NCBI GenBank assembly: GCA_022601195.1
Contig: JAHZIX010000017.1
Span: 310,001-374,000, forward strand
Reading direction: 5' to 3'
DNA length: 64,000 bases
From: Deltaproteobacteria bacterium
Lineage (GTDB): Bacteria; Acidobacteriota; Thermoanaerobaculia; Multivoradales; JAHZIX01
Part shown: positions 1 to 64,000 of the stretch, in pieces
Position numbering within the stretch: the stretch's first letter is position 1
Layout of the letters: every line of letters starts with the position of its first letter
Notes under the pieces: generated by a model
What the model saw: only the letters and a program-made list of their open reading frames with translations
The model's database searches: none
What the model was told of the DNA's origin: nothing
Position numbers and translations under genes: made by a program

Positions 1-167
1 GCTACCGCGAAGGTTACAGCCCTGCGGAAATTGCGGAGAAGCTTGGCTATAGTCCCAAGAGCATTTCGAAGATCACCCAGCGTAGCCTTGCATTGCTGAG
101 TCGTGAGCTCCTCCGCAGCGCTCATTGTCCGGGCGTTTTTCGAGAGCATGTCGAAGCCTCCTCCTAG
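1..167 (+). CDS. C-terminal end of sigma-70 family (ECF-like) factor, partial
   Basis: The reading frame enters from the left edge and stops with TAG at 165-167; it is not in the ORF track. The translated tail contains YSPAEIAEKLGYSPKSISK followed by a short basic helix, which fits the helix-turn-helix of sigma region 4.2 (recognition of the -35 element). Only about 54 residues are visible, so the sigma subgroup cannot be given. It could also be another LuxR/sigma-like HTH protein. A 620-bp gene-free region separates it from the next gene. Confidence 0.6.
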   Translation, partial: YREGYSPAEIAEKLGYSPKSISKITQRSLALLSRELLRSAHCPGVFREHVEASS

Positions 168-526
168 TCTGTTCTGTCTCCCTGCATCGTCTCGATGCCC
201 AGCATCATTCTAGCGAACCCGCCTAGAGTCGGAGTTCTTGCGTAGCGAGAGGTTTTTGGCATTCCATTCCCGGTCACCGAGATGGGGCCAAGCTTCCCAG
301 CCGTTGCCCCTCCTCAAGATCCAGAGATCCCTTTTTCTTCCTACCTTCTTCCAGGTTCACGACGCACTCCCCGTTCTCGCTCTCTCTTCCAATCGCTGAG
401 CCGATGGTGAGGGCCGGGTCAATATCGGAGCCGGCATCGAGGACCTACCTAACGCCCTGAGAGAGGTCCTCTCCTGACAAGTCAGGGAGCCGTGAAGGGT
501 TCTTTCTGCAATCTCATAGGCTCTTC
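168..526. other. Intergenic stretch with no recognisable gene
   Basis: No ORF with a ribosome binding site or family resemblance was seen between the sigma-like tail and the promoter/operator at 527-558. The 138-aa ORF at 543-959 overlaps the monooxygenase gene in another frame and has no family features, so it is treated as a shadow. Confidence 0.5.
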
Positions 527-558
527 TTGACAAAATGGTAACTTGGTACCAAGATACC
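527..558 (+). promoter_or_regulatory. Candidate promoter with overlapping 22-bp operator palindrome
   Basis: A consensus TTGACA lies at 527-532. Immediately downstream is GGTAACTTGGTACCAAGATACC (537-558), a palindrome with 10 of 11 matching base pairs and a perfect 12-bp core. A weak -10 (CAAGAT, 550-555) lies 17 bp from the -35, inside the palindrome. A repressor bound here would occlude the spacer and -10. The layout resembles operators of small winged-helix repressors (MarR/HxlR type), but no such gene is adjacent, so the regulator is unknown. Confidence 0.5.
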
Positions 559-764
559 TAGTAGAGCGAAGGGAGGTTGTTGTGCACATTCAAGTCGGTG
601 TCCACATGGAAGTGCGCACCGGAAACTTCTCAAGTAACCGAGAGGAGCTTGATTTCTGGTTCGCCGTTTCTGTCTTCAGCTCACAAGATAAACCCGCTCA
701 ACGATATCCACGGCCAGCTCCCCATTGGCAGCGGGTAAACACGAGTCAACGGCTAAAGGAAATA

Positions 765-794
765 CCCCTTCAAGGGGACAGCCACCGATGTGGC
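765..794 (+). promoter_or_regulatory. Leader with two tandem hairpins upstream of monooxygenase
   Basis: Two small perfect hairpins sit back to back: CCCC-TTCAA-GGGG (765-777) and GCCAC-CGAT-GTGGC (781-794). They occupy the leader 30-60 nt before the ATG at 826 and could be part of a structured 5' UTR. I compared it from memory with known riboswitch consensuses and found no convincing match. Confidence 0.3.
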
Positions 795-825
795 GCGTCC
801 CGACTCTCTCTGGAGAAAACCAACC

Positions 826-1842
826 ATGTTGCATTCCCTATTTTGGCTGCTCGACCACTATCCGGAAACCGGCGAGTCTGTAGCTTCCCTGCACCAGGCT
901 GCCTTGGAGGAGGCTGCCCTAGCGGACCATCTAGGCTTCGCCTCTCTGTGGATTTCTGAGCACCATTTCCGGAGTCTCAGCACAGTGCCAAACCCTGCGA
1001 TTCTCCTCGCAGCGATGGCCCAGCACACCCGGACGATTCGTCTCGGACCGGCGACCTCCGTCTTGCCTCTCCACAATCCAATTCATTTAGCCGAGGACTA
1101 CGCTCTCGTCGACGTTCTCTCAAACGGTCGGTTGAACATGGGAGTTGGAAGCGGCTCTCAAGCAATGGAGTTCTCTCCTTTCAATGTCGACTTCGAACTC
1201 CGCAGGGAGCAGTTCGTGAAGAACTTGGCGTCTTTCCGTCAAAGGTGGGAGATCGCAGCACGAGGTGAGTTCGGCCCAGACTCCCTCAACGTCACCCCGA
1301 TCCAATCGCCAGCACCGCCGATCTATGTCGCGACCATGAATAGGGACGCGGCCTACGAGATCGGCCGAGTAGGGGATTCACTGCTAACCCTCGCCTCGCC
1401 GTCTTCAGCGAACCTCGAAGAAGTTGCGGCACGAGTGCAGGCCCATGCCCGAGGCCTCGAGGAGGCTGGTAAAGAAAGGGGAGGAGTCGAAGCCATCGTG
1501 ATGATGTTCGCCCACGCTTCACAGACTGATGCGGAGGTCGAAGCCGTCGTTGTGCCCGCTCTCTCTCGGCTGATGTTCAATATGGCAGGAACCCGGCTGA
1601 AGGACCCGAAGGCTTTTTACGAGGAGATGAGGAAGAAGGGCATTGGCGTATTTGGAACTCCAACAGGAGTGAGCCATCACCTGGAACGCCTCGCCGACCT
1701 CGGTATTGGCCATGTCGCTTTTGTCTCTCGGTTTGGAGGAATGTCGAAAGAGGTGGCGACCCGAAGCTTGCGGCTACTCGCACCTGGCCGGTCAGCTCTT
1801 CGTGATCCGGCAGAGGTGCTAGCAGCCAGCATGGGGCCATGA
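826..1842 (+). CDS. Luciferase-like flavin-dependent monooxygenase (LLM class)
   Basis: The protein (338 aa from the chosen start) has the bacterial luciferase-like TIM-barrel pattern: N-terminal beta strand LFWLLDHYPE, an ADHLGFASLWISEHHF segment typical of strand 2, then AAMAQHTRTIRLGPA and LSNGRLNMGVGSG that contribute to the flavin site. Such enzymes use reduced FMN or F420 to oxidise diverse substrates; the substrate cannot be read from the sequence. The ORF track starts at a GTG (790), but ATG 826 has GGAG ten bases upstream and begins at the conserved first strand, so it is preferred. The gene is monocistronic behind a palindromic operator and faces the convergent lptFG gene. Confidence 0.85.
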   Translation: MLHSLFWLLDHYPETGESVASLHQAALEEAALADHLGFASLWISEHHFRSLSTVPNPAILLAAMAQHTRTIRLGPATSVLPLHNPIHLAEDYALVDVLSNGRLNMGVGSGSQAMEFSPFNVDFELRREQFVKNLASFRQRWEIAARGEFGPDSLNVTPIQSPAPPIYVATMNRDAAYEIGRVGDSLLTLASPSSANLEEVAARVQAHARGLEEAGKERGGVEAIVMMFAHASQTDAEVEAVVVPALSRLMFNMAGTRLKDPKAFYEEMRKKGIGVFGTPTGVSHHLERLADLGIGHVAFVSRFGGMSKEVATRSLRLLAPGRSALRDPAEVLAASMGP

Positions 1843-2041
1843 ACCGGTCGCCGAAGACTCGCAAGGCGACCGAATCAGCCGAAGGAGAAGGGAAGACCCT
1901 AGGAGCAATTGGGTCGTCATATTTGCCCCGGCGTGGTGCAACACAGGGGCGCAGAGAGGCCAGGTCCACCGCCTGAAAGTTGGCGAGAGATAAATGAACC
2001 CGGTGCTCCCTTCCTACAAAGGAGAACCGAGAGCTGAGTCA

Positions 2042-4441
2042 CTAGGTCTTGACGCCGAGGAATAGATAGAGGGCTAGCGTTGTGAAGATGAGGTTCGGGC
2101 TCCAAACAGCAATGGTCGGCGGCAGTATCCCCGCCTTCCCTAGGGTGCTGAAGAAGATGAAGACCGTAAGGAAAGCCATCCCTAGAACGACGGCCAATCC
2201 AACTCCATAGAGAGCACCTTGCCGCCCAAGGCGGAAGGCGAAGGGGAGCGCTAGTAGAACCATGACCAGGCAGATGGCTGGGTAGGAGATCTTGAGCTGT
2301 TGCTCTACCTTCAACTCCGGGACCTTCTCGCCCCGGCTCTCCAATTCTTGAATGTAACTGCGAAGCTCCAGATAACTCATTTGCTTTGGAGGACGAATCT
2401 CGGCCGTAAAGTAATCTGGAACTTCCGGGTAGTCGCTGCGCCGAGGCTCCAGGAAGGGTTCGTAGTTGGTTACCAGTGGACCCGAGAAGGATCTCTTCCA
2501 ACCCTCTTCGAAGACCCATCCACGGCCATCGAAATTCGCCCGGGACGCCAGGAGGCGGCGTGAGAGCTGATTGTTCTCATCGAACTCGAAAACCTGCAAG
2601 CGTTCCAGGCTAGGTTTTTCTGGGTCGAAGCGGAGATAGTTGTAGACATACCGTCCCTGACCGAAGAGCCACTGGCGGTCCGCTCGGCGATAGGTGCGAG
2701 CTGTCTCCCTACCCATGATTTGATTTTTCATCTGGGCCACCCGCTCGTTGGAAGCGGGAAGGATCTCTGTTTGCAGATAGGCACAGGCGAGCACCACCAC
2801 CACCGTCGCTCCGATGGCTGGTAGGGAGAGGCGAAACAAGCTGACCCCTAGGGCTTTGAAGGCGGTGAGCTCATTGGCTCGGGAAAGCAGGCTGAAAGTG
2901 AGTAGGGTAGTGATGAGAACGACAATGGGTGCAATGTCGTACAGAATCTGGAGGGAGAGATATTTATAGTAGCCCAGCACTACAGATCGCGGAACTTTGT
3001 TCTTGAGAATGTTGTCCACATTCTCTCCCAGGTCAGCGATGATGTAGAGAAGAACGCAAGAAGCCAGCACCATCAGGAATACCCAGAAATAGCGGCCGAT
3101 GATGTAGCGGTCGATGAGGCTCGCGAAGCGAAAGTGAAGCCGCGGTAAGCGCAAGACAATCCGTCGTTGTTTCCCCCCCTGCCGGCCGCTTTGGCGTGCT
3201 GAGGCGGCTCTTGCCGAGGAAGCTCGAGCTGAAGAAGCTTGACGGCGGCCCTGGATCCACCTTCCCACAGCTCGCAATCCGGCCCACATGTCTTGCCGAA
3301 TCCACCGATCGACTCGGGATAAAAGAAGACTCTTGTCACTGTTGCGGCGAATGAGCAAGAACAGACCCAAGGCCCCGAAGAGAATGTTCGGAGTCCACAT
3401 GGCAATCCAGGGCTCCACTTCGCCGAAGCGAGCACCTTCCTCTCCATTACTCAACAAGACCCAATAGACCATGATGACCAGCATCGAAAGGGCGAAGCCC
3501 GCTGTCTTTCCTCCTCGGCGATTGTTGAAGCCGAGGGGAAGGGCGAGAAGACCGAAAACCAGACAAGCTGTGGGGATGGAGAAGTTCTTCTGAATCTGAA
3601 CCCGAGTGAGATTCCTCATTTCCGGAGAGGTATTGGGGTCTGCGACCTTCCGCCGCAACTCTCGCAAGTCCATTTCCCGGACGCTCTTGGAAGCAGAAAT
3701 CTTCGACAATCGGCTCGAGGTAAATGAGTTCTCCAGGACGATCTCGAGCCGATCGCTTCGGCTCACGGTGTAAGTATCGGGACGCCGAAGGTCGGCAGAG
3801 TGAGTGACCGCTCCCTCCAGATCCAGAATGAGTCGCTCCCCTTGATCGTCGACCCGAACTTCCCCCCAATCCGCCACGATGATGTCGTTGGCTTCTCCCG
3901 CTGACGTTTGAGCGAGAAAGACCCCTTTCCAGCGATTCTGGCCTGGGGGGATATCGAATACATAGAGAACCTTGTCGTCCCATTGCTCGTGAAAAATTCG
4001 CGGTTCCACCTGCTGGGACACACTTTGGGTCATGATCTTCAGATTGAGCTGAAGGAGGGCGTGATTGCCGTGGGGAAGTACCGAGACCATCATGTAGACG
4101 TTAATTGCCGCCAACAGCCCGGAAAGCAGCAAGATCGGTCGGTAAAGGCTCAGCAAGCTCACGCCGCTGGCCCTCAGAGCCACTAGCTCGCTATCCGCCG
4201 CAAAGCGGCCCACCGCAATGAGAATGGCAAAGAGAAGCGCCATAGGGAGAGTCAGAACGATGCTACTCGGTAACACCAGAGCCAGGAGTTTCCCAACGGT
4301 GGCCACGGAAAGGCCTCGCTGGATAATCATCTCCGCGGAACTAAAGAGATACTGAAGTAGGAGGAGAAACGTATAGACTGCAAAGCCCAGCACCAGTAGG
4401 CCCAAAATCTCGCGGAGTATGTAGCGGTCTAAACGGCGCAT
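2042..4441 (-). CDS. LptF-LptG fused lipopolysaccharide export permease
   Basis: This is a 799-aa inner-membrane protein with two complete YjgP/YjgQ (LptF/LptG) permease units in tandem. Unit one begins at MRRLDRYILREILG and contains the family segment SELVALRASGVSLLSLYRP; unit two begins near SLIDRYIIGRYFWVF and contains the equivalent ANELTAFKALGVSLFRLSLP. Each unit has the usual bundle of transmembrane helices with a periplasmic beta-jellyroll between. In most diderms these are two separate ~360-aa proteins forming the LptB2FG transporter; here one chain would supply both halves. A basic Ala/Ser/Arg-rich linker (QASSARASSARAASARQSG) joins them. The ORF extends 33 codons further, but the conserved start is at 4441. 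The ATPase partner LptB and an LptC/LptA-like protein are encoded at 18.6-21.6 kb. Confidence 0.9.
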   Translation of the reverse strand: MRRLDRYILREILGLLVLGFAVYTFLLLLQYLFSSAEMIIQRGLSVATVGKLLALVLPSSIVLTLPMALLFAILIAVGRFAADSELVALRASGVSLLSLYRPILLLSGLLAAINVYMMVSVLPHGNHALLQLNLKIMTQSVSQQVEPRIFHEQWDDKVLYVFDIPPGQNRWKGVFLAQTSAGEANDIIVADWGEVRVDDQGERLILDLEGAVTHSADLRRPDTYTVSRSDRLEIVLENSFTSSRLSKISASKSVREMDLRELRRKVADPNTSPEMRNLTRVQIQKNFSIPTACLVFGLLALPLGFNNRRGGKTAGFALSMLVIMVYWVLLSNGEEGARFGEVEPWIAMWTPNILFGALGLFLLIRRNSDKSLLLSRVDRWIRQDMWAGLRAVGRWIQGRRQASSARASSARAASARQSGRQGGKQRRIVLRLPRLHFRFASLIDRYIIGRYFWVFLMVLASCVLLYIIADLGENVDNILKNKVPRSVVLGYYKYLSLQILYDIAPIVVLITTLLTFSLLSRANELTAFKALGVSLFRLSLPAIGATVVVVLACAYLQTEILPASNERVAQMKNQIMGRETARTYRRADRQWLFGQGRYVYNYLRFDPEKPSLERLQVFEFDENNQLSRRLLASRANFDGRGWVFEEGWKRSFSGPLVTNYEPFLEPRRSDYPEVPDYFTAEIRPPKQMSYLELRSYIQELESRGEKVPELKVEQQLKISYPAICLVMVLLALPFAFRLGRQGALYGVGLAVVLGMAFLTVFIFFSTLGKAGILPPTIAVWSPNLIFTTLALYLFLGVKT

Positions 4442-4505
4442 CGGAGAGCGATTATATGCTCCTGGAGCCATCCTCGCAGACTGAATTGGAAGGGAAAAGT
4501 CAGCC

Positions 4506-4928
4506 ATGCAAATTCGTCTCGATAGAAGATACCGTTTCACCGCCGGTCACCTTTACAGAAGACCGGAATGGTCTGAGGAAGAGAACCTGGCCAGGTTTGG
4601 CAAATGCGCCATCCTGCCAGGACACGGGCACAATTACCGTCTCTATGTCAGGGTCGCTGGTGAAGTAGATCCCAAGACGGGATTCGTGGTCGACCTGCCG
4701 GCTTTGGATGCCTGCGTCCAGGAGACGATCATCGACCGACTGGATCATCGTCACATCAATGAAGCAGTGGAGGAGTTTTCTCCCGGAAGGTTGATTCCTT
4801 CCAGTGAAAACCTCTTGCTCTGGATGTGCCAACAACTTCAGCCAGCCATCCCCGTTGGAGTGACATTGATTTCTCTGCGCCTCGAGGAAGACGAGGATCT
4901 TGCTGCGGAGTGGATTTCAGATCCGTAG
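4506..4928 (+). CDS. queD: 6-pyruvoyl-tetrahydropterin synthase / QueD-like protein
   Basis: The 140-aa protein has the PTPS zinc site His15 (FTAGH), His40 and His42 (GHGHNY), the catalytic Cys34 upstream of the zinc histidines, and Asp80-His81 in RLDHRHIN. The spacing C-x4-GHGHNY matches animal PTPS as well as bacterial QueD. It acts on 7,8-dihydroneopterin triphosphate, in bacteria usually for queuosine precursor synthesis. No other queuosine or folate gene is nearby, so true QueD versus PTPS-III function is undecided. It diverges from lptFG and shares a short promoter region with it. Confidence 0.85.
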   Translation: MQIRLDRRYRFTAGHLYRRPEWSEEENLARFGKCAILPGHGHNYRLYVRVAGEVDPKTGFVVDLPALDACVQETIIDRLDHRHINEAVEEFSPGRLIPSSENLLLWMCQQLQPAIPVGVTLISLRLEEDEDLAAEWISDP

Positions 4929-5079
4929 ATCAGGAGTGTTCAGGACTCAGCGATTCCTTCACCTGGGAGTTTGGAGAGAGAGGCGAGCCTGATGTGACGC
5001 ATCCTGGCTTCCAGTTGATTACCTACGGATTCTAGTTTACATAATATATCTTACCGGACTCTGTATATAAGGCTAATTC

Positions 5080-5097
5080 TAGGTGAGAATTCACCTA
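5080..5097. terminator. Hairpin between convergent queD and parB
   Basis: TAGGTGA-GAAT-TCACCTA forms a 7-bp hairpin in the middle of the 275-bp convergent gap, within an AT-rich stretch. There is no clear T-tract on either side, so a bidirectional terminator is only a guess. Confidence 0.3.
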
Positions 5098-5203
5098 AGA
5101 AACCACCCAGGCTCCACTTCGGAGACCCAAGGCCTGGGGCTCTGGACTCCAAAGTGAGCTTGGTCAGCTGAGCCCGTTTGGGATGTGCGAATCGGAAAGG
5201 TCG

Positions 5204-6094
5204 TTAGGCGGGAGAGATCTCACCAGCCCGGAGATCCGTCAAAATCTGCTCCAGTGCTCGAACGAGATCTTCCTTCTCGACCATGCTCTGTCGAAAGGAT
5301 AAAGAAAGACTGTAGGTCTTGTCGGGGGCTTTGAATTTAAAGACATAGGGCTTCTTGCGCTGAGCCCCTGACTTCGTTTGGCTTTGGCGGAACTTTTTAC
5401 GCAGATCGTCCCGGCTGAGCCCTTGGCTGTCGACGGCCTCCAACAAGGCGATCATCTCTTCCTCTGAGTCAGCCTTGAGGATCTCTAGTAAGACGGACTT
5501 CGAGTGAATCCCAAGAGCTTGCGAGATATCTCGAACCCGTGGAGAGATTCTCAGCAGAGAAAGACTCTCCGTGACGACGGTACGAGATTTACTGACCGCC
5601 GAAGCGATCTGCTCATGGGTGTAGTCGTGAATCTCTGCCAGCGCTTGGTAGCCATCTGCCTCTTCGAATGGAGTCAGGTCTTTCCGCTGGAGGTTCTCTA
5701 CCAGGGCAATCTCGAGAGCCTCTTGCTCCGAGACCTCCATCTCGATGACCGGTACCTCAGAAAGACCAGCCTCTTGTGCAGCCCTATACCGCCTCTCTCC
5801 GGAGATGATTCGGAGACTGACGTTGCTACTCGAAGCACCGACTTCATCAGCCGGTAGACTTCGTACCAAGATGGGTTCTAGGACGCCCTTGGAACGAATC
5901 GACGCCACGAGCTCATCTAGATTTCCCATTGAGTGTCGAGGTTGTTTTGGATCGGGTTCGATGGCCGTCAAGGAGACCATGCGACCAATTCCTTCCCCAT
6001 CTCTAGAATCAAATTCTTCAACGAAATGGCTGCTATGCCTCATCCGACGACCTTCCGGCAAGCCTCGCTTGCGCGCCCCACTGGAACTAGACAC
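5204..6094 (-). CDS. parB: ParB chromosome-partitioning CTPase/DNA-binding protein
   Basis: The 296-aa protein shows the ParB layout: a basic N-terminal tail, the ParB/Srx CTP-binding fold with SGERRYRAAQEAG and the ENLQRKDLTPFEEA segment, then the helix-turn-helix YTHEQIASAVSKSRTVVTESL, and a C-terminal dimerisation region. ParB loads on parS sites and slides as a CTP clamp. The GTG start overlaps the parA stop by eight bases, with GAGGAG upstream, indicating translational coupling. Two 16-bp palindromes upstream of parA are proposed as its binding sites. Confidence 0.93.
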   Translation of the reverse strand: MSSSSGARKRGLPEGRRMRHSSHFVEEFDSRDGEGIGRMVSLTAIEPDPKQPRHSMGNLDELVASIRSKGVLEPILVRSLPADEVGASSSNVSLRIISGERRYRAAQEAGLSEVPVIEMEVSEQEALEIALVENLQRKDLTPFEEADGYQALAEIHDYTHEQIASAVSKSRTVVTESLSLLRISPRVRDISQALGIHSKSVLLEILKADSEEEMIALLEAVDSQGLSRDDLRKKFRQSQTKSGAQRKKPYVFKFKAPDKTYSLSLSFRQSMVEKEDLVRALEQILTDLRAGEISPA

Positions 6095-6845
6095 GACTTA
6101 GGATCTCCTCAGAAAGCTTGTAGTACTCGAATGCTCCACTGGAACTAGGGGCAAACGAAAAAATCGACTCCTGGTAGGCTGGGCTCTCTTCCAGCCGCAC
6201 ACTCTTTGAGATCACGGTTTCGAAAAGCTTGTCACCAAAGACACCCGATATCTGATCGTGGATATCTTTGGAGAGCTTGGTCCTCTTATCGAAAAGAGTG
6301 ATCAAAGCGCCGAGGATCTGAAGCTGAGGGTTTGCTCTCACCTTAATCTTGTCAACGGTTTCCAAGAGATCGTCGGTCCCTTCCAGAGCAAAATAGCTGC
6401 TCTGAATGGGGATCAAGAGATGTGTCGCAGCGACGAGGGCATTGACGGTGATCACCCCAAGCGTCGGCGGTGTATCGATAATGACGAACTCGTACTCATC
6501 CTTGACCGGATCCAGAGTGTCCTTGAGTCGGTAGTTGCGGTCGATTTCACCCAGGAGCTTCGACTCGATATTGGCAAGATTGATCTTCGCAGGAACAACG
6601 AACAGGTTGGGCTGAGAAGTTGCTGGCCGAATGATGTCCGGAAGCCCTACGTCGTCCCGGGTCAGAGCATCGTAGATGGAAAGCTCTAGCGCTCTAGGAT
6701 CGAGAAACGACATGGAGCTATTTCCTTGCGGATCGACATCGATCAACAAGGTCTTGTGGCCTTTGGAGGCCATGGCTGCCGCGAGATTGATAGCGGTCGT
6801 GGTCTTGCCGACGCCGCCTTTTTGATTGGTGATGGCGATATTCAT
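6087..6845 (-). CDS. parA: ParA/Soj chromosome-partitioning ATPase
   Basis: The 252-aa protein begins NQKGGVGKTTTAINLA (deviant Walker A with the signature lysine), followed by DVDPQGNSSM (Walker A' region) and IIDTPPTLGVIT (Walker B). Its length and lack of an N-terminal HTH place it with chromosomal Soj-type ParA proteins rather than long plasmid ParA. It binds DNA non-specifically in the ATP state and is triggered by ParB. There is no convincing Shine-Dalgarno before the ATG, and the best promoter puts transcription start about five bases upstream. Confidence 0.93.
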   Translation of the reverse strand: MNIAITNQKGGVGKTTTAINLAAAMASKGHKTLLIDVDPQGNSSMSFLDPRALELSIYDALTRDDVGLPDIIRPATSQPNLFVVPAKINLANIESKLLGEIDRNYRLKDTLDPVKDEYEFVIIDTPPTLGVITVNALVAATHLLIPIQSSYFALEGTDDLLETVDKIKVRANPQLQILGALITLFDKRTKLSKDIHDQISGVFGDKLFETVISKSVRLEESPAYQESIFSFAPSSSGAFEYYKLSEEILSRV

Positions 6846-6856
6846 AGATCGCCGGG

Positions 6857-6885
6857 AGTCTATGAAATGTCATGGAATGGGTCAA
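6857..6885 (-). promoter_or_regulatory. Candidate sigma-70 promoter of parAB
   Basis: On the minus strand TTGACC and TAGACT are separated by 17 bp. The -10 ends 11 bases before the parA ATG, which would leave a leader of only about five bases. Both hexamers are good but not perfect matches to consensus. Confidence 0.4.
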
Positions 6886-7076
6886 GGAGACTCTTACCGG
6901 GATGGGTACCTTTTTCCTTCCTGTGGGGGGAATGAGATCGTGTTGACTCCCCCACTCCTCGACCTGTCAACTTCCCTTTTTCGGTAGAGCCATGACGACT
7001 CCAAAGTTCTTCGAAATCTCTCGCTCGCCTTGTTTCTCGGGCTGTTTTTCGGTCCCTAGAAAAAGTTGAAGAGGGA

Positions 7077-7092
7077 TGTCGGCGCGCCGACA
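7077..7092. promoter_or_regulatory. parS: Candidate parS site 1 (perfect 16-bp palindrome)
   Basis: TGTCGGCGCGCCGACA is a perfect 16-bp palindrome, the exact length of classical parS. It lies 230 bp upstream of parA in a gene-free region. An identical copy occurs at 7390-7405. The sequence differs from the widespread TGTTTCACGTGAAACA, of which no copy was noticed here. Confidence 0.6.
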
Positions 7093-7389
7093 ATGAGGGT
7101 TACCCTAGCTCTTCCCGTAAAACAACGAGCCTTCTCTGGCTTGGTACTCCCTGATTCCCCAGCGTCAAACGGCATGATCTAGTATTCGACCGAGGGTCTA
7201 CTTTCCTGGGTCGCTGACTTCATCGTATTTCTCGGGTAGCCAAAAGCCACTAGTTAAGTGAGTCACCCAGCCTCACCACGAAGTCGTTGAGAACCTCAGA
7301 CACAAGGCTTGTTCTTCTTGGGAACTCTGTAGTTCTAAGCGGGAATTCAGTCGTGGGTTAGGCCCATTCTGTAGCTCAGGCAGGATAGA
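7093..7389. other. Gene-free spacer between the two parS-like palindromes
   Basis: Together with flanking sequence this forms the 680-bp region (6846-7529) between parA and the bifunctional nuclease gene. No coding frame or RNA gene was recognised. Such a long empty stretch in an otherwise dense block fits a cis-acting centromere-like role. Confidence 0.4.
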
Positions 7390-7405
7390 TGTCGGCGCGC
7401 CGACA
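7390..7405. promoter_or_regulatory. parS: Candidate parS site 2 (perfect 16-bp palindrome)
   Basis: This is the second identical copy of TGTCGGCGCGCCGACA, here extended to an 18-bp palindrome by flanking A/T. It lies 313 bp from copy 1. A sequence this long and symmetric repeated twice beside parAB is unlikely by chance. Confidence 0.6.
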
Positions 7406-7529
7406 TTCTCTTCAATATCTAGCCTAGGAATCCTGGATACTGCTTGCGGAAAAAGAAGCGTCTTGGGAGAAGCAACCTTGTCGTGTCGGGAGACTAGACC
7501 TCAGAAGGGGGACAGAAAGGAGGAGGCTC

Positions 7530-8033
7530 CTACATGGTGTATTTACCAAGATCTTCCGGCTTCACTTCTTCGAGCCATTTCTTGAGACGCTCTTCCTCGG
7601 TCAATTTGCTGAGACGATCATCAACGCTAGCTTTGTCTAAGACTTGCTGCGTCACATAGAAAGGAACCTCCGCTCGAAGCGCAAGAGCCAAAGCGTCACT
7701 GGGACGTGCATCGATCTCGAGAGATGAACGATCCTCTTGCTCCACATAGATGAGGGCGTAGAAAGTGCTGTCTCTTAGGTCCGTAATGACGATTCGGCTC
7801 ACCTCGCCACCGAGCTCTGAGATCAGTGAGAACAACAGGTCATGAGTCATGGGCCGCGGTGTGTCAACGGACTCTAGGCTCATTGCGATCGCGTTAGCCT
7901 CGAAGACCCCAATCCAAATGGGGAGGAGATTCTCTCCATTCTGATCTTGCAGAACCACGATGGGCATTTTCGAGTCTGGGTCAAGGACGAGGCCTTTGAC
8001 CTTCATCAGAATCTCTTCTAAGGGGTGAGTCAT
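7530..8033 (-). CDS. Bifunctional nuclease family protein (BFN/DUF151)
   Basis: From MTHPLEEILMKVKGLVLDP the protein is 167 aa. It carries the DUF151 pattern: MPIVVLQDQNGENLLPIWIG, ETDT-like MSLESVDTPRPMTHDLL and the hallmark IDARPSDALALALRAEVPFYV. Plant members have dual RNase/DNase activity; bacterial roles are poorly known. The ORF track start (8102) adds 23 residues without family support; an internal ATG at 8006 (MKVKGL) is another possible start. It follows miaB after 260 bp. Confidence 0.85.
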   Translation of the reverse strand: MTHPLEEILMKVKGLVLDPDSKMPIVVLQDQNGENLLPIWIGVFEANAIAMSLESVDTPRPMTHDLLFSLISELGGEVSRIVITDLRDSTFYALIYVEQEDRSSLEIDARPSDALALALRAEVPFYVTQQVLDKASVDDRLSKLTEEERLKKWLEEVKPEDLGKYTM

Positions 8034-8102
8034 AGAGCTATTGTGGAGTTGCTCGAGACCTAGGTCAAGAGCCCGGAGATAGCAAAAGGTGAAATTCTCC
8101 AC

Positions 8103-8365
8103 ACCTGGCCCCCTCTCGTTACCAATCTCTACTCTGGTGAATTTGCTTAGAGCAAAGCCTTTGGTTCGGGTGACCCTTCGAGGGCCGAGTGTTGAAGGGA
8201 CGGTATGAGAGAAGGAGTCAATCCGGCAATCAAGAATCGCTGAGCCTCAACGGACTCCTGGGGAGATGAGCTCCTCAGAAAGGCCCTTGCTCACTCCTAA
8301 TTGGACTAGCTAGCAAGACTTCTGGATAGAAGTCAGGGAGGGAAACCGGTACGGCTTCCTAGGGG
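8103..8365. other. Intergenic gap between miaB and bifunctional nuclease
   Basis: About 260 bp with no supported gene. It probably holds the promoter of the nuclease gene (minus strand), but no convincing hexamer pair was picked out. Confidence 0.3.
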
Positions 8366-9778
8366 CTAGCCTCGAAGAACTGGCAGTACGGAAGGTCGCT
8401 CGAGAAGGGAGGGGTTGGCCGACGTCTGTCCTCTTCGAATTCCGAGAAGACTGTGTGGCTTTGCGTCGGTGATCTCGACTTGCTGAAGGCTCCCTAACTT
8501 TGAGGGTTCCCCAAAGGTGTCGAAATGAACGATTCGGTGGCAAGGCGTTCTGCCCATCTGAGTCCCAGGTTGCTTGCTATCGCCCGTCACCAGCACCTCG
8601 ATCTCTTGGCCAAGCAACTCAGAATTGAGCTCCAGTTGGATCTTTTTCTGAGCCTGAAATAGGATCTGCAGTCTTTCGCTAGCAAGATCATCGTCGATTT
8701 GGTTCTTGAGCCGCGGCGCTGCCGTACCTGGTCGAGGGGAATACTTGAAGGCAAAAATCGAGGCGTATCGGATCTGCTCCACCAAATCCAAGGTCGCCTG
8801 GAATTCCTCATCAGTCTCCCCTGGAAATCCTACGATGAGGTCTGTCGAGAGGGCTATTCCTGGCCGCGCCTTCCTGAGAGCGTCTACAAGGGGTAAATAC
8901 TCCCCTACCGTGTATCCCCTACCCATTCTCTTCAACAGGCTGTCAGAGCCAGCCTGGACAGGAAGGTGAAGGTAGGGAGAGAGGTTCTCATGGCGAGCGA
9001 ATTGCTCGACCATTGCAAGAGTGAAGTCTCGAGGATAGGAAGTCACGAATCGAAGACGCTTGAGGCCTTCTAGACGAGCTACCGCATCGAGCAGGTCGGC
9101 AAAGTCGAGATCCTGATGTGGATCTTTCCAATGGTTCACGGTCTGCCCCAGGAGCTCAATCTCGACGAAGCCAAAATCCAAGAGATGTTGGACTTCCTCG
9201 AGAATGTCTTCAAACGAGCGGCAGCGCTCAGGGCCACGGGTGCTAGGTACGATGCAAAAAGTACAGCGCTTATTGCAGCCCTCGATGATCGTCACCATTC
9301 CCTTGAAAAGACCGTCTCGGGAGATGGTGTCGAAGTCGTAACTTCTCTCAGCCGGGAATCCCGTCGCAACGACTCGCTCTCCGGCACGACGACGATTCAA
9401 GACCTCACTCAACTCACCAACTCGGGCTGGTCCTAGAACGAAGTCTAGGTCGGGAACTCGTTTGAGAGCTCGCTCCCCCACTTGCTGCGCCACACATCCG
9501 CACAGTCCAATGAGGAGATGCTCTCGATCCTCTTTGAATCGGCGGTACTCCCCTAACCTCGAGTAGACCTTGTTCTCCGCCTTCTCTCGAATGCTGCACG
9601 AGTTGAGAAGGATCACGTCCGCCTCTCGCGGATCTCGGGTCGGGAGCAAGCCCTGAACCATGAGCTGCCCAGCCATGCGCTGGGTGTCCAGTTCGTTCAT
9701 CTGGCATCCCCAGGTTTCGATGTAGTAGCGCCGGGCAACCGGGGCGGCAGGCTGAACGACGGATAGAATCGAGGTCAT
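8366..9778 (-). CDS. miaB: tRNA-2-methylthio-N6-dimethylallyladenosine synthase MiaB
   Basis: The 470-aa protein has the methylthiotransferase order: N-terminal UPF0004 domain with cysteines at WGCQMN (Cys25), NSCSIREKA and LCGCVAQ for the auxiliary [4Fe-4S] cluster, a radical SAM domain with CNKRCTFC and STRGPERCRS, and a C-terminal TRAM domain. MiaB adds the 2-methylthio group to A37 of tRNAs reading UNN codons. The start codon overlaps the upstream lipoprotein stop (ATGA). The last 25 residues are a poorly conserved tail. Confidence 0.95.
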   Translation of the reverse strand: MTSILSVVQPAAPVARRYYIETWGCQMNELDTQRMAGQLMVQGLLPTRDPREADVILLNSCSIREKAENKVYSRLGEYRRFKEDREHLLIGLCGCVAQQVGERALKRVPDLDFVLGPARVGELSEVLNRRRAGERVVATGFPAERSYDFDTISRDGLFKGMVTIIEGCNKRCTFCIVPSTRGPERCRSFEDILEEVQHLLDFGFVEIELLGQTVNHWKDPHQDLDFADLLDAVARLEGLKRLRFVTSYPRDFTLAMVEQFARHENLSPYLHLPVQAGSDSLLKRMGRGYTVGEYLPLVDALRKARPGIALSTDLIVGFPGETDEEFQATLDLVEQIRYASIFAFKYSPRPGTAAPRLKNQIDDDLASERLQILFQAQKKIQLELNSELLGQEIEVLVTGDSKQPGTQMGRTPCHRIVHFDTFGEPSKLGSLQQVEITDAKPHSLLGIRRGQTSANPSLLERPSVLPVLRG

Positions 9779-10743
9779 TGAGGGTCTCCACCATCGACGG
9801 ACGGAGGATCTAAGACCTCATGGGAGCGAATTTCTCCCGGAGTGCCCTCCTCGTAGTCCTTGTCGGTCACAGGTTCGAATTCGATTCCTTCATCGATCCA
9901 AGATGGATCTGCTCCGGCTTCTTGAGCCTCTTCGTAAAGCTCCTGAAGCTCTCTCTGGAAATTGACTTCCTGGGTACGGGTTTCTGCTAGTTGCTCGAGA
10001 ACTCGATCCCATTCCGGCTTGATCTGACCATCCCGGACGAATGGGTCGTCTTCTGAATAGAAGTGCCTTCTCAATTCGGCGGCACGATCTTCCAGGCGTT
10101 GGCGCTCCTCGACGGACTGCTTCCATGCCAGCCGGGTCTCCAGAGCTTGGTCTCTCCAGTACTCCTCTTGACCTGTCGTTTCGGGAGAGGTTTCTCCGCT
10201 TGGAAGTGCTTCCGGAACCTCTTCTTCATCAACATAGGTCAACTCACCGCTGGTGGCGTATTCCTCGAGATTTTCATTATTGATGACCGCAATGGGCATG
10301 GAAGAAGTACCAGACTGCCTCTTGGCCCTTTCTCGTTGGGCGACCGCCACGAGGTCTTGAATATTCTTTTCCTTGGGTCTCTCGGATTCGATCTCGACCA
10401 CGGAAACGGACTCTGATTTCACGGGCTCTTTAGAAGCTTTTGGCTTCTGAGGAGGAGCTGGAAGACGGGGCGCTGGCGGCGCTGGACTATTCAACTCCGC
10501 CGAGGTGTCGACTGGAGGAGGGGTTGTCGGTCTCTTTGCTGCCGAACCAGATGAGCAGCCTGCCGTACCGAATAGGAGCAGGCCAGAGATCACCAGTCCT
10601 GAGCTCAGTAGGCCAGAGGAAAGTAAGCCGGAGGAAAGTAGATTGGAGACTGGAAGGATTCTCCGGTTCCGAGTCCTCGCGAGCCACGACCTCGACCGCC
10701 CGAGGGCATTCCCAGGAGCCAGGGGAGCCCTAGGCTCGGCCAT
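9775..10743 (-). CDS. Putative lipoprotein with Pro-rich and coiled-coil regions
   Basis: No family was recognised. From MAEPRAPLAPGN the protein is 322 aa with a basic N-terminus, a hydrophobic segment and a lipobox-like LFGTAGC, so an exported lipoprotein is likely. A Pro-rich stretch follows, then a charged C-terminal half with Glu/Arg-rich predicted coiled coil (ETRLAWKQSVEERQRLEDR). The signal region contains a short tandem repeat encoding SSGLLSSGLLSSG. The start overlaps the cupin stop by 14 bp and the stop overlaps miaB. Confidence 0.6.
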   Translation of the reverse strand: MAEPRAPLAPGNALGRSRSWLARTRNRRILPVSNLLSSGLLSSGLLSSGLVISGLLLFGTAGCSSGSAAKRPTTPPPVDTSAELNSPAPPAPRLPAPPQKPKASKEPVKSESVSVVEIESERPKEKNIQDLVAVAQRERAKRQSGTSSMPIAVINNENLEEYATSGELTYVDEEEVPEALPSGETSPETTGQEEYWRDQALETRLAWKQSVEERQRLEDRAAELRRHFYSEDDPFVRDGQIKPEWDRVLEQLAETRTQEVNFQRELQELYEEAQEAGADPSWIDEGIEFEPVTDKDYEEGTPGEIRSHEVLDPPSVDGGDPQ

Positions 10744-11083
10744 AGCGATCCTCGATACGGACGACATCATCCAACTCCGGAGTGGAGACTTCGATGATGT
10801 CGCATCCATCTTCTCCAGCGACCATGCGATGCCGAGTAAAGGGACGAATCCGATAGGACTCTCCCGCCTTCAGAGTACGCTCGATGATCTCGTTTCCCTC
10901 TTCGACAAAGAGGGCTACGCTACCCTCTCGCATGTAGAGAGTCTCATCCTTTTTTTCGTGATATTGCAATGAAAGAGCCTGTCCGGCATCTACATGGAGA
11001 ATTTTCCCCACATAGCGATCGGTGTGAGCGAAGATCAGCTCATATCCCCAAGGCTTGTCGACTCTTTGAATGGGTACATTCAT
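10730..11083 (-). CDS. Cupin protein, mannose-6-phosphate isomerase type II-like
   Basis: The 117-aa single-domain cupin begins with PWGYELIFAHTDRYVGKIL, followed by the first cupin motif (LQYHEKKDETLYMREG) and the second (FTRHRMVAGEDGCDIIEVS), ending DDVVRIEDRYGR. This is the C-terminal domain pattern of bifunctional GMP/PMI enzymes such as ManC, without the guanylyltransferase half. Metal-binding His and Glu are visible. It could be a stand-alone sugar-phosphate isomerase. It lies 22 bp after ptsI. Confidence 0.75.
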   Translation of the reverse strand: MNVPIQRVDKPWGYELIFAHTDRYVGKILHVDAGQALSLQYHEKKDETLYMREGSVALFVEEGNEIIERTLKAGESYRIRPFTRHRMVAGEDGCDIIEVSTPELDDVVRIEDRYGRA

Positions 11084-11105
11084 TTCTCTTACCTTTAGTC
11101 TGATA

Positions 11106-12902
11106 TCAGGAGAGAACCTCCAGGGGACTCTCCTCTGTCATTGATGCAGTTTGCTTTAGGAACCGATCGAGATAGCCATCAACTTCCTCAGCCGTAGCCA
11201 AAGAGCCGCAGGTCACTGCCAGCTGTTCAAGCTCCGGTAGCGACAACGATCGAACGCAGGCCTTGACTTCCGGTACCAGACGAGGACTCATTGAAAGCCT
11301 TCTCAAACCCAGCCCCAACAGGAGCGGAACCAGGCGAGGATCTCCCGCCATTTCACCGCACATGCCGACTTCGATACCCGCTTGTCGCGCACTCTCGAGG
11401 ATGAAGCGTAGCATGCGGAGGATGGCCGGATGAAGCGGCTGATAGAGGTGAGCCACATGCTCGTTGTTTCGGTCCACCGCTAGGGAATATTGCAGCAGGT
11501 CGTTGGTTCCAACGGAAAAGAAATCGACCTCCCGGGCCAGTAGATCTGCGATGATCGCTGCGCAGGGTACCTCGATCATGATCCCGATCTTTAGGCTCGG
11601 ATTGTGGGCGATTCCTTCCTGGGAAAGTTCTGCCGCAATTTCCTGTGCAAAGACTCGGAATTCTCGAACTTCGTCCACCGAAGTCACTAGCGGTAGCATG
11701 ACTCTCACGTCATGGTGGTAGGCGGCCCGAAAGAGAGCCCGAATTTGAGTCCGGAACATCTCGCGACGAGCCATGGTGAGGCGAATGCCCCTCAAGCCCA
11801 AGACGGGATTCTCTTCCCGAGTATTCATTAGCTCTCGAGCTAACTTACGCCCACCCAGGTCGTAAGTTCGAATAATTACCGGATTGGGTGCAATCTCCCT
11901 GGCTAAAAGCGTGTAAGTACGTAAGTGCTGCTCTTCTGTTGGTAATTTAGGGCTTTGCTCAATGTATAGGAATTCACTGCGGTAGAGCCCTACCCCCTGG
12001 GCTCCATAGTTCGCCGCGTCATGGATCTCTTCCGGTAGATCGATATTCGCCATCAGGGAAATCTGAGTACCATCGAGAGTCACCGACGGAAGATGCCGGG
12101 TCTCCTGTTGTTCTAGGTCATGGGCGTCCTGTGCTTGCCGGAGCCGTGCATACTTTTCCAGAGTCTCCGCCGTTGGATGGAGAATGACAGTCCCCGCTCC
12201 CCCATCGACGATGACGGGGTCTTCGTCGGTGACCAGTTGAGTGACTGAGGCCAGGCCACCCACTGCGGGCACTTTCAAAGACCTTGCGATGATGGTGGTG
12301 TGAGAGGTACGACCGCCAGAGCCGATGGCGAACCCGACCACCCGGTGGCGGCCTAGTCGAACAGCTTCACCCGGGGGGAGATCATCGGCTACCAGAATGA
12401 TGTCCCCTTCTACCTCCGAAAGCTCATGGTGGGAGATTCCCTGTAGGGCTCGGAGGAGGTAAGTGCCTACGTCATGGAGATCCTGCCCCCTTCCCCTGAG
12501 GTAGTCGTCTTCAATGGCTTCGAATTGCTCCGCCAGCTCAGCAGTGGTTCGATGCACCGCCCACTCGGCATTGACGTGCTCGCCGCGAATCCGAGCGGTG
12601 ACTCGGCCAACCAAAGAGGGATCCTTGAGGAGAAGGATGTGAGCTTCTAGGATGCCACCGATCTCCTCTTGCAGCCCATCCTCCATGTCCCCTGGCAACT
12701 CTCCCATCTTGACCTGAGTGAGCTCCCGGATGGTCAACTCACTCGCCTCGTGGTACCGAGCTACTTCCGCATCGATGCTGTGGGCGGGCAGGGGTAGGCG
12801 AAACACCTCTTCCAGGTGATTCTCGACACAGACGGCTCTTCCAATAGAGATTCCATAGGAGACGCCTAGGCCCGTAAGAACCTGTTCCCGTTGCCCGGAC
12901 AT
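11106..12902 (-). CDS. ptsI: PTS Enzyme I (phosphoenolpyruvate-protein phosphotransferase)
   Basis: The 598-aa protein has the full EI layout: N-terminal HPr-binding/phosphohistidine domain with GGRTSHTTIIARSLKVP, linker, and the C-terminal PEP-binding TIM barrel with GVGLYRSEFLY, GLRGIRLTM, and FFSVGTNDLLQYSLAVDR. It transfers phosphate from PEP to HPr. It overlaps ptsH by a base. No PTS permease is encoded in the window, so the phosphate most likely flows to the two EIIA proteins for regulation. Confidence 0.96.
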   Translation of the reverse strand: MSGQREQVLTGLGVSYGISIGRAVCVENHLEEVFRLPLPAHSIDAEVARYHEASELTIRELTQVKMGELPGDMEDGLQEEIGGILEAHILLLKDPSLVGRVTARIRGEHVNAEWAVHRTTAELAEQFEAIEDDYLRGRGQDLHDVGTYLLRALQGISHHELSEVEGDIILVADDLPPGEAVRLGRHRVVGFAIGSGGRTSHTTIIARSLKVPAVGGLASVTQLVTDEDPVIVDGGAGTVILHPTAETLEKYARLRQAQDAHDLEQQETRHLPSVTLDGTQISLMANIDLPEEIHDAANYGAQGVGLYRSEFLYIEQSPKLPTEEQHLRTYTLLAREIAPNPVIIRTYDLGGRKLARELMNTREENPVLGLRGIRLTMARREMFRTQIRALFRAAYHHDVRVMLPLVTSVDEVREFRVFAQEIAAELSQEGIAHNPSLKIGIMIEVPCAAIIADLLAREVDFFSVGTNDLLQYSLAVDRNNEHVAHLYQPLHPAILRMLRFILESARQAGIEVGMCGEMAGDPRLVPLLLGLGLRRLSMSPRLVPEVKACVRSLSLPELEQLAVTCGSLATAEEVDGYLDRFLKQTASMTEESPLEVLS

Positions 12903-13171
12903 CAGGAGGATTCCTCGAATCGGCAGGCAAAAAGCTCTTCGATGGCTACCAGAGCTTCTCCTTCGTCTTCCCCTTCGCAGCGAATGGAGACTGTCATTCC
13001 CTGAGCGGCCCCTAACATGAGGATGCCCAGAATACTTTTTGCATCAACCGACTGCCCCTCTAAGCTGAGCCGAATTTGGCTTCGAAAGCCGCCAGCCAGA
13101 TGCACCAGCTTGGCAGCAGCTCGGGCATGTAGCCCCAGGCGATTTACGATCGCTACGTCCTTTTCAATCAT
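12902..13171 (-). CDS. ptsH: PTS phosphocarrier protein HPr
   Basis: The 89-aa protein has the EI-phosphorylated His15 in NRLGLHARAA and the regulatory Ser46 in DAKSILGIL. Both sites are in the canonical positions, which agrees with the presence of HPr kinase (hprK) in the same cluster. The gene overlaps both manX-type EIIA and ptsI, so the three are translationally coupled. Confidence 0.95.
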   Translation of the reverse strand: MIEKDVAIVNRLGLHARAAAKLVHLAGGFRSQIRLSLEGQSVDAKSILGILMLGAAQGMTVSIRCEGEDEGEALVAIEELFACRFEESS

Positions 13172-13605
13172 CGCTTCTCTCGGTCATTGGGATCGTAGGC
13201 ACAGGTATTCGCACAGGCTTGGTCCCGCCCAAGGCAGATACTTCCCTGTCCTTTGGCAACCAGCCAACGAGCTGTTTCCTCGAGATCGAGATCCGTAGCC
13301 CGATTGCACCCTAGCCGGACTACCATCGGAAGATTGACTCCAGTCAATACTTCCAGGCGACCGGGGTCTTGAAAACTAAGCGCAGCTCGGCATGGAGTAC
13401 TGCCGAACATATCCGTGAGGATCAGTGTCCCCGCCCCTCGGTCGAGCCCTCCGAGAACTATGGAAATCTTCTCCTGAGCTTCGGGCAGACCGTCAGCCCA
13501 GTCGAGACAGAGAGCCTGAATCCCTTCGAGCTCACCGGCAATCACTTTTGCGGAACTCAATAAGGAAGCCGCTAGATTACCGTGAGTTAGTACGACTACA
13601 TTCAT
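13168..13605 (-). CDS. PTS EIIA, mannose (Man) family, stand-alone
   Basis: The 145-aa protein has the EIIA-Man fold signature: phosphorylatable His8 (VVVLTHGNLAASLL) and LILTDMFGSTPCRAAL. It lacks the fused EIIB domain of ManX, and no EIIC/EIID genes are present, so it probably works as a signal transducer rather than in sugar uptake. The C-terminal extension (CLGRDQACANTCAYDPND) contains three cysteines and is unusual for the family. Confidence 0.88.
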   Translation of the reverse strand: MNVVVLTHGNLAASLLSSAKVIAGELEGIQALCLDWADGLPEAQEKISIVLGGLDRGAGTLILTDMFGSTPCRAALSFQDPGRLEVLTGVNLPMVVRLGCNRATDLDLEETARWLVAKGQGSICLGRDQACANTCAYDPNDREKR

Positions 13606-13868
13606 CTATATAATGTCTTTTCGAATTTTCCGAGTCGAGAGATTCGATCCCGAAAACCACCGCAGCCGGCGAACTCGGCCGCGCCTGCCCTTAAGGGGAT
13701 CTCATTTTGTCAGATGTCTCTGGCTTGTCTGCAGATTCTGCGCTACACGGCCCATTCAGATCTTGGGCGTGGGCGGCCATATTCTCCGCCGGTCCTCGGC
13801 CGACCTCAGCTCGTTTGCCATCACCATGGGGCCGGAGCAGGCCAATCCCTTGGATGATACCAGTGAAT
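13606..13868. other. Gap inside the PTS cluster
   Basis: A 263-bp break between rapZ and the EIIA gene in an otherwise overlapping cluster. No gene was found on either strand; it probably carries the promoter for EIIA-ptsH-ptsI. Confidence 0.35.
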
Positions 13869-14753
13869 TCAGTTGGTGATGTCGCGGTGCAATACCCGCA
13901 CAGCCCAACCTTGATCATCGAGAAGAGCCGCCAGTCGCTCGATGGAGGCAACCGATCGATGGCGACCTCCGGTGCACCCGATACCGACCGTCAGGTAACT
14001 TCGATTCTCCCTCCGATACCGAGGCAGGAGGAAGAGAAGGAAATCGGTCAAGCGCTGAACCAACTCGCCAAACTCCTCTTCCCCTTCGAGGTACTCCTGA
14101 ACCGGAACGTCGAGGCCAGTGGCCTTTTTGAGCTCGGGAATGAAATAGGGGTTGGGTAGAAACCGGACATCGAAAAGCAAGTCCGTGCCGTGGGGAATGC
14201 CGTATTTGAAGCCAAAACTCACCAGAGAGACGACCAATTCCGGCTCTTCCCCAGGATGGTCAGTAAACTCCCGGTAGATGTGCCGACGCACCTGATGTAT
14301 CGACCAATCACTGGTATCGATCACCATGTCAGCGCTGCCCCGAACCTCCGCGAGCTCTTCTCGTTCGCGACGGATACCCTCGATGACCGAGCCTTCCCTA
14401 GCTAAAGGATGAGGGCGGCGAGTCTCCGAGAACCGGCGTACCAACGCTTCGTCGGAAGCCTCGAGGAAAAGGAGAGTCGGTGCGATATCTGTGCGATCGA
14501 TCCCCTGCATGAGGAGGGGAAACGCTTTAGAGAAGCCCGGCGCTCTGGCGTCTGTCACCACCGCAATGCGGTCCTTCCCTTCTGCCAGAGTGAGGATGTC
14601 GTCCAGAAAAAGCCGCAGGAGAGGAACCGGCAGGTTGTCAACAGTGTAGTAGCCGAGGTCTTCAAAGCACTTGGCTACGCTACTTTTGCCCGATCCGGAG
14701 AGTCCTGTCACCAGAGCCAGCCGGACTCTAGGTCTTTGTTCGTTTTCGCTCAA
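13869..14753 (-). CDS. rapZ: RapZ/YvcJ family nucleotide-binding protein
   Basis: The 294-aa protein has an N-terminal P-loop (VTGLSGSGKSSVAKCFEDLGYYTVDNLP) and the conserved C-terminal domain with LVSFGFKYGIPHGTDLLFDVRFLPNPY and GCTGGRHRSVA. In E. coli RapZ is an RNase adaptor for amino-sugar regulation; in Gram-positives YvcJ binds nucleotides. Placement after ptsN and hprK follows the conserved rpoN-hpf-ptsN-rapZ neighbourhood. It overlaps hprK by 26 bp. Confidence 0.94.
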   Translation of the reverse strand: MSENEQRPRVRLALVTGLSGSGKSSVAKCFEDLGYYTVDNLPVPLLRLFLDDILTLAEGKDRIAVVTDARAPGFSKAFPLLMQGIDRTDIAPTLLFLEASDEALVRRFSETRRPHPLAREGSVIEGIRREREELAEVRGSADMVIDTSDWSIHQVRRHIYREFTDHPGEEPELVVSLVSFGFKYGIPHGTDLLFDVRFLPNPYFIPELKKATGLDVPVQEYLEGEEEFGELVQRLTDFLLFLLPRYRRENRSYLTVGIGCTGGRHRSVASIERLAALLDDQGWAVRVLHRDITN

Positions 14754-15690
14754 GCTCTACCTCTAACTTCCGAGCAAATTCTCTGGCGGAATGATGCCCC
14801 TGCATCTTGAGGACATGATTCCGAGCGGCGATCTCAATGAGGATGGACACGTTTCGTCCCGAAGCCACTGGCATACGAATGTAGGGGCAGGGGGTATCGA
14901 GAATCGAATAGATGGTTTCATCCAGGCCCAGTCGATCGTAGACGCGGCCTTCCTGCCAAGGCTCCAATTCCACCACCAGGTGCACCGTCTTGCGATCCCG
15001 CACGGCAGCGAGGCCAAAGAGATCCTGAACATTGATGATACCCAGGCCGCGCAATTCCATGTGGTGTCTCAGGGGGCCTTCTGAGAATCCCACCAAATCA
15101 CCACTGTGGTAACAGCGAATGGTCACGAGATCGTCCGCAACCAGACTGTGACCACGGGTGATCAAATCCAAGGCGATTTCACTCTTTCCTACCCCGCTAG
15201 CGCCGATCAAGAGTACGCCGATACCGTAGATGTCCACCATGACTCCATGGACGCGAGTCGCCGGAGTTAGATTGTCCTCCAAGAAGAAGCTAATATTCTT
15301 GATGACGGACGAAGACAGAGCTGTCGAGGACAGCACGGGCACCTTGCGCCGTCGACACAGGTCAAGAAAGTTCTCGAAAGGGGTCAATCCTTTGGTCACC
15401 ACGAAGACCGGTATGGGCAAAGTGGTGATGTGGTCGAAGCGCTCGGCCCGCTGCTCCGCGGTCAGGGTATCGAGATAGGCCAACTCACTCTCGCCGATAA
15501 TCTGGACCCGGCCGCCGCGGATATAGGGATAGTAGCCAGCGAAGGCCAAACCGGGTTTCTGCACTCGAGGATGAGTGATCCGATTGTCCAGATGGTGCTC
15601 CCCACTGAGAACCTCGAGTTTGAGCTCAGAGAGCTCTTCTCCCAACAATTCTCCGACGGAGACAAAAGTAGCGTTGCTGTCTAAGGACAT
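14728..15690 (-). CDS. hprK: HPr kinase/phosphorylase
   Basis: The 320-aa protein has an N-terminal HprK domain and the catalytic domain with the P-loop LLIGASGVGKSEIALDLI, the DDLV segment and the signature LRGLGIINVQDLFG. It phosphorylates Ser46 of HPr, which is present here. The gene overlaps ptsN (10 bp) and rapZ (26 bp). Its occurrence in a rpoN cluster is typical for several diderm phyla. Confidence 0.95.
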   Translation of the reverse strand: MSLDSNATFVSVGELLGEELSELKLEVLSGEHHLDNRITHPRVQKPGLAFAGYYPYIRGGRVQIIGESELAYLDTLTAEQRAERFDHITTLPIPVFVVTKGLTPFENFLDLCRRRKVPVLSSTALSSSVIKNISFFLEDNLTPATRVHGVMVDIYGIGVLLIGASGVGKSEIALDLITRGHSLVADDLVTIRCYHSGDLVGFSEGPLRHHMELRGLGIINVQDLFGLAAVRDRKTVHLVVELEPWQEGRVYDRLGLDETIYSILDTPCPYIRMPVASGRNVSILIEIAARNHVLKMQGHHSAREFARKLEVELERKRTKT

Positions 15691-16148
15691 TCATCCCCAT
15701 TCGACGCTCCAAGCAATTGGAAAACGGCTTGGCGATCTTTGGCATCCAGAATAGCGTCTACACAGCGGCCCTTTTGAAGCCACCGAGATACCGAGGAGAG
15801 AACCTGAAGATGAGAGGCCGGGGAGGCTTCTGGAGACAGTAGGACGAAGAAGACCTGGACCGGCTGTCCATCCAGAGCCGCAAACTCTACCTTCTCGCGA
15901 GCCACCGCGATGGTGAGGATCGGTGAGGTCAAATCCTTCAGCTTGCAATGGGGAATTGCCACACCACCGCCGATGCCGGTCGACCCCAACTCCTCTCTCT
16001 CCTGAAGTTTCAAGTAGAGCCCTTCAGCATCCCCGATCACCCCCGCCTGATGGATCAAGCTGGAGACAGCTTTCAAAAGCTGAGGACCCTGTGCGCCTTC
16101 CACGTTCTGGAAGATAAGCTCCGGTCGGGTCAACTCGTCGAGACGCAT
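15681..16148 (-). CDS. ptsN: PTS EIIA-Ntr family nitrogen-regulatory protein
   Basis: The 155-aa protein has the EIIA-fructose/Ntr pattern with the phosphorylatable His67 in GGVAIPHCKL, preceded by LQEREELGSTGIG. PtsN proteins are regulatory phosphate acceptors (potassium transport, sigma-54 functions, stress). The location between hpf and hprK matches the Ntr branch rather than a sugar transporter. Confidence 0.93.
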   Translation of the reverse strand: MRLDELTRPELIFQNVEGAQGPQLLKAVSSLIHQAGVIGDAEGLYLKLQEREELGSTGIGGGVAIPHCKLKDLTSPILTIAVAREKVEFAALDGQPVQVFFVLLSPEASPASHLQVLSSVSRWLQKGRCVDAILDAKDRQAVFQLLGASNGDECP

Positions 16149-16154
16149 GAGGGA

Positions 16155-16706
16155 CTAGGACTCCGGGACGATGAGGCCATAGTTGTCGTCTTTGCGCTTG
16201 TACAAGACGCTGACTTCGGAGCTCGTCGAGTCTCGAAACACCACGAAGTCATTCTTCGACCCCTCCAGAACCAGTGCTGCTTCGTCAATGGTCATGGGTT
16301 TGATCGGCAGATGGGTCGACTTGATGACTGCTGGCTTGGTGCCCGAGCTCAGACTCTCCCGCTCCAGGACCTCCATGGGCCAGCGAATTTCCTCATGGAC
16401 CGATCGGTCGGCCCTACGTCTCTTGTCGATAAATTTCTTGCGGGATCGCCGAGCTTGTTTGGTGAGCTTCTCTACTGCACCGTTGACGCTATCGAGAAAG
16501 TTCTCTGTCTCCTCGCGAGCCTGGAGGGCGCCAAAGCGGTGGGTCAGATGAACGTCAGCTATCTGACGGTTCTTTTCGGTCTCGAGGATCACCCTCACTT
16601 CGACCGGTTCCTGGACGAAAGGAACCAGCTTATTGAGTTTTTCTTCCGTGTGGTTCTTGAGGCGATCACCGAGGTGAACGTGCTTGCCGACGTATTCAAT
16701 ATTCAT
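16155..16706 (-). CDS. hpf: Long-form ribosome hibernation promoting factor
   Basis: From MNIEYVGKHVHLGDRLKNH the protein is 183 aa. It contains an N-terminal S30AE/YfiA domain and the C-terminal dimerisation domain (PMTIDEAALVLEGSKNDFVVFRD, NYGLIVP), so it is the long form that makes 100S ribosome dimers on its own. The ORF track start (16829) overlaps rpoN and lacks support. It lies directly after rpoN. Confidence 0.93.
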   Translation of the reverse strand: MNIEYVGKHVHLGDRLKNHTEEKLNKLVPFVQEPVEVRVILETEKNRQIADVHLTHRFGALQAREETENFLDSVNGAVEKLTKQARRSRKKFIDKRRRADRSVHEEIRWPMEVLERESLSSGTKPAVIKSTHLPIKPMTIDEAALVLEGSKNDFVVFRDSTSSEVSVLYKRKDDNYGLIVPES

Positions 16707-16767
16707 GCTGTGTCTTGCTCCGTGGCAGGTCTGAGTTACCGCGACAGGAGTTCCTTCTCGAGCACGA

Positions 16768-18630
16768 TCAGAATATCTGTTTCCGGTCTGTCGAGGAGGG
16801 GATTCCCAGCTCATCCCGATATTTGGCAACCGTCCGCCGAGCGATCTGAATTCCTTCCCGCTTGAGAATTCTCATCAGCTCACTATCCGACAGAGGTTTG
16901 TTGGGGGGCTCCTCCTGAATCAGGTGTTGAATCTTGCGCTTGACGGATAGCGACGAAATATTCTCCCCATAGTCCCGGTCGATGCCGCTATGAAAGAAGA
17001 ATTTCATCGGCAGCAGGCCTCGAGGAGTATGGATGTACTTGTTCGATACCACTCGACTCACCGTCGATTCGTGCATGGCGATGTCTTCGGCGACATCTCT
17101 GAGGACCATGGGCCTCAGGGCATCGATACCTTTCTCCAGAAACTCCTGCTGTTGCTTGACGATCGAGTCAGCCACTTTGTAGATGGTCCGTTGGCGTTGA
17201 TCGAGGCTCTTGATGAGCCACAGTGCCGAACGCATCTTGTCTTTGATGTAGCCATGAGCCTCAGAGTTGTCGGCATCACCGCGCATCGCCCGAAGCATGC
17301 GCCGATAGGCTTGGGAGATGCGCAGTCGGGGCATGCCGTCATCGTTGAGCTGAATCACGTATTCGCCGCCCACTTTGACTACCGCGACATCCGGCTCAAT
17401 GTATTGGGGCCTATCACTACTGAAGCGCCGTCCAGGCCTCAGCTCGAGATTACGAATTAGGTCCACGGCGGGTTCGAGGCTGGCCAGATCGACCCCGATG
17501 ATCTTGGCGATAGCAGCGAATTGGCGCTTCAAGAAAAGAGGCCAATGGTCTGCCAGAATGAGCCTGGCCAAGCGAAAGGCTCGCTCCTCGGCAGTTTCTT
17601 CCGCAGCTTCGAGCTCTTCATCGGCCTCGACGGATTCCGCCTCAGGCTCCCCCGCCGGAGCTTCGAGATCCATGCCGTAGGCCACCGACCGGTCGAGGTC
17701 CAAATCCGCTGCAGACTCCAAAGGAAAGCTCGATGGGTCGTCCCTGCGGCGATGTTCGAAGGAGGTGCCATCTGCCCCCGGGCTCGAGGGGTCTGTCGCT
17801 CCGCTGGTCGATCCATGGCGTAGCAACGTCTCGTCCGGCGTTCCAGCTCTCCCCGCTACTTCTCCCGTTGAACCCGTTGGTACGGAACCCTGGGGTTCTC
17901 CATAGGAGGGGCCGGCGTCCTGGGAAGTTTCATCCAAGGGGGCTTCATCCGGAGGAACCGCTAGCAGGGTGGGAGGTTCTGTTCCGAACTTCAACTCCAG
18001 CTGGAAAATGAGGCTCTCTTGGAGGTCCCGACAGGCGATACCCGGAGGATCGAATCCTCGGACCAATCGCAATGCCGCCAAGACCTCATCTTCTGTGTAG
18101 GGCTCCTCCTCGTGGGGAGAGTCATCCGGAGGCAGTGGGGAGAGAGCTTGGATCTCCTCGCAGTTGGCAACCAAGAATCCGTCCGGATCCAAATTGCCGA
18201 TGACCAACTCAGCGATCTCCCGTTGGCGCAATTCCAAATCCGCCATGTGCAACTGCCACAGAAGGTGATCGTAGAGGTCGGGATCGCGGGAGAGGGTGTT
18301 CTCGATAGGGGCTCCCTGCCGCTCCTCCCAGGTCGAGGTGTAGCTGGACCCTTCCATATAGTCACCGAAGTAGGCATCGAAGTCGATGTTCTCCATGGAG
18401 GCATCGTCCTTCTCAGCTTCTGGGGTTTCCTGGGCTTCGACTCCCTTAGCAACCTCTTCCTCATCCGATTCGGGAGATTCCTCTAGAACAGGATTCTCGA
18501 CCAACTCCTGCGCCACGGTCCCTTGAAGCTCGATGCGGGTCATCTGCAACAGCTTGATCGCTTGCTGAAGCGATGGCGTCATCACCAACTTCTGGGCGAG
18601 CTTGAGAGAGAGCTTTTGTTCTAAGGCCAT
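16768..18630 (-). CDS. rpoN: RNA polymerase sigma-54 factor with long internal insertion
   Basis: The 620-aa protein has region I (LKLAQKLVMTPSLQQAIKLL), an acidic region II, the core-binding domain, the HTH, and the RpoN box ARRTVAKYRDELGIPSS. It is about 140 residues longer than E. coli RpoN. The excess is a low-complexity Pro/Glu/Asp/Ser/Gly segment of roughly residues 205-345, inserted between IACRDLQESLIFQLELKFG and the core-binding helix AFRLARLILADHWPLF. Sigma-54 needs bEBP activators; none is encoded here. Confidence 0.95.
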   Translation of the reverse strand: MALEQKLSLKLAQKLVMTPSLQQAIKLLQMTRIELQGTVAQELVENPVLEESPESDEEEVAKGVEAQETPEAEKDDASMENIDFDAYFGDYMEGSSYTSTWEERQGAPIENTLSRDPDLYDHLLWQLHMADLELRQREIAELVIGNLDPDGFLVANCEEIQALSPLPPDDSPHEEEPYTEDEVLAALRLVRGFDPPGIACRDLQESLIFQLELKFGTEPPTLLAVPPDEAPLDETSQDAGPSYGEPQGSVPTGSTGEVAGRAGTPDETLLRHGSTSGATDPSSPGADGTSFEHRRRDDPSSFPLESAADLDLDRSVAYGMDLEAPAGEPEAESVEADEELEAAEETAEERAFRLARLILADHWPLFLKRQFAAIAKIIGVDLASLEPAVDLIRNLELRPGRRFSSDRPQYIEPDVAVVKVGGEYVIQLNDDGMPRLRISQAYRRMLRAMRGDADNSEAHGYIKDKMRSALWLIKSLDQRQRTIYKVADSIVKQQQEFLEKGIDALRPMVLRDVAEDIAMHESTVSRVVSNKYIHTPRGLLPMKFFFHSGIDRDYGENISSLSVKRKIQHLIQEEPPNKPLSDSELMRILKREGIQIARRTVAKYRDELGIPSSTDRKQIF

Positions 18631-18633
18631 GAG

Positions 18634-19383
18634 TTACAGACTAAACCCTTCGCCGAGGTAGATTTTTCGTACCTGGGCGTCGTTGGAAAGCTCAGCAGGA
18701 GTACCGGAACGGAGGATTTCACCGTTGTTGATGATATAGGCGCGGTCGGTTATTTTCAATGTTTCCCGCACGTTATGGTCGGTGATGAGAATGCCGATGC
18801 CAACTTCCTTTAGGTGCTTCACGATATTCTGAATATCAAGGACGGCGATAGGGTCGATTCCGGCGAAAGGTTCGTCGAGGAGGATGTACCAGGGATCGAT
18901 CACCAGAGCCCGGGCGATTTCTACCCGTCGACGTTCCCCGCCGGACAGAGCATAGGCAGGAGTCTTGCGAACCGTCGTCAGGCCGAAGTCCGCGATCAGC
19001 TGCTCCGTGCGCCGGGCTCGCTCCCCCCGGGGCAGGTTGAGGGTCTCGAAAATCACCCGTAGGTTGTCTTCCACCGACATCTTTCGGAACACCGAAGGCT
19101 CCTGGGGCAAATAGCTGATGCCTCGTTGAGCCCGCAAGTACATGGGGAGCTCGGTGATGTCCTCCTCTCCCAGGAAGATGCGCCCCTTGTCCGGCGGGGT
19201 CAAGCCCACGGTCATGTAGAAGGTGGTCGTTTTCCCGGCGCCATTGGGTCCCAATAGCCCGACGATCTCTCCCGGAGCCACTTCGATGGTGACATCCTTG
19301 ACCACAGCCCGGCCACGGTAGACCTTATTCACTCCACGAGCGAAGAGATGAGGATAGTCCTTGGGATTGATGGTCTCTGTCAT
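18634..19383 (-). CDS. lptB: LPS export ABC transporter ATPase LptB
   Basis: The 249-aa ATPase has Walker A ([13 protein letters not shown]), the LptB-type [21 protein letters not shown]-loop region, the signature [16 protein letters not shown], Walker [15 protein letters not shown] and H-switch [10 protein letters not shown]. It powers lipopolysaccharide extraction with the LptFG fusion encoded at 2.0-4.4 kb. It lies 4 bp from both neighbours lptC/A-like and rpoN. Confidence 0.96.
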
Positions 19384-19386
19384 GAT

Positions 19387-21618
19387 CTAGTGGTGCCTGG
19401 TCTCTGACTGCTGGCTATCTACCTGCTGGAGAGCAGCCTCGATTCCCGTCGGCGACGAATTCTGCTCCGCTTCAGGGTCGGTGGACTCGGGGGCAGCTGG
19501 TTGGCCGCTAGGTGCCGGGGTGTTGGGGCCCTGTGCAGGGTCGCGCGTCCTCGGAGTCCTGGCAGCTCTTCCCGTCGGCTCTACTGGCTCAGCGGAATTC
19601 AGGAATTCTACGCTACCCTCGTCGAGCTTGTAGACGACGTGTCCCCCTTGTAGCTGACTTCCTCTTCGATCTTTGAGAGTGACCGGGTTTCCCCAGATCT
19701 CGATCATCTTCATCCCTGGATCATAAACCGCCCTCTGGCCTCGAATGCTCTTGCCCTGGGAACGATCCTCCACATGGGCTTTCGCTTGGCAGAAGAGACG
19801 CTTCATTTTTCTGTTCGAGTCCAACTCGATGCGGGTAGATCCACAGGTCATGGTTCGAGGCCCGTCCAAAACTTCGACGCCATCCCCATAGCGTAGCTGG
19901 TTCTGATTTCCCAAATAAGAAAAGGTACCGGCCTTGACCTCGAGCACGCCGGAAACAAGATTGCCGGAATCGTCGGAGTCCGCTGGGGAGTTCCACACCG
20001 TCTTTACGTTGCCCACTGCTTCCAGACGATCTTGGGCGTGGAAGGCCTTGAGCTCATCTGCCAAGAGCAAATCGCTTCCTCTCCAGGCTCGTACTTGTCC
20101 GGAAAAGACCGACTGTTGGAGATTGCGCATCCAACTGGCTTCCTCCGATTCCACCCACACGGGACCGGATCCCGATTGCAGCAGGGGCCCAGGCACGGAA
20201 CCGCCCTTGCCAGGAACGAGAGCGGTACGGACCCCTTCGGAGGCATGGACGCTGTCTCTAGCTCCATTGAAGACGATGCGGGGAGCGGTCACTTCGCCTC
20301 TTGGGCTGTCTAGTCGAACCGGAAATCCAACGAACTGGACACGGTTCTCCACCAGGTTGGCCCGCGCGGTAGCGCTTTTGATCTCGACGTCCTGTTCCCG
20401 ATAGTCGACCGTTCCCGCCAGTTTGACCAAGTGGAGAGAACCATCTTCGGCAAACCCTGCCTCACACCTCTCGGACCTAGCTTCTCGCACCGGGGGACCA
20501 TCGGTCCGGCCAGCCGGAAGCTCTACTAGGTGAACCTGACCGTAGCCATGAGCGATGTCCAGGGCGTCGGAAGTAAAGTCTGCGACAATGTAGTTGGCGG
20601 TGATGCGCCGATTGTTTCCCGTCTCCACGTCGGTGGTCTCGAGCTTCGACGGATTGAGGGGGCTTCCCTCAATTTCGAGCTTCCTGGGTTCTTCCCCTTC
20701 TTCGTCGAACAACAGAGACATTCCATCGCCAGCAAAGCTCATATAGCTCTCAGCGAAGAGACTACTCTGGGAACGAACCTGGAACCGCCCCTCGACATTC
20801 CAATTGGCACGGACGAAGCGAATCGCATCTCGATCATCTACTAAGTAGGCGCTCAGTCGGTCCGACCGAACGAAGTCTTTGTTGTAGGTGAGCCTCACAC
20901 CACCTTCCGCTCGCAGCAGTTGCCGGCGCTCCTCGAAGTAACCGCGGCTAGCGGTGAGACTGGCCTTCGGTTGGACGGAGGTCCGGGTCTCAATCTTGAC
21001 GTCTCCCTGCAGCAGGAATAGCTTCGATGGCACTTCTACCCGTAGGCGATTGCTACTGCCTTGAAGGCTCTCGCCGTATTCAAACCGAACTGGAGTGGTG
21101 CTGGAGACTCTCTTCCCCTGCTTCCCCACCTTCAGCTTGTCCGACCAGAGCTGGAACTGGTCCGGCCCGACCAGGTGAACCTCACCTTCCAGTTGCGCTG
21201 AAGTCGCCTGTTGACGATAGAGAGCTTTCTGGCTGCTGGCCTTGAACTCCTGTCCATCTGGTTGAAAAAGGCTGATTTCAACACCTTCCAGGTGGGTATT
21301 GGCCTCCCGGTCGATGCTCTGGGTGTCCCCTTTGACCCGAAACACGGGTCGCCCCTCTTCATAGTGGGTGTAGTCGAAGCCTTCGCTGCGGGTGGTGAGC
21401 TCCTCTGATGCGAGAGGACGTTCTGTCTCAGCACCCTGGGGTTCTTCTACCGGAGCCAATCCGGAACGGCCAAAATAAAACAGGCTAGCTAGACCTGCCA
21501 TGAAAAGCAGAGCCATCAGCAAGATGAGCTTGCGCATCCGTACCAGTAGCGGCACTTTCTTGTTGCGAGGAGACCTCGGGGTCGAGAAGTCTCGGTGTGC
21601 TGGCCCTGGGGTTCTCAT
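19387..21618 (-). CDS. LptC/LptA-like LPS transport protein (multi-repeat OstA)
   Basis: The 743-aa protein has one N-terminal transmembrane anchor (LILLMALLFMAGLASLFYF), then an LptC-like domain and repeated OstA/LptA beta-jellyroll units (segments such as LRAEGGVRLTYNKDFVRSDRL and LQSVFSGQVRAWRGSDLLLADEL). It would form a membrane-anchored periplasmic bridge that combines LptC and LptA roles. A Pro/Ala/Thr-rich, probably disordered tail of about 80 residues ends it. It overlaps recJ by 4 bp. Confidence 0.82.
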   Translation of the reverse strand: MRTPGPAHRDFSTPRSPRNKKVPLLVRMRKLILLMALLFMAGLASLFYFGRSGLAPVEEPQGAETERPLASEELTTRSEGFDYTHYEEGRPVFRVKGDTQSIDREANTHLEGVEISLFQPDGQEFKASSQKALYRQQATSAQLEGEVHLVGPDQFQLWSDKLKVGKQGKRVSSTTPVRFEYGESLQGSSNRLRVEVPSKLFLLQGDVKIETRTSVQPKASLTASRGYFEERRQLLRAEGGVRLTYNKDFVRSDRLSAYLVDDRDAIRFVRANWNVEGRFQVRSQSSLFAESYMSFAGDGMSLLFDEEGEEPRKLEIEGSPLNPSKLETTDVETGNNRRITANYIVADFTSDALDIAHGYGQVHLVELPAGRTDGPPVREARSERCEAGFAEDGSLHLVKLAGTVDYREQDVEIKSATARANLVENRVQFVGFPVRLDSPRGEVTAPRIVFNGARDSVHASEGVRTALVPGKGGSVPGPLLQSGSGPVWVESEEASWMRNLQQSVFSGQVRAWRGSDLLLADELKAFHAQDRLEAVGNVKTVWNSPADSDDSGNLVSGVLEVKAGTFSYLGNQNQLRYGDGVEVLDGPRTMTCGSTRIELDSNRKMKRLFCQAKAHVEDRSQGKSIRGQRAVYDPGMKMIEIWGNPVTLKDRRGSQLQGGHVVYKLDEGSVEFLNSAEPVEPTGRAARTPRTRDPAQGPNTPAPSGQPAAPESTDPEAEQNSSPTGIEAALQQVDSQQSETRHH

Positions 21619-23255
21619 GCAGGTCTACAATCCACCAGTCGAAGGACCGGTCCCCCACGATACGTGTCTCGTTCCAGGTAGGCAAGCACCTCAAAGTCTT
21701 TAGTCAATTCCGAGGCCCTCGACCGCCAACGCCAACCGAGCAAGCGAACCGGAGCTCCCTGAGGCCCTTTGGCTTGCCCGGAAAGGTGGTCTTTGCCAAA
21801 AAATCGGAGCGAGCCGGATCGGTTTAGGGGTCCTACCCGAAGCAAGGGCTGGGGGTTTTGCTGTCCGTGGGGCTGAAGGGCTTCCAGCTCATCCAACAGC
21901 TGGTCCGTAACGTCCCTGGGAGCCACGGTGAGCTCGTACTCATAGATACGTTCGAACAGATGGGGCGGCCACTTCTGTGCCTCCTCTTGCCACTGGGAGC
22001 GCAAGTCCTCGAGGCTGGATTTGGCAACGGTCAAACCCACGGCCTGAGAATGTCCTCCAAAACGATCCATGTCATCCTTCCACTCGCTGAGAAACCCATG
22101 CAGGTCGACTCCCGACAGGCTCCTTCCCGAACCGACCGCGGACTCGCCGTCCAATGCGAACAGCAGAGTCGGGCGTTGGAATTCCCGCATCAACCTTCCC
22201 GCAGCAATACCGACCACTCCACGATGCCAGCTCTCGTCCCAGGCCACCAGGATCGGGGGGAGAGGATCTTGGCCGGCGATCCTCTCCCGGGCCTGTTCGA
22301 CCACTCGAAGCTCCTCCCCTTGGCGCTGTTTGTTCCACTGGTCCAGCTGACTAGCTAGCTCAGCGGCGCGGGGAACGTCCCGACAGAGAAGCAGCTCGAG
22401 GGCACTCTCGGCACTGCCGAGACGACCCGCTGCGTTGAGCCGAGGTCCAAGACGAAATCCTACATCTTCGGCAGTCACCGGTAGGCGCACCCCAGATTGG
22501 TGAATCAAGGCTCGGAGTCCGGCCGATCGGGTATCACCCAGAGCTTTGAGGCCGAGGGCGGCAATGGCACGGTTCTCCTCCGTCAAGGGAACCATATCTG
22601 CGATGGTCCCTAGGCAAGCAATGCGCAAAAGAGCGTGTAGATCGTTCTTGCGGCCGCAGCGGTCGAGAAGCGCTAGACAGAGCTTCAGGGCCAAACCAGC
22701 GCCACAGAGCTCGGGATAGGGGTAGTGACAATGTTCCTGTTTGGGGTTGATCTGGAGAGCCTGCTCTGGAAAACCAGCACCAGGAAGATGATGATCCGTG
22801 ACGATGACATCCAGATCCCCTTCGATAGCTGCACCTACCGCTGCTACAGAGGTTGTGCCGCAGTCTGCAGTGACGACCACCCCACAACCCTCTTGCAGAG
22901 CTCTCTCCACATGGACGGGTTGAAAGCCGTAGCCTTCTTTCATGCGGTGAGGAACGATCGCCAGGGTGGCGATTCCGCAGGCGCCAAAGACAGCGTCAAG
23001 CAGGGCGGTGGCAGATACCCCATCGACATCGTAATCCCCAACGATGGCGACTTTCTCTTGCCCATCTCGTGCCGCCACGAGGCGTTCGATGGCCCGGTCC
23101 ATGCCGGCCAGAAGGTAAGGGTCGTGAAACTGATCGGGGCTGGGGTTGAGGAATCGGTCCGCGGCCTCACGGTCGGTGATTCCGCGGCGTCCTAGTAGCT
23201 CTGCCTGTAGGGGGGCAAAGCCATGAGATTGCAGTAGCTTGGCCGATTCCGGCAC
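21615..23255 (-). CDS. recJ: Single-stranded-DNA-specific exonuclease RecJ
   Basis: The 546-aa protein has the DHH phosphoesterase motifs VAIVGDYDVDGVSATALL, VVTADCGTTS and VIVTDHHLPG, and the C-terminal DHHA1 motif FGGHSQAVGLTV. RecJ degrades 5' single-stranded DNA in recombination and mismatch repair. It follows accA by 45 bp and overlaps the lptC/A-like gene. Confidence 0.95.
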   Translation of the reverse strand: MPESAKLLQSHGFAPLQAELLGRRGITDREAADRFLNPSPDQFHDPYLLAGMDRAIERLVAARDGQEKVAIVGDYDVDGVSATALLDAVFGACGIATLAIVPHRMKEGYGFQPVHVERALQEGCGVVVTADCGTTSVAAVGAAIEGDLDVIVTDHHLPGAGFPEQALQINPKQEHCHYPYPELCGAGLALKLCLALLDRCGRKNDLHALLRIACLGTIADMVPLTEENRAIAALGLKALGDTRSAGLRALIHQSGVRLPVTAEDVGFRLGPRLNAAGRLGSAESALELLLCRDVPRAAELASQLDQWNKQRQGEELRVVEQARERIAGQDPLPPILVAWDESWHRGVVGIAAGRLMREFQRPTLLFALDGESAVGSGRSLSGVDLHGFLSEWKDDMDRFGGHSQAVGLTVAKSSLEDLRSQWQEEAQKWPPHLFERIYEYELTVAPRDVTDQLLDELEALQPHGQQNPQPLLRVGPLNRSGSLRFFGKDHLSGQAKGPQGAPVRLLGWRWRSRASELTKDFEVLAYLERDTYRGGPVLRLVDCRPA

Positions 23256-23300
23256 CGGCGAGGGCCGCCAGGTGGCTAAGGGCAGCAGGGTGAGATCTCC

Positions 23301-24248
23301 CTAGTTGAAAACACCCATGCCTCGAAACTTCCGAGCACGGTCAGCTATGAGCTCTTCGGTGGTGAGCCCCTGGAGCTCCTCGAGGGCTTGGTAGATGACA
23401 TCTCCCACCCGTTGACACATAGAGACTGTGTCGGTGTGTGCGCCGCCGGCAGGTTCCGGGAGAATTCTGTCGACAACGCCCAACTCCAACAAATCCGGAG
23501 CGGCCAGACGCAGAGCCTCGGCTGCTTCCTTCTTGCGGGTTTGATCTTTCCACAGAATAGCTGCGCAGCCCTCGGGGGAGATCACCGAATAGGTGGCATA
23601 TTCGAGAATGAAGACGCGGTTGCCGACCCCCAGAGCCAGAGCTCCACCACTGCCCCCTTCGCCGGTGACGGTAACGATGATGGGAACTTTCAGCGCCGCC
23701 ATCTCGATCAAATTACGGGCGATGGCTTCCGCCTGTCCCCTCTCTTCGGCTCCGATTCCCGGATAGGCTCCCGCCGTATCGATAAAGGTCAGCACGGGAA
23801 GGCCAAACTTTTCCGCCAGTCGCATGATGCGAAGAGCCTTGCGATAGCCTTCCGGGCGCGGTTGGGCGAAGTTGCGGTAGATCCGCTCCTTGGTTCCCCG
23901 ACCCTTCTCGTGGCCGATAACCGCCACCGAGCGACCTCGAAACGTCGCGAAGCCGGTGACGATGGCGGGGTCATCACCAAAGCATCGATCGCCGTGGACC
24001 TCGACCCAATCCTCCATGAGGTGGGAAACATAGTCCAAAGTGTGGGGGCGGTCACCGTGACGGGCGACCAAAGTCTTTTGCCACCGAGTCAAGCCGCCGT
24101 AGACCTCTTTGGTCTTCTTGCTCAGCTCTTTCTGTAGCTTGGAGATCTCTTTGGAGTGGCCGCTTCCTTCCGGATAGGCTTCCAATTCTTCGATACGCCG
24201 TCTCAGCTCGACCAACGGCTCCTCGAATTCATACTCAGGGGATCGCAT
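23301..24248 (-). CDS. accA: Acetyl-CoA carboxylase carboxyltransferase subunit alpha
   Basis: The 315-aa protein matches AccA throughout: YEFEEPLVELRRRIEELE at the N-terminus, the carboxyltransferase core with IGHEKGRGTKERIYRNFAQPRPEGYRKALR, FIDTAGAYPGIGAEERGQAEAIARNL and the oxyanion segment GEGGSGGALALGVGNRV. It pairs with AccD (not in the window) for malonyl-CoA synthesis. Confidence 0.97.
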   Translation of the reverse strand: MRSPEYEFEEPLVELRRRIEELEAYPEGSGHSKEISKLQKELSKKTKEVYGGLTRWQKTLVARHGDRPHTLDYVSHLMEDWVEVHGDRCFGDDPAIVTGFATFRGRSVAVIGHEKGRGTKERIYRNFAQPRPEGYRKALRIMRLAEKFGLPVLTFIDTAGAYPGIGAEERGQAEAIARNLIEMAALKVPIIVTVTGEGGSGGALALGVGNRVFILEYATYSVISPEGCAAILWKDQTRKKEAAEALRLAAPDLLELGVVDRILPEPAGGAHTDTVSMCQRVGDVIYQALEELQGLTTEELIADRARKFRGMGVFN

Positions 24249-24433
24249 GGGTGCGGAAGCTAACAGACCCTAACGGGACCGTCAACGACTCAGCCACTGA
24301 TGATCGAGGCAGAACCCAAGGCCACAGCTCGGGAAGGGACCTCTGCGCCGGAGGCTTCGAGAGCCGAGGTGAACTTAGGACCGAGCGGTCTCGGAGCCTA
24401 ACCGGCAGCTGGTGCTCATTCGGCCTACGCTTC

Positions 24434-25150
24434 TTAGGGAACAGTCGTTGTCCAAGTGTCCGTGTTGCCATTCTCAAAGCCGTCGGCAAAGACCAAGGAG
24501 CTCGTGCAGTCGATGGTAAGAGTGCCCAAAGATGTTGCCCCACCGAAAGGAAAGCCGGTGATTTGAGCGATGGGGGCTGAGGGAATGGTCACCAGGTCAG
24601 GAGCATCGTAAGTGACTCCCGAGTCGGTTCCCGCATCGTAGGGGGGCAGGTCGATCACATCTTGGTCGATCCATCGGCCTGCCCGCAATAGGGAGAGGCC
24701 ATGAATTCCCACGAACCAATCCGGACTTGGGGCGATCATTGAAACGACGGTGAGATAGGGAAAGGCGAGATCGATATCAAAGGAAACAGAGACCATCCCC
24801 GGCGACACCCCAATGCCGCCACCGGAAACCAGATCTGCAGCAAAGCCATCTTGGATGGCATCCTCGACCTCCTCCTGTAACAAGGTTTTTGCCCCGGTTT
24901 CGGCCATTAGCTTGATTCCCGGCGTGGCCAGCCCTCCCGGTTCCCAGAAGGAGATTCCCAAGTTGTGGGTGCCGCCGATCAAGCCTGAAAAATGGGGATC
25001 CAGTGGAAAATCCGTCGGGTGTGTGGCGGCACTCCAGGTGGCGTCGAAGCGTAAGTTGCACTGAGCCATGGTGCCAGTTCCGGCGTACACCGGAGACTGG
25101 GCGGTAACGACGAGACAGAAAGCTATGGCAGCGAGTCGGCGAAGCGGCAT
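24434..25150 (-). CDS. Secreted Spondin_N domain protein with GFENG-type C-terminal tail
   Basis: The 238-aa protein has a signal peptide (LAAIAFCLVVTAQSPVYA) and a domain matching Spondin_N: ISFWEPGG region, then the hallmark VSMIAPSPDWFVGIHGLSLL and LPPYDAGTDSGVTYDAPD. Spondin_N is best known from animal extracellular matrix proteins; bacterial copies exist with unknown role. The C-terminus (FADGFENGNTDTWTTT) resembles the short GFE-x-G...W tails common on exported proteins of Acidobacteriota and some proteobacteria. It stands alone between priA and accA, with an SD CCGGAGG before its ATG. Confidence 0.78.
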   Translation of the reverse strand: MPLRRLAAIAFCLVVTAQSPVYAGTGTMAQCNLRFDATWSAATHPTDFPLDPHFSGLIGGTHNLGISFWEPGGLATPGIKLMAETGAKTLLQEEVEDAIQDGFAADLVSGGGIGVSPGMVSVSFDIDLAFPYLTVVSMIAPSPDWFVGIHGLSLLRAGRWIDQDVIDLPPYDAGTDSGVTYDAPDLVTIPSAPIAQITGFPFGGATSLGTLTIDCTSSLVFADGFENGNTDTWTTTVP

Positions 25151-25275
25151 AGGGGACCTCCGGAAAAGAAATAACGTCAGCTCCTCGAGCTTGTGGAGAC
25201 ATTACGGTCGTCGGAGGTAAGGTGGATTGAACTTCTTTGAGCCAGGGATTTTCGCTCCCTGGTGTTGGGAAGTGC

Positions 25276-27720
25276 CTACATCAGGTCTTGAGGGTCTACG
25301 TCGACGATCAGGTCAGCGCCGGGTTGTTCGGGCACCACCTGAGCCACCAAACGACGCAGTTGGCCGCCGTTGGCTGCCCGCAATAGGAGTTGGAACCGCC
25401 ACTTGCCCCGCAGCTTCTCCAACGGAGCAGGAGCGGGTCCGGTGATCCGGACTCCCCGCGCGAGAGGATGGCGCTCGAAAGCCGCCGCTAGGTCGTCGAG
25501 CTTTCGCCGCCCTCGTAGGCGGTCCGAATCTCTCACCACAATCTGGACCATTCGGGTGAAAGGAGGATAGTGAAAGATGCGGCGGAATCGCATCTCTTCT
25601 GCTGCAAAGGCTTGGTCATCGTTTTTCAAGGCCGCCCGGATGGCGTAGTGGTCCGGGTGGTAGGTCTGAATGACCACCCGCCCGGGCCGTTCCCCGCGCC
25701 CCGCCCGCCCTGCCAGTTGGACCAGAAGATTGTAGGTACGCTCCACGGCACGGAAGTCGGGAAAACCAAGGTAGGTGTCCGCTGACAAAACTCCCGTGAG
25801 GGCGACTCCGGGAAAATGATGTCCCTTGGACACCATCTGAGTACCGATCAATACCTGAGCCTGGCCACTGCCGAATCGTTCCAAGACGGCAGCGGCTCCC
25901 CCCGGTTGGCGCACGGCATCTCGATCCAGAACGGCCGTCGTCGCGAAAGGATAGAGTTCGTGGAATTGTTCTTCGAGGCGTTCGGTACCTGTGCCGATGG
26001 CTTCCAAGGCTTCCTCGCCACAAGCCCCACAGAGGATCGGTACGACCACCGCATCCCCACAGTAATGACAAATGAGGCGCTCATCCCGCCGATGATAGGT
26101 GCGAGGAAGACCACAGTCTTCGCAGCGCATGTCCTCTCCACAAGCACGGCAGAGCAGGACCGGGGAATAGCCCCTTCGGTTTCGCAGCAGGATGACCTGT
26201 GCTCCATCCGCCAGGGTCGCCTCGATCTCCATGCGCAGTCGAGTCGAAAAGAGAATATCGCCGGGTCTTCTCGCTCCCTCTTCTTCCTTCAGGTCCACGA
26301 GGATGCCTTCCGGGAGGCTCCCTTGCCCGGCCCGGGCGGTCAGCTGCAGGGGGCTGTAGCGCCCGGACTCGGCATTGTGGCGGCTTTCCAAGCTAGGAGT
26401 TGCCGAGACGAGAACCACAGCGGCTGAGGAGCTACGGCCTCGGACAAGAGCCAGGTCTCGACCGTTATAGCGAGGATTCGATTCTTGTTTGTAGGCCGAG
26501 TCCTGCTCCTCGTCAACGACGATCAAGCCGACCTTCTCGATGGGGGCGAATATGGCTGACCGGGGCCCTAAAACCACCCGAGCTTCGCCCGCTTGGATTC
26601 GTTCCCACTCCTGTCGGCGCTCGCTGGCTCCCAAGTTGGAGTGCAGAAGCGCCACGAGATCCCCGAATCGCCCACGCACCGCCCGGGCAAGAGCGGGAAC
26701 CAAAGCGATCTCCGGGACCAGCAAGATGGCTCCCCGCCCCATTTCTAGAGCTCCCTCAATGGCTCGAAGGTAAACTTCAGTCTTCCCGGATCCGGTCATC
26801 CCTTGGAGTAGAAATGGGGTAAATTCCTGGCTCTGAATCGCTTTTACCAGGGGCGTCACGGCAGCCGCTTGGTCCGGTCGCAGGATGATGGTTTTTGCTT
26901 CATCGCTACTCATCACGTGGCGATCCAAGGGCAGCCTCTCGACCTGGGTAAACTTGCGAAGTAGCCCGAGGCCGGCGAGGCGCCGCACAACGGCGGCAGT
27001 GCACTCGATGGTGGAACAAATTTCCGCGCTAGTGGCCGGTCGGGCCAAGGCGTCGAGGTATTCGACTACGGCGCGTCCTTTGGCCGACTTGCCGCAAGCT
27101 TCCTTCTGTTGCTCGAGCTCTCCCGGGGCGAGCTCATAGGCGGTGACATAGCGGGCCCCCTTAGCGGAACCATGCTCCCGCAAACGTCCACTCCGATTCA
27201 TCGCTTCGACGGTGGCAGCGAGCCCTTCTCCACCGAGGCTCTTTTGGAGCTCGCTCAAGGAGAGCCGACCGGAGTCTCGCAGCAAGGCCACGACGGAAGC
27301 TTCTTCGGGGTCTCTGGTCGTACCAAAGGCGCCGGCATCGGTGAGGGATACAATTTTCTGCCCCCAGCCAGGGAGGTCCAAAGGCAGGAGAGAGCGCAGC
27401 ACTTCCCCTAGGGGAGAAAAGTAGTAGTCCGAACAGAACCAAGCGAGTTCCAGTAGGTCGGTCGGAATCAGAGACTCCCGATCCACCAACTCGCTGATGG
27501 GGCGGGTTCGGATCCCCTCCGGTGCCGATTCGGGGAACCCGACGATCACTCCCACCAGGCGACGCTTCCCCACCTGCACTTTGACCCTCATGCCGAGTCC
27601 GATGATCGGACGAAACCCCTCGGGGATATCGTAAGTTAGGGGACCCGGAAGAGGAACTGGAACAGCTACGGCAGCAAAAGTGGGTGCAGCCGGCGGGGAA
27701 AGGTCCCGAGCTTGAGACAT
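25276..27720 (-). CDS. priA: Primosomal replication restart helicase PriA
   Basis: The 814-aa protein has the N-terminal 3'-end binding domain, Walker A MTGSGKTEVYLRAIEGAL, the DEEQ box (VDEEQDSAYKQESNPRYNGRDLA), zinc-binding cysteine pairs (LCRACGEDMRCEDCG, CHYCG, CGACG) and helicase motifs V/VI (GTQMVSKGHHFPGV, LVQLAGRAGRGERPGRV). It restarts stalled replication forks. The first visible gene boundary upstream is 23 bp away. Confidence 0.96.
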   Translation of the reverse strand: MSQARDLSPPAAPTFAAVAVPVPLPGPLTYDIPEGFRPIIGLGMRVKVQVGKRRLVGVIVGFPESAPEGIRTRPISELVDRESLIPTDLLELAWFCSDYYFSPLGEVLRSLLPLDLPGWGQKIVSLTDAGAFGTTRDPEEASVVALLRDSGRLSLSELQKSLGGEGLAATVEAMNRSGRLREHGSAKGARYVTAYELAPGELEQQKEACGKSAKGRAVVEYLDALARPATSAEICSTIECTAAVVRRLAGLGLLRKFTQVERLPLDRHVMSSDEAKTIILRPDQAAAVTPLVKAIQSQEFTPFLLQGMTGSGKTEVYLRAIEGALEMGRGAILLVPEIALVPALARAVRGRFGDLVALLHSNLGASERRQEWERIQAGEARVVLGPRSAIFAPIEKVGLIVVDEEQDSAYKQESNPRYNGRDLALVRGRSSSAAVVLVSATPSLESRHNAESGRYSPLQLTARAGQGSLPEGILVDLKEEEGARRPGDILFSTRLRMEIEATLADGAQVILLRNRRGYSPVLLCRACGEDMRCEDCGLPRTYHRRDERLICHYCGDAVVVPILCGACGEEALEAIGTGTERLEEQFHELYPFATTAVLDRDAVRQPGGAAAVLERFGSGQAQVLIGTQMVSKGHHFPGVALTGVLSADTYLGFPDFRAVERTYNLLVQLAGRAGRGERPGRVVIQTYHPDHYAIRAALKNDDQAFAAEEMRFRRIFHYPPFTRMVQIVVRDSDRLRGRRKLDDLAAAFERHPLARGVRITGPAPAPLEKLRGKWRFQLLLRAANGGQLRRLVAQVVPEQPGADLIVDVDPQDLM

Positions 27721-27743
27721 GGTGGCAATGGTTGGCAGTTAGC

Positions 27744-28019
27744 TCAGGAAGGCCCGGAAGCGGCCGCCTGGCGGCACCCGTCCGAGCAGTAGAGAGTGCC
27801 CGAGCTCTCGCTCACCACTTCCTCGAAGGGGAAGTGAAGCTCGCACACTGCGCAGCGAACCAAGGCTTGCGCCTCTGGGTGGGCCGGAGCCTTGGGAGTC
27901 TGTCCTCCTGCCGACAAAGGCTCTTGTCGGGCGTCGCCGGGGAGGTTCTGACGAACCCACCGGACGATCAGCTCGAAGGCGATCCAAAGCAGCACGATGA
28001 GAAGAACGAGTCGAGTCAT
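27744..28019 (-). CDS. Small membrane-anchored zinc-ribbon protein (PP0621-like)
   Basis: The 91-aa protein has an N-terminal transmembrane helix (LVLLIVLLWIAFELIVRWV) and a C-terminal four-cysteine site CAVC...YCSDGC suggestive of zinc binding. The arrangement matches the uncharacterised PP0621 family; the function is unknown. It lies 6 bp after the TPR gene and 23 bp before priA. Confidence 0.65.
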   Translation of the reverse strand: MTRLVLLIVLLWIAFELIVRWVRQNLPGDARQEPLSAGGQTPKAPAHPEAQALVRCAVCELHFPFEEVVSESSGTLYCSDGCRQAAASGPS

Positions 28020-28025
28020 TCTGTC

Positions 28026-28673
28026 TTATCCGGCGGCCTGGCGTCGCCGATCGATTTCATCACTCAGTCGTTTGACTTCCAGATCACCGGGCCGAAGCTT
28101 CCTCAATTGCTCTAGGGCAGCTCCCGCTGCGGCATAGTCGCCAAGATCGATGCCGAGGACGATGGTCTTGTTATAGAAAGCCAGCCAATGATCTGCCTTG
28201 CCCTCCAGGGCCTGATCAAAAGCCTGTATGGCTTCAGGGAAAAGGCCTTCAGCTCGATAGCAGATGCCGAGATCGGTCAGTACGTCGCTGTCTCCCGGCT
28301 GCAAAGTCAAGTAGCGCTGGTAGAGCTCCCGGGCTCGGCTCCAATTGCTAATGTCGAAGTTCATGTTGGCTAGTTGGCGTATGGCCTCAGCATCGTTGGG
28401 GTTCTCTGCCACGCGGCGCGCTAACTGCTGCACCATTGCGTTCGGCGGGCCTCCGGAGTTGGGCATCCCTCCGCCTTGGGTTGCTGGAGCAGTACCAGGG
28501 TTCGTGGCCTGACCTCCTGCCTCGGCCTGTGCTTCGCCATGAATCCGAGGCTGCGGTTGAACCTTAGCCATGCGTTCTTGAATCATGTAGCCGGCGATGA
28601 AGCCGCACAGGCTACCGATGACGAGGAAGAGAACGTTGTCCTTATTCACTTTGCTCCATTCAGAGGGCTCCAT
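28026..28673 (-). CDS. Membrane-anchored TPR protein
   Basis: The 215-aa protein has an N-terminal transmembrane helix (NVLFLVIGSLCGFIAGYMI), a Gly/Pro-rich linker and three to four tetratricopeptide repeats (for example DVLTDLGICYRAEGLFPEAIQAFDQAL). It resembles CcmH/NrfG-type TPR scaffold proteins, but no cytochrome maturation genes are near. The start is uncertain: three copies of a 14-bp repeat each bring an ATG, and an in-frame GTG eight codons inside is preceded by GGAG. Confidence 0.75.
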   Translation of the reverse strand: MEPSEWSKVNKDNVLFLVIGSLCGFIAGYMIQERMAKVQPQPRIHGEAQAEAGGQATNPGTAPATQGGGMPNSGGPPNAMVQQLARRVAENPNDAEAIRQLANMNFDISNWSRARELYQRYLTLQPGDSDVLTDLGICYRAEGLFPEAIQAFDQALEGKADHWLAFYNKTIVLGIDLGDYAAAGAALEQLRKLRPGDLEVKRLSDEIDRRRQAAG

Positions 28674-28697
28674 TCAGAAGGCTTCATTCAGAATGCC
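28657..28697. repeat. 14-bp tandem repeat (about 3 copies) across a start codon
   Basis: CATTCAGAGGGCTC, CATTCAGAAGGCTT and CATTCAGAATGCC follow head to tail. On the minus strand each unit contains ATG, out of frame with the next by two bases. The repeat spans the assigned start of the TPR gene, so copy-number change would alter the translation initiation region. Confidence 0.75.
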
Positions 28698-28855
28698 TAT
28701 CTCAAGCCCTTTTGCTTGGGGGAGATTTATCAAACCACTTTGGCTGGTTGGTACCAACCTTCGTGTTCACGGATTGCATGATTCTTGACTCCCCAGGACC
28801 TTTCATAGCCTACAGGGAAGCACCCTGTCGTCGGAGGGTTTTTCTTCTCGGGACC

Positions 28856-29623
28856 CTAGGGCTCCGTTTCGTCGTCCTCTTCCGGCTCATCAACGGTCTC
28901 GTTCGCCAGCAGTTTCTCAGCTTTCCAATCGCCTCGCGCTGGTCGTCCATCGGCGAGTTCCATGGCGGTCCAATACCCGGAGATCTTGCGGGTTACCGGG
29001 TCGATCTCCCCAATCCAAATGGCGTCCAAGCCCCTTAGAGAGTCCACCTTTTCCAAACGCAAGTTGCCACCGCTGTAGGTCCCCCGAAGGGATCCCCCTC
29101 CCCCGTTCTCTAACCGATAGGAACCGGTCACGAGGTTGGTGGAGAACCGCAGCTCGAGCCAACCTTCCTGATCATCCGGGTCGAGTTCGAGGCTCCAGCG
29201 GCCGCTCAAAGGGTCAGCCAGTGCCGTGGACCCGAAGGCCTCCACTTCGATTCGACCCTCGAGAGCAGATGTTCTGCGAAGTCGATCATAGAGCCGGCGC
29301 CGAAGCTCTCCACTGCGGCGGTTGGCTCCGGCTACCGCCACCTCAGCGAGAGATGCCTCCGTTTCTAGCCCTTCGAGCTCGGCGACAGAAACACTTCGGC
29401 CTTCCACCAAGACATCGATGGCGGCGAGGGCGTTCTCGAGCTGTCCCAAGGCTTCTTTTTGCTCTCGCCGAGCGGTAGCAAAAAGACGAAGATCCTCCGC
29501 CAGGAGTTGTCGCTCGACATCTAGCTGGGCGGTCAAGACCGTCACGGTATCTGCCCCCAAAGCGGCGGGAGCTGTTTGGAGAAGGAGAAGCGAAAGCAGT
29601 AGGAAACCCATTGAGTGCTTCAT
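28856..29623 (-). CDS. Secreted protein with coiled coil and beta-rich domain, unknown function
   Basis: The 255-aa protein has a signal peptide (MGFLLLSLLLLQTAPAALG), an alpha-helical coiled-coil region (about residues 25-115, rich in Leu, Glu, Arg), then a domain with repeated beta-like segments (GRWSLELD, GWLELRFSTNLVTGSYRLENGG, LRGTYSGGNLRL, GYWTAMELADGRPARGDW) that suggests a small lipocalin-like barrel. The C-terminus is acidic. No family was recognised. It stands alone between the TPR gene and carD. Confidence 0.6.
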   Translation of the reverse strand: MKHSMGFLLLSLLLLQTAPAALGADTVTVLTAQLDVERQLLAEDLRLFATARREQKEALGQLENALAAIDVLVEGRSVSVAELEGLETEASLAEVAVAGANRRSGELRRRLYDRLRRTSALEGRIEVEAFGSTALADPLSGRWSLELDPDDQEGWLELRFSTNLVTGSYRLENGGGGSLRGTYSGGNLRLEKVDSLRGLDAIWIGEIDPVTRKISGYWTAMELADGRPARGDWKAEKLLANETVDEPEEDDETEP

Positions 29624-29665
29624 AGCGCGGGCATTCTAGCAGTCTGCTCCTCCCGAGCCCAGATG

Positions 29666-29690
29666 AAAAAAGCCGCCCCTCAGGAGCGGC
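29666..29690 (-). terminator. Intrinsic terminator of carD
   Basis: On the minus strand GCCGCTCC-TGA-GGGGCGGC forms an 8-bp stem followed directly by six T. It lies about 70 bases after the carD stop. Confidence 0.8.
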
Positions 29691-29761
29691 ATTCTTCATG
29701 GAACAAAAACTCTCCGCAGCGAGCCCTCAGGCAAGCCGGGAGCTTTTGGCAAATCGGGAAC

Positions 29762-30283
29762 CTAGCTGGCAGCTTTGATGGCCTGGCTACGCTTCGCCAA
29801 GCTACATTCCAAGGCTTCCTCAACCAGCTCGAGAGCTTTTTCTTCGTCGATGTTCTTGACGTGAGCAACTTCACTGACGATGAAGTACTTGGCCCGCTCG
29901 TACATCTTCTTCTCCCGGAAAGATAGGCTCTTTTTCTCACTCACCAAGCGTAGATTCTTTAGAACCTCAGCTACGTCGGTGAGATTGCCTGTCTTCATTT
30001 TGTCCAGGTTCTGCTTGTACCGGCCTTTCCAATCCTTGTACGTATCGATATTGCCGTCTTCGAGAATCGCGAAGAGATTGCGGATCGCCTTGGCGTCGCA
30101 AAGAGGGCGAAGGCCGACCAAATCAAGATTGGCCTTCGGAACCATTCCCTTGGAATTATTGGAGAGGAAGCGCAGGTAGAAATAGACCTGCTCGACGCCG
30201 TCGATACTCCCTTCCTCGATCTTCTCGATGAGACTGACCCCGTGGCTGGGGTAAACAACCTTCTGGCCGACCTTGAATGTCAC
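29762..30283 (-). CDS. carD: CarD/CdnL family RNA polymerase-binding regulator
   Basis: The 173-aa protein begins FKVGQKVVYPSHGVSLIEKIEE, the Tudor-like RNA polymerase interaction domain shared by CarD, CdnL and Mfd, and has a helical C-terminal DNA-binding domain (LSFREKKMYERAKYFIVSEVAHVKNIDEEKALELVEEAL). CarD stabilises open promoter complexes, especially at rRNA and housekeeping promoters. It is monocistronic with its own consensus promoter and terminator. The name CdnL would be equally suitable. Confidence 0.92.
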   Translation of the reverse strand: MTFKVGQKVVYPSHGVSLIEKIEEGSIDGVEQVYFYLRFLSNNSKGMVPKANLDLVGLRPLCDAKAIRNLFAILEDGNIDTYKDWKGRYKQNLDKMKTGNLTDVAEVLKNLRLVSEKKSLSFREKKMYERAKYFIVSEVAHVKNIDEEKALELVEEALECSLAKRSQAIKAAS

Positions 30284-30360
30284 CTATGAGTTCTCCTATC
30301 CTGATCAGGTCGCGTATCGTTCTGCCGTAAACCAATGAAAGTAGACCACTTACCATCTAT

Positions 30361-30390
30361 TTTATACAGCATTAAGGGGCCGCTTGTCAA
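30361..30390 (-). promoter_or_regulatory. Sigma-70 promoter of carD
   Basis: On the minus strand TTGACA and TATAAA are separated by 18 bp, about 70 bases upstream of the carD ATG. Both hexamers are near-consensus. Confidence 0.75.
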
Positions 30391-30431
30391 GTTCTTTGTC
30401 ACCCACAGATGTCTAGGAATTCACTTCTAGG

Positions 30432-30460
30432 TTGACACCGCCCCGTTGAGCGCCTAGGAT
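30432..30460 (+). promoter_or_regulatory. Sigma-70 promoter of tRNA-Leu
   Basis: TTGACA (30432-30437) and TAGGAT (30455-30460) are separated by 17 bp, and the -10 ends 12 bases before the first tRNA nucleotide, as expected for a stable-RNA promoter. Confidence 0.75.
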
Positions 30461-30472
30461 CTCGTTTCCCAC

Positions 30473-30559
30473 GCCGGAGTGGCGGAATTGGCAGACGCAG
30501 GGGACTCAAAATCCCCCGCCTTTACGGGCTTGAGGGTTCGAGTCCCTCCTCCGGCACCA
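30473..30559 (+). tRNA. tRNA-Leu (anticodon CAA)
   Basis: GCCGGAG at the 5' end pairs with CTCCGGC before the discriminator A and an encoded CCA. The anticodon arm is GGGGA-CTCAAAA-TCCCC, giving anticodon CAA (codon UUG). The T arm GAGGGTTCGAGTCCCTC and a long variable arm, typical of class II tRNAs, are present; length 87 nt. Confidence 0.97.
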
Positions 30560-31018
30560 GCTATCCACATCTCAGCGCCTACCACGCCAGCTGCTTCGTT
30601 CCAGATTTGCTGAAAAGAGACTTCTGAGATGAGGGCATCCCTCCGAACTAGAGTCGAATCCTGGGCTAGAAACGGTCGAGAATTCTCTAGCGTTAGAACT
30701 GCTCTAGAAGCGTAAGTCCCCTTAGATCCGATTCTTTCCGTGCTCCGTATCCCCGATTAGTCCCGAGCCCGATGTTCTCATCAACTTCGCTGCGAATCAC
30801 CGAAGTTGCCTGGAGCTGTTCGTGGGAAGGCGCCTGTCACGGAGCTGTATTCCGCCAGAGCCATAAAGCGAGCTTCTGACTGCATGGATTCATGTCAGAT
30901 GGGTGGAACTGTGCCTGGATACTTCGAAGGTCTAGGTTGGGCTAGAAGAGCAGCGATGCCGGGGCCGTAGAGTCACCAGGTAGTCTCAGCGGGTCTCCCC
31001 TGCTCGTTGTCTCTGATT
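30560..31018. other. Intergenic stretch without recognised gene
   Basis: About 460 bp between tRNA-Leu and the conserved element upstream of the first Cys-rich peptide. No coding frame, terminator or RNA gene could be supported. tRNA-Leu at the edge of an accessory stretch is a common integration position, but no attachment repeat or integrase was seen. Confidence 0.4.
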
Positions 31019-31019
31019 T

Positions 31020-31057
31020 GCTGATCTCATCATGGCGCCCTGCGCTTTTGATGCAAC
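31020..31057 (+). promoter_or_regulatory. Conserved structured element upstream of Cys-rich peptide 1
   Basis: The segment can fold as nested stems CATC/GATG enclosing GGCGC-CCT-GCGCT. The 72 bases before the ATG align without gaps to the 72 bases before peptide 2 (40341-40412), with the stem-forming core almost unchanged. The inner stem shows a G-T in place of an A-T pair in the other copy, so pairing is retained. It could be an operator or an RNA structure. Confidence 0.55.
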
Positions 31058-31090
31058 TCGAAATGGTTTGTTTTTCTTTGGAGAAATCTT

Positions 31091-31438
31091 ATGAAGATTA
31101 CCCTCACGCTAGCCGCCTTTTTGCTCATCGCCTGCTTTCCCAGCCTTCTCTTAGCAAACGACGATATGAAGCCCGTGGCGCCTACCGAAGGCGCCGAGAA
31201 CGCAGTCTTGGACGGAAGAGTCGATCCCATCTCGGAGGAAGGCACCGCGGAACCGCAGGAAATCGATCTTCAACCCCCGGCAGAAAGCGAGAAAACCCTG
31301 TCGTCCTGTCTCTTCTACAAAAACGTTCAGTGTTTCAGAGAGGGGGAAAGGTGCCGCTGCAATTTGACCACGGGTGAGCCGGCCGTCTGCCTCTGCACCG
31401 ATCTCATCATGGGCGGCCTTGTCTGGGTCTGCACCTAA
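31091..31438 (+). CDS. Small secreted Cys-rich peptide 1 (7-Cys family)
   Basis: The 115-aa protein has a signal peptide (MKITLTLAAFLLIACFPSLLLA), an acidic Pro/Glu-rich spacer ending in EIDLQPP, and a C-terminal domain with cysteines at 73, 81, 88, 90, 100, 102 and 114. The spacing C-x7-C-x6-C-x-C-x9-C-x-C-x11-C is identical in peptide 2 at 40.4 kb, which also shares GEP before Cys100 and W-x-C at the end. A GGAGAAA SD lies eight bases upstream. The layout resembles a secreted disulfide-rich peptide with a cleavable proregion; no known family was recognised and the function is open. Confidence 0.75.
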   Translation: MKITLTLAAFLLIACFPSLLLANDDMKPVAPTEGAENAVLDGRVDPISEEGTAEPQEIDLQPPAESEKTLSSCLFYKNVQCFREGERCRCNLTTGEPAVCLCTDLIMGGLVWVCT

Positions 31439-31476
31439 CTTAGATCCCTCTATAGATGAGGCAGGCGCGGCCTCAC

Positions 31477-31508
31477 CGGCCCTTTGGGTTTCCCAGAGGG
31501 CCGTTTTC
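31477..31508 (+). terminator. Intrinsic terminator after Cys-rich peptide 1
   Basis: CGGCCCTTTGGG-TTT-CCCAGAGGGCCG forms a 12-bp stem (one G-T pair) followed by TTTTC. A related hairpin follows peptide 2. Confidence 0.85.
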
Positions 31509-31557
31509 ACAGAATTCTCTTTCACAGAGTCTCGAACCTCGCTGACGCATCGGCTCT

Positions 31558-31573
31558 CCCTTTGGGACGTTAC
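31558..31573 (+). promoter_or_regulatory. 16-nt motif shared with the kinase upstream region
   Basis: CCCTTTGGGACGTTAC lies 65 bases before the dockerin-1 ATG. The identical 16 bases occur in the same orientation relative to the kinase gene at 35853-35868 (minus strand). It may be a promoter element for the adjacent ECF sigma factor or another shared operator. Confidence 0.5.
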
Positions 31574-31638
31574 TTGGTGAGAGTGGAAGGCAAACCGCCG
31601 ACCACATACCTATGACTTCGAACTGGGAGGAGACCCCC

Positions 31639-32265
31639 ATGACTGAGAGACTGTTGAGCTATACGACCAAATTGCTGCCGATCATCGCTGTGGCCGTGCT
31701 GTTTTTTACCAGCCAGCCGGTCCAAGCCTTCGATGGCTGCAAGGCAGTAGACTTCGACGACGACGGGGTGGTCTCCTTGTCAGACTTGGTGATCTTGAAC
31801 GACCCGAACGTCTTCGGGCAGCCGAACGCCCGCCTCGATGTCGACGGCAGCGGTGCGGTCGATCTAGCGGACTTCTATTTTCTGGCAGGTTTTATTGGCC
31901 AGACTTGTAGCGGATGCACTGCCAACCTGGTAAGTCCAGCTCGGCCTCCGGTGGTCGATGGGGCGGACCGTAGCGCTCTGGAAAGTGCCTACGGAAGGGA
32001 TTGCCGTGGCGATCTCAATCGGGACGGTGTGGTTGACGACGACCTCGATAACGATCTCTTTGGGGTCTACCTCAACAACCCCGCCCCACCGGGTTCGCCC
32101 CAGGCCCGTGCGGACTTCAACGAGGATCAGGTCGTAGATCTCCTAGATGTCAATCTTTTCGTAGCCATGATCGGTACCGACTGCACGGTGGATCTCAATA
32201 AGGATGGCGCCGTCGATACAAACGACCTGTGGGCGCTGCTCGCTGCCTGGGGACCATGTCCTTAG
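31639..32265 (+). CDS. Secreted dockerin-like EF-hand protein 1
   Basis: From the ATG preceded by GGGAGGAG the protein is 208 aa with a signal peptide (LPIIAVAVLFFTSQPVQA). The rest consists of about five dockerin type I-like calcium-binding loops (DFDDDGVVSLSDL, DVDGSGAVDLADF, DLNRDGVVDDDL, DFNEDQVVDLLDV, DLNKDGAVDTNDL), with three of them separated by paired cysteines, ending DLWALLAAWGPCP. Dockerins bind cohesins in cellulosomes, but no cohesin or glycosidase is in the window, so a general calcium-stabilised surface protein is more likely. It is followed immediately by a paralogue. Confidence 0.8.
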   Translation: MTERLLSYTTKLLPIIAVAVLFFTSQPVQAFDGCKAVDFDDDGVVSLSDLVILNDPNVFGQPNARLDVDGSGAVDLADFYFLAGFIGQTCSGCTANLVSPARPPVVDGADRSALESAYGRDCRGDLNRDGVVDDDLDNDLFGVYLNNPAPPGSPQARADFNEDQVVDLLDVNLFVAMIGTDCTVDLNKDGAVDTNDLWALLAAWGPCP

Positions 32266-32279
32266 GAGGTCACTACGCG

Positions 32280-32999
32280 GTGCGTGTGGGTATTCCCGCG
32301 CACCGCCTCCTCACCTTTCTCATCTCGCTGTCGAGTCTGCTCGCTGCGTCACCGTCCTTTGCCTTTGATGGCTGCCGAGCCGCCGACTTCGATGGCGATG
32401 GAGTCGTGAGCGAGGAGGACTTGACGCATATTCAAGGCGTCCTCATTGAGGGGTTCGGTGAGCGAGAGGATCTGGACGGTGACGGCTTCGTCACCGAAGC
32501 TGATGTGCTGTTGGTACAGCGTTACGCACGGCCCTGTGAGGATTGTCCGAGCATCGCCTGCAACGGTTGCCCGGCCGATTTTGACGGTTCAGGCCTCGTA
32601 GATGAGGAGGATCGGGAAGACCTCTTGAGGGCACTCGGTCACGACTGCCGCTTCAATCTCAACCGAGATGGTCTGATCTGCCCGTGGGACCTGAGGCTTT
32701 TTGGTGCTTACCTGGGGAGCCCTGAACCCCTATCCGTGGCAGCAGCACGAGCCGATTTCGATGGCAACGGCCAGGTCAACGAAACCGACATGTACATGCT
32801 CTCTTCGCGCATTCCGGAGAACCCTGAGGACTGGGATCGCCTTTGTGCCCGCGACCTCAACCACGATGGAATCGTCGGTGCAGACGATCTCTGGTTCCTT
32901 CTTGCCGAATGGGGTTCGTGCCCGGAGGAAAATGGTCACGGGGAGAGAGCCCAGTCTAAGCCCGACGTTTGCGATACTGAAGATCGGTTCATTTTCTGA
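32280..32999 (+). CDS. Secreted dockerin-like EF-hand protein 2
   Basis: The best start is GTG 32280, eight bases after TAGGAGGT, which itself overlaps the stop of dockerin 1; the ORF track start lies inside the previous gene. The protein (239 aa) has a signal peptide (LLTFLISLSSLLAASPSFA) and loops DFDGDGVVSEEDL, DLDGDGFVTEADV, DFDGSGLVDEEDR, NLNRDGLICPWDL, DFDGNGQVNETDM and DLNHDGIVGADDL. It shares FDGC at the mature N-terminus and DLWFLLAEWGSCP near the end with protein 1, so the two are tandem duplicates. A polar tail of about 25 residues follows. It converges with the kinase gene with a 1-bp gap. Confidence 0.78.
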   Translation: MRVGIPAHRLLTFLISLSSLLAASPSFAFDGCRAADFDGDGVVSEEDLTHIQGVLIEGFGEREDLDGDGFVTEADVLLVQRYARPCEDCPSIACNGCPADFDGSGLVDEEDREDLLRALGHDCRFNLNRDGLICPWDLRLFGAYLGSPEPLSVAAARADFDGNGQVNETDMYMLSSRIPENPEDWDRLCARDLNHDGIVGADDLWFLLAEWGSCPEENGHGERAQSKPDVCDTEDRFIF

Positions 33000-33000
33000 G

Positions 33001-35809
33001 CTAGGGAGTGGGGCGGAGGCTCCTAGAAGAAGCCAGATAGAGTTTCTCTAGACGTTCATCCGCTGCCCGGGTTGCCGAGTGCTGCTCTCCCCGGGCGGCA
33101 GCAAGGTCGTTGCGCCCTTCAAGGAGCCAGGATTCCGCTTCGGCGAAGCGCTGCTGGCCTACTAGGCTTTGGCCCAACCAGCTCTTGGCCTCTGCCAACT
33201 TCCAATGCCCCTCAGCGAGACGGACCTGACGGATGGCCAGAGCCTCTCGGATACTGTCTTCTGCTTGCTGAGGATTCCCTCTTTGCAACTCGACCCTCCC
33301 TAGTCCTAGCATCGCTGAAGCGGCATGGGGATGTTCGGGGCCGAGGGCTTGCCGGGCAAGGTCGAGGGCCTGCTGGTAGGCTTCTTTGGCTTCTGCTCCC
33401 TTCTCTTGGCGCAGTTTCAGCTCCCCAAGTTTGAGCAAACTCGGCACGACACTGGGGTGATGAGGGCCCAACCCCTGCTGCAAAATGTCAAGAGCCTGGC
33501 CTAGGAGCTTCCTCGCCTGTGGAAACTCTCCGAGCTCCATCTTCACTACGGCGAGGTTGCTGGCAGTCCGGGCTACCGAGGGATGATTCGGCTCGAGTAG
33601 TCGAGTACGAAGCTCGAGAGCTTCCTGGAAGGCGGCCTCGGCTTCCTCGTAGCGCTCCGAGTTTCTTAGCAGGACCGCTAGAGTATTGAGCCCACCGGCG
33701 ACATAGGTACTTTCGTTGCCGAGCACTCGCCGGTAGGTCGCCAAGCCTTGCTCCATAGCCTCGATAGCCGGTTCGAGGCGGCCTCGCTTGAACAGTAGGT
33801 CGGCGAGATTCTGGAGACCCACTGCAACATTCAGGCTGTCTTCACCGAGGCGAGCTCGGTAAACCGCCAGGGCTTGCCGGTAGAGCTTTTCCGCCTCGCC
33901 GTAGTCGCCGGTTTTTTTTCAGGAGCAATGCAAGGTCGTTGAGACTCTCCCCCACCTCGAGAGCATCGCTTTCGAAGAGGGCTTGCCGATTGGCTAGGGC
34001 TTGGCGAGCAAAGGGCTCCGCTTGATCGTAGGCTCCCCGCTCCCGCAGAACCGAAGCCAGGTCGCCGACGGTCTCTGAAACCTCTACGGATTCGGGCCCA
34101 AAGTGCTGCTGCTGGATCGCCAGAGCCCGCCGGAGGCTGTGCTCCGCCTCCTCCAACTGGACGGTCTTGCGTAGTAAGACACCGAGATGATTGAGGCTCT
34201 CGGCGGTTTCCGGAGCGTTCTCGCCGAGGGCCTGGGTGCGATTCTCGACCGCTTCCCTCAACAGTGGCTGAGCGCGGTCATAGAACCCCAAATTGCCGTA
34301 GGCGACTCCCACGGTATCGAGCATCCTTGCTCGCACCAAGGGCTGTTGTAGGAGCTCTCCATGGAGGCGAGACGCGGCTCGATCGAGGAGGTCGCGGACG
34401 CTGACATCCTCTCCGGACTTCCCGAAGGGGTTCGCCTCCTGTAGCAGCCCTGCCAGAAAATCGGCGACCCGCTCCGCCGCCAAAGCCTCTTCCTGCGCGC
34501 GCTGCCGCTGCTCCCGTGCTTCCTGTGCTTGCCAGGAAGTCGCCAGAAGCCCCCCTACCAACGATAGAACGACCAAAGCCGCCGCGATGGTGACGACCCG
34601 GTGCCGGCGCACAAAGCTGCCGACCTGATACGTCAGGGAGTCGGGCCGGGCGAGGACCGGAAGGCCATCCAGGTGCCGACGCAGATCTTCCGATAGCTGC
34701 TCTGCGGAGGAATAGCGCCTTTCGGGCTCCTTGCGAAGGGCCATGGCAACAATGTTGTCGAGGTCGCCCTCGAGGCGGCGGCGTAGCGCTCGCTGGTGGC
34801 GCTTCGTGGAACTTTCCCCAGCCTTGAAGCCGGTCCCTTGGCTCGCTCCCGGACTGGCGCCGGAGGCGACGACGGCGCTGGGGGATAGGGGTTCCGATTC
34901 ACAGACGATGCGCTCGACCTCACGCCGGTCTCGGCCGACCAGACTGTAGGGCAAGCTGTCGGTGAGTAGCAGGTAGAGAAGGACTCCAAGAGAATAAATA
35001 TCACTCGCTGTCGTAATAGGGGTATCCCGTAGCTGTTCCGGGCTGGCAAAGTCGGGGGTCATGGGCGACGAGCCGAAGGAGGTGTCTCCCGTGTGGAAAG
35101 GCACGTGGTCGGAACCGAGTAGCTTGGCGATCCCGAAATCCAACAACTTCGCTTCTCCGCTGGCCGTCACCAACACGTTCCCAGGCTTGATGTCCCGGTG
35201 AACGATGAGGCGACCATGAGCGTGGTGGACGGCATTGCAAACGGTGCGGAAGAGCTCGAGCCTCTGGCGAACCGTCAACGCCTGGTCCCTGCAGTAGCGG
35301 TCGATGGGCTCCCCTTCCACATGCTCCATCACGAAGTACGGCAGGCCGTCATCGGTGACCCCGCCGTCGTGTAAATGAGTGATATTTGGGTGGGTCAGGC
35401 TGGCGAGGATTTGACGCTCTCGCCGAAAGCGGTCGATGATCTCGGTGCTTCCCATGCCCCGCTTGACGACCTTGATGGCCACCTGTTGCTGAAAGAGATC
35501 GTCAGCACGCTGGGCCAGGTAGACCGCTCCCATTCCCCCACGCCCCAACTCACGGACCAATCGATAGGGGCCCACCGAGGAGCCTTCCAGGTGATCCAGG
35601 TCTTCCTCCCAAAGACCTGCTACCGCTTCTAAAGCGTGACCGTCGATCCACGGCAGGGAACGGCTATCGGCCTCCAAGAGGGAGGTGACTTCGGCAGCTA
35701 GGGTGGGATCTTCTCTACAAGCCTCGTCCAGGTAGGAGGAGCGATCGGCAGCGGGAAGGACCTGCGCCGCCTCGAAGAGCTCTTTGACTCGATCCCATCG
35801 CTTAGACAT
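33001..35809 (-). CDS. Ser/Thr protein kinase with TPR tail, interrupted by a frameshift
   Basis: Two ORFs in the track (33842-35884 and 33001-33822) form one gene. From MSKRWDRVKELFEAA the product has a regulatory N-terminus, a Hanks kinase domain (LGRGGMGAVYL, VAIKVVKRG, IVHRDIKPGN, LLDFGIAKL), one transmembrane helix (VVTIAAALVVLSLVGGLLATSW) and a long array of FxGxxxxxxAxxxL-type TPRs. Reading breaks at a run of eight A (minus strand; T8 near 33912-33919). Removing one A restores LLKKTGDYGEAEKLYRQAL and gives an exact 935-codon frame. Either a sequencing/mutation event or slippage explains it. GGAG precedes the ATG. It follows an ECF sigma gene, a pairing frequent in Acidobacteriota and Planctomycetes. 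Confidence 0.85.
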
Positions 35810-35852
35810 CGCGACTTCTCCATGGCTGTTCCGCAGGGAAGCTTCTCCTAGG

Positions 35853-35868
35853 GTAACGTCCCAAAGGG
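35853..35868 (-). promoter_or_regulatory. 16-nt motif upstream of the kinase gene
   Basis: On the minus strand CCCTTTGGGACGTTAC lies about 44 bases before the kinase start and just after the ECF sigma stop. It is identical to the motif at 31558-31573 upstream of the dockerin operon. Confidence 0.5.
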
Positions 35869-35880
35869 GGACACGGTGCT

Positions 35881-36444
35881 TCACGGAGCCGTCAGGAGCT
35901 CACGTTTGAGCCAGGCCCGCGCGGAGCGCCACTCCCGGTCCACCGTCGAGCGGGAAACTCCCAACACTTCTTCGATTTCCCGACTCTCGAGACTGCCGAA
36001 AAAACGCAGCTCGACGATTCTCCCCTGCCGCTCATCCAACTTCCGGAGGCGGCTCAGCGCTTCATTGAGCGCCAAAAGCTCGTCGACGTTGGCTGCCTCA
36101 CCGGGCGCTCCGACGTCGGTCAAAGTCACTTTGAGGCTTCCTCCGCCCCGTTTGGCTGCTTGATGGCTCCGGGCATGTTTCATCACTACTCGGCGCATGA
36201 GATGAGCGGTGACCCCAATGAAATGGGCGCGGTTGCGCCAGTCGACCCGGGTCTGATCGATCAAGTGAAGGAAGGCCTCGTGTACCAAAGCTGTCGGTTG
36301 GAGAGTGTGATCGGACCTTTCCTGCCGCATGTACGCCCCAGCCAGGCGGTGAAGCTCGTCATAGACCAGGGGCAAAAGGCGGTCGAGGGCTGCCGCATCG
36401 CCCTTCCTCCAATCGGCCAAGAGCTTCGTCACATTCTCGGGCAT
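35881..36444 (-). CDS. ECF-like RNA polymerase sigma factor (Sig-70_X6 type)
   Basis: From MPENVTKLLADWRKG the protein is 187 aa. It has region 2 (LPLVYDELHRLAGAYMRQE, LVHEAFLHLIDQ) and region 4 (LRKLDERQGRIVELRFFGSLESREIEEVLGVSRSTVDREW). The pattern with ALVHEAFLHL and WRNRAHF matches the X6 group found next to Ser/Thr kinases instead of anti-sigma factors. GAGG lies six bases before the chosen ATG; the track start is 28 codons further upstream without support. The downstream kinase is likely its partner. Confidence 0.88.
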   Translation of the reverse strand: MPENVTKLLADWRKGDAAALDRLLPLVYDELHRLAGAYMRQERSDHTLQPTALVHEAFLHLIDQTRVDWRNRAHFIGVTAHLMRRVVMKHARSHQAAKRGGGSLKVTLTDVGAPGEAANVDELLALNEALSRLRKLDERQGRIVELRFFGSLESREIEEVLGVSRSTVDREWRSARAWLKRELLTAP

Positions 36445-36567
36445 TCCCGACCTCAAACCTCTCCCTGGGTAGCTTGATTTGAGCCTATTATGCCCATCGC
36501 AGACATCTTTGCCACCTCTCTCCCCCATTCCCTCGATGCTGATGGTGTCTCTCGACGAGCACTGACC

Positions 36568-37548
36568 TCAGCTGTCCAGGTTCGATCTGGAGCGAATCTC
36601 CGAAGGAGATCTCCCGGTGAGGTTTCGGATCAATCGTCGGAGCGTTGCGGGCTCTTCATAGCCAACCTTGAAGGTGATCTCTGAGAAGCTCCAGGAAGTC
36701 GTCTCCAAGAGATGCAGGGCCTTCTCCACTCGAATCCTTTGAACGAGTTTCAGAGGGGTCTCCCCGGTTGTATCCCAAACTCTCCGGGCTAGGGTGCGTT
36801 GCGAAAGACCGGCGGCCTTGGCCAGATCTCTCATAGCGAAGGACTCACCAACGTGTTCCCGTATCCAAGCATCGATCCTTCGAAAGTCTTCGCTGGAGCC
36901 CTGTAGGTGCTCTGTGATCATGTATTGAGCTTGGGAGGATCGTCCGTCGAGCAGCAAAAGGCTCGCCACCTCACGGCTGATGCGACCACCGAACAGATTG
37001 GTGACCAGAGAGAGGGCCAGGTCCATGTGGGCCATGGCTGCTCCGGCACAACGGATCCGATTGCCATAGGTCACCATCTTTCCAATCTGCAAGTCGACCT
37101 CGGGAAACCGCTCGCGAAAGGGAGAAGCTAGGTGCCAGGTCGTAGTGGCTTCGAAGCCATTCAGTAAACCCGTCTGAGCAATGAACCAGGTGCCGGTACA
37201 TGCCGTAGCGATTTCAGCACCTCGATGGTGCTGCTCGACCAGCCAGGATGTGACTCGCGAAGCACAGGCGCCCTGAAGAAGCGGCCCAAGAGTCTCTACT
37301 CCTCGTTCCGCCACGATCCCGGGAAGAACGATGACATCGGGTCCCCTGGAATCGCCAATCGCCCCATCTGGAGCCAAGGTCTGCCGCGACGCTGTGGTGA
37401 TGGGATCTCCATCGAGAGTCAAAGTGGAGACCAGAGACCTCTTCCCGGCAGCTTCGGGAGAAAGGCGAGCAGCCGTGCCGAGGACATCTCGCACGATATG
37501 AACAGCCGAGTCGAACACTTGGTCCAAGCACAGAATCGCTACCTTCAT
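36568..37548 (-). CDS. GlxA/FtrA-type AraC family transcriptional regulator
   Basis: The 326-aa protein combines an N-terminal DJ-1/PfpI-like (GATase-1) domain (VIVLPGIVAERG, ATACTGTWFIAQTGLLNG) and a C-terminal AraC double HTH (FAMRDLAKAAGLSQRTLARRVWDTTGETPLKLVQRIRVEKAL...FSEITFKVGYEEPATLRRLIRNLTGRSP). The Cys in TACTGT sits at the PfpI nucleophile position. It is divergent from the SnoaL-like gene and probably controls it through the inverted repeat between them. Confidence 0.9.
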   Translation of the reverse strand: MKVAILCLDQVFDSAVHIVRDVLGTAARLSPEAAGKRSLVSTLTLDGDPITTASRQTLAPDGAIGDSRGPDVIVLPGIVAERGVETLGPLLQGACASRVTSWLVEQHHRGAEIATACTGTWFIAQTGLLNGFEATTTWHLASPFRERFPEVDLQIGKMVTYGNRIRCAGAAMAHMDLALSLVTNLFGGRISREVASLLLLDGRSSQAQYMITEHLQGSSEDFRRIDAWIREHVGESFAMRDLAKAAGLSQRTLARRVWDTTGETPLKLVQRIRVEKALHLLETTSWSFSEITFKVGYEEPATLRRLIRNLTGRSPSEIRSRSNLDS

Positions 37549-37585
37549 GTGGCAAAAAATAACCGATACTTGTCTAAATTGCCAC
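37549..37585. promoter_or_regulatory. Inverted repeat between AraC-type regulator and SnoaL gene
   Basis: GTGGCAA (37549-37555) and TTGCCAC (37579-37585) form exact half-sites 23 bp apart in the 97-bp divergent region, with the first directly adjoining the regulator start codon. Autoregulation is a reasonable inference. Confidence 0.45.
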
Positions 37586-37645
37586 TTATGTCCTCCAAGA
37601 AGGATTCATATCCTCTATCTCACACTCACCACGGAGGAATGAGCC

Positions 37646-38032
37646 ATGAGTCAAGGGAATCGATCAACCGTCCTCGCCGCCGCACAAGAATGGAAGGATG
37701 CCTTCAACCGCCAAGACGCTGCTGGCTGCGCTGCCTGCTATACAGCAGATGCCACCATGCACGCGGAGCCTCTCGCAAGAGCGCAGGGGCGAGAAGAGAT
37801 TCAAACCTTCTGGCAAGGCCTGATCGACGCTGGCTTCCGGGATGTTGAGTACCTAGATCCCAAGGTGGAGCTTCTCTCGGACTCCAAAGCTCGTCTGACG
37901 TCCCCCTGGACCATGAACCGTGCCAGCGGCCGGATTCACAATGAGACATGGGAGTTGAGCTCGGAGGGCCAGTGGCTCCTGACCTACGATCACTTCGAGG
38001 TCCTGGAGCAGTTCGAAGACTCGAAAACCTAG
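37646..38032 (+). CDS. SnoaL-like/DUF4440 family protein
   Basis: The 128-aa protein has the NTF2/ketosteroid-isomerase-like pattern: AAQEWKDAFNRQDAAGCAACYTADATMHAEPL followed by GREEIQTFWQGLIDAGFRDVEYLD and a beta-rich end. Such proteins are small enzymes or ligand-binding proteins; the substrate is unknown. GGAGGAATGAGCC precedes the ATG. It is divergent from the AraC-type regulator. Confidence 0.8.
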   Translation: MSQGNRSTVLAAAQEWKDAFNRQDAAGCAACYTADATMHAEPLARAQGREEIQTFWQGLIDAGFRDVEYLDPKVELLSDSKARLTSPWTMNRASGRIHNETWELSSEGQWLLTYDHFEVLEQFEDSKT

Positions 38033-38094
38033 AATCTACGGTAGCGAACTGAGAAGGTCGATTTGCCGAAAAGCAGAGTCGAAGGGCAGGTATC

Positions 38095-38997
38095 TCAGCT
38101 GACCACCGCCTCTTCCTCTTTGTAGACATCAAAGTTAACCTCCCCCAGCTTGAGCCGGCGCAGGACGTGCCCACAAGAGAAAAAGACGATGGCTTGAAAA
38201 TACAGGCTCATCAAGGTCGCGTCGAGAAAATCGAGTTGGAAGATATTGTCAGCCGCTACCGTCATGAAAAAGATGCTCACGGCAAGACTGACGTAGAGGT
38301 AGGAAGTGAGATTCGTTGCGATTTGCCTTTCTCGATCCCCTGGAGCCTGGTGAGGGTCCTGTTTTTTGCCATAGAGATGCCGAGCCCCCAAGGCGATGAA
38401 GAAGAGATTGCTCCCGGTGATCACCGCTGCGCTGTCGAAGCTGCTCCATCGGAGGACGAATTGTTTCCCATAAAGATCCAGGAAAATGGCGGCCAGGTAG
38501 AACAAGATTGCCCAGCTCAGGAGTGTTGGAGACACGAAGTCGAAGAGCCGCCGAGGGCGAAGCTGTGCCTTTCGAGTCGAAGCAGAATTTGCTTCTCTCA
38601 TGGATTTGAATCTCCCGAACTCCAACACCTCTAGCAACACCAACGGCAGAAGTTGAATCATGCCGTATGTTGCAGGCCAGGCTTCCGAGATAAACCCATC
38701 GTCGGCAAAAGTGCCTTGATCCACCAGGATCACTGCCGCGAGAAAAACGAATCCAAGGAAGAAGATGATCCGATTGATCACTTTGAAGGCGATGTGCCCC
38801 ATCTTGTAGTACTCCACGGGCTGAGGGTAGAGCTTGGGGTATTCCGACGGAGGGTAGCTCTTGAGCACAGACCTCATGCGATCCAGGAGTTTCTCGGCAA
38901 AATAGAAGGAGATGAAAAAATCTGGCCCAAAAACACAACGTAAAAAAGAAGGCTCGACCAAGTCCACATACTCAGACTCCTCCACTTCCGCGATCAT
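38095..38997 (-). CDS. Multi-pass membrane protein of unknown function
   Basis: The 300-aa protein has an N-terminal cytoplasmic region of about 70 residues and some six hydrophobic segments (IIFFLGFVFLAAVILV, YGMIQLLPLVLLEVLEF, LLSWAILFYLAAIFLDLY, AAVITGSNLFFIALGA, LYVSLAVSIFFMTVAA, LMSLYFQAIVFFSCGHVL). No family was recognised. It overlaps the GntR gene by 26 bp and is presumably co-regulated by it, as with membrane proteins encoded beside YtrA-type regulators. Confidence 0.65.
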   Translation of the reverse strand: MIAEVEESEYVDLVEPSFLRCVFGPDFFISFYFAEKLLDRMRSVLKSYPPSEYPKLYPQPVEYYKMGHIAFKVINRIIFFLGFVFLAAVILVDQGTFADDGFISEAWPATYGMIQLLPLVLLEVLEFGRFKSMREANSASTRKAQLRPRRLFDFVSPTLLSWAILFYLAAIFLDLYGKQFVLRWSSFDSAAVITGSNLFFIALGARHLYGKKQDPHQAPGDRERQIATNLTSYLYVSLAVSIFFMTVAADNIFQLDFLDATLMSLYFQAIVFFSCGHVLRRLKLGEVNFDVYKEEEAVVS

Positions 38998-39361
38998 TCA
39001 TCACATTGCCGAAAGCGATTCGAATCTCTGAATCCGTCACTCCCGATTCCCGGAAAGCCCCGATCGCCTGGCTCAACTGAGCCACCACCCAATCGTTCAA
39101 ATCGATGGTGCTATTGACCTTGGCATTCGGATGCACGAAGGTGCCTCGATACCCCTTGGTTTGAAGGACGGAATCCCGTTCCAAGAGTCGATATGCCTTG
39201 GCCACCGTCTTGTTGTTGATCTCCAGATCGTTGGCTAGCTGACGAATGGAAGGCAGCGGATCCCCAGGAGAAATCTTGTCCTCGAGAACGGCTCTTTTGA
39301 TCTGCTCCATCAATTGAGTGAACAAAGGAACGGGAGCGTCGATGTCGATGATGATGTCCAT
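38972..39361 (-). CDS. GntR family regulator, YtrA type
   Basis: From MDIIIDIDAPVPLFTQLMEQIKRAVLEDKI the protein is 129 aa. It has a winged-helix GntR domain (GDPLPSIRQLANDLEINNKTVAKAYRLLERDSVLQTKGYRGTFV) and a short helical C-terminus without a ligand domain, which is the YtrA subfamily. These usually repress their own operon with a linked membrane protein or ABC transporter. The track start (39544) is far upstream of the conserved start. Confidence 0.87.
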   Translation of the reverse strand: MDIIIDIDAPVPLFTQLMEQIKRAVLEDKISPGDPLPSIRQLANDLEINNKTVAKAYRLLERDSVLQTKGYRGTFVHPNAKVNSTIDLNDWVVAQLSQAIGAFRESGVTDSEIRIAFGNVMNDRGSGGV

Positions 39362-39393
39362 TGCCGTGTGCTTCGGGTTTTCCTCTCGAGGTA

Positions 39394-39424
39394 TACCCCT
39401 ATGTACCCCTCGAAGTAAGGGTAC
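39394..39424. promoter_or_regulatory. Candidate operator of the GntR/membrane-protein operon
   Basis: TACCCCT occurs twice in direct orientation 9 bp apart, followed by an inverted AAGGGTAC. GTACCC and GGGTAC (39403-39424) form an inverted repeat with a 10-bp spacer. It lies 32 bp upstream of the GntR start, as expected for YtrA-type autoregulation. Confidence 0.5.
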
Positions 39425-39542
39425 AATGGGATCACCCTTTTTAAAAGAGCCACCAAGGTAGCCAGACCAGAGGGGGCATATGCTTCTCCTGTGATGGAAA
39501 GGCTCTGGGCTCCGAAAACTGGGCCCGTGGTAGCCTTCCGCC

Positions 39543-39914
39543 ATGGGTAGCGAACACTTTCAGAACGACGTCATCTTGGGGCTACGATCCAGGGCTCTCG
39601 CCTTTCCCGAAGTCCTCGAAGGGGACTCGTGCGTCAAACGAAGCTTTAAGGTCCGTAAGAAGGGATTCCTCTATCTCGGGGAGAACGCCAAGGGGTACAA
39701 CATTATGGTCAAGCTCGGCCCTTCCAAGGAAGAAGCCCAAGCTCTGGCCAGCGCTCGGCCCAAGAGTTGGAGCGTGGGAAAAGGGGGCTGGGCTAGCCTG
39801 AAATTTGGCCCCGACGAGATACCGCCAGAGGGATTGCTGGAGCGCTGGATGGAGGAAAGCTACCGACTTCAGGCTCCCAAGACACTGGTTGCTACCCTGG
39901 AGCCCCCTCGGTGA
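39543..39914 (+). CDS. MmcQ/YjbR family protein
   Basis: The 123-aa protein resembles MmcQ/YjbR (DUF419/CyaY-like fold): LRSRALAFPEVLEGDSCVKRSFKVRKKGFLYLGE and AKGYNIMVKLGPSKEEAQAL, then GGWASLKFG and LERWMEESYRLQAPKTL. The biochemical role is unknown; the family has a DNA-binding-like fold. It stands alone with a weak SD. Confidence 0.7.
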   Translation: MGSEHFQNDVILGLRSRALAFPEVLEGDSCVKRSFKVRKKGFLYLGENAKGYNIMVKLGPSKEEAQALASARPKSWSVGKGGWASLKFGPDEIPPEGLLERWMEESYRLQAPKTLVATLEPPR

Positions 39915-40340
39915 TGCGAGCCCGAGCGCCTTGGCTCCAATGAATTTCAACTGAGGGCCCCTCTCCTCCATCGCCCCGCTCTCAATGCGGTGAGGCTTAG
40001 ATCTCGAGAGCACCCGGACAATCAGCTCTCCGCAGGAACGCCTCTTACGCCGCTGCCGTTCCATTCCACATCCAGCATCTCCTTCGACCAGGGCTGTGTC
40101 TGGGTCAAGAACTCACCTTTACCACCGCAATAGATCCAGTTCTTCGGCAGCTCCGTATTCAAAGTAGCTTCTTGTCGAAATGTCTCATTCACTTCGCCGC
40201 GAGCCGCCGGAGGCGCCTGCTGATGCTTAGAAGGTATCTGCAGCATTCACGGAACATCTGTACTCGGGCACAGGTGAGGTATTTGGGTGAGAGGTCTGGC
40301 TTCAGGCAGAAAGGGAGCCGCTTCAGCTAGGGCTTCCATG
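39915..40340. other. Intergenic stretch with a doubtful minus-strand ORF
   Basis: No convincing gene. A 74-aa minus-strand ORF at 40022-40246 (contains LPKNWIYCGGKGEFL) has no SD or recognisable family; it may be a fragment. It is reported here only as a possibility. Confidence 0.3.
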
Positions 40341-40341
40341 T

Positions 40342-40379
40342 GTTGATCTCATCGGAGCGCTCTGCGCTTCTGATGCAAC
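40342..40379 (+). promoter_or_regulatory. Conserved structured element upstream of Cys-rich peptide 2
   Basis: Nested complementary segments GTTG/CAAC, CATC/GATG and AGCGC-TCT-GCGCT can form one imperfect hairpin. The arrangement and distance to the ATG (72 bases from the start of the aligned block) are identical to the element before peptide 1. Confidence 0.55.
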
Positions 40380-40412
40380 GGGAATCGTATGCCTACTATT
40401 GGGAGAAACTCT

Positions 40413-40766
40413 ATGAAAATCGCGTTCAAGTTTGCAGTCGTCGTACTCACCGCTTCCTGCTCCACCTTCCTCCTCGCCGCGGAAGAACAGAAACTCGAAG
40501 TGGCTACTGCGAAGGCTAGTGTTGAAGTCGAGGAAACAGAGGTAAAGCCCGCCACGCCAGAGGAAGAAGGCACTATCGGACTGGAGGAACTAGACCTTCA
40601 GGCCCCGGAAGGCGATCTCAAGGCTCTGCCCAGGTGCAACACCATTGAAGGATTTTCTTGCCCCAGCATTACGGCTTTTTGTCGGTGCGAACTCTGGCCG
40701 GGTGAGCCTACGATTTGCTTCTGCAAGGAAGATCAATTCGGCATTCTGGAGTGGCAGTGCATCTGA
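40413..40766 (+). CDS. Small secreted Cys-rich peptide 2 (7-Cys family)
   Basis: The 117-aa protein has a signal peptide (MKIAFKFAVVVLTASCSTFLLA), a Glu/Val/Lys-rich acidic spacer ending in ELDLQAP, and cysteines at 75, 83, 90, 92, 102, 104 and 116 with spacing identical to peptide 1. Conserved non-Cys positions include C-R-C, GEP and the final W-x-C. ATG 40413 follows GGGAGAAA and aligns with peptide 1; the track start 8 codons earlier is not supported. The strong spacing conservation with otherwise diverged sequence points to a disulfide-stabilised fold under selection. Confidence 0.75.
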   Translation: MKIAFKFAVVVLTASCSTFLLAAEEQKLEVATAKASVEVEETEVKPATPEEEGTIGLEELDLQAPEGDLKALPRCNTIEGFSCPSITAFCRCELWPGEPTICFCKEDQFGILEWQCI

Positions 40767-40811
40767 GCTAGGTCTGCCTTTTGAAGAGTGAGGCTCTCTC
40801 GGCCTCTTCGA

Positions 40812-40831
40812 CCCTCTGGGTTCTCAGAGGG
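40812..40831 (+). terminator. Hairpin after Cys-rich peptide 2
   Basis: CCCTCTG-GGTTCT-CAGAGGG forms a 7-bp stem 45 bases after the stop, related in sequence to the terminator after peptide 1. The following tract (CCGATTCTCTTCTT) is only moderately T-rich. Confidence 0.6.
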
Positions 40832-41004
40832 CCGATTCTCTTCTTGAGTTGTTCCCCCTGCAAAACCCTCCCGCTCTCCCCGAATTCGTTCTGAGTTCCT
40901 GTCTCGAGTCCCTTTTCCTCTTGGACCTACTTCAAAAAGGTCATCGATGCCCAGCGAGAAGCTACTAGCGAGGACAAGGCGATGAACAGTGAGGGCCATT
41001 GATC

Positions 41005-41203
41005 ATGAAGGCTTCGGTTTGGAAACTCAACGATCCGGAAGAGTCAGATCAGCTTTCCCTTCGCGAGGAGGTGCTCCCCCACCCCCGGGAGCGGTGAGGT
41101 TCTCGTCGAGCTCGATGCCACGGGCCTCAATCGAGCCGACCTGCTCTTCATGGCGGCTGGCAGTCTTCCAACAATTCCTAGCCCGATCTCCTTACCTCTG
41201 TGA
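41005..41203 (+). pseudogene. N-terminal remnant of a quinone oxidoreductase/MDR dehydrogenase
   Basis: ATG 41005 opens MKASVWKLNDPEESDQLSLREEV; after a one-base shift within a C-rich run the frame continues PGSGEVLVELDATGLNRADLLFMAAG, the classic N-terminus of NADPH:quinone oxidoreductase-like enzymes, and stops at 41201-41203. Only about 65 residues of a normal ~325-aa enzyme remain. It is a decayed fragment and is not in the ORF track. Confidence 0.65.
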
Positions 41204-41279
41204 CCTTCCCACGAGAATTCGAGCTAGCTGCCGGGGCCCTGTCTGGCCAAGGGCAGATGCCTTTGTTCTCTCTTCCGTC

Positions 41280-42584
41280 TCAGCCCTGCTCCGCGATTTT
41301 CTCCTTGAGGCTCCGAAGCCTCTCTTCTGCGGCGGTCAGGGTAGTGCTCCTGATGGCCCGGGTGCGATCATCTGTGACCGGAAGAGCCTTGGCCAGACGG
41401 ATCTCCTGCTCCAGGGCTTCGGCGGCTTCCTTCAGCTGATGGTTGGCTTCGTAGGCGTCCGCCAAGCCACTGAAAGAGGCGGCCACGGTAGGCTGGTACT
41501 GAACTCGGCGTTGAGCGACGGCGACAGCTTCTTCGGTGCGATCCAGGGCGATCAGGTGGCGGGTGATGAATCGCAGACAGTTGACGCTATTCCAGCGGTC
41601 CGCCCGCGGCAGCACATCGAAGCCCACTCGTTTCGATAGCTCCCGGTAGTACTTGTCGATATTTTCCAGAGCATCTCCCGGCTCGGCGACGAGATCCCGG
41701 TAGCGGGAAGCCCAAAGCTCATGAGGGAAATTCTGCTCTAGGGCAGATTGCACGGCCTTGATGAAAACCTCATAGTGATCCGCCTTGGGGACGACTTCCA
41801 CCCTCAGATCGAGGGCCGTTGACTGGCCAAAGCGCCTCTCCAGCTCATCGAGATTGGTCTGGTAGTCCAGGCGCTTCTGGATGTCGCTGTCCGCAACTCC
41901 AAGGTACAGCTTCGCCCTTCGTTTCGGAGCTTCAGCCAAAGCTTCTTCGAACGCATCCAAAAAGGTCTTGTCCTGGGCATAGCCCATGCCGATCATGTCG
42001 GCTGCGGCCACCAGGATGTGGCTACGAAAAAGATCGGGGGCATGGGTAAAGGTGTAAATGGGAAACAGACTGCTCCCAGAAACTCCGATGATCAGGCGAT
42101 AGGAGTTGGCTCGATAGTTCTTCTCGAGAAAGGGGATCACCTCTTTTTCGAGATGCTGCACACTGAGCTGGGGATCTCCGGAACCACCGAGGGTCTTCGC
42201 CCCCCACATGCCGTGGGTGTAGATGAGAGGAATATCTCCCATGTCGTTCAAGCTGACGACGATGGACTCTGGAATCCGCTCCCGTTCGCTAAGGAGTTTC
42301 ACCATACCGGCCAGGGTCGGGAAAAATCGATTGCCATGTCCACCGTTGATGAAGATCACCGGATAGGTGTGTTCTCTGGAGGACACTTCGAAGCCGTCCG
42401 GCAGGTAGATATTCATCGAGACGGTATCGGAGAGGATCGCGGACCGGAACTCGATCCGTTTCCCTATGGTGATCGGGGTTTCCTGTCCAGCTTCGAGCCC
42501 AGGCTGCTTGTTCCCAGGGAGTTGGCCCTGGGCGCCAGATGCAGCGAGGGCTGCGAGGAATATGGCTATGCTGATTTTTCTCAA
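41280..42584 (-). CDS. Secreted esterase (Fes/esterase D-like) with C-terminal TPR-like region
   Basis: From a TTG at 42584 the protein is about 434 aa with a signal peptide (RKISIAIFLAALAASGAQG). An alpha/beta hydrolase domain follows: TVSMNIYLPDGFE, YPVIFINGGHG, HLEKEVIPFLEKNYRA, the nucleophile elbow IGVSGSSLFP (G-x-S-x-S rather than G-x-S-x-G) and the catalytic His in KADHYEVF. The C-terminal third contains TPR-like helices (AVAVAQRRVQYQPTVAASFSGLADAYEANHQLKEAAEAL). The substrate is unknown. The ORF extends upstream to 42800, but those codons look non-coding; no ATG fits the signal peptide. Confidence 0.78.
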   Translation of the reverse strand: MRKISIAIFLAALAASGAQGQLPGNKQPGLEAGQETPITIGKRIEFRSAILSDTVSMNIYLPDGFEVSSREHTYPVIFINGGHGNRFFPTLAGMVKLLSERERIPESIVVSLNDMGDIPLIYTHGMWGAKTLGGSGDPQLSVQHLEKEVIPFLEKNYRANSYRLIIGVSGSSLFPIYTFTHAPDLFRSHILVAAADMIGMGYAQDKTFLDAFEEALAEAPKRRAKLYLGVADSDIQKRLDYQTNLDELERRFGQSTALDLRVEVVPKADHYEVFIKAVQSALEQNFPHELWASRYRDLVAEPGDALENIDKYYRELSKRVGFDVLPRADRWNSVNCLRFITRHLIALDRTEEAVAVAQRRVQYQPTVAASFSGLADAYEANHQLKEAAEALEQEIRLAKALPVTDDRTRAIRSTTLTAAEERLRSLKEKIAEQG

Positions 42585-43070
42585 GGTGGTCTCGTTTCTC
42601 TTCCTGGCTCCCTCTAACGGAGGAATCTTGCTGGAATACAAATTTGGGTGAACCTGGTTGACTTCTGCCCTGAGCCCCGTCGAGATCCTCTCAGTTCCGA
42701 AACTCACGGAGCTGGGAGCTTGTCGCTTCGATCTATCCCCTTGAATACGAACTCCTTGGGTTCGGGTTTCACGACTTTGGACTGAGTACTCGGAAGCCAT
42801 TATCCATCGACAACCCTACCCCGCCATTCCGGCAAAACTTGGTTCCGCTCCACAGTTCTCTCACCGGGCCCCAGAGCTCCCTCACCGAGTGTGGGCGAGA
42901 AGAAACTTGCTCATTGGATGACGGGATCGAGCTCAATAATCCGCTTAATAGAGTCTGGGGTGAACGATCACTACGCTCGGAGCCACTCCAGAAGATTGTT
43001 CAAAGCGTAGTTATGAAGTGGGCTCGACCTTTGGGCTCGCGAATCCAGTGCTTCCGGAAGGAGCGTTTTT
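42585..43070. other. Divergent intergenic region between esterase and VWD protein
   Basis: About 485 bp with no supported gene. It must carry divergent promoters. A good SD (GGAAGGAG) for the downstream gene lies at its right end. No operator was picked out. Confidence 0.35.
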
Positions 43071-45479
43071 ATGTGTCACACCCGTCTCCGCTCGAATCCT
43101 CAGTCACCGGAAACAAGGAGAGGTCGCAGCGACTGGCCTGCTAGCCAGAGTCTTCCGTGGGGAAACCTCGCTGGGAAGGTGCCGGCTGCCGTTCTCGCCC
43201 TGACTACTCTCGTCGCCCTGACGATCTCAGCTCCCTTCACCCCCACCACCTCCGCCTCCGAGCTGGACTCCGCAACTCCCACGGTCCTGCCTGCCCATGA
43301 AGTCAAGACTCCCGCAGGGGAGGAAGAACCGATCGCATCCATTGGTCATGGAGCCTTTTTCGACCACAGCGGCCAGCAGATCGTGCCGACGGCTGAGTTC
43401 GTTGCCCGGGCCCAGAGTTGGTACCGGGAAAGACTTCTGGCCAGGCTGGCTCCGCAGCAGGAAGCGGAATTCGACACTTTCGAACAGCGTTTGACCGAGG
43501 GCATGAGCCTGGACTCCCAAAGCCGCCTGGTGACCAATCAGCGCTCTCTGGAATGGCTGGCTACAAACTCCACCCTGACGGCGGAAGACGCTCGCATGCT
43601 GGGAAAGCTGAAAGCGTTGAAGAACCAGCTGAACTGGGTCCTGCCCCGCCGGGACGATCTCGAGGAGCTGCGAGAGCTCAAGGCTTTCAAGCCGGATTTG
43701 ATGCTCGAGAGCCGGCTCCAACGGCCGGAATTCAATCTGACACCCCAGACATCCCACTTGGTCACCACCAACAGCGGCCAGGACTACATCGATGAATGTG
43801 CCATGTGGAGTGTGCCGATTCCGCCCTCCATCGGCGTCTTGGACCCCGCCGGCCTGACCGGCTGGAGAAGCCTGGGCTTTATTCCCACGGGAGACCAATT
43901 CATCGTCGGGACTCCGGCGGAAGTCCGCGTTTTCGAGAGCAGCGACGGCATGTGCATCGCCCTGCCCCGGTACACCAACGGGGGCCTTGGTACGGTCTTC
44001 CTCGATGGCGTCATCTGCTTGAGCCAAATCACCTCGAAGGTCTGCTACTGGGACAACCAAATGGGCGGCGTCGGCTTCAACTTCGCCGCCGGCGATGAGA
44101 TTCCCATCGGGGTGCCGGACTTCACGGTGGATCCCATGCTCCGGTACCAAGGCGGAGGCGCGGAAATCGAGTTCGGTTCCGGTGGCATTTGCGCGGACTG
44201 CCACGCTGGTGAGAACCCTTACATCATTCACCCGGACTCGAACCTGGGCTCGGTTCTCTTCGGAGATATGGGCAGCTCCCCACTGAATCTTCCGACTTTC
44301 GGCCCTGACCGCCATGACCCCATCGTGGGCGGAAGCTGGCCTCAGAATGCCCTATCCCATGCCCAGCCTCTCGTTCCAGCGGCCTGCAGCGGCTGCCATA
44401 GCTTCGGAGGTTCCGGCGGACGGTTCCCTCATTTGTCCTCGGACATACCGGACTATTGCAACACCATCCTGGCCCAGGCGATCACCGACACCATGCCTCC
44501 CGGCTCTCCCGGCAGCCAAGCGGGAACCCCGGCCATCGTCAACTTCCAGGCCTTCTGCAACACGGCCCCTAGCTCCGGCCCCTCCAATCGGGGTGACCCT
44601 CATCTCACCACCACCAACGGCGTGCGCTACGACTTCCAGGCCGCCGGTGAGTTCGTATCTCTGCGCAACTCGGCCACGGGTTTCGAGCTGCAGACTCGCC
44701 AAACCCCGGTTCTCACCACCTTCACCCCCGGAGCCAACGCTCACACCGGCTTGTCGAGTTGCGTCAGCCTCAACACCGCAGCGGCGTTTCGCCTTGGTGA
44801 GCGCCGCATCAGCTATCAGCCACTGAGGGGCGGCGAGCAGATGCTGCTGCGCATCGATGGCCATCCGGTCACCCTCAACGAACGAGGCTTCGACCTGGGA
44901 GGGGGCAACTGGATCGCCAATGCTGCTGCCGGCGGAGGAATCGAGGTCACCGTGTCTGATGGAACTCGAGTGATCGTCACCCCCAACTACTGGTCATCCC
45001 AGGGCTATTGGTATCTCAATGTGGAAGTTCTCGATACGCCAGCTCGGGAGGGCACCATGGGTCACATTCTCGGCTCCGATTGGTTGCCCTTGGCCCCTAA
45101 CGGTTCGTCCTTTGGACCCGCTCCAGCCAGCATCCCCGCTCGGGATTTCTTGCTCAACCAGGTCTTCGCCAACGCCTGGCGGGTCACGAGCTCGACGAGT
45201 CTCTTCGACTACGAACCCGGCACCTCCACGGAGGACTTCACGGAGAAGCATTGGCCGCCCCCAAGTGGCACCTCCTGCACTGAGATTCCTTCCAATCCCT
45301 GGCCCGGTAGTGAACCCAGAAAGCCCGTGAAGGGAATGGACCTCCGCCGAGCCAAGACGCTCTGTAGCGTTATCGAGGACCAGGCGGCCTATGAGGAGTG
45401 CGTCTTTGACTTGAACCTCATGGGCGACCCAGCCATCGTCAACGCTTATCTGCTGACCCTACAGCTAAGAAATATGTAG
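43071..45479 (+). CDS. Large secreted protein with two CxxCH haem sites and a VWD-like domain
   Basis: The 802-aa protein has an unusually long basic N-terminus followed by a signal-like segment (VPAAVLALTTLVALTISA). Residues about 65-250 are a novel region shared with the neighbour pseudogene (SIGHGAFFDHSGQQIVPTAEFV). Two c-type haem motifs follow: CADCH (374-378) and CSGCH (439-443). From residue 508 GDPHLTTTNGVRYDFQAAGEFVSL opens a von Willebrand factor type D-like domain (to about 665). The C-terminal 140 residues (GTSTEDFTEKHWPPPSGTSC) are again shared with the paralogue. AAGGAG eight bases before ATG 43071 supports this start. The role is unknown; an extracytoplasmic redox/adhesion protein is a guess. 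Confidence 0.75.
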   Translation: MCHTRLRSNPQSPETRRGRSDWPASQSLPWGNLAGKVPAAVLALTTLVALTISAPFTPTTSASELDSATPTVLPAHEVKTPAGEEEPIASIGHGAFFDHSGQQIVPTAEFVARAQSWYRERLLARLAPQQEAEFDTFEQRLTEGMSLDSQSRLVTNQRSLEWLATNSTLTAEDARMLGKLKALKNQLNWVLPRRDDLEELRELKAFKPDLMLESRLQRPEFNLTPQTSHLVTTNSGQDYIDECAMWSVPIPPSIGVLDPAGLTGWRSLGFIPTGDQFIVGTPAEVRVFESSDGMCIALPRYTNGGLGTVFLDGVICLSQITSKVCYWDNQMGGVGFNFAAGDEIPIGVPDFTVDPMLRYQGGGAEIEFGSGGICADCHAGENPYIIHPDSNLGSVLFGDMGSSPLNLPTFGPDRHDPIVGGSWPQNALSHAQPLVPAACSGCHSFGGSGGRFPHLSSDIPDYCNTILAQAITDTMPPGSPGSQAGTPAIVNFQAFCNTAPSSGPSNRGDPHLTTTNGVRYDFQAAGEFVSLRNSATGFELQTRQTPVLTTFTPGANAHTGLSSCVSLNTAAAFRLGERRISYQPLRGGEQMLLRIDGHPVTLNERGFDLGGGNWIANAAAGGGIEVTVSDGTRVIVTPNYWSSQGYWYLNVEVLDTPAREGTMGHILGSDWLPLAPNGSSFGPAPASIPARDFLLNQVFANAWRVTSSTSLFDYEPGTSTEDFTEKHWPPPSGTSCTEIPSNPWPGSEPRKPVKGMDLRRAKTLCSVIEDQAAYEECVFDLNLMGDPAIVNAYLLTLQLRNM

Positions 45480-45503
45480 CTTCCGTTAGCTGCAGAGGAA
45501 CGT

Positions 45504-45545
45504 AGAGGGCTGCTGGCTGTGTGCAAGCATGGGCAGCAGCCCTCT
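45504..45545 (+). terminator. Intrinsic terminator after the VWD protein gene
   Basis: AGAGGGCTGCTG and CAGCAGCCCTCT form a perfect 12-bp stem around an 18-nt loop, followed by TTCGTTTTCC, 25 bases after the stop. Confidence 0.8.
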
Positions 45546-45784
45546 TTCGTTTTCCCTCGACGTTTAGGCCACCACGGCTGGCTTCGGCATCCCATCGTTT
45601 CCACCCCTCGAGACCCACTCCCTAGCTCTCCCCTCACGCTCCAATCCTAGCCGCGCCGCCCCTTCTTCGCCTTCAGTAACGAGAGAATTTTCTCCTTCGT
45701 TGAAGGATTCCAGAAACTCCTTGCGCCCTAGAGAGTAAGGCCGCTTCAGTTAGGACTTCCTCAGTCAAGGAAAGGAAGAAGGGG

Positions 45785-47013
45785 ATGAACGAGAAGAGAC
45801 GACCAAGAGGCCTCACTGAGTTTATTGGGTTGGGGATCTGCCTCTGGATGGTGTGTAACGAATCCAATGTGCAAGCTCAGATCACCGCAGACCCGACGTT
45901 GATACGGCGAACTGAGATCTTCAGCGATACCAGTCCCGCCATTCCAGTGAAGAGAAGCACCTGGGCTCCTACTGTCCTTCCAGCTCACGAGAAAGTTTCT
46001 CCGGCCCAGGAGGAGCCCATCGCCTACATAGGTCATGGCGCCTTTTTTGATCACAGCGGTGAGCAGATCGTGCCGACGGCGGAATTCGTTGACAAGGCAC
46101 AGAGCTGGTACCGGGCTCGGCTTCTCACCAGGCTCACGCCGGACCAGCATGCCGAATTCGCTCGCTTTGAACGGCGATTGACCGCAGGCATCAGCCTGGA
46201 CGAGCAAACGAACCTCATCGCGCATCAGCGCTCCCTCGACTGGTTATTGGCCAACTCCACCCTCACGGCAGAAGACGGTCGCATGCTGGGCAAGTTGAGA
46301 GCACTGAAATCTCGGCTGAATTGGGTACTGCCCCGGAGGGACGACCTCGAGGAGTTGAGAAATCTCAAGCCCTTTCAGGTTGACCTCATGCTGGAGAGCC
46401 GGCTTCGGCAGCCGGACTTCAACCCGACACCCCAGACGGACCACTTGGTCACCACCAACAGCGGCCAGCCCTACCTCGACGAATGCGCCTTGTGGAGGGT
46501 TCCAATCCCAAAACCTATTGGTATCTCAATATTGAAGTTCTCGACACGCCGGCCCGGGAGGGCACCATGGGCCCCGTCATGACCACCGACTGGCTACCCC
46601 TGGGTCCCAACGGTTTGTCCTTCGGGCCAGCACCGGGCACCCTTGCAGCCCGGGATGTGCTGCTCAATCAGGTTTTCGCCAACGCTTGGCGGGTCGATGA
46701 TTCTACGAGCCTCTTCGACTATCAACCAGGAACTTCCACAGCGTCCTTCACTGAAGCTGCCTGGCCCCCACCGAGCGGCACTGCCTGTACCGATATTCCC
46801 AGCACCCCGTGGCCGGGAGGTCGGCCGAGGGAACCAGTGAAAGGGATGAACCTCGATCGAGCCAAGATGCTTTGCCGAGTCATCAAGGACCCTGCCGCCT
46901 TTGAGGAATGCGTCTTCGACCTGAGACTCATGGGAGAAGCGGCCATGGCGGATGCTTATTCGATGACTCTGAAGCTCCTGGATTACTACCGCCTTAGCGC
47001 CACCGAGGAATAA
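45785..47013 (+). pseudogene. Decayed paralogue of the haem/VWD protein (internal deletion)
   Basis: ORF 45785-46582 matches residues about 65-255 of the upstream protein (APTVLPAHE, SIGHGAFFDHSG equivalent, NWVLPRRDDLEELR) up to YLDECALWRVPIP. At KPIG the frame runs into sequence that in the other frame (ORF 46483-47013) reads YWYLNIEVLDTPAREGTMG, the C-terminal part. About 1.18 kb, encoding both haem sites and nearly all of the VWD-like domain, is missing, with a frame change at the junction. The segment CTATTGGTATCTCAAT at the junction indicates a microhomology deletion. Both remaining parts are otherwise intact, so decay is recent. SD AAGAAGGGG precedes the ATG. Confidence 0.8.
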
Positions 47014-47172
47014 AAGCCCTTTCGGCTTCACCGTGTCGCGCCCTGGGCCGTTGGTCCTCTTTGAAGACCGAACGGGTATGGCTGAGTCGGTGAAGGTTGC
47101 CGCGTCAAACGGGTTAACACCTCTAAACGGTTACCTGAAAATAAAGATAGTCGAAGAAGTAACTTATCGCTC
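47014..47172. other. Intergenic sequence before the third Cys-rich peptide
   Basis: A gene-free stretch; with the promoter and 5' UTR downstream it totals about 380 bp. A small AAGCC-CTTTC-GGCTT hairpin lies just after the pseudogene stop. Confidence 0.3.
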
Positions 47173-47201
47173 TTGATAAATAAATACTCTCCGGCTATAT
47201 T
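47173..47201 (+). promoter_or_regulatory. Sigma-70 promoter of Cys-rich peptide 3
   Basis: TTGATA and TATATT are separated by 17 bp in a locally AT-rich stretch. Transcription would start near 47208, giving a 5' UTR of about 190 bases before the ATG at 47397. The structured element of peptides 1 and 2 is absent here. Confidence 0.65.
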
Positions 47202-47396
47202 GAATGAAAGTTCTGACCTAGTTCCCGTGAGCCCAGCGGGGTGGCAGCACTCAACAAGAATACGCGGGGCTCTCTGGTATGTGATCCGAGACCCAGGGGT
47301 CCTGAACTCAAGAAGAGATTCGACACCCCTGCTAAGGGCTTGACCATCTTGCGGTGAAGCCTGGCAAAGACCCACTTTCGCTTTTGGAGGCCTCCC

Positions 47397-47729
47397 ATGA
47401 AAAGAATCTCAGGAATGACCCTTATTGTTACCAGTCTCGTCGTGACGATTTTCTCGTTTTCCGCTTACGGTTCGGAGCAAGCGTTGGAAAGTCCGGCGCA
47501 AGTGAACTCATCGCCGGAAAGCGAGAGGATTGAGAACTCCGACTCAACCGCCGAGGCACCTCAGCAGCAAGTCATCTCATTTCTTAGCCCTCTGCATGCT
47601 GATTTGCTCGCTCCCCCATTGTCCATGGGGAATAGCTGCATTCCTGGGAGCAGATGCCGGGAGCCCGGACAATGTGGCATCGATGGTGTTTGCGTGGTCA
47701 TCTACCGCGTATGCCTTTGTCAATTCTAG
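47397..47729 (+). CDS. Small secreted Cys-rich peptide 3 (6-Cys variant)
   Basis: The 110-aa protein has a signal peptide (MTLIVTSLVVTIFSFSAYG), a Ser/Glu-rich spacer, the segment HADLLAPP, and a C-terminal 30-residue domain with cysteines at 81, 87, 93, 99, 106 and 108 (C-x5-C-x5-C-x5-C-x6-C-x-C). The overall plan and the DL-x-x-P motif before the cysteines recall peptides 1 and 2, but spacing differs. GGAGG precedes the ATG. It could be a knottin-like secreted peptide; no known family is assigned. Confidence 0.68.
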   Translation: MKRISGMTLIVTSLVVTIFSFSAYGSEQALESPAQVNSSPESERIENSDSTAEAPQQQVISFLSPLHADLLAPPLSMGNSCIPGSRCREPGQCGIDGVCVVIYRVCLCQF

Positions 47730-48002
47730 GAGAACTCTGGGTGGGTAGAGTACGAAGCCATATCCCTGGACCTGGGAGCGTCTCGCTTCCGCTAGACCTT
47801 CCCAGTCGTTGACCGCAGTATCGCCACCGAGCGCGCCTGCAAAGATGACTTGCGGGAACGAGATGAGAGCTACCTGATCCTCTCGCTCTCGGAGAACTGT
47901 TTCAAAGCTGCGAACTCACTTCCATCGGCAATCTGTGGCGCCGTGAGAACCGCGACTAACCCGAGGGAGATTCGTCCAACGGGGAAGCAGTTAGGCCCGC
48001 CC

Positions 48003-48281
48003 CTACTCCCCCGCCGGAGGCAGACCGACCAGACCGCAGTATTCGCGGTAGCCGCAGATCTTCTCTCCGCACACGTCCAGGGAGATGGCGACGAGTTTCT
48101 CGTAAGGCTTGCCTCGCAGCTCCCCTTCGCCTTCGAACTCGCCCCGATCCCCTTCCGCTGTTACGGAATCGATCTGGCGGATATGAATGCCTTTGGGAAA
48201 GGCCTTCGAAACGAACGCGAAGATCTCTTTCGCCTTGTGCTTGCCGTGGTGATTGCCCAGGAATTGGCCGCTGGGGAGCAC
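48003..48281 (-). CDS. SnoaL-like domain protein, N-terminally short
   Basis: The 92-aa ORF (GTG start) contains LPSGQFLGNHHGKHKAKEIFAFVSKAFPKGI and a beta-rich end (EFEGEGELRGKPYEKLVAISLDVCGEKICGYREYCGLV), the C-terminal two thirds of an NTF2/SnoaL domain. The expected first helix is missing and a TGA lies directly before the start, so it is probably a truncated copy. It follows the HMG-CoA lyase-like gene by 36 bp. Confidence 0.5.
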   Translation of the reverse strand: MLPSGQFLGNHHGKHKAKEIFAFVSKAFPKGIHIRQIDSVTAEGDRGEFEGEGELRGKPYEKLVAISLDVCGEKICGYREYCGLVGLPPAGE

Positions 48282-48317
48282 TCCTCAGCGGCTCTCGCGA
48301 AGATCTTGGTTTCTCTC

Positions 48318-49247
48318 CTACTGGTCCTGACGATTGCGATCCACCATCTCTCGATGGGTACCGGCTGCCAATACACGACTCGGTAGCTTACGGCCCAGGA
48401 AGCGGGCCAGCCGCTGTGAGGCTCGCCGCAAGCGGTCGAGATCGACTCCCGTCTCGACTCCCATGGTCTGGAGGGCATAGACCAAGTCCTCAGTGGCAAT
48501 ATTGCCCGTCGCACCCTTGATGATGGGACAGCCGCCGAGACCGCCGAAGGAAGTGTCAAAGGTGGTGACGCCCGCCTCGAGACCCGCCAGGGCATTCGCG
48601 ATGCCGAGGCCTCGAGTATCATGGAAGTGAAGCCACAAAGGCATTTCGGGCAGGGCTTCTTGGACACTCTGCACCAGGCTGCGCACTTGAACCGGGTTGC
48701 CCAGCCCGGCGGAATCTGCCAAACCAATCTGGGCACTGCCTCGCTGAGCGAACTGGCGAGCCAGATCGACCACTCGAGACTCCTCCACCAGACCTTCGAA
48801 AGGGCAACCAAAAGTTGCCGCCAGCACCGCTGCAACTGCAACGCCTCTGGGCTCGGCCAAGGCGAAGATTTCGCCGAAGACTTCCAAGGACTGGGCAACG
48901 GTCAGACCGACGTTGCGACGATTGTAGGTTTCGGTGACGCACGCCACCAACCGCAGCTCCTGGGTTCCCGCCTCGAGAGCCCGTTGAGCTCCCTTGAGAT
49001 TGGGGACTAGGGAGATCCGCTGGACGCCGCCCAGCTGGTGGGCAGCGGTCATGACCTCTACTGCATCGACCATCTGGGGAATGACCCGGGGGTGCACGAA
49101 GGAAGTAATCTCGATCTGGGAGAGGCCGGCTGCGGCCAACTCTTCTAGCAGCTGGATCTTCAGCTCGGTAGGAATGAAACGGTCTTCCGCTTGCAACCCG
49201 TCCCGAGGGCCGACTTCGACGATTTGAACTCGCTTCGGCAAGCTCAT
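48318..49247 (-). CDS. Hydroxymethylglutaryl-CoA lyase family protein
   Basis: The 309-aa protein has the HMGL TIM barrel: VEVGPRDGLQAE (active-site Asp/Gln), LHFHDTRGLGIANALAGLEAGV (metal-binding His) and the catalytic Cys loop FGGLGGCPIIKGATGN. HMG-CoA lyase cleaves 3-hydroxy-3-methylglutaryl-CoA into acetoacetate and acetyl-CoA. Its ATG overlaps the stop of the truncated isochorismatase-like gene, and the CoA-transferase gene is first in the operon, suggesting activation and cleavage of a branched dicarboxylic acid. Confidence 0.9.
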   Translation of the reverse strand: MSLPKRVQIVEVGPRDGLQAEDRFIPTELKIQLLEELAAAGLSQIEITSFVHPRVIPQMVDAVEVMTAAHQLGGVQRISLVPNLKGAQRALEAGTQELRLVACVTETYNRRNVGLTVAQSLEVFGEIFALAEPRGVAVAAVLAATFGCPFEGLVEESRVVDLARQFAQRGSAQIGLADSAGLGNPVQVRSLVQSVQEALPEMPLWLHFHDTRGLGIANALAGLEAGVTTFDTSFGGLGGCPIIKGATGNIATEDLVYALQTMGVETGVDLDRLRRASQRLARFLGRKLPSRVLAAGTHREMVDRNRQDQ

Positions 49248-49534
49248 ATGGGCTTCCTTTCAGAGCAGACCAAAGCTCTCATGGATTGGACCAAGGAGAT
49301 CACCTCACCGTAGTTGCCTTGAATATCCCGATGTTTGGCTCGGGCACCATTTGCTAGCTTTGTTGTGGCTTCCACCACCGATTCCAAGACCGAACCCAAG
49401 GGAGAAACAGGCTCGGTAAGGCCGCCAATGAGGTTTACGATCACTACTGCCGGACGGCATCCCGAAGACATAGCCCCCGTCAGGCCCCGAGAACGATAGC
49501 TCTCCAATGCTTCGCGTTGTCGGTTGGTGCTCAT
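49244..49534 (-). pseudogene. Truncated isochorismatase/N-carbamoylsarcosine amidase-like gene
   Basis: The 96-aa ORF begins ESYRSRGLTGAMSSGCRPAVVIVNLIGGLTEPVSPLGS, clearly like the N-terminus of N-carbamoylsarcosine amidase family proteins (YxxRG...RPAxxVVDxxxGFTDPxSPLG). The catalytic Asp position reads Asn, and after about 65 residues the sequence no longer resembles the family; the Lys and Cys of the triad are absent. It is nevertheless joined to both neighbours by ATGA overlaps, so it is translated as part of the operon. It may be a remnant kept for coupling or a new small protein. Confidence 0.65.
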
Positions 49535-50748
49535 AAGACCCCTTCTTCCTTCAACCGGTCGACTTTCGAACTGGAGAGTCCCAGAATCCCCTCCAAGACC
49601 TCATGGTTGTGGGCACCGACTTCGGGCCCGGGCCAATCTGTTCGGCCAGGAGTTGCCGACAATTTCGGCACGATAGCGGGGATCTTCAAGGGCTTGCCAC
49701 CCACTTCGACCTCCTCGAAGAGCCCTCGGGCCTGAAAGTGCTCGTCTTCCAACATATCTTTGACATCGTAGATCGGACCCGCAGGTACGACCGCCTCCTC
49801 TAATCGTTCGAGGATCTCGGCGACGGACAGGGCTTTGGTCCAGGCAGCGATGGCAGAATCCACCTCTTGCTGGTGGCGTACCCGGCCCTCGTTGCTAGCC
49901 AAACGAGGATCCTCGGCGAGGTCCTGCCGTCCAGCGCAGGTCATCAGCCGCTTGTAGATGGAATCTCCGCTACCGCCGATGATGACGTATTTGCTGTCCG
50001 CCGTTGGGTAGATATTGGTCGGAACAATGCCGGTGATGGTCGAACCGGAAGGCTCCCGCACGATTCCGCAGCGGTCGTACTCCGGAACCACCGCTTCCAT
50101 CATGTTGAAGACGGACTCAAAGATGCCCACATCGATGACTTGCCCAGACTCTCCGTTACCTTCTCCAGTGTTCTGCCGCTGCCGATCCAGGAGAGCCAGC
50201 AGGACTCCGAAGGCGGCGTGAAGGCCGGTTAGGGAATCCCCCAAGCTAAGGTTCTGGCGAACCGGCGCATCACCAGGGAATCCGTTGACGTAGCGCAACC
50301 CCCCCACCCCTTCGCACACCGAAGCATAGCCGGGCCGGGAGGCATAGGGACCCGTTTGGCCGTAGCCTGAGACCCGAGCGTAGATCAGCTCCGGATTGTC
50401 AGGCTGGATATCCTGGGGGGCCAAACCCCATTTCTCCAGGGTGCCAGGGCGAAAATTCTCCACCAGGACATCGACCTTCCGAGCCAGGTCGCGAACGATC
50501 TCGCGCCCGGCCTCTTGGCGAAGATCCACTGTAATGCATTTCTTGTTGCGCCCCAGAGTTCGCCACCACAGAGAGGTGCCCTCGTCCATGATGCGCCAGC
50601 GACGCACCGGATCACCGAGGCCAGGCGGCTCGACCTTGATCACCTCAGCGCCGTAATAGGCCAGAAGAGTCCCAGCAAAAGGCCCGGCCATCAGTTGCCC
50701 CAGCTCTAGGACACGGATGCCGTCCAGGGGTCTTCGATTCATTTCCAA
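49531..50748 (-). CDS. Family III CoA-transferase (CaiB/BaiF)
   Basis: The 405-aa protein has the family III pattern: RPLDGIRVLELGQLMAGPFAGTLLAYYGAEVIKVEPPGLGDPVRRW, KCITVDLRQEAGREIVRDLARKVDVLVENFRPG, GYGQTGPYASRPGY, and the catalytic Asp in LGDSLTGLHAAFG. These enzymes move CoA between carboxylic acids. It is first in the operon with the isochorismatase-like fragment and the HMG-CoA lyase-like gene. Confidence 0.92.
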   Translation of the reverse strand: MEMNRRPLDGIRVLELGQLMAGPFAGTLLAYYGAEVIKVEPPGLGDPVRRWRIMDEGTSLWWRTLGRNKKCITVDLRQEAGREIVRDLARKVDVLVENFRPGTLEKWGLAPQDIQPDNPELIYARVSGYGQTGPYASRPGYASVCEGVGGLRYVNGFPGDAPVRQNLSLGDSLTGLHAAFGVLLALLDRQRQNTGEGNGESGQVIDVGIFESVFNMMEAVVPEYDRCGIVREPSGSTITGIVPTNIYPTADSKYVIIGGSGDSIYKRLMTCAGRQDLAEDPRLASNEGRVRHQQEVDSAIAAWTKALSVAEILERLEEAVVPAGPIYDVKDMLEDEHFQARGLFEEVEVGGKPLKIPAIVPKLSATPGRTDWPGPEVGAHNHEVLEGILGLSSSKVDRLKEEGVL

Positions 50749-51075
50749 TCTCCCATGCTGATAGATCTGCCTGTCTTAACCGTGAACGGTCCCTAGGGTC
50801 CTATGTCGAATCCACTCTGTCAGTTCCCTGCAAGGAATCGACCCAGGAGTCGCTTTCCTGCGGCAGCGTCCCGGCGCTCTTTCGATTCCGGGGAGCAATA
50901 TTGTATTGGCATCCGTACAATAAGAATTTTCAACTTCCCGGCCCATCGAACCTCCCTCGAAGAGTCTCATTGGGAGGAAGCTCGGAAGAAGCTGAGGTCT
51001 CTCGATCACCGCCCTCAGAAAAGTGCCGCCTTCCATGTCGTCATTTCCTCTGTTCCACAAGCATATCGGGGTATG

Positions 51076-51252
51076 GCCGAAGCGGTGTTGGGAACGATCC
51101 AGGAACACCCCATCACCTTCAGCAACTTCGTCCCCACCACCATCCACAGGCTCCTCGAGGATCCCACCGCGGAAGGCGCGGACTTCAGCTCCCTGGAAGA
51201 TCTCCTCTTCGGAGGCAGCCCCATGCAGGAAGAGAATCTCCGCTTGGCCAGC
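51076..51252 (+). pseudogene. Fragment of an AMP-binding acyl-CoA synthetase
   Basis: Within ORF 50803-51372 the segment AEAVLGTIQEHPITFSNFVPTTIHRLLEDP and SSLEDLLFGGSPMQEENL matches the central part of ANL-family acyl-CoA synthetases (the loop before and after the YGG-type motif). Nothing before or after fits, so only about 60 residues of a 500-aa enzyme remain. Confidence 0.6.
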
Positions 51253-51339
51253 TCGCGAATCAGCTGGCTAGGGGTGCTCAAGGCCTTCCTTTTGACCACC
51301 CCGTTGGGTGTCTGGTCGCCTTTATCCGGGACTACGACC

Positions 51340-51790
51340 TCTTCCTCACTCCTTGGCTGCCCCTCAAGCTAACGCTCCTGGGCCTGATTTTTCCGATCGC
51401 CGTGGTGCTGGTGAATGGCGCGGCGGGAACCTTCTCCCTCTTGGAGCGCGTTGCGGCATTTCCCTTCTCCTTTTCCCCCAGCAAGGAGGTAGAAGATCTC
51501 GAAGACGACCTTCGCCGCCAGGATCCACGGCTCGCCTACTCCGTTTGGCCCTTGTATGGGATCATCATGGTGATCATTTTCATTGCCCTGCCGGAACATT
51601 CTTTTCAACCCTGTTTTGGCTAAGGCTATTTTGGATCGAAGCTATCGCCGTGCCTCTATTCATGCTGTATCAGGTAGGCACTTCTCCAACATCGAGCCCG
51701 TCCCGTTGGCTCAATGTGATCGTCTGGGCCTTGGTGCTGACTACCGCCCCCCACGGTGCTGATTCGCAATTCATGAAAGAGGCGCCTCGC
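51340..51790 (+). pseudogene. Remnant of a membrane protein, frameshifted
   Basis: The frame of ORF 50901-51623 yields two hydrophobic segments (LTLLGLIFPIAVVLVNGAAGTFSLL and VWPLYGIIMVIIFIALPE) around an acidic loop; near 51605 the reading shifts into ORF 51308-51814, which continues with hydrophobic LFWLRLFWIEAIAVPLFMLYQV. Together they look like one broken multi-pass membrane protein of unknown family, next to the synthetase fragment. Confidence 0.45.
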
Positions 51791-51810
51791 TGTACGGCGG
51801 GAGACCTAAG

Positions 51811-52617
51811 ATGAAGGAAAGAACACCAGCCCGTTTCGCGACCGAAGAAGTGCCCCTCTACTACCAACTGGCGACGCTACTTCGGGAGCAAATCCTCTCG
51901 GGGCACTACAGCCCCAGCGAGCGCCTGCCTACGGAAGCGAACCTCGTAGAAGATTACGGTGTCAGCCGCATCACCGTGCGCCAAGCCCTAAAATCCCTCG
52001 AGGAAGAACAGCTCATTGAGCGTTCCGCCGGTCGCGGCACCTTTGTCAGCGATGAGATCAAGAGTCCCGAGCGCTTGCAGATGAATGGTTCTCTCGACGA
52101 TCTCATCTCCATGGGCGTCGCCACCTCGGTCAAGTTGGTGGACTTGCGAGAGGTAGCAGCTAGCACCGATGACCGGCGCATTTTCGGTCTCCGGAAAGGC
52201 AGCCGAGTGGTCCAATGTACCCGTTTGCGCTACACCCAGGAGCAACCCTTCAGCTATATCGTCAACCGGATGCCGGCGCATATCGCCGAGAACTTTGACG
52301 AGCATGACTGGGAGGAAGTCTCGATTCTTCGCTTCTTCGAGGAGAAATTGGGCCTGGACTTGAAGGACGCGGAACAGACCGTGGGAGCGACCCTTGCCGA
52401 TGCCCTGCTGGCGAAAATCCTCGACACTCGAGTAGGGGCCCCTCTCCTCTCGGTGGATCGGGTGGTCTACACCCGGGCCGGGGATGCGGTGGAACGGGTC
52501 CATACCTACTACCGTGGAGACGTTTACTCCCTCACTGTCCACCTGACTCGAGATCCGGACCAGAGCGCAGCGCCTCGCAGCTGGACCCTCAAGGACGATG
52601 GCGAGGCTGTTTTTTGA
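51811..52617 (+). CDS. GntR family transcriptional regulator, HutC type
   Basis: The 268-aa protein has an N-terminal GntR winged helix (PLYYQLATLLREQILSGHYSPSERLPTEANLVEDYGVSRITVRQALKSLEEEQLIERSAGRGTFV) and a UbiC-type ligand domain (RLRYTQEQPFSYIVNRMP, EQTVGATLADALLAKILD, PLLSVDRVVYT). It overlaps the MFS gene by 4 bp, so the transporter is the obvious target. The ligand may be the organic acid handled by the divergent CoA-transferase operon. Confidence 0.9.
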   Translation: MKERTPARFATEEVPLYYQLATLLREQILSGHYSPSERLPTEANLVEDYGVSRITVRQALKSLEEEQLIERSAGRGTFVSDEIKSPERLQMNGSLDDLISMGVATSVKLVDLREVAASTDDRRIFGLRKGSRVVQCTRLRYTQEQPFSYIVNRMPAHIAENFDEHDWEEVSILRFFEEKLGLDLKDAEQTVGATLADALLAKILDTRVGAPLLSVDRVVYTRAGDAVERVHTYYRGDVYSLTVHLTRDPDQSAAPRSWTLKDDGEAVF

Positions 52618-53822
52618 GCCGTCCATTCCTGGGTTGGCGCATAGCTGGCGCCTCTCTCATCGCCTTGATGGTCACCAACGGGATGATTATCGGCGGTATC
52701 AATGTCTTCGATGAGTCTTTGCTCAGCGAGTTCGGTTGGAGCCGAGCCCAGCTCAAGTTTCGCGACTTACTGACCTTTGGTATCGCCGGATTGATGGGGC
52801 CCTTTGCCGGCGCCTTGGCAGATCGCTTCGGGGTCCGCCGACTGATGTTCGTCGGCGCAATGTTGCTGGCCGGTTGCTACTTCGCCTACGGCAGCATCAC
52901 CTCCTCCACGGGCATGTACCTGATTCACGTGGTCTTCGCCGCCGTTTTGGCTAGCTGCGGCCTTATCGTGGCAGTGATGTTGGTGTCTCATTGGTTCGTG
53001 GCCCGGCGGGGAACGGCCATCGGCATCGCTTTGTTGGGAACCAGCCTCGGTGGAACACTGCTGCCCAAGCTCGGCACGGCGTTGATCGCAGAATTCGGTT
53101 GGCGACAAGCCTTTCGATGGGAAGCATTGCTTCCCATCATGCTACTGGTGGTGATCGCCGTCGTTGTTCGGGATCGACCTGAAGACGTGGGCCAGGTCGC
53201 TCTGGGTGCCGAAAAAGCCGAAACGAAGGGGTCCGGACCGGTGAGCGCTGCCGGCCTCTCTTTCTCCCAGGCGGTTCGCACGGGAACTTTTTGGGCTCTG
53301 GCTTTTGCCGCCATGACCACCTTCTATTCGATCCTCGGCGCTCAAGCACACCTCTTTCTCCACTTCCGGGATCTGGGGTTTTCCCTCGGCCAAGCATCCT
53401 CGGCTCTGTCGATGCTCTATCTACTGGCTCTGGTCGGTAAATTTGTTTGGGGCTATCTCGCCGACCAGCTGCACCAGAAACGGGTTCTGTTGCTCAATAT
53501 CCTGGTCATGTGGACCGGTAGCGTACTACTGGCTACCCTCAAGCCCAGCCTAGTTTGGGGAGCAGTCATCCTCTTTGGAGTCGGCTGGGGAGGGCTCTAC
53601 ACCCTGCTCCAATTGCTGACGATGAATGCCTTCGGGCTCAAAGCAGCGGGCAAAATTCTCGGCACCATCACCGTATTGGACGCCATTGGGGGAGGCCTCG
53701 GAATCTGGCTCACGGGACTACTCTATGATCGCGGTGGTAGCTATCAAGTTCCCTTCGCTGCCATTTCTGTGCTCATTTTCTGCGCTCTCCTAGCCTCCAC
53801 CCAGATCCGGAAGCACTCCTGA
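52614..53822 (+). CDS. MFS transporter, oxalate/monocarboxylate (OFA/MCT)-like
   Basis: The 402-aa protein has 12 predicted transmembrane segments, the loop motif ALADRFGVRRLMFVGA and SHWFVARRGTAIGIALLGTSLGG typical of the monocarboxylate porter branch of MFS. The TTG start overlaps the GntR stop. Given its regulator and the nearby CoA-transferase/lyase genes, uptake of a carboxylic acid is the likely role. Confidence 0.85.
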   Translation: MSRPFLGWRIAGASLIALMVTNGMIIGGINVFDESLLSEFGWSRAQLKFRDLLTFGIAGLMGPFAGALADRFGVRRLMFVGAMLLAGCYFAYGSITSSTGMYLIHVVFAAVLASCGLIVAVMLVSHWFVARRGTAIGIALLGTSLGGTLLPKLGTALIAEFGWRQAFRWEALLPIMLLVVIAVVVRDRPEDVGQVALGAEKAETKGSGPVSAAGLSFSQAVRTGTFWALAFAAMTTFYSILGAQAHLFLHFRDLGFSLGQASSALSMLYLLALVGKFVWGYLADQLHQKRVLLLNILVMWTGSVLLATLKPSLVWGAVILFGVGWGGLYTLLQLLTMNAFGLKAAGKILGTITVLDAIGGGLGIWLTGLLYDRGGSYQVPFAAISVLIFCALLASTQIRKHS

Positions 53823-53985
53823 CGTTTCCTCCGTCCGAGAGTCTTGAAGAGAGGCACCCTCAGGGAGTCTGGGGCGACCCTCTCGCCTCGCAGCAGGCCT
53901 CATTTTTGGAGAAAACTCGCCTCTGCTTCCGATCCTGCCAAGGAATCCACCAACAAGCACTCCCTTCGTGGGAAAGTAGCCTCCC

Positions 53986-55206
53986 TTGAACAAATCTAAA
54001 CAACCTTCCAGCGCCAGTTTTGGCGAGTTCGTCGCCCTCATGGCGACCTTGATGTCGTTGGTGGCCTTGTCCATCGACGCCATGCTCCCGGCCCTCGGCG
54101 AGATCGGTCGGGACCTCGGGGTCCAGCGCGACAACGACGTACAGCTCGTCGTCTCCTTGATCTTTCTCGGCATCGCGGCGGGCCAGCTGGTTTATGGGCC
54201 GATCTCGGACAGCGTAGGGCGAAAGCCCACTCTGTTGGCTGGATTGGCCTTGTTCATGGTGGGTTGTTTGCTATCGCTGTTTGCCCGGAGCTTTTCCATG
54301 ATGCTCGCTGGGCGACTGTTGCAAGGCCTGGGGATTGCCGGGCCGAGAATCGTCACCGTCGCGCTGATTCGGGACCGATACGAAGGGCGGCTCATGGCGA
54401 GGGTGATGTCCTTTGCCATGGCGGTCTTCATCATCGTTCCCATTCTCGCTCCGGCCATGGGGCAGGGAATTTTATTGTTGGCAAATTGGCGCACCATCTT
54501 CGGCGCGTTTCTGGCCATCGCCGCAGCGACCGCTGTGTGGTTTTGGCTCCGGCAGCCGGAAACGCTTCCGGTGGAACGTCGAGTGCCCTTTACCCTCGGT
54601 CGGATCTTCAGAGGGTTTCGCGAGGTTCTGGCCACCCGCACCGCCCTCGGCTACACCATCGCCGCAGGATTCGTTTTCGCTCCCTTCGTAGCCTACTTGA
54701 GCATGGCGCAGCAGATGTTCCAGGGGCAGTACGGCGTCGGGAAGTTGTTCCCCCTCTACTTCGCCCTGCTCGCCATTGCCATCGGCGCCGCTTCCCTGTC
54801 GAACACTCGCCTGGTGATGCGATACGGCATGAAAAAGCTCGCCCACTGGGCACTGGTGATGACAGGACTGATCTCCGCAGGCTTTTTCGTCGTCGCCTAC
54901 CTGGCGGGGGGACACCCGCCCCTGTGGGTTTTCCTGGCCTACCTGCTCGCCGTCTTCTTCTGCGAAGGGATCCTGTTCGGCAACATGAATGCCCTGGCCA
55001 TGGAGCCCCTCGGCCACATCGCCGGCATCGGCGCCGCAGTGGTTGGCTCCCTTTCCACGGCCATCTCCATCGCCGGTGGAAGCCTGATCGGCCAAGCCTA
55101 CAACGGCACCATCCTCCCCTTCGTCGCCGGCTACGGAATTCTAGGGCTGGCCGCCCTGGCGGTGATGCACTGGACCGAGTCGGAGCCTAAGACCTCCGGG
55201 TCATGA
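53986..55206 (+). CDS. MFS drug-resistance transporter, Bcr/CflA type
   Basis: The 406-aa protein has 12 transmembrane segments with the Bcr/CflA signatures STD-like LSIDAMLPALGEIGRDLGV, GQLVYGPISDSVGRKPTLLAGLALF and RLLQGLGIAGPRIVTVALIRDRYEG. These export drugs or small metabolites. The start is a TTG by the ORF track; no strong SD was seen. It follows the other MFS gene by 163 bp. Confidence 0.88.
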   Translation: MNKSKQPSSASFGEFVALMATLMSLVALSIDAMLPALGEIGRDLGVQRDNDVQLVVSLIFLGIAAGQLVYGPISDSVGRKPTLLAGLALFMVGCLLSLFARSFSMMLAGRLLQGLGIAGPRIVTVALIRDRYEGRLMARVMSFAMAVFIIVPILAPAMGQGILLLANWRTIFGAFLAIAAATAVWFWLRQPETLPVERRVPFTLGRIFRGFREVLATRTALGYTIAAGFVFAPFVAYLSMAQQMFQGQYGVGKLFPLYFALLAIAIGAASLSNTRLVMRYGMKKLAHWALVMTGLISAGFFVVAYLAGGHPPLWVFLAYLLAVFFCEGILFGNMNALAMEPLGHIAGIGAAVVGSLSTAISIAGGSLIGQAYNGTILPFVAGYGILGLAALAVMHWTESEPKTSGS

Positions 55207-55355
55207 GGCCCTTGTCCTTGATCCGATAGCCATACGAATTTCGGATCCCGGACACCCGAAGGCATTGCGACGACTATCGGACAGAAAAGCTACTCCAAGG
55301 AGAGATTGGAACCCTACATCCTAAAGGTCTTGGTTCCGTATTCGGGTTTCCAGTC

Positions 55356-55901
55356 TCACCGCAAGTTCCGGGACTCCTCCGGCGCGGCTTGAAAAGACGA
55401 GTTGTCCTTCCTCTTGATTCGGTCGCTCAGAGCCAACAAGAGACCAGAAACTACGAAAGTCAGGTGAATGGCTACTTGCCAATAGAGCTCCCGGTCTGTG
55501 AGGTCCTCAATGTGCATGAACGACTTGAGAAGTTGAATCGCTGAAATCGCCACAATGGAAGCCAATAGACTAAATTTTAGGCCACTTAGGTCCACAGTCC
55601 CCATCCACGGCGGTCGATCTGGATGGCCTTGGGTCTCCAGCTTCGAGACGAAATTCTCATAGCCGGCAAAGATCACCATCACGAGCAGGTTGGCGACCAG
55701 AACGATATCGAGCAGGGACAATATGGCGAGAATCACATTGCTCTCGGAGCCCGAAGTCATGGTTCGAATGAGTCCAACAAGATCCTGAAAGAACTTTATG
55801 GCCACCAAGAAGAGTGATCCGACTAGGCCCAAATAGAGGGGCGCCAGTAGCCAGCGGCTTTGAAATATGACTTTTTCGAGACTGCGTTCCAAGAATTTCA
55901 C
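55356..55901 (-). CDS. UPF0114 (YqhA) family membrane protein
   Basis: The 181-aa protein matches UPF0114: LEKVIFQSRWLLAPLYLGLVGSLFLVAIKFFQDL, LSLLDIVLVANLLVMVIFAGYENFVSKL and LKFSLLASIVAISAIQLLKSFM, with four transmembrane segments. The function is unknown. It lies alone, convergent with the MFS gene. Confidence 0.9.
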   Translation of the reverse strand: MKFLERSLEKVIFQSRWLLAPLYLGLVGSLFLVAIKFFQDLVGLIRTMTSGSESNVILAILSLLDIVLVANLLVMVIFAGYENFVSKLETQGHPDRPPWMGTVDLSGLKFSLLASIVAISAIQLLKSFMHIEDLTDRELYWQVAIHLTFVVSGLLLALSDRIKRKDNSSFQAAPEESRNLR

Positions 55902-56298
55902 GGGCGGTCCTCCTGACCATGTACTAGCTTGGAAGCGGAGCGCGGAGCTTCCCGCCCTGCCGGAGCTTCTAGGGATTGTAGTGGCTTCGGCACAACGAAG
56001 GAGGCCTTGAGGGTTGAAAGGGGACCGAGAAAGTACTTGAACCAGACCTTCTTCCAGAAATCACTTCCGAGACCGTTCGATCGCTCGCCATGACCGAGAG
56101 CAGAACCTGGCCGTTCAGTTGCTCGGCCTGATTCTCTCGATCGCCGGCACCTAGAGAACTCCTCCCAAATTTGCTTGTTCTAGATCCGCCCCGCCTCGGA
56201 GGCCTTCCACCTTAACCCAGGTCACCCAGTGCGCTTCGAAAAAGACCGGCAAGTCGGCGGTCGAGCACCCGGCGAGATGACGTGCGGTCCTCGTGCCA
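55902..56298. other. Intergenic stretch without recognised gene
   Basis: About 400 bp between the UPF0114 gene and the secreted protein gene, both on the minus strand. Short ORFs here have no SD or family resemblance. It probably carries the UPF0114 promoter. Confidence 0.35.
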
Positions 56299-57027
56299 CT
56301 AGCCTTCGTGAACCCAGTCGGGACAACTCGGCAAATCACTTCGGGAGCGCTCTTGGCCGTCATCGCTGAGCATGATCATGTAGCCGTGGGGGCCTTGGTA
56401 GCCGATGAAAGGCAGCTCGTTGCGGTCATGCCAGGCTTCCATATCGAAGCCGATGTCTTGCGGAGTCAGGTTGGGGGCATAAAACATGACGTGGGGAGCA
56501 AACCAGCCCAAGGTTTGATTTCTGGGATTGAAGGGGCGGTTGTAGCGCGACAGCATGTAGGCCACTCCCGCCCGCTGGGGAGACTGAAAGGTGCCGTCTT
56601 CAAAGCCTTGCCTCACCTCTTGGGAGATCGCTGCGGCGCTCTTGCCGGCCATCAGCCCTTTTCCAAAGAAGAGGATCTTCGGCACGATGGTCTCCCCGCC
56701 TTCTCGGTCGAAGCAGGTGGGTTTCAAGACCCGAGGGTGGTCGCGGTTGACGATGCAGGTAAAGCCGTTGCTGCCCTGCCGTTCTTTCCGGTAGCCGGTC
56801 TCCTCGAGGGCGTAGACCGTCGCTTCGGCCCGCAGATGTTCCGGTGCGGCGCTCAGAGCCAGATTGATCTCGCAGGAAGCAGGCAACACCTGCACTGGCA
56901 GCTGCTTCTTCTCTACCGGTTCCCGCCCCTCTGCGGAAGCCGGGTTCTCACCGGATGCAGACCCCACTGGGGCCAAGGCTGCAAAAAGTAGGAGGCCTCC
57001 AAGGGCGGCCCGAAAAGTCATCTTCAT
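56299..57027 (-). CDS. Secreted protein of unknown function
   Basis: From MKMTFRAALGGLLLFAALAPVGSA the protein is 242 aa with a signal peptide. The mature part contains ALEETGYRKERQGSNGFTCIVNRD, LFFGKGLMAGKSAAAISQEVRQGFEDGTFQSPQRAGVAYMLS and APHVMFYAPNLTPQDIGF, ending with PSCPDWVHEG. Four cysteines could form two disulfides. The motif content looks like a conserved hypothetical family of exported proteins, but I cannot name it. It is divergent from the Lrp-type regulator. Confidence 0.65.
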   Translation of the reverse strand: MKMTFRAALGGLLLFAALAPVGSASGENPASAEGREPVEKKQLPVQVLPASCEINLALSAAPEHLRAEATVYALEETGYRKERQGSNGFTCIVNRDHPRVLKPTCFDREGGETIVPKILFFGKGLMAGKSAAAISQEVRQGFEDGTFQSPQRAGVAYMLSRYNRPFNPRNQTLGWFAPHVMFYAPNLTPQDIGFDMEAWHDRNELPFIGYQGPHGYMIMLSDDGQERSRSDLPSCPDWVHEG

Positions 57028-57188
57028 CGTCGTTCCCCTCTCCATCTAGGTTTCTCGATCTCCAGCTAGGGCTAGATGCTAGTAGTTTCTACTGCTTTGC
57101 CCGCGTCTCAACCGCATCGCCTGGAGTAGTATTCAGCCTAGATATTGACGGGAGCAACCCGGCAATGTGACCGGTTCTTCCCGTCAGA

Positions 57189-57737
57189 TTGAAGATCGAG
57201 CGAGCCAAAGTGAAGAAAAGCCTGGATGACATCGATGCGAGGATGATTCAACTCCTCCGCGCCCACGCCCGCACCCCGTTGGTGAGCCTTGCCAAACAGG
57301 TCGGTCTTTCCCGTAGCGCCACTCAGGAGCGCCTGCGCCGATTGGAGAGTCAAGGAGTCATCGCCGGCTACACGGTCCTATTTCAGCCACCGGACGACTC
57401 CGCCCTTCAAGCCTGGATCTACATCAAATTCGCTTCAGGATTTCGCTGCGCCGACGTCGTCCCCCACCTCCTCGCCTCTCCCCAGGTCCGTCTCTGCCAT
57501 AGCTTGGCCGGCACCACGGATCTGGTCCTTCGGGTTGAAACAGCGTCCTCCGGAGAGCTCTCGAAGCTACGGGAGAGCTGGATGGAGATCGAAGGCATTT
57601 CCGAAGCGCTCACCCATCCAGTCTTGGAGGTTCACTACGAGGGAAACGGTCAACGTTCGCCAATCGGTGGAGCCCTTCCCCTGGAAGGAGCTGCCACGGG
57701 AAGTCACCCCGGGGCGTCCCCAAAGGAAAAGCCATGA
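57189..57737 (+). CDS. Lrp/AsnC family transcriptional regulator
   Basis: The 182-aa protein has the AsnC HTH (LDDIDARMIQLLRAHARTPLVSLAKQVGLSRSATQERLRRLESQGVIAGYTVLF) and an RAM ligand domain (WIYIKFASGFRCADVVPHLL, TTDLVLRVETASS). A 30-residue Gly/Pro-rich tail is extra. The start is a TTG; a GTG seven codons later is an alternative. Its stop overlaps the next gene (ATGA). Confidence 0.88.
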   Translation: MKIERAKVKKSLDDIDARMIQLLRAHARTPLVSLAKQVGLSRSATQERLRRLESQGVIAGYTVLFQPPDDSALQAWIYIKFASGFRCADVVPHLLASPQVRLCHSLAGTTDLVLRVETASSGELSKLRESWMEIEGISEALTHPVLEVHYEGNGQRSPIGGALPLEGAATGSHPGASPKEKP

Positions 57738-58456
57738 AATCAGAACGCTTCTTCACTTTCATCCAGCGGGTCAATTCCCTCTTCCTTTTCGTCGTTGGAC
57801 TCGTGGTTCTGGGCCTGTTGATAGGAACAGCCTTGGAATCGATACTCGATCTATTGAGGCCCAAACCCGCAAAGAAGGTGGTACAGGTCCACAATGAGGA
57901 GACTCCTGAAAGTTCCCTATTCTTCGGATCCTTCGATCGGCTGCCCGGTACAGATATTCTTTGGTCGCCGGTTCTTTCGTCGGACGGCTACCCCTCCAAG
58001 CTTTCCTCCAAAGGTTCTCGGGAGACCAGGAACTACCTGTTCTTCGACTTGGAGGCCAAGAGATCCTCCTGGTTGGTGGATGGAAATGAGCAGGTCTTTT
58101 CCTGGTATCAAGTGGCCACCGTCGAGGACGCAGAAACGGATTCTTCCCGAGCCATCGCCCTCCTCTTTCTAGTCATCTCCGAGGATTCCGATGGCGATGG
58201 CAGGTTGACCGAGGATGACGAAGCGGCCCTTGCCCTCGCCGACCCCACCGGGCAACGCATGACTACCCTGCTCTCCGGAGTAGAAAGAATCGATAGCTTC
58301 GAGGTCTTTTCTCCCAGCCGCGGCTTTCTCTTTCTGGTCTCGGGCGGATCCCTCAAAGTGGCGGAGCTGGACCTCGAGAGGCTGGAGATTCTTTCCATCG
58401 ACCCCCTGCCTTCGATTCCACTAGCTGGAGGCAAAGAGATTCCGACACCTTCCTAA
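57734..58456 (+). CDS. Membrane-anchored protein with EF-hand-like loop, unknown function
   Basis: The 240-aa protein has one N-terminal transmembrane helix (LFLFVVGLVVLGLLIGTALESIL) and an extracytoplasmic domain with LVISEDSDGDGRLTEDDEAAL, a DxDxDGxL calcium-loop pattern. The remainder has beta-strand-like repeats (FLFLVSGGSLKVAELDL). No family was recognised. It is translationally coupled to the Lrp-type regulator. Confidence 0.65.
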   Translation: MKSERFFTFIQRVNSLFLFVVGLVVLGLLIGTALESILDLLRPKPAKKVVQVHNEETPESSLFFGSFDRLPGTDILWSPVLSSDGYPSKLSSKGSRETRNYLFFDLEAKRSSWLVDGNEQVFSWYQVATVEDAETDSSRAIALLFLVISEDSDGDGRLTEDDEAALALADPTGQRMTTLLSGVERIDSFEVFSPSRGFLFLVSGGSLKVAELDLERLEILSIDPLPSIPLAGGKEIPTPS

Positions 58457-58656
58457 CGTGTCTCCGCCGGTCCAGGTTATTGGCACATCTGGGGCGGTCC
58501 CGTTGTACAGCTCTCATGAGTAGTGGGGGGGCAATCCGGAACTCAGACTATGGTGCCCCCTTTCTGCCGAAGTGCTTCTCAAAGCCAGCAATGCCGGGTG
58601 CGCCACTGTTCTTGACGCTCCCTATCCTCGCACCACTGCGCTCAGGCCCCAAGTAG

Positions 58657-59457
58657 TTACGGACACAGACCAAGAGGGTTAGAAAAATCTATGCCATTGA
58701 ACTCGCAGCTGTTGAGGAGGTAGAAGTTGCCGCCGGTGAAGTCGGTAAACCCGTAGGTGTTGTTTACGTCTGAACTGTTGAAGCTGAGGTAGTTCACGGT
58801 GGATAAGCTGGCAACGCCTTCGGACTGATTCCCCATAATTTGGTTACGGTAGAGGATGTTGCCGTCGGAGGTCCCTTGGATGACCACGCCGGCGCTGAAG
58901 TTCTGGGAAGCGTTGTTTCGGACCAGTGCGTTGCCGTCCGCATCGATGAGATCGATGCCGCGGAAACCGTTGGCCACGGCGACGTTTTCTATCAGCATGT
59001 TACCGATAGAGTTAATCACAGCAAAGCCACGACCAGCGTTGTTTTGCGCTTGATTTTTCTCCAAGACGTTTCCATCCGATCCTCCAGAGAGTTGGAACGC
59101 ACCGTTGCCCACGGAGGTGTTGTTGATGGCTATGTTGTTGGTCAGATAGTTCGACGATGACCCCATGAGCCGGAAGCCCACGGCGAAGTTCGCCACCGTG
59201 CAGTTCTCGACAATGACCCCAGTTCGGCCATTTAGCTGGATACCGGTGCCGCCTCCGGAGCCGGTTATGGTGAAGCCGTTGCAGTCGAGAGTTATGTCGT
59301 CGGCACCAATGGTGGGTCCGTCGCCAGCGCAAATTGCCGGTCCGACTAGCGTGGTACTGGTCAGCAACGTGGTTACGCACTGCGCTCCTGCCTCGATGCT
59401 GAAGAAAGTAAGTAGGGCGATCATCAGGGCAAGCGGTGTCACCATCAGTCGTTTCAT
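58657..59457 (-). CDS. Secreted right-handed parallel beta-helix protein
   Basis: From MKRLMVTPLALMIALLTFFSIEAGA the protein is 266 aa with a signal peptide. The mature part has repeated PbH1/NosD-like rungs (ITLDCNGFTITGSGGGTGIQL, VIVENCTVANFAVGFRLMGSSSNYLTNNIAINN, GNVLEKNQAQNNAGRGFAVINS, GNALVRNNASQNFSAGVVIQGTSDGNILYRN). Such folds occur in polysaccharide-active and surface proteins; no catalytic residues stand out. AAGGAG lies six bases before ATG 59457, which is preferred over the ATG two codons earlier. Confidence 0.82.
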   Translation of the reverse strand: MKRLMVTPLALMIALLTFFSIEAGAQCVTTLLTSTTLVGPAICAGDGPTIGADDITLDCNGFTITGSGGGTGIQLNGRTGVIVENCTVANFAVGFRLMGSSSNYLTNNIAINNTSVGNGAFQLSGGSDGNVLEKNQAQNNAGRGFAVINSIGNMLIENVAVANGFRGIDLIDADGNALVRNNASQNFSAGVVIQGTSDGNILYRNQIMGNQSEGVASLSTVNYLSFNSSDVNNTYGFTDFTGGNFYLLNSCEFNGIDFSNPLGLCP

Positions 59458-59831
59458 TGTCATCTCCTTGAGTAAATCTCAGTTGTTTCTTCCGTTGGTG
59501 CGTTGCACTAACTCGGCCTGAGCTCGCGCTCCCCAATGGAAAATTGGGTCAGGCTCTCCGCTTAGATCCGAAGCCAGAGCTAGGCGGCTGCGGTACTGCA
59601 TGCAGAGTCGTCCCCACCAGAGAGGCTAGAGACAGAAAGAGCGAGACCTTAGGGTTCTTACCGCGCTTCATTTAATAGAAATACCACAACAAGACGCTTA
59701 AGAAAACTCTTATTTCCGCGTTACCGCTTAACGAGTACTACTGGGCTTTCGGAGGTCCTCAAACAATAGGCCCACCAGATGGCACTCTCTATCGCCAAGG
59801 GTTCCTCCCTAAAGCCCTATGACCAAGCTGA
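59458..59831. other. Divergent intergenic region
   Basis: About 370 bp between the beta-helix gene and the ArsR-controlled promoter. No gene recognised; part is locally AT-rich (AAGAAAACTCTTATTT). Confidence 0.35.
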
Positions 59832-59858
59832 TTGACCGGATTAAGGGGCCACTCTAAT
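59832..59858 (+). promoter_or_regulatory. Candidate promoter of the AHSA1-arsR operon
   Basis: TTGACC (59832-59837) and TCTAAT (59853-59858) are 15 bp apart, a short but usable spacing. Transcription would start around 59865, right at the first operator. Confidence 0.4.
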
Positions 59859-59865
59859 CAGTTAG

Positions 59866-59881
59866 GCAACAAAAAGGTTGC
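59866..59881. promoter_or_regulatory. ArsR-type operator 1
   Basis: GCAAC-AAAAAG-GTTGC is an inverted repeat with 6-nt spacer, preceded by AGG. It sits at the predicted transcription start. An identical pair of half-sites occurs at 59911-59926. Confidence 0.6.
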
Positions 59882-59910
59882 GCTTCACGGAGCAGGCTGG
59901 TAACCTAAAG

Positions 59911-59926
59911 GCAACTAGGAGGTTGC
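59911..59926. promoter_or_regulatory. ArsR-type operator 2 overlapping the ribosome binding site
   Basis: GCAAC-TAGGAG-GTTGC has the same half-sites and spacer length as operator 1, 45 bp downstream. It contains the AGGAGG Shine-Dalgarno of the AHSA1 gene. The ArsR protein encoded next is the likely ligand. Confidence 0.6.
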
Positions 59927-59930
59927 ATAA

Positions 59931-60380
59931 ATGGAAGACCGTATTGAAAAGAGTGTGGATCTGAAAGCCCCCATCGCACGAGTTTGGCGAGCCTTGACGG
60001 ACCATGAGGAATTCGGCCAGTGGTTTCAGGTCCGGCTGGATGGACCCTTTGCCGTGGGAGAGATCTCTCAAGGGCAAGTCACCTATGAAGGGTGCAGCCA
60101 TATGAAATGGGTGGCCCAGGTCGAAGTGATGGAAACCGAGCGGCGGTTCTCTTTCCACTGGTGCCCCCTCTCGGAAGATGCTAGCAAGAGCTTCTCCAAC
60201 GAACCCAAGACCCTGGTCGAGTTCACCCTAGAGGAAATTCCCGGCGGGACCCGTCTATTGGTTTCCGAATCGGGATTTGCCTCTCTGCCGGAAGGCCTGG
60301 ATCGGGAAGGTGCCTGGCGTAGGAACAGCGACGGGTGGACTCAGCAAGTCCAGAACATCGCTGCCCATGTCCATGCTTGA
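59931..60380 (+). CDS. SRPBCC/AHSA1 family protein
   Basis: The 149-aa protein has the AHSA1 START-like pattern: DRIEKSVDLKAPIARVWRALTDHEEFGQWFQV, HMKWVAQVEVMETERRFSFHW and TLVEFTLEEIPGGTRLLVSESGFASLP ending GGW-like DGWTQQVQNI. These bind hydrophobic ligands and are commonly encoded with an ArsR regulator, as here (overlap of 14 bp). Confidence 0.9.
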   Translation: MEDRIEKSVDLKAPIARVWRALTDHEEFGQWFQVRLDGPFAVGEISQGQVTYEGCSHMKWVAQVEVMETERRFSFHWCPLSEDASKSFSNEPKTLVEFTLEEIPGGTRLLVSESGFASLPEGLDREGAWRRNSDGWTQQVQNIAAHVHA

Positions 60381-60717
60381 GTCGAATCCTCCATCGAGCC
60401 CGACTCAAGGGAACCCAGCGCCGGTATTCGCTGCTCTCGGGGATCCGACTCGCCTGGCCCTGATCTCTCGCCTCGGGGATGGCCAGGCCCGTTCCATCGC
60501 CCAACTCTCGAATGGCTTCGAGCTCACCCGACAAGGGGTGACCAAGCACTTACGAGTTTTGGAAGAGGCAGGGATCGTTGCCTCGAGCCGGGTCGGCCGG
60601 GAGAATCACTTCTCCTATGTCCCGGAACCCATCGAGGGAGTTCGCTCCTACCTGGACTCGGTTTGTGAACAATGGGACGACGCTTTGTCCAGGCTGAAGG
60701 CCTTCGTCGAGAGCTAA
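60367..60717 (+). CDS. ArsR family transcriptional regulator
   Basis: From MSMLESNPPSSPTQG the protein is 116 aa. The winged helix (PVFAALGDPTRLALISRLGDGQARSIAQLSNGFELTRQGVTKHLRVLEEAGIVASSRVGRENHF) matches ArsR proteins of the SRPBCC-linked type, and no metal-binding ELCV-C motif is present. It probably represses its own operon via the two identical operators. The track start lies inside the previous gene. Confidence 0.9.
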   Translation: MSMLESNPPSSPTQGNPAPVFAALGDPTRLALISRLGDGQARSIAQLSNGFELTRQGVTKHLRVLEEAGIVASSRVGRENHFSYVPEPIEGVRSYLDSVCEQWDDALSRLKAFVES

Positions 60718-60921
60718 TCGAAGCATTTCTTCGGTGCGCAGCGGCGAGCCTGACTCGCTGCAAGATCGATTCATCTCCACCCCTTTGGGCCCTATCTAGG
60801 CCTCGAAGGGGTACGTTTAGCCCTCCTAAGGAGGCGAACGGGTCTCGTTGCTCGCTGCTTTTTGCTCGTTGCGGGTGGTTCTGGCATACTCCAAATCGTG
60901 TTCTCTCCTAGGCAACGTTCG

Positions 60922-61284
60922 ATGTCGATCCTCATCCTCTTAGGATGGCTGGCGCCGAGCGTCCTCGCCCTCGGAATCGGTCTACACCTCGCCCTCGATC
61001 ATCACGCCCCCCACGGCGACGAGCACCAGGCGAAGATAGTGGACCTGATGAAGGCGGTGTCCCACGGGCATCACCACGATCACGGCACGATGCCGGAGCA
61101 CCAACACTACGCCCACTTCGACGGTCAGGCCCCTGTTCTCAGGTTCCATCTCAGCCTCTTGGGCGCGCTCCCTACGCCTCCGCTATGGCCAGCAACTCGG
61201 GTCGAGGAATCCACCCTCGATCGATCTCCGAGCAGCGGTTTACCACCCCCTCGTTTTACCACCAACTGTTCCCTACTGCTCTGA
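60922..61284 (+). CDS. His-rich membrane protein of a metal efflux operon
   Basis: From MSILILLGWLAPSVLALGIGLHLALDHH the protein is 120 aa: one transmembrane segment, then a histidine cluster (DHHAPHGDEHQ, SHGHHHDHGTMPEHQHYAH), likely a metal-binding region. The C-terminal half is Pro/Ser-rich. It resembles small accessory proteins preceding czcC-type genes. Function beyond metal binding is inferred from context. Confidence 0.6.
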   Translation: MSILILLGWLAPSVLALGIGLHLALDHHAPHGDEHQAKIVDLMKAVSHGHHHDHGTMPEHQHYAHFDGQAPVLRFHLSLLGALPTPPLWPATRVEESTLDRSPSSGLPPPRFTTNCSLLL

Positions 61285-61344
61285 TCCACGGTTCGCGGCC
61301 GGGCTCGTTTCGAGCCTGAAAACTCGACCTGGAAAGGAGCTAGC

Positions 61345-62610
61345 ATGCCTCGTTGCCTCCAAATCGGCCTACTGCCGGTGCTCTTCGTCGTACTTGTCGG
61401 CGCCCAGAGCTCACCGGTGATCACTGAGACCGAATACCTATCGGTCCTAAACCAGAATCATCCTGTCGTTCGCGAAGCTACAGGGGCTATCGCTATGGCC
61501 GAGGCTCGGGTCCTCGAAGCGGCAACTCAGGAGAACCCCGTTCTCGGCGCGATTCGCGAAGACCCAGACGGGCCGGTACGGCAGACCGAGTTGATGATCT
61601 CCTGGCAACTTCCCGATGCCGCCAGGAAGTCAGAGGTCAAAAACCGCCGGCAAGAGGTGAAAGCGGCAAAAGCCCATTTCACAGAGCAGGTGCTGGCCCA
61701 CCGCCTCGCCATGCGGGAGGCCTACGCCAGCTGGGCGGTCGCCAGTGATCGTCAGCGCCGGCTCGCGGCCCAGGCAACTCGCGTCGAAGCTCTGGCGGAG
61801 CGTCAGGCCGCTCGGGCCGAGAAAGGTCTCTCCTCAGGCCTCGAGAGCCATCGATTGAAGCTCGCCGCTAACGCTCTCTTGTCCCGAGTCGCCGTGGCTG
61901 CTGTTGACCGAGAACGGACCCGTGCTCAGGCGGCAACCTGGTATCCAAACCTGCCAAAGGAAGCTCGACCGGTTCTACCGGACCTGCCGGATCTCCTCAT
62001 GGCCGAGGGCTCCCCTGACCGAGTAGGGTCCACGGCTCAGATTCAGGCAGCTGAGGAGAATCTTGCCGCGGCGAGGCTAGCTCGCGTCGCGGCGGGGCGC
62101 TTCCTCAGATCTCCACAAGTCTCGGTGGGCTGGCAACGTCAAGAGGCGGAGTCAGGATCTGTCGGAGGCCCAACTTTTGGGCTCGCCTGGTCGGTTCCTG
62201 TCTTCGATCGCAAACAGGCGGCAAGGGCTTCCGCAGAGGCCCGCATCGAGACGGCACAGATTCGACTGGAGCTCATCGAGGGCGAAGTCAGGGCTTCTCG
62301 CGATGCGGCACGAAAGAGCTTCGAGCACCTCTCCACTGCCCTTGACCAGGGTCGCCAGGAAGGGGGCATCAACGAGCGAATGCTCGACGGCGCCGAGGCG
62401 GCGTTTCGTCTCGGGGAAGCGAGTTTGACGGACCTCCTGGAAATTCAACGTGCCGTCACCGAGGCGGAGCTGGCATTGCTCGACTTGCACGAAGCAGCTT
62501 TGGCCGCCCACCGGGAGATCGAACGTCTCGCCGGGCTGGTTCCTTCTTTTCCACAAACCCACACCGAAAACCCAACCAGCGACTCACCAACCGCGGAGAA
62601 AGCACCATGA
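61345..62610 (+). CDS. TolC family outer-membrane efflux protein (CzcC-like)
   Basis: The 421-aa protein has a signal peptide (LLPVLFVVLVGA) and two OEP repeats of long alpha-helical coiled coil (EYLSVLNQNHPVVREATGAIAMAEARVLEAATQENPVL; STAQIQAAEENLAAARLARVAAGRFLRSPQVSVGWQR; FRLGEASLTDLLEIQRAVTEAELALLDLHEAAL). It forms the outer-membrane channel of a tripartite efflux pump. AAAGGAG lies five bases before the ATG. Confidence 0.9.
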   Translation: MPRCLQIGLLPVLFVVLVGAQSSPVITETEYLSVLNQNHPVVREATGAIAMAEARVLEAATQENPVLGAIREDPDGPVRQTELMISWQLPDAARKSEVKNRRQEVKAAKAHFTEQVLAHRLAMREAYASWAVASDRQRRLAAQATRVEALAERQAARAEKGLSSGLESHRLKLAANALLSRVAVAAVDRERTRAQAATWYPNLPKEARPVLPDLPDLLMAEGSPDRVGSTAQIQAAEENLAAARLARVAAGRFLRSPQVSVGWQRQEAESGSVGGPTFGLAWSVPVFDRKQAARASAEARIETAQIRLELIEGEVRASRDAARKSFEHLSTALDQGRQEGGINERMLDGAEAAFRLGEASLTDLLEIQRAVTEAELALLDLHEAALAAHREIERLAGLVPSFPQTHTENPTSDSPTAEKAP

Positions 62611-62948
62611 ACAAGAGCTACTTTCTACTGTCTATTCTTTCCTTTGCCCTCCTTTCCATGGCTTGCCAGCAAGGGTCCTACGATGCTCCAAATCCTGGAG
62701 AGACAGCACCCAGCCCGACGGCGGAATCGTCGACCACGAAGGCTCCTGGGATGGATTCGGAAGCTGGGTCAGCAGAAGAGGTCAAGTATGAACCGGCCTA
62801 TCCAGCAGACGTCAGCACGGAGGAGCTGAGTGAGGAGGATGTCGCCCAGCAGGAGACCCAACACTCCCATGATGGCGGAGAGATGCATTCCCACGATGCG
62901 GAGCCGGGCCACCACGAGGACAGCGCCGATGGCCACCACGATCACTGA
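62607..62948 (+). CDS. His-rich lipoprotein
   Basis: The 113-aa protein has a lipoprotein signal with lipobox LLSMAC, a Ser/Glu-rich linker and a C-terminal histidine cluster (HSHDGGEMHSHDAEPGHHEDSADGHHDH) that should bind divalent metal. It overlaps tolC-like (ATGA) and the adaptor gene, so it is an integral part of the operon. A metal chaperone or buffer in the periplasm is inferred. Confidence 0.7.
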   Translation: MNKSYFLLSILSFALLSMACQQGSYDAPNPGETAPSPTAESSTTKAPGMDSEAGSAEEVKYEPAYPADVSTEELSEEDVAQQETQHSHDGGEMHSHDAEPGHHEDSADGHHDH

Positions 62949-64000
62949 GGGGGCCGGAAGCTACGGGCTTCCGCTCCTCGCTCTCATCTTGCTGGCGAGC
63001 TGTGCCTCTCCGACCGTCGAACCGGCAAATACCCCGGCGAGCACTCCGGCAGGTAGCTGGTCGGTCACCGCCTGGGGGGAACGTTTCGAGCTCTTTCCCG
63101 AGGTCGACCTCTTGGTCGCGGGCCAAGTCGCCATGTCACACACCCACGTGACTCGCCTCGCCGACTTTTCTCCCCTGGGCGAAGGGAAGGTGGAGATCGT
63201 CCTAAAGGGAGCTTCCGGGGAGCAGGTCTTCGAAGCCCCTCAGGCCGACCGTCCGGGAATCTTCGCCATCGAAATGAGGCCCTCTCAGTCCGGAGAGTTC
63301 GATCTGCTTTTTCGGATCCGCGACCAGCATGGAACCGAGGAAATCCGTGGTGGGCGAGTTCGCGTCGGCACCGTGGAAAACCCAGGAGGAGTGCTTCGTG
63401 CCCCTGCTCCTCGAGGTGGTTCCGATGGAGGCGAGCCTCTCTCGCTGCTCAAGGAGCAGCAATGGAAGAGTGTCTTCGGCACCACTTGGGTCCAGGAGGG
63501 GAACTTGGCCCGCAGCGCCGCCGGCCTGGCGAAGTTTCGTCCACCGGCGGGTGGGGAAAGTGCCATTACATCTCCCATAGATGGAGTCCTTCAGCCGACC
63601 GCGAGCTCTCGCTCCTGGCCCTTCGTCGGGCTCCGTGTAGAACAAGGGGCTCCCCTCTTTCAAGTCATTCCCCGGACCGCTCCTGAAAGGAGCCTAATGA
63701 CCCTCGAAGCGGAGTTGGCGACCCTCGAGGCGGAGCTGCTGTTGGCCCAGACCCGCCGCGCTCGTCTGGAAGAGCTCCTCGCCCTCGAGGCCACCAGCCA
63801 ACGGGAAGTGGACGAGGCTCGATCTCGAGCCGAGACTCTCGAGGTGCGGAAGGGAGCGGCAGCAAGAGACTTGGAAGCGGCCCGGTCATCGCGAGGCGGA
63901 GGACCGGTGGGAAGCCATCGCGGGGTTGCCCTCAAGGCTCCCTTTTCCGGGGAAATTGCGGCGGTCACCGCAACCCCTGGAGCGACCATCACCGCAGGAG
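62929..64000 (+). CDS. RND efflux periplasmic adaptor, partial at window end
   Basis: The frame opens at ATG 62929 inside the previous gene and stays open to the window edge (357 codons); it is absent from the ORF track because it has no stop. It starts with a lipoprotein signal (LPLLALILLASCASP). An N-terminal extension of about 180 residues (immunoglobulin-like beta segments, VEIVLKGASGEQVFEAPQ) precedes the membrane-fusion core: a lipoyl-like ITSPIDGVLQP with VEQGAPLFQVIP, a coiled coil (LEAELATLEAELLLAQTRRARLEELLALEATSQREVDEA) and the second lipoyl half (LKAPFSGEIAAVTATPGATI). It links an RND pump (expected beyond the window) to the TolC-like channel. Confidence 0.85.
   Translation, partial: MATTITEGAGSYGLPLLALILLASCASPTVEPANTPASTPAGSWSVTAWGERFELFPEVDLLVAGQVAMSHTHVTRLADFSPLGEGKVEIVLKGASGEQVFEAPQADRPGIFAIEMRPSQSGEFDLLFRIRDQHGTEEIRGGRVRVGTVENPGGVLRAPAPRGGSDGGEPLSLLKEQQWKSVFGTTWVQEGNLARSAAGLAKFRPPAGGESAITSPIDGVLQPTASSRSWPFVGLRVEQGAPLFQVIPRTAPERSLMTLEAELATLEAELLLAQTRRARLEELLALEATSQREVDEARSRAETLEVRKGAAARDLEAARSSRGGGPVGSHRGVALKAPFSGEIAAVTATPGATITAG

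Follow-up and report, generated by a model that had tools for sequence, protein, structure and literature searches.

A haem-type head with two CxxCH motifs is the new part of an 802-residue exported protein encoded in the 64-kb stretch of Acidobacteriota DNA analysed here (the window), and the von Willebrand type D (VWD) domain behind it is one of several tails carried by heads of this kind. The finding is more general than first noticed. The sequence-only reading had described two CxxCH sites and a VWD opening in one exported chain; motifs and positions are as it claimed, and their conservation in relatives goes beyond chance; its interpretation is supported in part. The core of the head matches nothing in Pfam, NCBIfam or the PDB and, after comparison by fold with the PDB and with viral structure predictions, is regarded as a putative undescribed family. 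With moderate confidence, the whole protein is interpreted as a c-type diheme protein that is exported, transfers electrons and docks through a tail made up of the VWD domain and a C8-like end (VWD-C8).

Gene and protein architecture

Translation of the open reading frame at 43071-45479 (+) confirms both frame and coordinates, and the features of the gene and its surroundings are collected in Table 1. The 802-residue chain bears CADCH, CSGCH and GDPHLTTTNGVRYDFQ, the last belonging to the stretch GDPHLTTTNGVRYDFQAAGEF that starts at residue 508 with GDPH (residues 508 to 511). Ten stop-to-stop frames of at least 500 residues are found in the window, and this is the only one containing CxxCH. 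A hydrophobic export segment is seen by inspection at residues ∼37 to 54, after the start codon, and the leaders of relatives are of the Sec or lipoprotein type. The protein is presumed to be redox active, and it may reach the cell exterior instead of staying in the periplasm. The N- and C-terminal regions left unassigned by the sequence-only reading are now identified. The N-terminal region is an integral, conserved part of the head family, helical and with a GHG..FD..G motif; the C-terminal region is a C8/RGM_C-like end which always follows the VWD domain.

Table 1. Features of the diheme gene, its product and the adjoining decayed copy, in window positions
Feature	Positions	Strand	Evidence and remarks
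Shine-Dalgarno sequence GGAAGGAG	43056..43063	+	7 bases before ATG, strong; read directly from the sequence
Gene for the 802-aa exported protein (two CxxCH, VWD-C8 tail)	43071..45479	+	Open frame; whole-length relatives with 50-58% identity
Hydrophobic export segment VPAAVLALTTLVALTISA, Sec-type signal	43179..43232	+	By inspection of the translation
N-terminal helical part of the head, EEPIASIGHGAFFDHSG...	43323..43760	+	Family-conserved; H17/G18 at least 90% in alignment A4; four helices in model
Putative diheme core domain of an undescribed family; five-strand beta part followed by both CxxCH	43761..44576	+	Alignment A6 (38 sequences), AF2 model
Candidate haem site 1, CADCH, residues 374-378, in motif CxDCHxGENPFxxHP	44190..44204	+	Invariant in 44/44 aligned proteins
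His387, candidate distal ligand	44229..44231	+	Present in 35/36 rows
Candidate haem site 2, CSGCH, residues 439-443	44385..44399	+	Invariant in 44/44 aligned proteins; CX3CH in L072 and L073, outside this alignment
Met475 (in TMPP), possible distal ligand at haem 2	44493..44495	+	35/36 rows; next residue Pro in 36/36
VWD domain, opening GDPHLTTTNGVRYDFQAAGEF; GDPH a possible self-cleavage site	44592..45170	+	Profile A5 against FCGBP, E 7e-12; homologous tail matches PF00094
C8/RGM_C-like end AKTLCSVIEDQAAYEECVFDLNLMGD	45324..45464	+	Two Cys invariant in A5; RGM and FCGBP C8 align
Decayed tandem paralogue, N-terminal piece	45785..46582	+	68% protein identity to N terminus of the head; frame lost at deletion junction near 46510 (blastn)
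Decayed tandem paralogue, C-terminal piece, other frame	46483..47013	+	71% identity to the tail

The two-CxxCH head

The head comprises residues ∼85 to 502 and forms one family over its whole length. An alignment of four sequences (A2), used as the query over 84,980 genomes, recovers 58 head relatives from eight or more phyla, with none found in viral contigs. Carriers among the Proteobacteria include Nitrotoga, Nitrosomonas, Nitrosospira, Bradyrhizobium, Mesorhizobium, Sphingomonas, Cellvibrio, Photobacterium and others; the remaining carriers belong to the Acidobacteriota, Myxococcota, Bacteroidota, Planctomycetota, Chloroflexota, Nitrospirota and Thermodesulfobacteriota or are unplaced MAGs.

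Conservation of the CxxCH sites in homologues, on which the sequence-only reading had made its proposal depend, holds at both sites in all 44 aligned relatives. Cys243, Cys295, Cys316 and Cys325 are invariant as well, and Cys463, Cys496, His387 and the pair Met475-Pro476 are nearly or fully so, His387 and Met475 each being kept in all rows but 1 of 36. The non-haem polar residues R300 and N382 are invariant and N329, W423 and N426 nearly invariant, a pattern that hints at a role that may go beyond electron transfer. In two further relatives (L072:7563-8708 and L073:7269-8351), site 2 takes the form CX3CH (CGAGCH and CAGACH), which is a known variant for haem c and for which zinc binding would hardly account.

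No Pfam or NCBIfam family covers residues ∼85 to 502, in the query or in its relatives. Weak matches to Cytochrome_CBB3 (9 of 44 members) and Cytochrome_C7 (15 of 44) all fall below the curated cut-offs, and in the 802-residue protein itself, the class I cytochrome c models (Cytochrome_CBB3/Cytochrom_C) reach at best 16.4 bits, where the cut-off is 27. Comparison of the single sequence with solved structures gives no meaningful match. The marginal PDB sequence matches are mostly to c6, c4, c553, c555 or reaction-centre cytochromes, and bc1-linked cytochrome c domains are among the weak genome matches at site 2. Other haem families were considered and set aside: the diheme peroxidase family CCP_MauG is absent from the 23 families matched in the 44 members at E ≤ 0.05, cytochrome P460 shows neither an HMM match in these members nor a fold match, and the multihaem families Paired_CXXCH_1 and Cytochrome_C7 match weakly (best 0.0052 and 0.0026), below cut-offs.

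Structure prediction, proposed with the sequence-only reading, yields a confident model of the head core. The AlphaFold (AF2) model of residues 231 to 502, computed without haem, has a pLDDT of 93.6 and a pTM of 0.90 and shows an N-terminal helix, five long β-strands and then the two CxxCH segments with two helices. It finds no match in the PDB (best E 0.84) or among viral structure predictions. A fold search with the model of the whole protein, in which the tail is of low confidence, gives no informative match.

The VWD-C8 tail

The HMM search for VWD, named beforehand both as a check and as a possible refutation, gives a divided answer. Direct Pfam search does not detect the domain in the 802-residue protein, even at E ≤ 1, and NCBIfam likewise yields nothing above its cut-offs; detection succeeds through relatives. 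Proteins similar to the tail region (residue ∼500 to the C terminus) are found in related genomes; among them, the homologous tail protein L009 matches PF00094 at 6.1e-13, and the order-mate L091, whose tail is closer, does so at 4e-4. When 14 tails are combined in a profile (A5), human FCGBP is matched at 7e-12; several of its VWD domains align, and its C8 ends do so separately. RGM proteins and MUC2 are the next matches. Because the tail profile matches the VWD/C8 repeats of FCGBP and a homologous tail matches PF00094, the C-terminal third is assigned as a derived VWD domain followed by a C8/RGM_C-like end. The GDPH and [YF]DFQ opening is present, with P, H, D, F and Q invariant across the 14 tails. 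In this tail subfamily, the canonical GxxGxYDG region of VWD domains is replaced by a WLPxAPDGxSFGP stretch; rows L009 to L011 of the tail alignment retain it.

The same tail also follows a second kind of two-CxxCH head, in order-mates G029, G023, G017 and G009 (loci L088-L091), which belong to other families of the order. When these are compared with the present protein by hhalign, the tails reach a probability of 100 and the heads one of 2.8, and a common origin of the two heads is unsupported at the latter value. Since the tails are homologous and the heads unrelated, a VWD-C8 tail has been fused with a haem-type head in at least two events. The head of L088-L091 shows the pattern SESLQTGTA...RILLP..DA..VFT...CFACH ... 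NKxCIECHGG; it is preceded by an N-terminal InlB B-repeat and has no Pfam family beyond weak cytochrome matches. Other tail-bearing proteins contain no CxxCH; L092 and L102 have a BNR-type or similar head, and three have other heads.

Tail exchange and distribution

Behind the head, relatives carry VWD-C8, Ig-like plus VWA domains, FG-GAP repeats, other repeats or no tail at all. A survey of phylogenetic spread, also suggested at the outset, finds the head with VWD at eight loci in the Acidobacteriota and Proteobacteria, one of them on a plasmid, within the far wider range of the head. Carriers of the VWD-C8 form are the window, Thiothrix, Nitrotoga, Rhizobiales, two Sphingomonadales and two Acidobacteriia. 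Both parts are rare in the window's class, where the head occurs in 2 and the tail in 10 of 149 genomes, the ten including the four order-mates of L088-L091. The class is probably Thermoanaerobaculia: a protein in L016, from the related genome G083 of the same order, opens with exactly the letters of one in a named Thermoanaerobaculia MAG (L051). The plasmid copy, on pTSUKu5_27 of Thiothrix subterranea (WP_202719294 and WP_202719295), has the whole architecture, with 50% identity over 89% of the query; it is split by a frame change, and both parts are annotated as hypothetical. The frame change lies near L012:10540 (gene L012:9845-12153) and reflects a pseudogene or a sequencing error. A Rhizobium plasmid carries the haem-site part without VWD.

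On a tree of 46 heads, tail types are clustered, with 6 changes compared to 24.7 expected with shuffled labels. The eight VWD heads fall in a group of 12 with full support, whose other members are two tail-less and two FG-GAP forms. A single origin of the head-VWD fusion is not rejected (AU p 0.19). Grouping the Acidobacteriota rows of the 12-member group together is rejected (AU p 0.0002), which shows horizontal transfer of the head gene between phyla.

Gene neighbourhood

Apart from two Sphingomonadales, the loci of the VWD group have no gene in common, and no conserved neighbourhood is found among relatives beyond synteny in Photobacterium. The nearest genes in the window are an esterase/TPR gene on the opposite strand (41280-42800) and an HMGL-like gene, and partnership with these neighbours is unsupported. 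Small exported cysteine-rich proteins of no matching family flank the region, at 40389-40766 (+, 125 aa) and 47397-47729 (+, 110 aa), the latter occurring once in the genome.

Oxidase neighbours are found in VWD-less relatives only. A tyrosinase gene lies 14 bp downstream of the diheme gene in Candidatus Nitrotoga sp. M5 (L068) and ∼200 bp downstream in a Woeseiaceae MAG (L032), which also has a catalase-peroxidase-type gene close by. When 95 neighbours are tallied, Tyrosinase appears twice among otherwise common families; with a background of roughly 0.1 gene per Mb in 25 such genomes, two tyrosinases within ∼200 bp are improbable by chance, the pattern having been noticed post hoc. Stand-alone diheme genes directly follow LodA and LodB-like genes in Mesorhizobium sp. 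M4B (L074:4688-8759) and lie downstream of a gene for a galactose-oxidase-like protein with multicopper oxidase domains in Nitrosospira briensis (L065:3622-8672). This placing of some VWD-less heads next to secreted copper or quinone oxidases suggests that the diheme protein is a redox partner of such enzymes.

The Nitrotoga locus (L068:3762-10905) has the appearance of an operon for an exported protein of no known family, a divergent two-CxxCH protein, the diheme protein and the tyrosinase, the last three sharing an N-terminal module also present in L061. On plasmid pTH2a of Rhizobium sp. TH2 (L013:3179-6735), a stand-alone diheme gene closely follows YcaO and TfuA, a peptide-modification set.

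A decayed tandem copy lies downstream of the intact gene in the window (45785-47013), with 68-71% protein identity to both ends of the intact copy and its two pieces in different frames. By blastn, the pieces lack ∼1.2 kb between them, corresponding to 43823-45004 of the intact gene; this stretch starts inside the core domain, ends late in the VWD domain and includes both CxxCH motifs and most of VWD. The deletion junction lies within CCTATTGGTATCTC. Because neither piece has gained stop codons, the deletion may be recent.

Proposed function and alternative explanations

As a diheme electron-transfer protein, the chain would be taken across the inner membrane by Sec export, and the cytochrome c maturation proteins of the genome would attach haem to CADCH and CSGCH. 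Haem attachment to both motifs is plausible because the genome encodes cytochrome c assembly proteins (PF01578). Site 2 would be similar to a reduced class I cytochrome c (CxxCH...TMPP), with His/Met coordination through Met475, and site 1 would probably be His/His through His387. Another six cysteines are conserved in the head, where they are probably paired in three stiffening disulfides. Binding of the VWD-C8 tail to a partner or to a cell-surface or matrix layer would then set where electrons are delivered; in relatives, the head is joined to a different binding tail (Ig-VWA, FG-GAP or repeats) or has no tail, and this swapping of tails points to a tail that directs the head to a place or a partner. 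Haem attachment, ligands, disulfides, location, partner and direction of electron flow are what we infer. The case for haem draws on CxxCH motifs kept across many phyla, on near-invariant His387 and Met475 and on resemblances which are weak but one-sided to cytochromes.

A less probable, though conceivable, alternative is a self-processing redox protein in which the VWD domain cuts its own Asp-Pro bond at GDPH, as FCGBP does. The diheme head would then be freed or loosely held, and the tail would serve maturation or presentation rather than permanent anchoring. In FCGBP, the Asp-Pro bond of GDPH cleaves spontaneously, and in D10 the reaction depends on the Asp and His of this motif and, in part, on the YDFQ Gln (PMC10880436). 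The invariance of P, H and D-F-Q in the bacterial tails, with G-D kept wherever a row reaches it, fits such a reaction. Some VWD domains keep the first strand attached by a disulfide after cleavage. Here, the only nearby upstream cysteine, C496, is also conserved in VWD-less relatives and for this reason probably pairs inside the head; with no free cysteine apparent for tethering the first strand, a cleaved protein would have its haem head freed or loosely held. This reading is weakened by the fact that GDPH is conserved in many VWD domains but not always cut, MUC2 being uncut in the cells used for its structure, and no report of bacterial VWD cleavage was found in the literature searched. The replaced GxxGxYDG region further means that the VWD core of this tail may differ.

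It is doubtful that the head is an enzyme, either peroxidase-like or acting on a secreted partner oxidase, instead of an electron shuttle. In favour of an enzyme are the conserved non-haem residues, the secreted oxidases adjoining the gene in relatives and the catalase-peroxidase-type gene of L032; however, no CCP_MauG, P460 or other haem-enzyme family is found in the 44 members, and the CxxCH spacing is short (65 residues here), which is ill-suited to known diheme peroxidases. Just as doubtful is a VWD tail that is a neutral passenger, a mobile extracellular module captured by chance with no part in the function of the head. Close relatives that lack the tail (L019 and L027) or carry FG-GAP instead (L020 and L023), and a tandem copy without the haem core and most of VWD, would agree with a passenger, but head and tail have remained joined in different phyla, their trees agree in topology wherever they are resolved, and the fusion was made again by a second haem-type head. 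Zinc binding or disulfide formation by the CxxCH motifs, with no haem, is very improbable: all cytochrome HMM matches are below curated cut-offs and one member weakly resembles a zinc ribbon, but the proteins are exported, the genome has cytochrome c assembly proteins, Met475-Pro is conserved, CX3CH variants occur and the marginal matches are almost all with c-type cytochromes.

The analysis defines a putative c-type cytochrome family scattered horizontally over many phyla, with nitrifiers, rhizobia, myxobacteria and marine Photobacterium among the carriers. One redox head with interchangeable adhesion tails suggests that bacteria may aim extracellular electron transfer by swapping docking modules. 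A bolder synthesis, which we consider unlikely, would have a diheme cytochrome fold, widespread and so far undescribed, presented on the cell exterior by adhesion modules that can be exchanged, with the VWD form cutting itself at GDPH and either freeing the haem head or leaving it with a new Asp C terminus. If true, a maturation so far known from animal mucin-type proteins would take place on a redox protein. The VWD version offers a simple bacterial protein for studying how mucin-type proteins and hemojuvelin cleave themselves at GDPH, a reaction that is so far unexplained.

Comparison with known systems

The literature searched on the pairing of VWD with cytochrome contains nothing relevant, and the comparison with known systems is made for each part separately. 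The head resembles class I cytochromes c (c6, c4, c553; Cytochrome_CBB3, PF13442) in site 2, where CxxCH is followed by MP ∼30 residues on. It differs from them in placing both sites within a single domain of 270 residues that includes a five-strand β part, and neither sequence nor fold gives a significant match between them. With the C-terminal region of RGM/hemojuvelin (PF06534), the tail shares the region of the C-terminal cysteine pair, which aligns at E ∼0.01 (best 0.0029 among relatives); this match is below the Pfam cut-off, and the protein has no other RGM domain. The closest likeness by profile is to FCGBP and the gel-forming mucins (E 7e-12), with the GDPH..YDFQ opening and a VWD domain followed by a C8-like end with two cysteines. 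In contrast to FCGBP and the mucins, this tail is present as a single copy, shows no TIL or E domains, has few cysteines and carries the replaced GxxGxYDG region, and the protein to which it belongs is bacterial and joins it to a two-CxxCH head.
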